Part shown: piece by piece, positions 1-20,657 of the stretch | How the letters are laid out: every line of letters starts with the position of its first letter | Numbering within the stretch: the stretch's first letter is position 1 | From: a virus | Strand: one strand, 5' to 3' | Length of the DNA stretch: 20,657 bases | Virus record (IMG/VR): IMGVR_UViG_3300013104_000084 | Coordinates: 1 to 20,657 of that record | Notes under the pieces: model-generated | The model's database searches: none | Seen by the model: the letters and a program-made list of their open reading frames with translations, nothing else | What the model was told of the DNA's origin: nothing | Made by a program: the position numbers and the translations under genes

Positions 1-410
1 GCCTGGTTGAAGCCGACTTCGCCGGTTCCCGTATCGGGGGTCAGCGCAGAGAGATCGACGTTGTAGTACATCTCGAGGACGATGCGGTTCGTCTCCTGCG
101 GAGTGAACTGCGCCGTGGTCACGTCGCGGACGATGTCCGTACGAGTCGGCTCGACGGAACCGAACGACTCGACGTCCTCGGTCTCGGTGTCGGAGCTGAA
201 CGTGAAGCCGTCGTTCTTGGAAACCCAGCCGAGCTGCTCGTAGTCGGTGAGGTCGGTGAGCGTGATCGGTGCTCCCGACAGTCCGCCGGTCGTCAGCTTG
301 AAGTCCGGCGCGAGTACGGTGTCCTCGGACGCCACTGCGATGAGACCAGCCTGGGGCTTGAGGATGAGTTCTGCCTGCCGCTTCGCGAGGGCCTTGAAGT
401 CTCCAGCCAT
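1..410 (-). CDS. Major tail protein, 3' end cut by window edge
   Basis: This is the start of a major tail tube subunit; about 136 codons are visible and the C-terminal part lies outside the window. The ATG at 410 is preceded by GGAACGGAG as ribosome binding site. The visible protein starts MAGDFKALAKRQ. It has the pattern I associate with actinophage tail tube proteins: a short helical start, a 'threshold' strand region, then YEQLGWVSKNDGFTF followed by an acidic DTETEDVESFG stretch. Position supports the call: it directly follows the predicted tail terminator gene, as in many siphoviruses. One copy of the ACAACTGAATA element sits just upstream. The family call rests on pattern and gene order, not on a search. 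Confidence 0.75.
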   Translation of the reverse strand, partial: MAGDFKALAKRQAELILKPQAGLIAVASEDTVLAPDFKLTTGGLSGAPITLTDLTDYEQLGWVSKNDGFTFSSDTETEDVESFGSVEPTRTDIVRDVTTAQFTPQETNRIVLEMYYNVDLSALTPDTGTGEVGFNQ

Positions 411-428
411 GATGTTTCTCCGTTCCTA

Positions 429-439
429 TATTCAGTTGT
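429..439 (-). repeat. ACAACTGAATA element before major tail gene
   Basis: Perfect copy of the 11-base motif ACAACTGAATA (minus-strand sense), 18 bases upstream of the major tail ATG. Here the motif also contains the TGA stop codon of the preceding tail terminator gene (AAC TGA). It is one of five such copies in the window, all in the same orientation and all just 5' of structural genes. Confidence 0.7.
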
Positions 440-857
440 AAATCGGTCGACATTCCAGCTGGAACGTCAGGGTCACGCACCGATTGTCGGGGTTGATCGT
501 CTTCTGCTCAGCGGAGCCAGCGATCAGCTCGGCCGAGTCGAACAGTTCACCGCCTGCCTCGAACTGCTCCTGGAAGTTGTCCTCGACGATCAGCTTCGTC
601 ACGGCCGCTGCGGTCTGGCGTGCCACGTCCCGAGACTTCCCCCAGCACAATACCTCCAGCACAGGCCACTTGGTAAATGTCGCGTTGTCGATGTCGCCAT
701 CGAGTTCGTGCAACTCGATGAACGGGGTGTCCTCCCAGCCGGTTTCCAGCACCATCTCGTCGAAGTCGACGATGATGAAGTTGCCGATATGGTCGTCTTC
801 CGCGACCAGCGGTCGGAGCAGGTCCGCGATGCACACCTCTACGTCGGGGAATCTCAT
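432..857 (-). CDS. Putative tail terminator (tail completion) protein, 141 aa
   Basis: Small acidic protein between the neck protein and the major tail subunit, the usual place of the tail terminator that caps the tail tube and joins it to the head. The protein begins MRFPDVEVCIADLLRPL and has an alternating strand/helix pattern. A WPVLEVLCWGKSRDVARQT segment is followed by a helix and a final strand, as in gpU/gp17-like terminators. The ATG at 857 overlaps the TGA of the gene before by one base (TGATG), so translation is probably coupled. Function is inferred mainly from gene order and length. Confidence 0.6.
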   Translation of the reverse strand: MRFPDVEVCIADLLRPLVAEDDHIGNFIIVDFDEMVLETGWEDTPFIELHELDGDIDNATFTKWPVLEVLCWGKSRDVARQTAAAVTKLIVEDNFQEQFEAGGELFDSAELIAGSAEQKTINPDNRCVTLTFQLECRPIYN

Positions 858-1216
858 CAGCTGACCTGGCCTTTCTTGCTGATCTTCTTTCCTCCAGAGA
901 GGTACGAGACGGACTTGATCAGGGCATCGGTGCCCTCCTTGTTCCGAGGCTTCGCGATCACCATGACTGCCTGGCGATCCTTCTTGCGGCCACCTGGGTA
1001 CGTCCGGCGAACCTTGACGTCGTCCGCCGATCGGTTGTGAGTCTCGGTGCCGCGGGGAGCCGTGCGCCGGTAGCGGGCCGCAATCTGTTGGCCGGACGCC
1101 ATGAGCCGCCGGCCGAGACCGGGGGAGTGCTGCAGGAGTTGTCCGAAGCCGAAGGAGTTCTGGCGGTAGCCATTACGCATCCGCCCCCAGTCGGCGTCGA
1201 GGTCGAGTTGCGGCAT
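857..1216 (-). CDS. Neck / HK97 gp10-like head-tail protein, 119 aa
   Basis: A strongly basic 119-aa protein (RRLMASGQQIAARYRRTAPR, later KVRRTYPGGRKKDRQ) lying between the predicted stopper and the tail terminator. HK97-gp10-like proteins typically hold this slot and show this composition: an N-terminal helix followed by a TPRGTGTH-like loop and strands. The Ala-Pro-Arg-Gly-Thr-Glu-Thr-His loop at residues 53 to 60 fits. It is joined to both neighbours by one-base TGATG overlaps. The call is by position and pattern only. Confidence 0.55.
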   Translation of the reverse strand: MPQLDLDADWGRMRNGYRQNSFGFGQLLQHSPGLGRRLMASGQQIAARYRRTAPRGTETHNRSADDVKVRRTYPGGRKKDRQAVMVIAKPRNKEGTDALIKSVSYLSGGKKISKKGQVS

Positions 1217-1620
1217 CAGCCCTTGCCACCAACCTTCTTGATCTGGACCTCGCGACCAGGGCTCCAGGAGGACAGTGGGTTGGCGTAGTCGGTGTCGACG
1301 TCGCCTTCCACCGTCCAGCGAGACCGCTGGCCACGAGCATCCAGCAGCTCGACCTCATCGTCTTTGCGGATGTCCGCGTCGTCCGGGAGGAGGAGCGACT
1401 TTCCGGTGGCAACGGAGTTCTGGAAGCCGGTACCGTCGCCGCGAGACGCCGTTGTTCTCGGCATGATCGCCACGTCGGGGAGAGTGTGAGAGTAGATCGC
1501 GGTGTTGCCGCCGCCAGGCTTGTTGCCCCACGAGTCTTTCTTGGCCCGGAACACCTTCACGTCTTGGACGTTGGCGTGTGGCCCACCGGCCAGATTCAGG
1601 CTGGCTCCGAAGATGCTCAT
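1216..1620 (-). CDS. Head-tail stopper (head closure) protein, 134 aa
   Basis: Predicted SPP1 gp16-like stopper that closes the filled head and receives the tail. Residues about 45 to 134 show the small beta-barrel pattern seen in actinophage stoppers: VATGKSLLLPDDADIRKDDEVELLDARG, then RWTVEGDVDTD and a final NPLSSWSPGREVQIKKVGG. The last segment is typical of this family in my experience. The ATG at 1620 overlaps the preceding gene's stop by four bases (ATGA), so the two are coupled. No database check was possible. Confidence 0.65.
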   Translation of the reverse strand: MSIFGASLNLAGGPHANVQDVKVFRAKKDSWGNKPGGGNTAIYSHTLPDVAIMPRTTASRGDGTGFQNSVATGKSLLLPDDADIRKDDEVELLDARGQRSRWTVEGDVDTDYANPLSSWSPGREVQIKKVGGKG

Positions 1621-2075
1621 CGGCGGTACCGTCCTGTGGGTCGATAGTCGAGGCCGGGACGGTTCCAGTGGGGCACCCGCGTCTGAATGGGTCCGCGGAA
1701 TACGTGGTTCTTGCCGGTATCCAGCATCCCCTCGAGGAGTGCGAGGTCTTCGGGGTTGAAGTCGATCCGACCCTTGGCGAAGTCCTCGTATCTCGACACG
1801 GAGAAGATGCCTGCGTTCTCATGGGAGAAGCCGCCGGGATTACGAATCTTCCGCTCGGCAGCGTCTACGACCATGTCCCTTACGAACGTCCGGAGAACGC
1901 TATCCGGGTCCGTGTCATCCTCTTCCCAAGCAGCCTTCAGGCCGGGGAGGATGACCATAAGTCTGGTCGAGGCACGACGTAGGAACTCGTCGACGATGGC
2001 CTGGTTCACCTGTGGGATCGGCTTCTCGAAACCCTTTTGCAGGTCCGCGCAAACCGCGAAGGTGAATGCTGCCAT
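1617..2075 (-). CDS. Head-tail adaptor (Gp19/Gp15/Gp42-like), 152 aa
   Basis: Predicted connector docking on the portal after packaging. The first 75 residues are mostly helical. The stretch from about residue 75 (AERKIRNPGGFSHENAGIFS, then YEDFAKGRIDFNPEDLALLEG) matches the NP.G..SE..G.FS motif of the Gp19/Gp15/Gp42 family of actinophage and lactococcal connectors. The gene starts at ATG 2075 after GTAGGAG, a good ribosome binding site. That site is one arm of a perfect 17-bp inverted repeat whose other arm lies at codons 31 to 36 of this same gene, which could hold translation back. The gene is separated from its upstream neighbour by 41 bases, one of the larger gaps in the head module. Confidence 0.7.
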   Translation of the reverse strand: MAAFTFAVCADLQKGFEKPIPQVNQAIVDEFLRRASTRLMVILPGLKAAWEEDDTDPDSVLRTFVRDMVVDAAERKIRNPGGFSHENAGIFSVSRYEDFAKGRIDFNPEDLALLEGMLDTGKNHVFRGPIQTRVPHWNRPGLDYRPTGRYRR

Positions 2076-2103
2076 GTTGAGTTGTCTCCTACGTCGTGCC
2101 TCG
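1968..2103 (-). promoter_or_regulatory. 17-bp inverted repeat sequestering the adaptor RBS
   Basis: In the minus-strand transcript, positions 2103 to 2087 read CGAGGCACGACGTAGGA and positions 1984 to 1968 read TCCTACGTCGTGCCTCG. These are perfect complements over 17 bases, extendable by one G-U pair on the loop side. The upstream arm contains the GTAGGA ribosome binding site of the adaptor gene (ATG 2075). The downstream arm is inside its coding sequence, encoding FLRRAS. The roughly 100-base loop holds the start codon. A stem this long at this distance is very unlikely by chance in 20 kb. Its effect on translation or transcript stability is inference. Confidence 0.6.
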
Positions 2104-2116
2104 GGTGATCAGTTGA

Positions 2117-2542
2117 TCAGGATTCCTTCGGCGGAATCACGCCTGCCGCTTCGACCTTCGCGATCAGAGCGTCTCGGTCTTCCGAGCCGTCGAGTTCGAT
2201 GTCGGCTCCGAGTTCCTTGGCCTTCTGCGCGAATGCGGTCCACGCAACCTTGGAGGCTGCGCGAGATGGGACCTCCAATTCCGGGGTGTCATCCCGGTGA
2301 TCCTCGTCGTGATTGGTCTGAGGAATGACCTCGAAGTTGTCGGGGTCGTCCTCGTCTTTGTCGGCAGGCTTGGGAGTAACGATCGTCTCGTACGGGTCGT
2401 CTCCCGCCTCGAAGAGGTGAGCCTGATTCCCGACGCGCGCTTCAGCCCAGTCAGGAAGAAGCTCACCCGCCTGGAAACTCTCGGGGAAGTCGGCCGGCGA
2501 CTTCCGGAGAACGATCGAGTGGATGAGCTTCTTCTTGTCCAT
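2117..2542 (-). CDS. Head-module protein with SAP/HeH-like C-terminus, 141 aa
   Basis: Located between major capsid and head-tail adaptor, where actinophages often carry a small protein of unclear role. The N-terminal 50 residues are a compact segment. Residues about 55 to 92 are acidic and low in complexity (KPADKDEDDPDNFEV, then NHDEDHRDDTPELE), probably disordered. The C-terminal 45 residues (SKVAWTAFAQKAKELGADIE, then a DRDALIAKVEAAG helix) look like the short SAP/HeH/LEM-type helix-turn-helix module common at the end of such head proteins. The ATG at 2542 lies three bases after the capsid TAG, with GAAGGTG inside the capsid 3' end as ribosome binding site. Function is unknown; a connector accessory role is a guess. 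Confidence 0.55.
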   Translation of the reverse strand: MDKKKLIHSIVLRKSPADFPESFQAGELLPDWAEARVGNQAHLFEAGDDPYETIVTPKPADKDEDDPDNFEVIPQTNHDEDHRDDTPELEVPSRAASKVAWTAFAQKAKELGADIELDGSEDRDALIAKVEAAGVIPPKES

Positions 2543-2545
2543 TGG

Positions 2546-3607
2546 CTACAGCACCTTCGTACGCAGGGAGTAGTTCGGGTTGAGAAGGACCGGGGTAGCG
2601 ATAGCAGAACCCTCGACCGACATCACAGCCGGAACCGTGTCGTTGTCGAACACTGCCGTCACGATACCAGCCCACTGGCTCTGCTCGATGCCCCAGTTGG
2701 AGCGTGTGGCCTCGATGGTCACACCCCAGTAGGTGGAGCCGAGCTCCGAGGAACCGGCGACCTCTGCCGAACCAGGTTCACCCAGCATGATGATCGAGTC
2801 CTGAGGGATCAGGAACTTGGTCTCGCTGGTGCCGTCGTTCTTGCGCAGCTTGACGCGACCCGCCTTGACCGTGAAGCTCGGGAGGTTGTAGAGGCTCAGG
2901 AGAGCGTCGACCTCGCCGGGGCTCGCGATGCGGGCCGGGTTGCCATTGGCCGAGATCGCCATTGCGGTGATCTTCGGGTGGCGGTAGAACGCGGTGCGAA
3001 CCGCCTGGCTGGTGAGGAACTTGGTCGGACGGAAGCCGTTCTCCGCCTCGAAGAGATCCGCCATCGTGGTGAGATGCTCGATCGGATCTGCAGTCGGGTC
3101 GGTCCAGAGTTCCGTTGCCACGTTGGTGAAGTCGTGACGACGGCCGAAGTCGACGTCGAAGTCCTGACCGTTGCCCTCGAAGACGAGCTTGCCGTCAGCG
3201 AGCGCCTGGCCACGCTTGTAGTTGACCTGGTTGGCGATGGCGCGCGCGATGCGGTTCGCCTTACGCTCGATGTCCGCGGTGAGCGCAGCAGCAGAGTCGT
3301 TGCGCAGACGGAGGCGAGCCTCTTCCAGGAGAGGGATCTTCTGGCCGAGGGGCGCGATGCGTCCACGCATACGGCCGAGGGTCTCGTCCTGTCCGATGGC
3401 CAGGCCGGCGTCGTACGCACGGTACATTGCGGCCTCGATCAGGCCACCCTGACCAGCGTCCGCGTCGTACTCGATGTCGTCGATGGTCTCCGACGGCAGG
3501 TACTCGGCAAGCGAGTCGGGGGAGTTGATCTCCAGGTCCGCGAGAGCGGTGCGCGTCTGGTCAGTCAGTGTGGCTGGGTCGACATAGTCGCGGTTGATGG
3601 TTGCCAT
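2546..3607 (-). CDS. Major capsid protein, lambda gpE-like, 353 aa
   Basis: Main head shell subunit. The length (353 aa) is close to lambda gpE (about 341 aa). The layout matches the phage major capsid protein E family: a helical N-terminal arm, a long ERKANRIARAIANQVNYKRG helix near residues 133 to 152, a KLVFEGNGQDFDVDFGR strand pair, and a middle domain. A late FLIPQDSIIMLGEPGSAEV strand precedes a domain that ends with a SNWGIEQSQWAG segment. It follows scaffold and decoration genes, as expected. There is no cleavable N-terminal delta domain, in line with a separate scaffold. The ATG at 3607 directly follows an ACAACTGAATA element, with AGAAGG 11 bases before the start. Confidence 0.9.
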   Translation of the reverse strand: MATINRDYVDPATLTDQTRTALADLEINSPDSLAEYLPSETIDDIEYDADAGQGGLIEAAMYRAYDAGLAIGQDETLGRMRGRIAPLGQKIPLLEEARLRLRNDSAAALTADIERKANRIARAIANQVNYKRGQALADGKLVFEGNGQDFDVDFGRRHDFTNVATELWTDPTADPIEHLTTMADLFEAENGFRPTKFLTSQAVRTAFYRHPKITAMAISANGNPARIASPGEVDALLSLYNLPSFTVKAGRVKLRKNDGTSETKFLIPQDSIIMLGEPGSAEVAGSSELGSTYWGVTIEATRSNWGIEQSQWAGIVTAVFDNDTVPAVMSVEGSAIATPVLLNPNYSLRTKVL

Positions 3608-3618
3608 TATTCAGTTGT
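3608..3618 (-). repeat. ACAACTGAATA element before major capsid gene
   Basis: Perfect copy of the 11-base motif, directly touching the major capsid ATG. The AGAAGG ribosome binding site lies just 5' of the motif, so here the motif fills the spacer between binding site and start codon. In the other copies the binding site follows the motif. Confidence 0.7.
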
Positions 3619-3657
3619 CCTTCTCTGTATGAAGTTGTTGTTGGCCGTAAACCGCGA

Positions 3658-4074
3658 CTAGCGGTAGATGAACTTCGAGCTCGCGGAGGCCAGGGTCGGA
3701 TCGAAGACAACCGGGAGACGGTTGACGAGGATCTGGCCGTGGTTGAGGACGGCTCCGGTCAGCGGCTTGTTGGCAACGCCGGAGACGTTGTCGACGAGCT
3801 GAATCTCGGCCTTGAGGAAGCCGTAGTGCTTCTCTCGGCCGTCGGACGCAGCAGGATCGTACAGGCCGAACTGACCCTTCTTGGCTCCGCTGGTGATCTT
3901 GCCGAGAGGAGTGCCCGACTTCAGCCAGTTCTCCAGTCGGTGTCCGCCGGCGACGGAGAGCGAGGTTGCATCGAGCGTCCCGGACTCAGCCGTGAAGAGG
4001 CCGTCGTAGTCCGCGAGCCAGGTGTAATCCTCGATCACCTTGTCGGTTGCGCGTGTGGGGGTGTAACCGGCCAT
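3658..4074 (-). CDS. Head decoration protein, lambda gpD-like, 138 aa
   Basis: Predicted capsid-stabilising decoration protein. After a short leader the sequence shows beta-rich segments with ITSGAKKGQFGLYDPAASDGR in the middle and GFLKAEIQL shortly after. The 'given up/kept-on' GKITSG...GLYDP...ADGR pattern is typical of the HDPD (gpD-like) family in actinophages. Its place between scaffold and major capsid supports this. The ATG at 4074 follows GGGAGG, and an ACAACTGAATA element lies just upstream. The stop is TAG, showing that amber is a normal terminator in this phage. Confidence 0.8.
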   Translation of the reverse strand: MAGYTPTRATDKVIEDYTWLADYDGLFTAESGTLDATSLSVAGGHRLENWLKSGTPLGKITSGAKKGQFGLYDPAASDGREKHYGFLKAEIQLVDNVSGVANKPLTGAVLNHGQILVNRLPVVFDPTLASASSKFIYR

Positions 4075-4087
4075 GTCTGGGCCTCCC

Positions 4088-4098
4088 TATTCAGTTGT
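4088..4098 (-). repeat. ACAACTGAATA element before decoration gene
   Basis: Perfect copy of the motif, 13 bases upstream of the decoration protein ATG and immediately followed by the GGGAGG ribosome binding site. It lies in the 35-base gap after the scaffold stop codon. Confidence 0.7.
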
Positions 4099-4109
4099 GG
4101 GTGAAGCTA

Positions 4110-4775
4110 TTACGTCTTGTTCTTCGAGGCGTACTGTCCGAAGCCGCGATCGTTCGTGGCTGCGAGTCCGCCTGTCCGAGGAGGCCGAGTATCGCCCGGT
4201 GCAGAGAATCCTGTCACCAGGGCCTTGACATCTTCGGCTTTCACGGTTCCATCCTCGTTGAGGAAGGAAGGCTTGTCCAGCTTCGCGATTACACTAGCCA
4301 CCGACTTGGGGTCAATCTTGGCATTCGAGAGAGCGAGACTGATAGCTGAATCTACATTCTCCAGCTGCATCTTCTCAATTTTCTCGTGCAACGGGGTCGT
4401 CGCGTCGGCCACGGCTGCCGCGATCTTGCCCGGCAGAGCAGCGGCTACGGCTTCGTCGAACTTCTTCTCGTCCTCGGTCCGGTTGGCCAGCTGAGCCTGC
4501 TCCAGCTTCCAGGCGTTCTCCGCTGCAATGTACGTCGCCAGCTGAGCGTTCTGATTGGCCTCGTCCAGCTTCTCCTGGGACTCCAAGTAGAGAGCCTGGG
4601 CCTGCTCCGCCGTCAGGTTCGCGGGCTCGTGCTTCGGCTTCGGCTTGCCGTGCTCGTCGACGTTGTCATCGCGGCGGGGCTGCGCGCGCGTGATGCGCGG
4701 CTTGCGAGCCCAGGGGTCGAAGGCCTTGCCGCCGAAGCCGCCGAAGCCAGTGTGCTTACTCAGTGTGTTCCGCAT
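4110..4775 (-). CDS. Capsid scaffolding protein, 221 aa
   Basis: Predicted internal scaffold that guides procapsid assembly. Residues about 50 to 155 form a long charged, heptad-rich helix (LTAEQAQALYLESQEKLDEA onward, about 100 residues), the hallmark of phage scaffolds. A KIDPKSVASVIAKLDKPSF segment follows near residues 163 to 181, then a disordered C-terminal tail ending in YASKNKT. The N-terminus is Gly-rich and basic (GFGGFGGKAFDPWARKPR). It sits between the MuF-like protein and the decoration/capsid genes, the canonical slot. The ATG at 4775 follows GGGAGA. The basic N-terminal patch is a possible nucleic-acid or portal contact. Confidence 0.75.
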   Translation of the reverse strand: MRNTLSKHTGFGGFGGKAFDPWARKPRITRAQPRRDDNVDEHGKPKPKHEPANLTAEQAQALYLESQEKLDEANQNAQLATYIAAENAWKLEQAQLANRTEDEKKFDEAVAAALPGKIAAAVADATTPLHEKIEKMQLENVDSAISLALSNAKIDPKSVASVIAKLDKPSFLNEDGTVKAEDVKALVTGFSAPGDTRPPRTGGLAATNDRGFGQYASKNKT

Positions 4776-4786
4776 GTCTCTCCCGG

Positions 4787-6073
4787 TTATCTGCCGAACT
4801 TCTCGGCTCGCTTTTCTTGCTGCTTACGCTGGTACACCTTGTGGCTGGCCTTCGGCTCCCGCTTCGAGAACTCGATGACTTGCCGCTTGCTGCTGGCCGA
4901 CACGAGGATCGGACCTAGTTCAGGGTGATCGTACACCTCGTACCGAGTCTTCTTCAGATCCCGGCCTCCGGTGCTGATCTGTCCGTCCTGTCCAGCCTCC
5001 TCGTAGAGGGTGAGCAGATCTTCGTCGTTGATCTGCTGGCCGGGGTCCGCGTCTTCGAGAACCTCGACCGGCTCGCAGTTGCACAGGTTGTGGATCGGCA
5101 TCAGTTCGTCTCGCTTGTAGATCATCGTGCTGGCCGCGATGCAGAGGCCACAGGTGATGCCGGTTTCCGCCAACTCCGGGTGGATCACGCGACGTACACC
5201 GATGACCCTGGCCGGAGCCTTCTTCATGGCCATCTGGTGCGCGTCCCGCTTCGCCATTGCGATGTCGTCGTTGATCATCCGCTCCAGCCGCTCTTCGGCG
5301 TCCTCCAGAGCTTTCTCTTCGAGTAGCTGGTTCTGCTCGTCCTCGCTCAGTCGGGCTTGCTCTCGAAGTTGATCTTCAGCCTGCCGTTCAGCCTCTTCGG
5401 GAGAAACGAAGTCAAAGTCAGATGGTTCGGCGTCAGGTTCGGGGTCTCCAGGTAGATCCGCGGCTGTTGGCTTTTTGCTCTCTCCGCTCGCCGCATCGCC
5501 CTTACTGTCTCCAGATTTACTCTTGTCGTCCGATGACGGCTTTTTTCCTTCTGCCCCGGACGGTGCTTGCTTTTCGGCATTGTTCTCCTCGGTGGTCCCG
5601 CCGAGGTCGACGAACCGCTGCTCTTCGACCTCCGCGATCAGCTTCTTGATGCTGTCGGTGCCAGCCGCCATCCGTCGCCGGTATGCCGCCACTGGTCGCT
5701 CGTATGCTACCTCGAGGTCGGTCGCGCGCGAGGGTCGTCCGAGATCCGGGGAGACGGCCGGGAAGTTCTCCCCGTACGCCATCATCCGCTGGTGGACCGC
5801 GGCCCAGGTGAGACGAGCCTGCTCCTGTCGGCCGAGCTCCACCTGCTCGGCTGCCTTCTTGGCAAACCGAGCGATCGCAACCGGGTCGTACATGTTCATG
5901 CTCTGGAGCATCGGCACCAGCGCGAGAGTGATCGAGTCGGAGATGGCCTTCTTCTGCGCTCCCGCGGCAGCGGCGATCATCGCCACCTGCGCCACGCTGA
6001 ACTGGGCCTGCTCCTCCTCGGTCATCTCGGCCGGGTCGACAGCTGGAGACTGATACACGCTACGAGTTGCCAC
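4787..6073 (-). CDS. MuF-like minor head protein, 428 aa
   Basis: Head morphogenesis protein following the portal gene. Residues 1 to 155 are helical. Residues about 160 to 225 form a Ser/Lys/Asp/Pro-rich low-complexity linker. A charged coiled coil (225 to 280) leads to a C-terminal domain with two Cys clusters: C308-x2-C311 and H328-x2-C331-x-C333, embedded in ETGITCGLCIAAS and PIHNLCNCEP. This is the metal-binding-like core commonly seen in actinophage MuF proteins. The start is GTG at 6073 after AGAAGGTG, overlapping the portal gene by 14 bases. The long linker between the two halves is unusual for the family. The exact role (few copies inside the head, possibly ejected) is family knowledge, not visible here. 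Confidence 0.7.
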   Translation of the reverse strand: MATRSVYQSPAVDPAEMTEEEQAQFSVAQVAMIAAAAGAQKKAISDSITLALVPMLQSMNMYDPVAIARFAKKAAEQVELGRQEQARLTWAAVHQRMMAYGENFPAVSPDLGRPSRATDLEVAYERPVAAYRRRMAAGTDSIKKLIAEVEEQRFVDLGGTTEENNAEKQAPSGAEGKKPSSDDKSKSGDSKGDAASGESKKPTAADLPGDPEPDAEPSDFDFVSPEEAERQAEDQLREQARLSEDEQNQLLEEKALEDAEERLERMINDDIAMAKRDAHQMAMKKAPARVIGVRRVIHPELAETGITCGLCIAASTMIYKRDELMPIHNLCNCEPVEVLEDADPGQQINDEDLLTLYEEAGQDGQISTGGRDLKKTRYEVYDHPELGPILVSASSKRQVIEFSKREPKASHKVYQRKQQEKRAEKFGR

Positions 6074-7631
6074 TGCTCACCTTCTGGCTCTTGGACTGGT
6101 CCGACTTCTGTTGCTGCTGGGTCGCGCGCTGCTCGGCCCGACGCTGCATCGGAGTCTGACGCTGTCCGGCGCCGATCGGTTCGGCTGCTGCTGCGGTCAG
6201 GATACCCGCGATCCGCTCGACCTCCGCGGCGCGCATCTGCTTCGGGTTCCACTTGAGTACCTCGCGCATTGCCGTCTTGAGCGACATGCCGCCGGCCACC
6301 GCGACGTTCATGGCTGCGAAGCGCTCGGACAACGACTCGGATGCCGACGGAGCCCAGAGGACTTCGATCTCCTCGACCTTGGATCGCTCGGTGTCGCCGT
6401 TGATCTCGAACAGGCTGGCCATGAACTGACGGAAGCGTCCGTTCATCCGCATCTTGCGGTCGTCCATCTTCGACGTGTAGCCCTCGCGCTGCTGCGATGC
6501 ACCCTCGGCCGAGCCGTTGGCGGAGTCCGGCGAGAAGTACGTCATCGGGGTTCGCGTCACCGACGCCAGGTCGCGCACGTCATCCTTGACGGCGTCGAGC
6601 AGCCCGCGGAGGTCCGACTGCTGAGACTCCCACATCGTGGCCTCTTTGCCGATCACCCAGAGTGCGCCGGGGGATGCCGGGAACATCTCGTTGTAGTCGA
6701 CCTTGTTGCCCTGCTCGTCGACCTTCGGCAGGTCGCCCTGGATCGCGCGCTGCCGGAACGCCTGCATGGTTGCGACCACGACCCGCTGGAGGAGCATGTG
6801 GTTGATCCGGTCGAGGATGTCGAGGTGCTGCTCGAACTCTCCGACGCCGTCGCGGTTCTCCAGAACGGTCACGGGGAAGTGTTGGAGTTTCGGCTGCCCA
6901 TCGGAGCCGTCGAAGGTGATCGTCTTCCACCAGTGCCAGCCGCGCGAGAGGTATGTGCTGACCGGGACTTCTCCGTCGAAGAGGGCCTGCTTCTGGGCCA
7001 TCCGGTTCTCTCGATCGCGCACGGCGATGTGAAGGGTGATGTCACCAGTGACAAGACCATTCTCGTCGGTATCGCGCATCCATAGGTGGGCATAATCGCG
7101 TCGTTCGAGAGGCTGGTGATGCACTGTGACAGCGACAGCGACGTTACCAGCCACGTCGTGAATCGCGCCAGCCTGCCACGGCCGGAACACCGAGGCTCGC
7201 TTAGTCAGAGGGTTCGTCGCGAGGAAGCCCTTGCCGAAGTCGTAGAAGTCCTTCATCGCCTTGTCGGCCTTGACCGACATGTCGTTGGCTTCCCACAGTT
7301 CGTCGGCTCGCTTGTCGCCGTCCTCGTCCCCCTGGGCCGCGGTGCGGAATCCCTGGAGGCCGGACTTGTCCAGGCAGGCGCCGGTCACCAGCGCCGCGAA
7401 GTTGGACCGCGCCATGCAGCGGAACCGCTCGAACTCGACCCACTGGTCGTTCACCGAGTCGGGGGTCTCGGGCTTCGGCGGGTCACCCTCCGAGTAGCGT
7501 CGGAGCAGGTCGTATCGTGGCTTATCCCGAGCGACGTCCTTCAACAGGGACACGAGGAGCCAGTCTGGGGTCGGATCGTCGTCCCCGAGAAGTGGACTGG
7601 AGTCCACTGCCTTACCGCGTTCAACCTTCAC
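6060..7631 (-). CDS. Portal protein, SPP1 gp6-like, 523 aa
   Basis: Dodecameric channel through which DNA is packaged and ejected. The length (523 aa) and layout fit SPP1 gp6-like portals. An N-terminal RYDLLRRYSEGDPP segment is followed by a FERFRCMARSNFAALVTGAC helix, and an FYDFGKGFLATNPLT region precedes the clip/wing strands. A region with DLASVTRTPMTYFSPDSANG leads into the QQREGYTSKMDDRKMRMNGR helix. Both are hallmarks of actinophage portals. The tail is Gln/Arg-rich. The start is GTG at 7631 with GAGGAG eight bases before it. A variant of the ACAACTGAATA element lies just upstream. Confidence 0.88.
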   Translation of the reverse strand: MKVERGKAVDSSPLLGDDDPTPDWLLVSLLKDVARDKPRYDLLRRYSEGDPPKPETPDSVNDQWVEFERFRCMARSNFAALVTGACLDKSGLQGFRTAAQGDEDGDKRADELWEANDMSVKADKAMKDFYDFGKGFLATNPLTKRASVFRPWQAGAIHDVAGNVAVAVTVHHQPLERRDYAHLWMRDTDENGLVTGDITLHIAVRDRENRMAQKQALFDGEVPVSTYLSRGWHWWKTITFDGSDGQPKLQHFPVTVLENRDGVGEFEQHLDILDRINHMLLQRVVVATMQAFRQRAIQGDLPKVDEQGNKVDYNEMFPASPGALWVIGKEATMWESQQSDLRGLLDAVKDDVRDLASVTRTPMTYFSPDSANGSAEGASQQREGYTSKMDDRKMRMNGRFRQFMASLFEINGDTERSKVEEIEVLWAPSASESLSERFAAMNVAVAGGMSLKTAMREVLKWNPKQMRAAEVERIAGILTAAAAEPIGAGQRQTPMQRRAEQRATQQQQKSDQSKSQKVSSGNS

Positions 7632-7644
7632 AAGATGGCTCCTC

Positions 7645-7655
7645 TATTCAGTTAT
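7645..7655 (-). repeat. ACAACTGAATA-like element before portal gene
   Basis: Copy with one change (ATAACTGAATA), 13 bases upstream of the portal GTG start. It is followed directly by GAGGAG, the ribosome binding site, and lies in the 35-base gap after the terminase stop. Confidence 0.6.
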
Positions 7656-7666
7656 TAGTGGTCAGA

Positions 7667-9337
7667 CTACCTAACTCGCTCCGGCATGTATTGTTTCGGC
7701 TCCGGCTCGGCGCCGGCAGCCAAGGCGTCCATCCTAGCTTCCCAGGACAGGATCGCCGCGACGATGGCGTCGAACTTCCGCTTCTGCTCGATCTTCGCCA
7801 GTCGGAACTTGGGCTGGTTGTCCTCGTCGACACCGCGGTCCATCCGCTTGCCCGCGTTGCCTGCGTGACGAACGAAGTCCGGGTCGCCGTCGAATGCCAT
7901 GTCCCCGTTCTCTACCGCGATCTGGTAGTTCTTGATCGCGTAGTACATCTGGTTCAGGTTCTTTGTCCAGAACTCGACGACCTGATCGGGGTACAGTCCG
8001 CCGAGTTTACCGATCAACTCCATCCAGTGCGGAGGGTCGGCGTACAGACGCCAGACCTCGAACCGCTTGAAGGCATCGGTGAACGTGTCCATAACCTCCT
8101 GCTCCGGTACGCGCCAGTCCAGCGGTCTCCCGTCCTCGTCATTGCCGAGGTCGGCCGGACGCTCCCAGAGGCCGAGGATGTTCTGGACGCCGGTCCTGAT
8201 GTCAGTGGCGACGATCGCCGTCGAGTCGTCGCGCACGGCGCCGTCGAACCCGAGCGTGATGAACGCGCCGTCAGGAATCTTCAGCGACGGGTCACCGAGC
8301 GCCGCGAACTGGTCGCGGTCGAACGCCTGCGCGTCGGTCTGCGTCCAGCGGTTGGCCCACACTCGCTCGAGGTACTGCTTGTCCGCGCCTTCGCGATCCC
8401 ACATCTCCGCGATGCCGATGATCTGCTTCGATCCCCACGACAGGACTCCGGGGCCGGTCGCCTCGCGGATCGCCTTGATCCGGTTCTCCATCGTGTCGAA
8501 CTTGGCGCCGTCGTTGGCCTGCCGGTGCATGAAGAAGAAGCCCTTCGAGGACTTGCGTCCCTCCCAGTTCTCCATGCCCTCGCGGTACTCGTCCTCCGCG
8601 TAGGAGTCCTGACCGGGCTCGCCGGCGGTCGTCGTCGAGAACTGCCAGGGATCTTCGAGAGGTCGCTTCGGCAGGTTGTTGAGCATCGTCTCGATCGCGG
8701 CCTTGTGGTTCGGCAGGTGCAGACGGTGAGTCTCGTCGAGAGCCTGCATCGTCGTACGCGCGCCGTCGAGTGCGCCGGGGGTACCCGCCAGGGGTACCGC
8801 CTTGCCGTCGGGCCGACCGGCCGAGTTCAGCCGGACGATCTCCTTGTCGGTGATCTTGAACAGGTGCGAGTCGTCGCACGTCTCCAGGATCGACTGGAGC
8901 GCGCCGTAGCCGAGCTCGGAGACCTGGTCCTTGGTGTACGCGAGCATCGGCACGTACGGGTTGGTGACCGGCCGACCGGACTTCATCCCGCCGAGCAGGG
9001 TCGCGTCGTACCCGGCGAACCGTACTGGGGCCTCCGGATGGATCTCCGCGGCGACAACCCACGCCAGCAACTCGGTCTTGGCCGAGCCCTTTCGCACGGA
9101 CATCGCGACACGCTGGAACCGGCGCCGACCGCTGCGGTCCTCGCCGTACTCTGTGTGCCCTCGCGGGAAGTGCTCGTACGCGTACCAGAGGATCTCCTTC
9201 TGGTCTTCGTCGAGCACGACCGGCATACCCTGCATCGAGCCCGGTCCGTAGACGAAGCGTTCCTCGATGAAGTCGCACACCCAAGGTCCGAGCGTGGGGT
9301 AGTCCACGCCATCCGGCCTTGGCACCAAAATCTTCAA
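7667..9337 (-). CDS. Terminase large subunit, 556 aa
   Basis: DNA-packaging motor and nuclease. The ATPase half shows a Walker A-like loop VRKGSAKTE (residues 81 to 89) and a Walker B-like MQALDET (197 to 203, D201/E202). It also has a coupling-motif-like WQFSTTTAGEPG (231 to 242). The nuclease half has the RNase H-like LGFDGAVRDDSTA (D365), YADPPHW (D434) and a late KFDAIVAAIL (D523), consistent with a three-acid metal centre. The start appears to be TTG at 9337 with AGAAGG eight bases before. No ATG or GTG fits better, and this reading places ILVPRPDG near the N-terminus. No small terminase subunit was recognised in the neighbourhood. An HNH nuclease lies next door, a pairing known to assist packaging in cos phages such as HK97. 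Confidence 0.9.
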   Translation of the reverse strand: MKILVPRPDGVDYPTLGPWVCDFIEERFVYGPGSMQGMPVVLDEDQKEILWYAYEHFPRGHTEYGEDRSGRRRFQRVAMSVRKGSAKTELLAWVVAAEIHPEAPVRFAGYDATLLGGMKSGRPVTNPYVPMLAYTKDQVSELGYGALQSILETCDDSHLFKITDKEIVRLNSAGRPDGKAVPLAGTPGALDGARTTMQALDETHRLHLPNHKAAIETMLNNLPKRPLEDPWQFSTTTAGEPGQDSYAEDEYREGMENWEGRKSSKGFFFMHRQANDGAKFDTMENRIKAIREATGPGVLSWGSKQIIGIAEMWDREGADKQYLERVWANRWTQTDAQAFDRDQFAALGDPSLKIPDGAFITLGFDGAVRDDSTAIVATDIRTGVQNILGLWERPADLGNDEDGRPLDWRVPEQEVMDTFTDAFKRFEVWRLYADPPHWMELIGKLGGLYPDQVVEFWTKNLNQMYYAIKNYQIAVENGDMAFDGDPDFVRHAGNAGKRMDRGVDEDNQPKFRLAKIEQKRKFDAIVAAILSWEARMDALAAGAEPEPKQYMPERVR

Positions 9338-9373
9338 TTGTCTGGCCCTTCTAATCTCCCCGGTTGACCAGTC

Positions 9374-9802
9374 TTACTGCTGGTAGAGCCCCATTCGTCG
9401 ACGCTGCCTGTTCCTCTTCGCCTGCGCCGACACGTTCTTCTTGAGTGGCGTCATGCGGATCTTCTCGTGCGCGGTCTTCTCGCGGTGGTGTGGATCGCAC
9501 AGGAGTTGCAGGTTCGACGGCCGGTTGTCCCCGCCGTCGATGATCTCCTTGATGTGATCGACCTCGTGCGCAGGCTCACCGCACAGACGGCAGACGTGGT
9601 AGTCGCGACTGCGGATGTAGTCCTTCTCCGTCTGCGTCAGCGCCGGCACGCGGCGCCGCTTGTCGCCAGCGTCCTCCCACGACTTCCGCCAGTGTTGCTC
9701 ACACCGGAAGTCCTCACCCGAGGGCGAGACCTTCGCGAGGTTTCGACACTTGATCGACTCCCGCTCCGGGTCTCGCCACGAGCACAGCTTCGACGCTCTC
9801 AT
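9374..9802 (-). CDS. HNH endonuclease, 142 aa
   Basis: Predicted metal-dependent endonuclease next to terminase. The C-terminal half carries a complete HNH core: C71-x2-C74, then HEVDHI (H79, H83), N97 in SNLQLLC, and C102-DPHH (H105/H106). The N-terminal 40 residues carry another possible zinc site (C7, C19, C34, H37). The tail is very basic (KRNRQRRRMG). The ATG at 9802 was chosen because it overlaps the preceding gene's TGA by four bases (ATGA), and the longer upstream reading is Arg/Pro-rich and not protein-like. HNH proteins beside terminase are common in cos phages and can stimulate cutting at the packaging site. Whether this one does so is inference. Confidence 0.85.
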   Translation of the reverse strand: MRASKLCSWRDPERESIKCRNLAKVSPSGEDFRCEQHWRKSWEDAGDKRRRVPALTQTEKDYIRSRDYHVCRLCGEPAHEVDHIKEIIDGGDNRPSNLQLLCDPHHREKTAHEKIRMTPLKKNVSAQAKRNRQRRRMGLYQQ

Positions 9803-9963
9803 TCTCGACCGTCCAGGGCGTGATGAACGTGCATGAACTTGCCGGGAATGATCTCCTCGACCGTGGGTCCGCAGACGCAAAGGTCTCGGGGGTGGTCGAT
9901 AAGATCTCCGATCGGACTGCAGATCACGTCGTAGTCCTCCTGCTCCTCCACCAGCCAACTCAT
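9799..9963 (-). CDS. Small acidic CxC protein, 54 aa
   Basis: Short acidic protein starting MSWLVEEQEDYDVICSPIGD. The centre has LCVCGP (C46-like pair) and the end FMHVHHALDGRE. The H...CxCGP...H(H/N)..DGRE arrangement is one I recognise from many small actinophage proteins of unknown function. C15 with the CxC pair and the HVHH cluster could bind zinc. The ATG at 9963 has AGGAG eight bases before it. It overlaps the 22-aa microprotein's stop (ATGA) and the HNH start (ATGA), forming a tightly coupled run. Confidence 0.75.
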   Translation of the reverse strand: MSWLVEEQEDYDVICSPIGDLIDHPRDLCVCGPTVEEIIPGKFMHVHHALDGRE

Positions 9964-10028
9964 TTCTTGTGCTCCTGGCATCCGCACCAATGGTGCCTGC
10001 AATCCCAGACGCACTTGCAGCCGGTCAC
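9960..10028 (-). CDS. 22-aa Cys/His-rich microprotein
   Basis: A tiny reading frame from GTG at 10028 to TGA at 9960. It encodes 22 residues, of which five are Cys (4, 6, 10, 15, 17) and three are His (12, 13, 20), with a pair of Trp (8, 14). The layout is CxC-x3-C-x-HH-x-CxC-x2-H. The start overlaps the previous gene's stop by four bases (GTGA) and the stop overlaps the next gene's start by four bases (ATGA). A GAAGGG ribosome binding site lies before it. The frame also contains the AGGAG used by the next gene. Overlaps of the same kind join other real genes here, which supports translation. Function unknown; a metal-binding knuckle is likely if made. Confidence 0.55.
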   Translation of the reverse strand: MTGCKCVWDCRHHWCGCQEHKK

Positions 10029-10192
10029 TTGGGGTAGCCCTTCGCCGTCCGCTTCCGCTTCTTGCCGCGGCGATCCAACTTCTTCTTGAGCAGCCGAGCT
10101 GCGGCGTTCTTGGGGACGAAACCGTGGCCCCACTTCGCGCCGTTCTTGGCCTTACCCTTCTTCCGCGTGTTGAGTCTGCCTCGCTTCGCCAT
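10025..10192 (-). CDS. Very basic small protein, 55 aa
   Basis: Starts at ATG 10192 with AGGAG five bases before. The protein begins MAKRGRLNTRKKGKAKNG and is about 40 per cent Lys plus Arg, with a GHGFVPKNAAARLLKKK segment in the middle and RRGKKRKRT near the end. It has no acidic patch and only one Asp. It looks like a nucleic-acid-binding peptide, perhaps helping packaging given its place between appendage genes and HNH/terminase. Small Lys/Arg-rich proteins at this place are seen in other actinophages, but I cannot name a family. It is coupled to the next gene by a GTGA overlap. Confidence 0.75.
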   Translation of the reverse strand: MAKRGRLNTRKKGKAKNGAKWGHGFVPKNAAARLLKKKLDRRGKKRKRTAKGYPK

Positions 10193-10207
10193 GTCTTCTC
10201 CTTAGTA

Positions 10208-11098
10208 TTAGTAGATGTGTAGCCTAGTTTGGCCCGTCCCGGTCCCAGGGAGAACCCTGGTCTGAATTGTCGAGTTGGAAGCCGTTTTCATGAACTCCAG
10301 CGTGATGATGTCTCCAACCTTGATGTCCTTCACTCCCACCACGGTGCTAATGACCGCTGTGGTGTTGGTTCCCAGGTTGCCGGTCAACTCGAGAGTGGTC
10401 CCGTTTACCGCGACCCTGACTGCTCGGTTGACTCCGAACCCGGTATTCTGAGTTGTCGCGGTAGCCGCGATGACGACCGAGTCTCGCGCTTGGGTCGCTC
10501 TGATTCCATACCCGTCGCTGGTAGCGACGAACCCAGAGTCAGCGGGCATCGCCCAGTCTCCAGAAACCTTCTCCCAGACGTTCAGTGACGCGGATGCGAC
10601 TGCCGAGCCACCCTTGAAGCCTTCTCCTCGGAACTCGACCGCTCGAAGGAAGGTGCTCGGACCACCCTTGAACAGGCACCCGCTTGGGAGAGTTGTTCTG
10701 ATCTGGGTCTGGACCGTCACTCCCTCGAGTTCGACGGGAAGCGGTATCGGGGTGATCTCGACAATCGGTTTTTCGTTTGGGTCAACGCCTGAGTAGACCT
10801 TCTTCTCGCCCTTGATGAGGTCCCCTACCCCTGCGGCAACGAGATCCATGTAGACATCGAACGCAATCGGAGACGTGATCCTCGCGACGGTCGTCTGGCC
10901 GACCAGGAAGGTCTTTCCCGTCGGCTTCCGCAAGACCATTCCGTTGGAAGCCACCGTCAGACCTGAAGTCTTGGTAGCGACCTCCTCCTTCCAGCCTGCG
11001 AGCGGAACTCGGGACGTGGCCGCCGTCGACTGATCGCCTACCTTCTCGATTCCGTACCTCAACTCCTTGACGCGCTGCATAGCGCGGACGAAGATCAC
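10208..11098 (-). CDS. Putative virion appendage protein, beta-rich, 296 aa
   Basis: Unrecognised protein directly after the collagen-like fibre gene. The GTG at 11098 overlaps the fibre stop by four bases (GTGA) with GCAAGG upstream; the longer upstream reading is only a shadow of the fibre gene. After a short helical start (RAMQRVKELRYGIEKVG) almost all of the chain alternates Thr/Val/Gly-rich strands. It includes the segments TLPSGCLFKGGPSTFLRAVEF, GSAVASASLNVWEKVSGDW and VAVNGTTLELTGNLGTN. The last of these looks like an Ig- or jelly-roll-type fold. Coupled translation with the fibre suggests a partner in the same surface appendage. No catalytic motif was seen. Confidence 0.6.
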   Translation of the reverse strand: MIFVRAMQRVKELRYGIEKVGDQSTAATSRVPLAGWKEEVATKTSGLTVASNGMVLRKPTGKTFLVGQTTVARITSPIAFDVYMDLVAAGVGDLIKGEKKVYSGVDPNEKPIVEITPIPLPVELEGVTVQTQIRTTLPSGCLFKGGPSTFLRAVEFRGEGFKGGSAVASASLNVWEKVSGDWAMPADSGFVATSDGYGIRATQARDSVVIAATATTQNTGFGVNRAVRVAVNGTTLELTGNLGTNTTAVISTVVGVKDIKVGDIITLEFMKTASNSTIQTRVLPGTGTGQTRLHIY

Positions 11099-12654
11099 GA
11101 CCCGAGCCTTGCTCGAATGGCGAAGCCGAAGCCCTTGCCGACTGTGCCCGAGCCGGTCGAGACGATGCTCGGCATCAGCACGCTGCCAGCAAGAATGCGA
11201 CGAGTCGACTCGGGGCCGGTCGGGGTCGCGGTGCGATCGGTCCACGAACTCGGAAGCGTGTTCTGCTTCGCGGCCGGGACGGTCTTCGAGTAGATCCCGC
11301 CGCTGAGATCGGCGCCGTTGACCAGCAGGTTGCAGACGGTTTCCCCGCCGCCGTCGGCGGTGTAGAAGAGGTACGTCACCGAGTCGATGAAGATGGTGTC
11401 TGGGATTGGAACCCCCATCGGAACCTGGGTCAGGCCGGCCTCTCGGGTCGTGTCTTCGAGGACGGTCATCGCCACCACCGGGTAGGGGTTGACGTTCTCG
11501 GCCTTCGACGCCGCGCCGATCGCATCTCGCGCGGAGCTGGCCGTGCCGCCAGCGCCGACGAACGCGGGCTTGTTTCCGATGTTGTCCCAGGTTCCGACCG
11601 GGCCGGTCTGCCCTTGGATTCCCTGCTCGCCCTGGTCACCCTTGGGGCCTTGGATGCCCTGGTCACCCTTGAGCCCTTGGACACCCTGGATTCCCTGGTC
11701 ACCCTTCGGACCGACCTCTCCGACGTCACCCTTCGCGCCGGTATCGCCCTTGTCGCCTTTGGCGCCATTGGTTCCGGCCGTGCCGGTGTCACCCTTCGGG
11801 CCCTGGATTCCCTGGATACCCTGAATGCCCTGGATACCCTGGTCGCCACGGTCGCCTTTGTCGCCCTTCTCTCCCTGGGCTCCGGTGATCGGGATGCCAG
11901 TTCCTTCGGGCTGCCAGGCTCCGCCGGTCCAGAAGTAGATCATCCGATCCTCGAAGACGACGCCGGAGAATCCCTCCTGGCCGGGGAGTGCCGCCAACTC
12001 TGCGTACGTCGCTACCTGGTACTCCAGTTGTAGCCCGTCGCCTCGCTGACCTTGCTCACCCTGGATACCCTGGTCACCCTTCGGACCCTGGATGCCCTGC
12101 TCGCCCTGGAGTCCCCGCGGGCCGGTGTCACCCTTGGAGCCGACATCGCCCTTGAGACCCTGTTGTCCCTGCGATCCGGTATCGCCCTTGTCGCCTTTGG
12201 CGCCTTGCAGTCCAGGCAACCCCTGGTCACCCTTAGGCCCGATGTCCCCGCGATCGCCCTTGTCGCCTTTGAGTCCGGTATCTCCCCGGTCACCCTTCTC
12301 GCCCTGATCACCCTTGATCGTCGTGCCGGAGCCCTTCGGCTGCCACGCGCTACCGACGAAGGTGTACATCTTCCCGTCTTCTCGGACCAGGTAGACGTCG
12401 CCATCCTTGGCGGTCGGCGCCGTGGGTAGTTGCTCCCAAGTGTCGATGATGCCGGTCAGCTTCAGTTGACCGGACGTGACGACGATGCCGGTGTACTTGA
12501 GGTCGTTGTACCGCGAGTTGCCGTTGCCGATCTTCAGCCCGCCTGTGTCCGACTCGTACAGCGGTTCGCCGTCGCCAAGGACCGGATTCTGCTGCTCAGC
12601 CTCGTAGGCGAGCATCCGCTTGATCCGCGTCTGCATAGCGTAAAAATCGGCCAC
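11095..12654 (-). CDS. Collagen-like fibre protein with two collagen blocks, 519 aa
   Basis: Surface fibre. Residues 1 to 56 resemble the N-terminal domain of phage tropism determinants and tail fibres (NPVLGDGEPLYESDTGGLKIG, then SRYNDLKY). There follows a module with GDVYLVREDGKMYTFVGSAWQPKGSG and a first Gly-X-Y block (about 115 to 207). A second, related module (MIYFWTGGAWQPEGTG) precedes a second Gly-X-Y block (258 to 351). The C-terminal domain (352 to 519) begins TWDNIGNKP and is probably the trimeric tip. The collagen blocks are rich in GDQG, GDKGD and GIQG triplets. The ATG at 12654 follows AGAGGA with an ACAACTGAATA element just upstream. It could be a head or tail fibre. Confidence 0.85.
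   Translation of the reverse strand: MADFYAMQTRIKRMLAYEAEQQNPVLGDGEPLYESDTGGLKIGNGNSRYNDLKYTGIVVTSGQLKLTGIIDTWEQLPTAPTAKDGDVYLVREDGKMYTFVGSAWQPKGSGTTIKGDQGEKGDRGDTGLKGDKGDRGDIGPKGDQGLPGLQGAKGDKGDTGSQGQQGLKGDVGSKGDTGPRGLQGEQGIQGPKGDQGIQGEQGQRGDGLQLEYQVATYAELAALPGQEGFSGVVFEDRMIYFWTGGAWQPEGTGIPITGAQGEKGDKGDRGDQGIQGIQGIQGIQGPKGDTGTAGTNGAKGDKGDTGAKGDVGEVGPKGDQGIQGVQGLKGDQGIQGPKGDQGEQGIQGQTGPVGTWDNIGNKPAFVGAGGTASSARDAIGAASKAENVNPYPVVAMTVLEDTTREAGLTQVPMGVPIPDTIFIDSVTYLFYTADGGGETVCNLLVNGADLSGGIYSKTVPAAKQNTLPSSWTDRTATPTGPESTRRILAGSVLMPSIVSTGSGTVGKGFGFAIRARLGS
11602..12312 (-). repeat. Collagen Gly-X-Y coding repeats, two blocks
   Basis: Two stretches of in-frame Gly-X-Y triplets inside the fibre gene, at 12034 to 12312 and 11602 to 11883, separated by a non-collagen module of about 50 residues. 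At DNA level they are made of near-identical 9- to 18-base units. In the transcript around 11810 to 11840 four GIQ triplets follow one another almost without change, a place prone to slippage or recombination. Confidence 0.8.
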
Positions 12655-12661
12655 GTCATCC

Positions 12662-12672
12662 TCTATTCAGTT
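12662..12672 (-). repeat. ACAACTGAATA element before fibre gene
   Basis: Perfect copy of the motif in the 27-base gap ahead of the collagen-like fibre gene, seven bases upstream of the start region and directly followed by GAGGA. This is the farthest upstream copy seen and may mark where the structural module begins. Confidence 0.7.
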
Positions 12673-12681
12673 GTGAAGTCT

Positions 12682-12912
12682 CTACTTGTTTCTCTTGTCC
12701 CCTGGGTAGAACCCGTTGGCCATGAAGTGCAGCCTGCTGCAGTAACCCTTGACCTGTTCGGGGGTCATGTCCGCGCCAGCTGCCTTCTGCACCAAACGGA
12801 CACAGCGGGTCCAGTCTCCGTCCGTACCCCAGCGTATCTTCACGGCTCCCTTGCCGGTGAGCCAATACTGCTTGAGGTGAACGCTACTGAACCCGCTCTG
12901 TCCTTCTGCCAT
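12682..12912 (-). CDS. Conserved small actinophage protein, 76 aa
   Basis: Begins MAEGQSGFSSVHLKQYWLTG. The pattern LKQYW...GKGAVKIRWGTDGDWTRCV, then GYCSRLHFMANGFYPGDKR, is one I recognise from a widespread family of small actinophage proteins near the terminase end of the genome. Their role is unknown. The ATG at 12912 has no clear ribosome binding site. Instead a short hairpin (CGGAT-AAG-ATCCG in transcript sense, 12928 to 12916) lies just before it, so the start could be structured or wrong. The next in-frame GTG would remove the conserved YW region, so ATG is preferred. The stop is TAG. Confidence 0.75.
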   Translation of the reverse strand: MAEGQSGFSSVHLKQYWLTGKGAVKIRWGTDGDWTRCVRLVQKAAGADMTPEQVKGYCSRLHFMANGFYPGDKRNK

Positions 12913-12948
12913 TGCCGGATCTTATCCGATCACGGCCCTATGTTGCGA

Positions 12949-13656
12949 CTAGCAGGTCTTTCCGTGCTTGTGACCGCGAGTCTTGTTGTACTGGAACTTC
13001 TCGAACACCGCGCGAGCGATGTCGATCCGACGGTTCGGATTCCCACAGGCGTCCATCACTCGGATGATGATGTCGGCCGCTTCTGCTGCTTGACCCTCCG
13101 GCTTCCACGGCGTTCCGACGTCGGGGAAAATCTGGAAGGTCTTCCGTGTCTCCGTCTTGTCCTCGGGGTTGCGGTAGTAGTGCTCCTCCGGACCGTGGCC
13201 GTCTCGGACCTCTTCGAGCCACTCCGACGCCTCCGAGTGGATCAGCGCGATCTCCTCGATCACCCCGCGGTCTTCGTCGTGGAAGCCCTTTGACGCTGCT
13301 TGTTCGTGGCACTTCTCCGCCATCGTGTTCAGGACGTAGTCCGTCATCGGCTTGAAGAGATCCTTGTTCCACGCCATGATCCGCAGAAGGTCCTCCATCC
13401 ACTCCATCTCGTCGACCGACACGCGGGGCTGGATCTCTTTGCCCTCGCGGACTTCGTTCTGGAGGTGGTTGATCTCCGACATGAACTTGCGAAGGGCGAT
13501 CAGGGACTCCGTGGCGGAGCCGTCCTCGTTGATCAGGTCGGTGGCCGGTACGTTCAGCAAGAAGTTGCCACCCTTTCCGTTCCAGTCCACTCGGAAGGAC
13601 TTCTCTCGGGGATCGGTCGTGGTCTCGCCGGCCTGTACGAGGTGTGCGTCGGTCAT
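12949..13656 (-). CDS. MazG-type nucleotide pyrophosphohydrolase, 235 aa
   Basis: Predicted all-alpha NTP pyrophosphohydrolase that cleaves (d)NTPs to monophosphates. The C-terminal half has the MazG signature: E142-x2-E145 in ALIHSEASEWLEE (metal-binding helix), then E192-x2-D195 in AEAADIIIRVMDACG. It ends with a YNKTRGHKHGK tail typical of actinophage forms. Residues 1 to 115 form an extra N-terminal region (NGKGGNFLLNVPATDLINED, then helical) that I do not recognise. I chose ATG 13656 because AGAAGGAG lies nine bases before it. A GTG at 13740 would add 28 residues and overlap the upstream gene, but lacks a binding site. Together with ThyX upstream it points to dNTP pool control. Confidence 0.8.
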   Translation of the reverse strand: MTDAHLVQAGETTTDPREKSFRVDWNGKGGNFLLNVPATDLINEDGSATESLIALRKFMSEINHLQNEVREGKEIQPRVSVDEMEWMEDLLRIMAWNKDLFKPMTDYVLNTMAEKCHEQAASKGFHDEDRGVIEEIALIHSEASEWLEEVRDGHGPEEHYYRNPEDKTETRKTFQIFPDVGTPWKPEGQAAEAADIIIRVMDACGNPNRRIDIARAVFEKFQYNKTRGHKHGKTC

Positions 13657-13712
13657 GCTGTCTTGCTCCTTCTGGTGGTTGTCGATCAATCGGTGGTACT
13701 CGTCGGCGAACG

Positions 13713-14171
13713 TCACAGCAGAGTGCCGTGCTCTCGCCACTGGTCTCGGACGCTGCCGAAGATGCTCGGAGCCTCATCCTCGAGGAGGTCGGCAATCATC
13801 TCCGCAACCCGGCGGATCTCCGCGTCGGCAGCCGGGTCCTCGCGCTTGGTGAGGAATCCCATCCACGCTCGGTAGTTGCCGGTGACGACGATCCGCGTCT
13901 CGACCATGCTCGGCATGATCGCTCGGGCCATCTCGTTGGCCTTCTTGCGCGCCGCGAAGCCGGTGATGGAGTGTACGTCCTTGAGGTAGGCAATGCCTCG
14001 CTCCACCAACTCCTCGTACGCCTTGGTGGACAGCGCGTCGGAGACGGAGAACGGCGCGAAGAACTTCTCCATCTCGGCGTCTTCACCGGCACCCAGTGCT
14101 CGACTCGGGTTCCAGTAATCCTCTGCCATCTGCTCGAAGAGTGGCGGGATGACCTTGTTGGCCTCCGCCAT
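13713..14171 (-). CDS. thyX: ThyX C-terminal part, after in-frame amber codon
   Basis: Second part of the flavin-dependent thymidylate synthase. It contains ARAIMP (residues 82 to 87) and TRIVVTGNYRAW (92 to 103), then F106 and R110, and AEIRRVAEMIADLL. This is the dUMP/FAD-binding C-terminal core, closely resembling actinobacterial ThyX. It is in the same frame as the first part: the amber codon at 14186 to 14184 is followed by CGG TTC GTC AAC and then ATG at 14171. If translation restarts at this ATG the conserved Arg of the signature motif is lost, and no ribosome binding site is visible. If the amber codon is read through, one 283-residue ThyX is made (13713 to 14564). Could be a pseudogene half. 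Confidence 0.75.
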   Translation of the reverse strand: MAEANKVIPPLFEQMAEDYWNPSRALGAGEDAEMEKFFAPFSVSDALSTKAYEELVERGIAYLKDVHSITGFAARKKANEMARAIMPSMVETRIVVTGNYRAWMGFLTKREDPAADAEIRRVAEMIADLLEDEAPSIFGSVRDQWREHGTLL

Positions 14172-14183
14172 GTTGACGAACCG

Positions 14184-14186
14184 CTA
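14184..14186 (-). other. In-frame amber codon inside thyX
   Basis: Transcript reads GAA CTC AGC TAG CGG TTC GTC AAC ATG. Removing the stop gives ELS-x-RFVN, continuous with both halves of ThyX in one frame. The codon sits at the variable x of the SxR(Y/F) signature, where CAG (Gln) would be one C-to-T change away. TAG is a normal stop for several other genes here (capsid, decoration, portal, terminase), so general reassignment is unlikely. Confidence 0.85.
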
Positions 14187-14564
14187 GCTGAGTTCCGAGA
14201 ACGAGAAGTGGCGGTGTCGGATCAACTCGTGAGTGAACGAACGGGAAACGCCAGTGATGTAGATCGAGACCGACGCGTGCTCGAGGACTGATCCGTGCCC
14301 TGTCTCGAGGATGTGTGCCAGGTATCCCTCGTTCGATGCCGTCTTCGGGTTCGGCTTGTGGAACGACTGGTAGCACGCGCGGCCGGCGAACTCGACGAGA
14401 GCCTCTCCGTCGTAAACGGCCTCTCCGTCCGGGAACGTGTCGTACAGGTTGTTGTCGTCCGGAGTGAATATCAGTCGGCTGATGCCCTGCTCATCCTCCT
14501 CCGTCGGCGGGCTGAAGATCGTTCGGCCGACGATCTGGGCGTTCGGCTGGACTGTCGTGAGCAT
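14184..14564 (-). CDS. thyX: ThyX N-terminal part, ending at amber in signature motif
   Basis: First part of thymidylate synthase ThyX, which makes dTMP from dUMP using FAD, NADPH and methylene-tetrahydrofolate. It contains [16 protein letters not shown] (58 to 73), [20 protein letters not shown] (85 to 104) and [20 protein letters not shown] (107 to 126). The ThyX motif RHRxxSx2-3..SxR(Y/F) runs R116-H-R118 ... S126 and then meets TAG where actinobacterial enzymes normally have Gln, with Arg-Phe right after. The N-terminus has about 25 residues before the first conserved strand. The ATG at 14564 overlaps the previous TAA by one base (TAATG). Alone, this part lacks the C-terminal active-site residues and should be inactive. 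Confidence 0.8.
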
Positions 14565-14908
14565 TACTTCTTCTTCCTGTTGTCAGTGATCATCTCGTTG
14601 ATGTGCATGTCGATGACCGAGAGTGTCGCCTGCGGGTCGGCGCCAGAATTGATGGCGTCCTTGATCTTGCCCACCAGTCCGATCAGGTCGTCAGCCTTCT
14701 TCTCCTGGTTCGACGCGTGGATCGCGAGGTTCTGGAACTTGATCTGGAGCCGATACGTGTGCTCCGTCAGGCGCAGGAACCACTTCTGCAACTCGCTCAT
14801 GTGCTCGCGAGGCATCGTGGAGATGGCGTCGGACATTTGGTCGATCATCGCCGCCTCCTTCTCGTTGAGCGGGGCGATGTTGGGGTTCGGACTCTTGAAG
14901 TCACTCAT
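14564..14908 (-). CDS. Helical protein of unknown function, 114 aa
   Basis: I do not recognise this protein. It starts [20 protein letters not shown] and is almost wholly helical and charged after residue 15, with an amphipathic stretch [20 protein letters not shown]. The tail is basic (DNRKKK). The ATG at 14908 lies inside the previous gene's end (8-base overlap), and its TAA overlaps the thyX ATG by one base, so it is co-translated with thyX. There is no catalytic motif, Cys cluster or membrane segment. Confidence 0.65.
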
Positions 14909-15173
14909 CAGGTTGCACCTGCATCCTGAGAATCGTCGCGGCCTCTTCGAGCATCGTCATCCAGACCTGGAACGGCAGCGCGCTGGTCTGCATGATCTGG
15001 AGGAACATATTCTCCGTCTCCGGGCCGTCGTCCTCCTTCCGTGGGAGTTCGACGAGGGTAATGGCGATCGTGGCGTGGACGTACGCGTCGTCGCCTGACT
15101 CGTCCTTGACCCCCACGGCCACCGCGTTCGCAATGGACTCCTTGACCTGGAGTCGGACCTCTTCGTCGATCAC
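14901..15173 (-). CDS. Small protein of unknown function, 90 aa
   Basis: Unrecognised. The GTG at 15173 overlaps the preceding TGA by four bases (GTGA), with GGGGGAAAG before it. The N-terminal helix (IDEEVRLQVKESIANAVAV) leads to one or two strands (DAYVHATIAITLVELP) and a C-terminal helix ending in RMQVQPDE. The longer upstream reading in this frame is Arg/Gly/His-rich and is only a shadow of the preceding gene. It is coupled on both sides. Confidence 0.6.
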   Translation of the reverse strand: MIDEEVRLQVKESIANAVAVGVKDESGDDAYVHATIAITLVELPRKEDDGPETENMFLQIMQTSALPFQVWMTMLEEAATILRMQVQPDE

Positions 15174-15559
15174 CTTTCCCCCTTGGCCAACCGCTGCTCG
15201 GTGATCCCCGAGACGTAGTCCTCGAAGGTCATGAACGCCGGCGGGAGACTCATCTTCATGATCTTCCGGACGTCGATGCCCTGGCGCCGGCCGATGTCGT
15301 CCGCCTGGACTCGCATGAAGATCCGCTTCGCCTCCGAAGTTGCGACCTCGTCCAGATCCTCCTCCTCGACGCGCCGGACGTAGGCCAGAGTGACATCTCG
15401 ATCCGCTGGCTGATCCCAGTCGAGAATCGCGTCCTCGACGATGTAGAAGAAGGACTCCTTGCCCTTCTGGACCGGGCCGAGGATCTGTCCGACGATGTCG
15501 ACACACTCCCCGGGGTAGGCCAGGACTGCCGCCTCGGTGGCTGCCATCAGTGCGGTCAT
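15170..15559 (-). CDS. Acidic protein of unknown function, 129 aa
   Basis: Unrecognised. It begins MTALMAATEAAVLAYPGECV and contains KESFFYIVEDAILDWDQPAD and a strongly acidic RRVEEEDLDEVATSEAKR helix. A DVRKIMKMSLPPAFMTFEDY segment near the end could be a small interaction motif. The ATG at 15559 overlaps the TGA of the gene before (ATGA), and its own stop overlaps the next GTG. It lies in a run of small genes leading to thyX. Confidence 0.65.
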   Translation of the reverse strand: MTALMAATEAAVLAYPGECVDIVGQILGPVQKGKESFFYIVEDAILDWDQPADRDVTLAYVRRVEEEDLDEVATSEAKRIFMRVQADDIGRRQGIDVRKIMKMSLPPAFMTFEDYVSGITEQRLAKGER

Positions 15560-15798
15560 TCGGAAATGCCTCCGTCTTCTCGGGGAATTGCTGCCTTGTA
15601 CGCCTCCGCGCTGAGCTCCCGGTATCGGGTCTCTGCGGTGTAGCGAAGCTCGTTGATCGGGCGGAACATGTCCTCCGCCTGGGTCAGCGCGTCGGCAGCT
15701 TCGCGGTAATGATCTTCGGTTTCGGCGATGAACTTGTCCAGCGACTCCATGTCCATCTTGCGGATGTCATCGAGCGTGAACGGTGGCTTCTCTGCCAT
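15556..15798 (-). CDS. Small helical protein, 80 aa
   Basis: Unrecognised helical protein starting MAEKPPFTLDDIRKMDMESL. The first 30 residues (FTLDDIRKMDMESLDKFIAE) resemble a short docking helix pair. The remainder is a charged amphipathic helix (YREAADALTQAEDMFRPINE). The ATG at 15798 follows AGAGAGA. Upstream is the leader CACCACCGAA at a spacing of 14 bases, also seen before the membrane protein gene at 17682. The 35-base gap before it is one of the few in this module and may hold a weak promoter (TACAGT at 15833 to 15828). Confidence 0.65.
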   Translation of the reverse strand: MAEKPPFTLDDIRKMDMESLDKFIAETEDHYREAADALTQAEDMFRPINELRYTAETRYRELSAEAYKAAIPREDGGISE

Positions 15799-15812
15799 GT
15801 GTGAATCTCTCT

Positions 15813-15822
15813 TTCGGTGGTG
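15813..15822 (-). promoter_or_regulatory. CACCACCGAA leader element
   Basis: Ten-base sequence CACCACCGAA (transcript sense) placed exactly 14 bases before the ATG at 15798. An identical ten-mer lies exactly 14 bases before the ATG at 17682. A TACAGT hexamer precedes both, at different distances. The shared start spacing suggests a translation-related leader rather than a promoter. Confidence 0.4.
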
Positions 15823-15833
15823 ATCGGACTGTA

Positions 15834-16073
15834 CTACATCTTCCGATGTCTTGAGCAGAAGTGCTGCGTGAACTGCACGAATCCTTCGGAGAACCAGCCC
15901 TGGGGAGAGTTGGCGTTGAACTCCTGCATGATCGCCGGAATGTCAGCTCGGGTGGTGTTCGGGTAGTGGAGCGCGGCCTGACAGAACGTGTTGTCGCAGT
16001 AGATCGCGATGCCGGCGTCCTTCTCGTAATTCTTCTTGCCGCGCTCCCGCTCCGAGAATATTCGGATCGTCAC
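15834..16073 (-). CDS. Small zinc-finger-like protein, 79 aa
   Basis: The GTG at 16073 overlaps the stop of the coiled-coil gene by four bases (GTGA). The protein has IYCDNTFCQAALHYPNTTRA (C26-x4-C31) in the middle and HFCSRHRKM at the end (C73-x2-H76). The two pairs, about 40 residues apart, would form one zinc site, similar to short treble-clef/ribbon proteins common in actinophages. Between them lies a helix (IPAIMQEFNAN) and an aromatic GWFSEGFVQF. It may bind nucleic acid or act as an adaptor; no closer identity is possible from sequence alone. Confidence 0.7.
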   Translation of the reverse strand: MTIRIFSERERGKKNYEKDAGIAIYCDNTFCQAALHYPNTTRADIPAIMQEFNANSPQGWFSEGFVQFTQHFCSRHRKM

Positions 16074-17122
16074 TTCTGTTCGACCCTGGTGTCGTACGGC
16101 TTCAGCACAAAAAGGGCGTTCTTGTCCTTGTTGGCCTCGTTGATGGTCTGCTCGAGGAGGCGAATGCGATTCATCCGAGCGGTGTGGTTGGCGTTGCACT
16201 TCATGATGTGTGCGTTCAGCCGGCCGACGGCGACGTTGAGATTCTGCACCGCTGTCTCGGCGCACTTCAGATCCTCCTTGGCCTTCGCGTGAACCTCCAG
16301 AGGGACTCCGATCTGGTAGTCGACCGGCGTGCTCTTGAGGTCTTCGATCTCCCTGCGGAGTTCGTTGAGTCGGGTGGCCTGACGGCCGTTGGCTCCGCGG
16401 AGAACGTTGCGCTCCGACTTCAGCTCTTCAGTCAGAGTCCTGAGCTCAGTGACTTCCATCGCCAGGTCTCGACCCCTTTCCGTGCGCAACTCCGCGCGGA
16501 GCGAAGCCACCAGGTCGAAGTATTCGCTGAGTTCCCTCTTGTACTGCGCTTTGGCTCGCTCGCCGCTTTCTTCCGTGCTGGCATGAGCGCTCTGCGTGTA
16601 CTCGAGGTCGATCTGGAGAGTCCGGATGTCGTTCGTCAGGTCGACGACGTCGTTCTTGAGCCGGCCGATGACGCGATCCTTCTCCTGCACCTCCGCCTTA
16701 GCTTCGCGGTATTCCTCTCGGGCGCCGAGCAGGTAGACGAGCTGGTCGGCCACCTCTTCGATCGAGTCGGTCAGGAAGTCTCGGCCGTTCTTGGTCTGGA
16801 GAAGTGTGCCGTACTCGTCGAGTCCGACCTGCTTGCGCTCCTGGATGACCTCGACGGCGAGGTCGTGCATCGACGGGCCGTCGTTGGGGATGGGTGCTGC
16901 CTGGGTGTCCTGTGCCATGATTCCGTGCTCCTCTTCATTGGGGTGGATGAAAAACGCCTTGAAGCCCTTGGTGTCCCCGGCCATCGTGGCCTCGAACGCC
17001 TGTCGTTCGGCGTGCGTGAGTGGCCGGGTCTTGATTGCGCCCCCGTTCCGGAAGGCGTGGTGGTTCTGCGCCGCGTCGCGGGCCGCCATCAGGCTGTCGA
17101 CCGTGTAGTGATAGTCGGTCAT
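16070..17122 (-). CDS. MazG-like domain plus long coiled coil, 350 aa
   Basis: Three parts. Residues 1 to 68 are an unrecognised N-terminal region with a TRPLTHAERQAFEATMAGD segment. Residues about 84 to 137 read LAVEVIQERKQVGLDEYGT and then NGRDFLTDSIEEVADQLVYL. This is the helical signature (ERK..G..YGT.L...NGRD...D..EE..D...YL) of phage dATP/dGTP pyrophosphohydrolase-like MazG relatives. Residues 138 to 265 form a long charged coiled coil, followed by a less regular tail with CNANH. ATG 17122 overlaps the preceding TGA by one base; a GTG three bases earlier is also possible. Inside the gene, ATG 16918 (residue 69) has GAGGAG nine bases before it, so a shorter product starting MAQDTQAAP is likely too. 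Confidence 0.65.
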   Translation of the reverse strand: MTDYHYTVDSLMAARDAAQNHHAFRNGGAIKTRPLTHAERQAFEATMAGDTKGFKAFFIHPNEEEHGIMAQDTQAAPIPNDGPSMHDLAVEVIQERKQVGLDEYGTLLQTKNGRDFLTDSIEEVADQLVYLLGAREEYREAKAEVQEKDRVIGRLKNDVVDLTNDIRTLQIDLEYTQSAHASTEESGERAKAQYKRELSEYFDLVASLRAELRTERGRDLAMEVTELRTLTEELKSERNVLRGANGRQATRLNELRREIEDLKSTPVDYQIGVPLEVHAKAKEDLKCAETAVQNLNVAVGRLNAHIMKCNANHTARMNRIRLLEQTINEANKDKNALFVLKPYDTRVEQK

Positions 17123-17682
17123 CACTTCACGACCCTGGTCAGGGTGACATCATTCAGCTTGACCGATTGGTCGCTCTCCGCGATCACCAGGTACTCGCTG
17201 CCGGTGCGGATGTAGCCACTTCGGATCATCGTCCGGCCGGGGTTGCCGATCTGGCAGGAGAAGTCCGAGCAGCGAGCCCAGTACCCTCCACCTCGGTTCG
17301 GTACGGCATCGACCAGGTACGTACCGGCCGGGACCTGACCGACTCCGTCTCCGACGAGGAATTGACCGTTCATGTCGGTGAAGAAGTTCTTCTTCGGCAC
17401 GGTGGCCAGCGGATTCTTCGGGTACGTCGGAGACGCCGGCTCGGCCGTCGGGATGTTGGAGTCGATGTAGGTTCGCTCCTTCGAGTTCTCTCCGAGAGCT
17501 CCGATCACCGCGATCGCGATCAGCCCGAACACGACGATCAGAGCGATGATCACTCCGTTGCTCGGTCTCTTCGGCGGCTTCGGCGTCTGGGGAGAGGTGG
17601 TGTAGCGACCAGATCCGGATCTCTGGTATTCCGCGATGCCGGAGTAGTACGACGGGTCCGGGCTTACAGCAGGATTGGTCAT
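17122..17682 (-). CDS. Single-pass membrane protein with outer domain, 186 aa
   Basis: Residues 1 to 42 are a Pro/Ser/Tyr-rich cytoplasmic tail (QTPKPPKRPSNG before the membrane). Residues about 43 to 65 are one transmembrane helix (GVIIALIVVFGLIAIAVIGA). The rest should be outside the membrane. Residues about 105 to 186 contain FLVGDGVGQVPAGTYLVDAV, YWARCSDFSC and a strand ending VIAESDQSVKLNDVTLTRV. This resembles the small beta domain found in actinobacterial surface lipoproteins (PAGTY ... CYWAR ... D..). It may modify the host envelope or block superinfection; that is inference. The ATG at 17682 has GGAAGG upstream and lies behind its own promoter. Confidence 0.75.
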   Translation of the reverse strand: MTNPAVSPDPSYYSGIAEYQRSGSGRYTTSPQTPKPPKRPSNGVIIALIVVFGLIAIAVIGALGENSKERTYIDSNIPTAEPASPTYPKNPLATVPKKNFFTDMNGQFLVGDGVGQVPAGTYLVDAVPNRGGGYWARCSDFSCQIGNPGRTMIRSGYIRTGSEYLVIAESDQSVKLNDVTLTRVVK

Positions 17683-17696
17683 GATCTCGCCTTCCG

Positions 17697-17706
17697 TTCG
17701 GTGGTG
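17697..17706 (-). promoter_or_regulatory. CACCACCGAA leader element
   Basis: Second perfect copy of the ten-mer CACCACCGAA, again exactly 14 bases before the start codon (ATG 17682). It overlaps the 5' side of the ribosome binding region (CGGAAGG follows directly). Confidence 0.4.
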
Positions 17707-17725
17707 GTGTCTTGCTTGTAGACCT

Positions 17726-17755
17726 ACTGTAGCGGACGCATTCGGTTTCCGTCAA
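17726..17755 (-). promoter_or_regulatory. Sigma70-like promoter for membrane protein gene
   Basis: On the minus strand TTGACG (17755 to 17750) and TACAGT (17731 to 17726) are separated by 18 bases, close to the consensus of housekeeping sigma promoters. They lie in the 73-base gap after the zinc-ribbon gene, the largest non-coding gap in the window. The -35 box overlaps the region next to the TAG stop at 17756. This could start a transcript for the genes from 17682 leftwards. Confidence 0.55.
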
Positions 17756-18064
17756 CTACTCGGGTGAGGTCCAGTCCCTCTTCTCGCAGAGGGGGCACTG
17801 AAAGAGGATGCCGAGACCAACGCCGTTGACCTCCAGAACCTCTCCCTTGGACACCTTCATGCTGGTCACAGCCCCGCAGTCGCACTCTTTTCGATAGACA
17901 AGAACCTTACCCTTCTGGTTATACCGGCTCCGATCCTTCTCACGTCGGCACTCACGGCAACGGTAGTAAGGGCCGTTCGGACCCTTCCGGTGGACGTAGA
18001 TGTTCTCGGCGCAGGCCTCGTGGCCGCAGTCCATGACCTGTGTCGGCAAGCTCGAAATGTCCAT
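17756..18064 (-). CDS. Zinc-ribbon protein after nrdF, 102 aa
   Basis: Four Cys pairs or near-pairs are visible: C13/C18 with H15, C36-x2-C39, C61-x-C63 and C90-x2-C93. The first two, with GPYYRCRECRREKDRSRYN between and after, form a treble-clef-like finger with a basic helix. The second two (KECDCGAVTSMKVS onward to FQCPLCEKRDW) form a zinc ribbon. The ATG at 18064 overlaps the nrdF TGA by one base (TGATG), so it is made with NrdF. Role unknown; DNA or RNA binding is plausible from the RECRREKDRSRY helix. Confidence 0.7.
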   Translation of the reverse strand: MDISSLPTQVMDCGHEACAENIYVHRKGPNGPYYRCRECRREKDRSRYNQKGKVLVYRKECDCGAVTSMKVSKGEVLEVNGVGLGILFQCPLCEKRDWTSPE

Positions 18065-19062
18065 CAGAAATCCCAGTCGGAGTCGGAGGTCTCTTCGGCA
18101 ACGCCGATGACGTACGAGCTGCCCGATCCGGAGAAGAAGTCGAAGTTCTCCCCCGAGTTCGGAGACAGCGAGGACATCACCGCGGCGTCGGCCTTGGTCG
18201 TGTCGGCCGGGAACAAGGGCTGGAACCCCATGTTCATCAGGGCCTTGTTGGCGTTGTACCGGAGGAACTTTTCCACGTCCTCGACCAGGCCGAGCTCCGC
18301 GTAGAGTTCGCGCGAGTAGTCGACCTCCGCGTCGTAGAGTTCCATCAGGAACTCGTAGACCCAGGCCTCGAGCACCTGGCGAGAATACGGGGACAACTTC
18401 TCGAAGGTCTTCCGGAACTTGTGACCGATGTAGAAGCCGTGGATCGCTTCGTCGCGGATGATCAGTCGGATGATGTCCGCGGTGTTGGTCAGCTTGCCGC
18501 GGGAGGACATGTACAGCGGCCAGTAGAAACCGGAGTAGAACAGGAATGACTCGAGCAGGGTCGACGCGGCCTTGCGCCGGAGCGCGACCATCATCTTGAC
18601 CTCCTCCTGCACTCCGCTCATGCCGGCGACGTACTTCTGGTCGTACCAGCCGAGGATCGCAGCGGCCTTGTTCTGCAGGAGTGAGGACTGCTCGGCCCAC
18701 TCGAAGACCTCGTCGATCTCCTTGGTCGAGCACAGCGTCGAGAAGATCGAGCTGTACGACTTCGCGTGGATCGACTCCTGTCCGGCGATGTATGTATACA
18801 CCGCCTCTTCGTGCTGGGTGAGCGAGTCGGGGATCAGCGCGACGGCGCCGACGGTGCCCTGGATCGTGTCGAGCATCGTCAGGCCGGTGAAGACCTTCTT
18901 GGTGGTTTCCTTCCAGGTCTCGGGGAGGGTGGCCCAGGACGGGATGTCACTGGCCAGGGGGACCTTGGTGTCGAGCCAGAAGTTGTTGGTCAGTTTGGTC
19001 CAAACTTCCAGGTCGAGCGGGTCTTGCAGCCGGTTCCAGTTCACTGGCCGGACGAGATTCAT
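18064..19062 (-). CDS. nrdF: Class Ib ribonucleotide reductase small subunit NrdF, 332 aa
   Basis: Provides the radical for reduction of ribonucleoside diphosphates. All expected metal ligands and the radical Tyr are present: D65, E96, H99, Y103 (in QESIHAKSY), E171 (LLESFLFYSGF), E205 and H208 (RDEAIHGFY). The N-terminus VNWNRLQDPLDLEVWTKLT and the C-terminal tail ending DSDWDF are typical NrdF. The stretch between Y103 and E171 appears roughly 15 residues longer than in Salmonella NrdF as I recall it. The ATG at 19062 lacks a good binding site. TTG at 19071, with AAAGG seven bases before, would add three residues. No nrdE, nrdI or nrdH is in the window, so the large subunit comes from elsewhere in the phage or the host. 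Confidence 0.92.
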   Translation of the reverse strand: MNLVRPVNWNRLQDPLDLEVWTKLTNNFWLDTKVPLASDIPSWATLPETWKETTKKVFTGLTMLDTIQGTVGAVALIPDSLTQHEEAVYTYIAGQESIHAKSYSSIFSTLCSTKEIDEVFEWAEQSSLLQNKAAAILGWYDQKYVAGMSGVQEEVKMMVALRRKAASTLLESFLFYSGFYWPLYMSSRGKLTNTADIIRLIIRDEAIHGFYIGHKFRKTFEKLSPYSRQVLEAWVYEFLMELYDAEVDYSRELYAELGLVEDVEKFLRYNANKALMNMGFQPLFPADTTKADAAVMSSLSPNSGENFDFFSGSGSSYVIGVAEETSDSDWDF

Positions 19063-19082
19063 GCGAGGCAATTCAGGGCCTT

Positions 19083-19265
19083 TCAGAGGTCGGAGAGTTC
19101 GATGAAGTAGAGGCCGACGAACAGGCCGGCCAACGAGAATAGTAGCCAGCACCAGAACTTCCAGATCTTGGCGTCGACGAACTGCCCCTGGTTTTTGTTG
19201 TGGTACTTCATGTTGTTGTGGCCGATCATCATCATCGCGAAGCCGATGATCGCGAACCAGATCAT
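19083..19265 (-). CDS. Small two-helix membrane protein, 60 aa
   Basis: Residues 1 to 15 (MIWFAIIGFAMMMIG) and about 36 to 57 (WKFWCWLLFSLAGLFVGLYF) are membrane helices, joined by a polar loop (HNNMKYHNKNQGQ). The ATG at 19265 overlaps the previous TGA (ATGA). It is the last of three similar-sized membrane genes in a row. Function unknown; holin-like or exclusion roles are only possible by size and shape, and the lysis genes are not seen here. Confidence 0.7.
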   Translation of the reverse strand: MIWFAIIGFAMMMIGHNNMKYHNKNQGQFVDAKIWKFWCWLLFSLAGLFVGLYFIELSDL

Positions 19266-19453
19266 CTCAGCGACTCCATCGCTCCGAAGATCCCGATGGA
19301 CAGGATGAGAACCGTAGCGATCAGGCCGACGACGTGCCAGTAGCGACCGCGTTGCGACTTGGGCCCAATGTCCGGCGAGGCCAACACCGCTCCGAAGAAC
19401 GCGGCGCCGCAAAGGCCGACGACGTATGCCACGGGAAAAATCCACTCAGCCAT
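19262..19453 (-). CDS. Small two-helix membrane protein, 63 aa
   Basis: Residues about 5 to 25 (IFPVAYVVGLCGAAFFGAVL) and 38 to 60 (YWHVVGLIATVLILSIGIFG) are predicted membrane helices with a short basic loop (GPKSQRGR), which would lie on the cytoplasmic side. The ATG at 19453 follows GGATAGG, three bases after the preceding gene's stop. It overlaps the next gene by four bases. Confidence 0.7.
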   Translation of the reverse strand: MAEWIFPVAYVVGLCGAAFFGAVLASPDIGPKSQRGRYWHVVGLIATVLILSIGIFGAMESLR

Positions 19454-19456
19454 GAC

Positions 19457-19636
19457 CTATCCCCACTTCACGATCAGGACTCCGATGAAGACGACCTCGA
19501 GGATCAGCCAGAAGAGCCACCACAGGTTCACCACGGTCCGGTTCTTTCCGGAGATCTCTCGCTCGATCTGCTCCGCGGAGAAGAAGGCCGAGCAGGAGGC
19601 GAGTGCGAGCAGAACGTAAAATACCAGGTCAGACAT
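19457..19636 (-). CDS. Small two-helix membrane protein, 59 aa
   Basis: Residues 4 to 20 (LVFYVLLALASCSAFFS) and about 36 to 56 (VNLWWLFWLILEVVFIGVLI) are hydrophobic helices. They are separated by a charged loop AEQIEREISGKNR. The ATG at 19636 overlaps the end of the preceding gene by eight bases. The longer upstream reading in this frame is Arg/Ser-rich and not protein-like. No match to a named holin or exclusion family is claimed. Confidence 0.7.
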   Translation of the reverse strand: MSDLVFYVLLALASCSAFFSAEQIEREISGKNRTVVNLWWLFWLILEVVFIGVLIVKWG

Positions 19637-19883
19637 CAGTTTCCCTCCGATCCAAGTCCGCGAGCGATAGCCCCATCGACAAGAGTTGTAGCCGGTGGTT
19701 GTGGAGTGCCACCTGCGTCCGCCGGTGATAGTCCCGGACCGGCGCCATAGACCGCTCGAACTCCGCCAGAGCTCTGTCGTATTCCTCTTGACTCTCGCGT
19801 ATTGCAGTCTCCGCGGCCGTCCGGAGTTTTTGCCAACCCTCGAGGAGCATCTTCTCCAGCTCCGACGTTTTCTTGACTTGCAT
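19629..19883 (-). CDS. Coiled-coil protein, 84 aa
   Basis: Begins MQVKKTSELEKMLLEGWQKL and continues as one long amphipathic helix to about residue 70, then LSLADLDRRETDV. Codon usage and residue pattern look truly coding. It starts at ATG 19883 after GAGAAAGAGATGG, a weak binding site. It lies completely out of phase inside the 3' end of the next upstream ORF (19636 to 20655), an overlap of 248 bases, which is unusual. Function unknown. Confidence 0.65.
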   Translation of the reverse strand: MQVKKTSELEKMLLEGWQKLRTAAETAIRESQEEYDRALAEFERSMAPVRDYHRRTQVALHNHRLQLLSMGLSLADLDRRETDV

Positions 19884-20655
19884 GTTCCATCTCTTTCTCT
19901 CCGGTGGAGGGCTTCGCCTCCAGGTCTGGCAGGAAGCGGTGGTAGACCAGCGGGGCTATCTGCGCGTCTTCGGCCAGGACGGCAGCCTGGGTTCGTAGCC
20001 GCTCGCAATACTCTCGAACAGCTTCCGACGGAGGAAATACCTTCTCATCTCCGCGATCGACTCCTTCTCCATCGCTTGCTTCTTCCCCCAGTCCGAAACC
20101 GAGGGGTAGATCGGCGAAACCACCGAAGGGAAGGTCGGCTTCGCTGGAGATGGTGACGACGTCGTTTTCGAGGACCACGGATCGAATGCGGGTTGACTCG
20201 TAGTGGGTGGTTCCGTCGGGCTGGGGGTAGGCGAAGACGACAGCTTCTCCATCCACGGCGGCAAACCCGAGCCCTGTGCCAGCCTTCTCCAACCCGGCCC
20301 CGCTCCAGCTAGCCGACTCATCATCTGCCGGTCCTTCAGACTGATCTTCGGGAGCATCAGGGTGATCGGGTACTCCATAATCGCTTCGGAGTCGCCAGGC
20401 TGCTCGGAGTCCGATTTCGATGGACTCTCTCGCGAGTTGATCTCTAGCCAGTTTCCGCAAGAACACCTCACGGCCCTTTTCTTCTTCGGCATCAGCTTTC
20501 TCCTGCTCGAGGATGTAGTTGTCCATCATGTGGAGGGCTTTGCGCAGACCTTTGCGCGAGGCTCTCACGGGGTCGTCGAACCTGTAGTTCGTCGCCAGGT
20601 GGTCATGCTCTTCGTCGATCCTCCGGTAGATCTCGTCGATGTCGACAAACCTCAT
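19636..20655 (-). CDS. Protein of unknown function, up to 339 aa
   Basis: The ATG at 20655 overlaps a TGA (20657 to 20655) that is probably the stop of a gene beyond the window (TGATG). The first 95 residues are helical and clearly coding (MRFVDIDEIYRRIDEEHDHL onward). A beta segment follows near residues 130 to 175 (GEAVVFAYPQPDGTTHYEST, then VVTISSEADLPFG), then a helix (PSEAVREYCERLRTQAAVLA). After about residue 255 the chain becomes Gly/Pro/Arg-rich and looks like an out-of-frame shadow of the 84-aa gene. The true C-terminus may be near residue 255, if a frameshift or sequence error removed a stop. I do not recognise the family. Confidence 0.55.
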   Translation of the reverse strand: MRFVDIDEIYRRIDEEHDHLATNYRFDDPVRASRKGLRKALHMMDNYILEQEKADAEEEKGREVFLRKLARDQLARESIEIGLRAAWRLRSDYGVPDHPDAPEDQSEGPADDESASWSGAGLEKAGTGLGFAAVDGEAVVFAYPQPDGTTHYESTRIRSVVLENDVVTISSEADLPFGGFADLPLGFGLGEEASDGEGVDRGDEKVFPPSEAVREYCERLRTQAAVLAEDAQIAPLVYHRFLPDLEAKPSTGEKEMEHASQENVGAGEDAPRGLAKTPDGRGDCNTRESRGIRQSSGGVRAVYGAGPGLSPADAGGTPQPPATTLVDGAIARGLGSEGN

Positions 20656-20657
20656 CA

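Follow-up and report, generated by a model that had tools for sequence, protein, structure and literature searches.

A 22-codon Cys/His-rich open reading frame in a mosaic insert of a Rhodococcus-type phage and its possible role as a coupled lead-in to the next gene

Small open reading frames (ORFs) that are joined to the next gene by an RTGA overlap of stop and start codons are found in mycobacteria. They deliver ribosomes to the following gene and do not need a particular peptide sequence (PMC4633059). Another example of coupling is f1 VII-IX, a -4 overlap with a hairpin upstream; translation of an upstream gene can open a hairpin that masks an SD (PMC12548453). Some short ORFs of mycobacteria that are coupled to downstream genes are rich in Cys and act as Cys-responsive attenuators, as far as this is described in the accounts of Canestrari 2020 given by PMC9094748 and PMC9031893. 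Cys-responsive attenuation by Cys-rich ORFs is also proposed in PMC4633059.

A frame of this general kind is found in the window, the whole stretch of DNA that was analysed, which is a virus record of 20,657 bases. The frame (micro-ORF; Table 1) falls within the RTGA-coupled small ORFs when these are defined by fewer than 50 codons and a stop overlapping the next start by RTGA. It resembles the ORFs described in PMC4633059 in that it is tiny, has the RTGA overlap, carries the next SD in its own codons and belongs to an actinobacterial host type. While those ORFs are mostly the first in leaderless transcripts of host genomes, the micro-ORF lies inside a run of phage genes and uses an inherited SD and GTG.

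Table 1. Features of the micro-ORF locus, with positions in the window
Feature	Positions	Strand	Evidence
Terminase large subunit (TerL)	7667..9337	-	
HNH endonuclease, PHROG_7785, PF01844; right flank of slot	9374..9802	-	profile E 6e-62
54-aa CxC/HHALDGRE protein, PHROG_2864	9799..9963	-	profile E 5e-8
226-bp insert (micro-ORF and 54-aa gene), absent from ChewyVIII	9802..10027	-	
Micro-ORF, 22 codons, GTG to TGA, VTGCKCVWDCRHHWCGCQEHKK	9960..10028	-	translation, overlap and composition counts
Predicted mRNA hairpin, 17 bp in four segments, pairs SD of 54-aa gene	9969..10014	-	
AGGAG, SD of 54-aa gene, in QE codons of micro-ORF	9972..9976	-	
55-aa basic protein, PHROG_13218; conserved left flank of slot	10025..10192	-	profile E 3e-33
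GAAGGG, SD-like, in the codons for AKGYPK, the conserved end of the basic protein; SD-like site of HNH in ChewyVIII	10038..10043	-	

A sequence-only reading had proposed a 22-residue frame tied to both neighbours by GTGA and ATGA overlaps but had named no strand; this frame is present on the minus strand. From 10028 to 9960 the minus strand translates as VTGCKCVWDCRHHWCGCQEHKK followed by a stop; the plus strand gives no such peptide. The composition had also been given correctly in every detail (five Cys, three His and two Trp, with the spacing CxC-x3-C-x-HH-x-C-x-C-x2-H). At the 5' end, the GTG of the micro-ORF and the stop of the 55-aa basic protein overlap in a GTGA; at the 3' end, the TGA of the micro-ORF and the ATG of the 54-aa gene overlap in an ATGA (9963-9960). 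The stop of the 54-aa gene in turn overlaps the ATG of the HNH gene. GAAGGG (10043-10038) is found 9 nt ahead of the GTG of the micro-ORF, and AGGAG (9976-9972) 8 nt ahead of the ATG of the 54-aa gene. The neighbours, which had been described as a basic peptide, a CxC protein, HNH and terminase, are borne out by PHROG profile matches and by TerL.

The nearest named relative of the window is Rhodococcus phage ChewyVIII (Zierdtviridae), and the window's phage is accordingly Rhodococcus-type. TerL of the window and of ChewyVIII are 99.8% identical. Over the 9,801 bases from the HNH gene to the window end the two share 98.9% identity with 0 gaps, and in the stretch that contains the basic gene the identity is 98.4%. 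Apart from the micro-ORF and the 54-aa gene, the insert listed in Table 1 contains nothing. With slashes marking the junctions, the window reads CCCCAAG/TGACCGG...GTCGAGAA/TGAGAGCG where ChewyVIII reads CCCCAAG/TGAGAGCG; the boundaries are ambiguous by a TGA microhomology of 3 nt. Because the part from the HNH gene to the end is so nearly identical and gapless, the cassette is taken to be recent. The cassette was more probably gained in the lineage of the window than lost from ChewyVIII, since the 54-aa gene is found at this junction in no other relative examined. The relatives lack the cassette altogether instead of carrying altered copies of it, and searches for its DNA elsewhere gave only chance-level matches in phages and plasmids. 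As judged from these comparisons, the micro-ORF is an orphan within a recent mosaic insert, with an unusual peptide composition.

The GTG of the micro-ORF is the annotated start of HNH in ChewyVIII, while in the window HNH starts with ATG. This implies that the GTG and the GAAGGG are older than the place of the micro-ORF there. The cassette, the inherited start and the overlaps are all visible in the alignment. GAAGGG had been cited earlier as a site preceding the micro-ORF; it does lie there, but as support for the peptide it is confounded, both by the AKGYPK codons and by its use for HNH in ChewyVIII. Since the start site has been taken over from HNH, the micro-ORF is very probably translated. 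For the same reason, initiation at its GTG is likely but gives no independent support for the peptide.

Judged from the aligned genomes, Zierdtviridae have repeatedly taken up inserts at the junction between PHROG_13218 and HNH, which acts as a slot. It is empty in ChewyVIII, NC1, SuperSulley, Buggaboo, Emianna and others. MacGully and GuyFagieri have a transmembrane-like ORF of 27 or 36 aa in the slot, GTE8 and others have a PHROG_18398-type protein of about 150 aa, NosilaM has an 89-aa gene, and one further locus (L104) has a gene of about 94 aa. The occupants in NosilaM, in GuyFagieri and MacGully and of the PHROG_18398 type share with the micro-ORF the junction and the short stop/start overlaps on the flanks, but their sequences are unrelated to it and none of them is Cys/His-rich. 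Where Buggaboo reads CCGAAG/TGACCGG, NosilaM reads CCGAAG/TGAGTGAG...GTGGAA/TGACCGG. The geometry of this insert is identical to that in the window: the new gene begins at the old GTG of HNH, and HNH now starts at an ATGA. Exchange at RTGA stop/start junctions is suggested, because two independent inserts have both ends on TGA. By analogy with NosilaM, the micro-ORF may have served as a gene start in the donor before the exchange.

The repeated use of this RTGA junction as a slot, with newcomers inheriting the start of HNH, is a more solid finding than the peptide. Should the micro-ORF be no more than a lead-in, the locus illustrates a way for a tailed phage to insert small genes at one fixed RTGA junction while the following gene keeps a start. 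The new gene begins at the existing start codon, and the gene that used it before is joined on again through ATGA. This pattern is visible at the nucleotide level in two independent cases, the window cassette and NosilaM.

The PHROG_18398-type slot proteins of about 150 aa have a conserved IHESVHLA (HExxH) at eight loci. This suggests a metallopeptidase-like site in proteins whose annotation is merely hypothetical.

The 54-aa protein belongs to PHROG_2864, a widespread family in actinophages; across 29 sequences its P, D, H, CxC and HxxLDGR hardly vary. The 54-aa protein matches the HMM from profile position 1 onward, and therefore the ATG at 9963 is likely to be the true start of the gene. 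Its AlphaFold model (pLDDT 74) has no credible fold match in the PDB. No Cys/His micro-ORF was found just upstream of other PHROG_2864 genes at 32 contig loci and in 7 phage records. Arthrobacter phage Richie (L127 535-1073) shares with the window the arrangement of a PHROG_2864 gene immediately followed by an HNH gene. The HNH gene beside terminase is labelled terminase small subunit in Nocardia phage NC1 (MW452562 23557-23997) and in Gordonia phage GTE8 (KR053201 5991-6422); for both genes, relatives and the profile indicate an HNH endonuclease.

As for the main role of the micro-ORF, there is about an even chance that it is a translated lead-in that couples ribosomes into the 54-aa gene. 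On this reading an accessory cassette of 226 bp, consisting of the micro-ORF and the PHROG_2864 gene, was exchanged recently into the GTGA junction between the basic protein and HNH. The micro-ORF, as the first frame of this cassette, now occupies the start site at which HNH begins in ChewyVIII. Its main effect would then probably be in cis. Ribosomes that start at the inherited GTG would unfold the hairpin in which the AGGAG of the 54-aa gene is held, terminate at the TGA that overlaps the ATG of this gene, and reinitiate; HNH would be reached by a further ATGA coupling. We infer the translation, the coupling and the dispensability of the peptide itself. The sequence-only reading had offered two roles, a mini zinc knuckle and the delivery of ribosomes to the next gene; the latter is better supported, by the inherited start, the overlap and the position of the SD in a predicted hairpin.

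The hairpin is a prediction. The fold of 9966-10017 (52 nt) has -23.3 kcal/mol and a dinucleotide z of -3.6, in the lowest 1.4% of the folded windows, while a 66-nt fold does not stand out (z -0.97, with 14% of windows equally or more stable). In the predicted fold nearly all bases of the CCAGG-GCAC stretch, which contains the SD of the 54-aa gene, are paired. Within AGGAG the second A is bulged, and the other four bases are close to fully paired. Several other SDs in this GC-rich phage are equally paired. When the peptide is re-encoded with random synonymous codons, the RNA folds almost equally well (p 0.32), so that there is no sign of RNA selection beyond the codons. Note that the TGC, CAC, and TGG codons are mutually complementary (GTGC/GCAC, TGG/CCA). 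A Cys/His/Trp-rich peptide and the hairpin therefore come together and are inseparable from one sequence, and either of them may be the cause of the other. In favor of a coupling lead-in we count the comparison with ChewyVIII, the parallel of NosilaM and Buggaboo, the varied or missing occupants of the slot, the paired AGGAG and the precedents in the literature. Counted against it are the unexceptional hairpin in the longer fold, the other paired SDs, the result for synonymous folding and the improbable Cys/His content.

This content is also what a functional metal-binding peptide of 22 aa would explain. In such a peptide the Cys and His would bind zinc or another metal, and the peptide would act alone or with the 54-aa protein or HNH; this is possible but on the whole rather unlikely. 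The composition is rare among open frames. At least five Cys together with at least eight Cys plus His are found in 19 of 396,651 stop-free 22-residue stretches in related DNA, where they fall into a few clusters, and in 0 of 24,298 simulated open frames, giving a chance of about 5e-5 at one frame. With at least five Cys and at least seven Cys plus His, the micro-ORF stands alone among 368 doubly overlapped short ORFs in the window and its relatives. As the micro-ORF was picked post hoc, the effective significance of its composition is weaker than these counts. A peptide with a function would also agree with the micro-ORF taking the gene-start position of the 89-aa gene of NosilaM, and with the tiny transmembrane-like ORFs, overlapped on both sides, that are found in the same slot of two related Rhodococcus phages. 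The third-position GC of 82% matches the genes of the phage. The codon score of +2.1 is reached by 7% of wrong-frame stretches, and 10% of true-frame ones are lower, so the codon evidence for coding is weak.

Against a metal-binding peptide stands the absence of homologues. No relative of the peptide was found by tblastn in 50,697 phage records, no credible match was found in IMG/VR, Pfam, PHROGs, NCBIfam or PDB, and plasmids gave no homologue either. The pattern of the Cys/His skeleton has 28 matches in 2.9 million viral contigs, none judged to be a relative; most of them are frames interrupted by stops, or stretches rich in Cys within unrelated contigs. A Cys/Trp/His pattern has two matches in viral contigs, both with in-frame stops. 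The spacing fits no family found. The classical zinc knuckle (CCHC) has the spacing CX2CX4HX4C. The micro-ORF has a different spacing and no Pfam match. If the peptide is nevertheless functional, it would be a very small phage protein with a metal site, below the usual limits of gene finders.

It is unlikely, though less so than the remaining alternatives, that the micro-ORF is a leftover 5' flank or the tail of a donor gene, carried along with the 54-aa gene and read by default with no role. A random insert is open over 22 codons with a probability of 0.61 (Markov simulation), and the double coupling has p of about 0.20 by chance (0.61 open x 1/3 frame). The window has 26 doubly overlapped ORFs of 12-40 codons on its two strands. 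The double coupling is thus ordinary; the Cys/His content is not. The sequence is an orphan, and a Cys/His stretch of this kind somewhere in the 20-kb window would not be unusual (roughly 0.4 expected in six frames, as estimated from the stretch counts). The chance of this composition at this particular frame, however, is the low value given above, and the RTGA boundaries are clean on both sides of the cassette.

A Cys-responsive leader is quite improbable. Slow decoding of the five Cys codons would alter the exposure of AGGAG and tune the 54-aa gene together with HNH and TerL. These codons do lie in or beside the predicted hairpin that would mask the next SD, and the mycobacterial Cys-rich ORF attenuators are a precedent. 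The micro-ORF is like the polycysteine leaderless ORFs of Canestrari et al. 2020, as far as they are described in the sources above, in being short, Cys-rich and just upstream of a gene set. Unlike them, it has Cys codons that alternate with other residues (contiguous Cys codons mark polycysteine attenuators according to PMC9031893), it is not evidently leaderless, it precedes no genes of cysteine metabolism and it has no conservation or relatives. Leaderless initiation is unlikely, since the micro-ORF overlaps the stop of the upstream gene in a same-strand run of genes, here late genes. Least probable of all is a double function of the Cys/His codons, in which they specify a metal-binding peptide and at the same time build a hairpin that gates the next gene, as a sensor of cysteine, zinc or redox state ahead of the packaging genes.

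Other origins of the frame were considered and rejected. A decayed copy of the HNH N-terminus was suggested by a 12-nt in-frame match (TGCCAGGAGCAC, CQEH) and by a GTGACCGGC start in common with some relatives, but the micro-ORF aligns no better than shuffles at the protein level (p 0.64), and the full DNA alignment reaches only p 0.03. A repeated operator was also rejected, as the GCACCANTGGTGC palindrome is found once in the window and is absent from 8-32 kb of ChewyVIII. No known RNA family was found at the micro-ORF in Rfam.

PHROG_16378 of Arthrobacter phages is, like the micro-ORF, a tiny Cys-rich actinophage protein, but it has 41-44 aa and its own motif, CHECTC..PPCSACENC. The micro-ORF has no match to its profile at E<=1. 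One copy of PHROG_16378 is found about 0.5 kb upstream of a PHROG_2864 gene (L031). In several Arthrobacter phage records, such as KX670787, KX855962, and KX522650 (near 45.5-46.0 kb), this conserved 41-44 aa Cys-rich ORF is matched where no gene is annotated, while it is annotated in relatives. In the window itself, the part divergent from ChewyVIII is 10208-12654, which holds a collagen-like tail protein with Gly-X-Y repeats and the next gene, and is flanked by stretches more than 92% identical to ChewyVIII.
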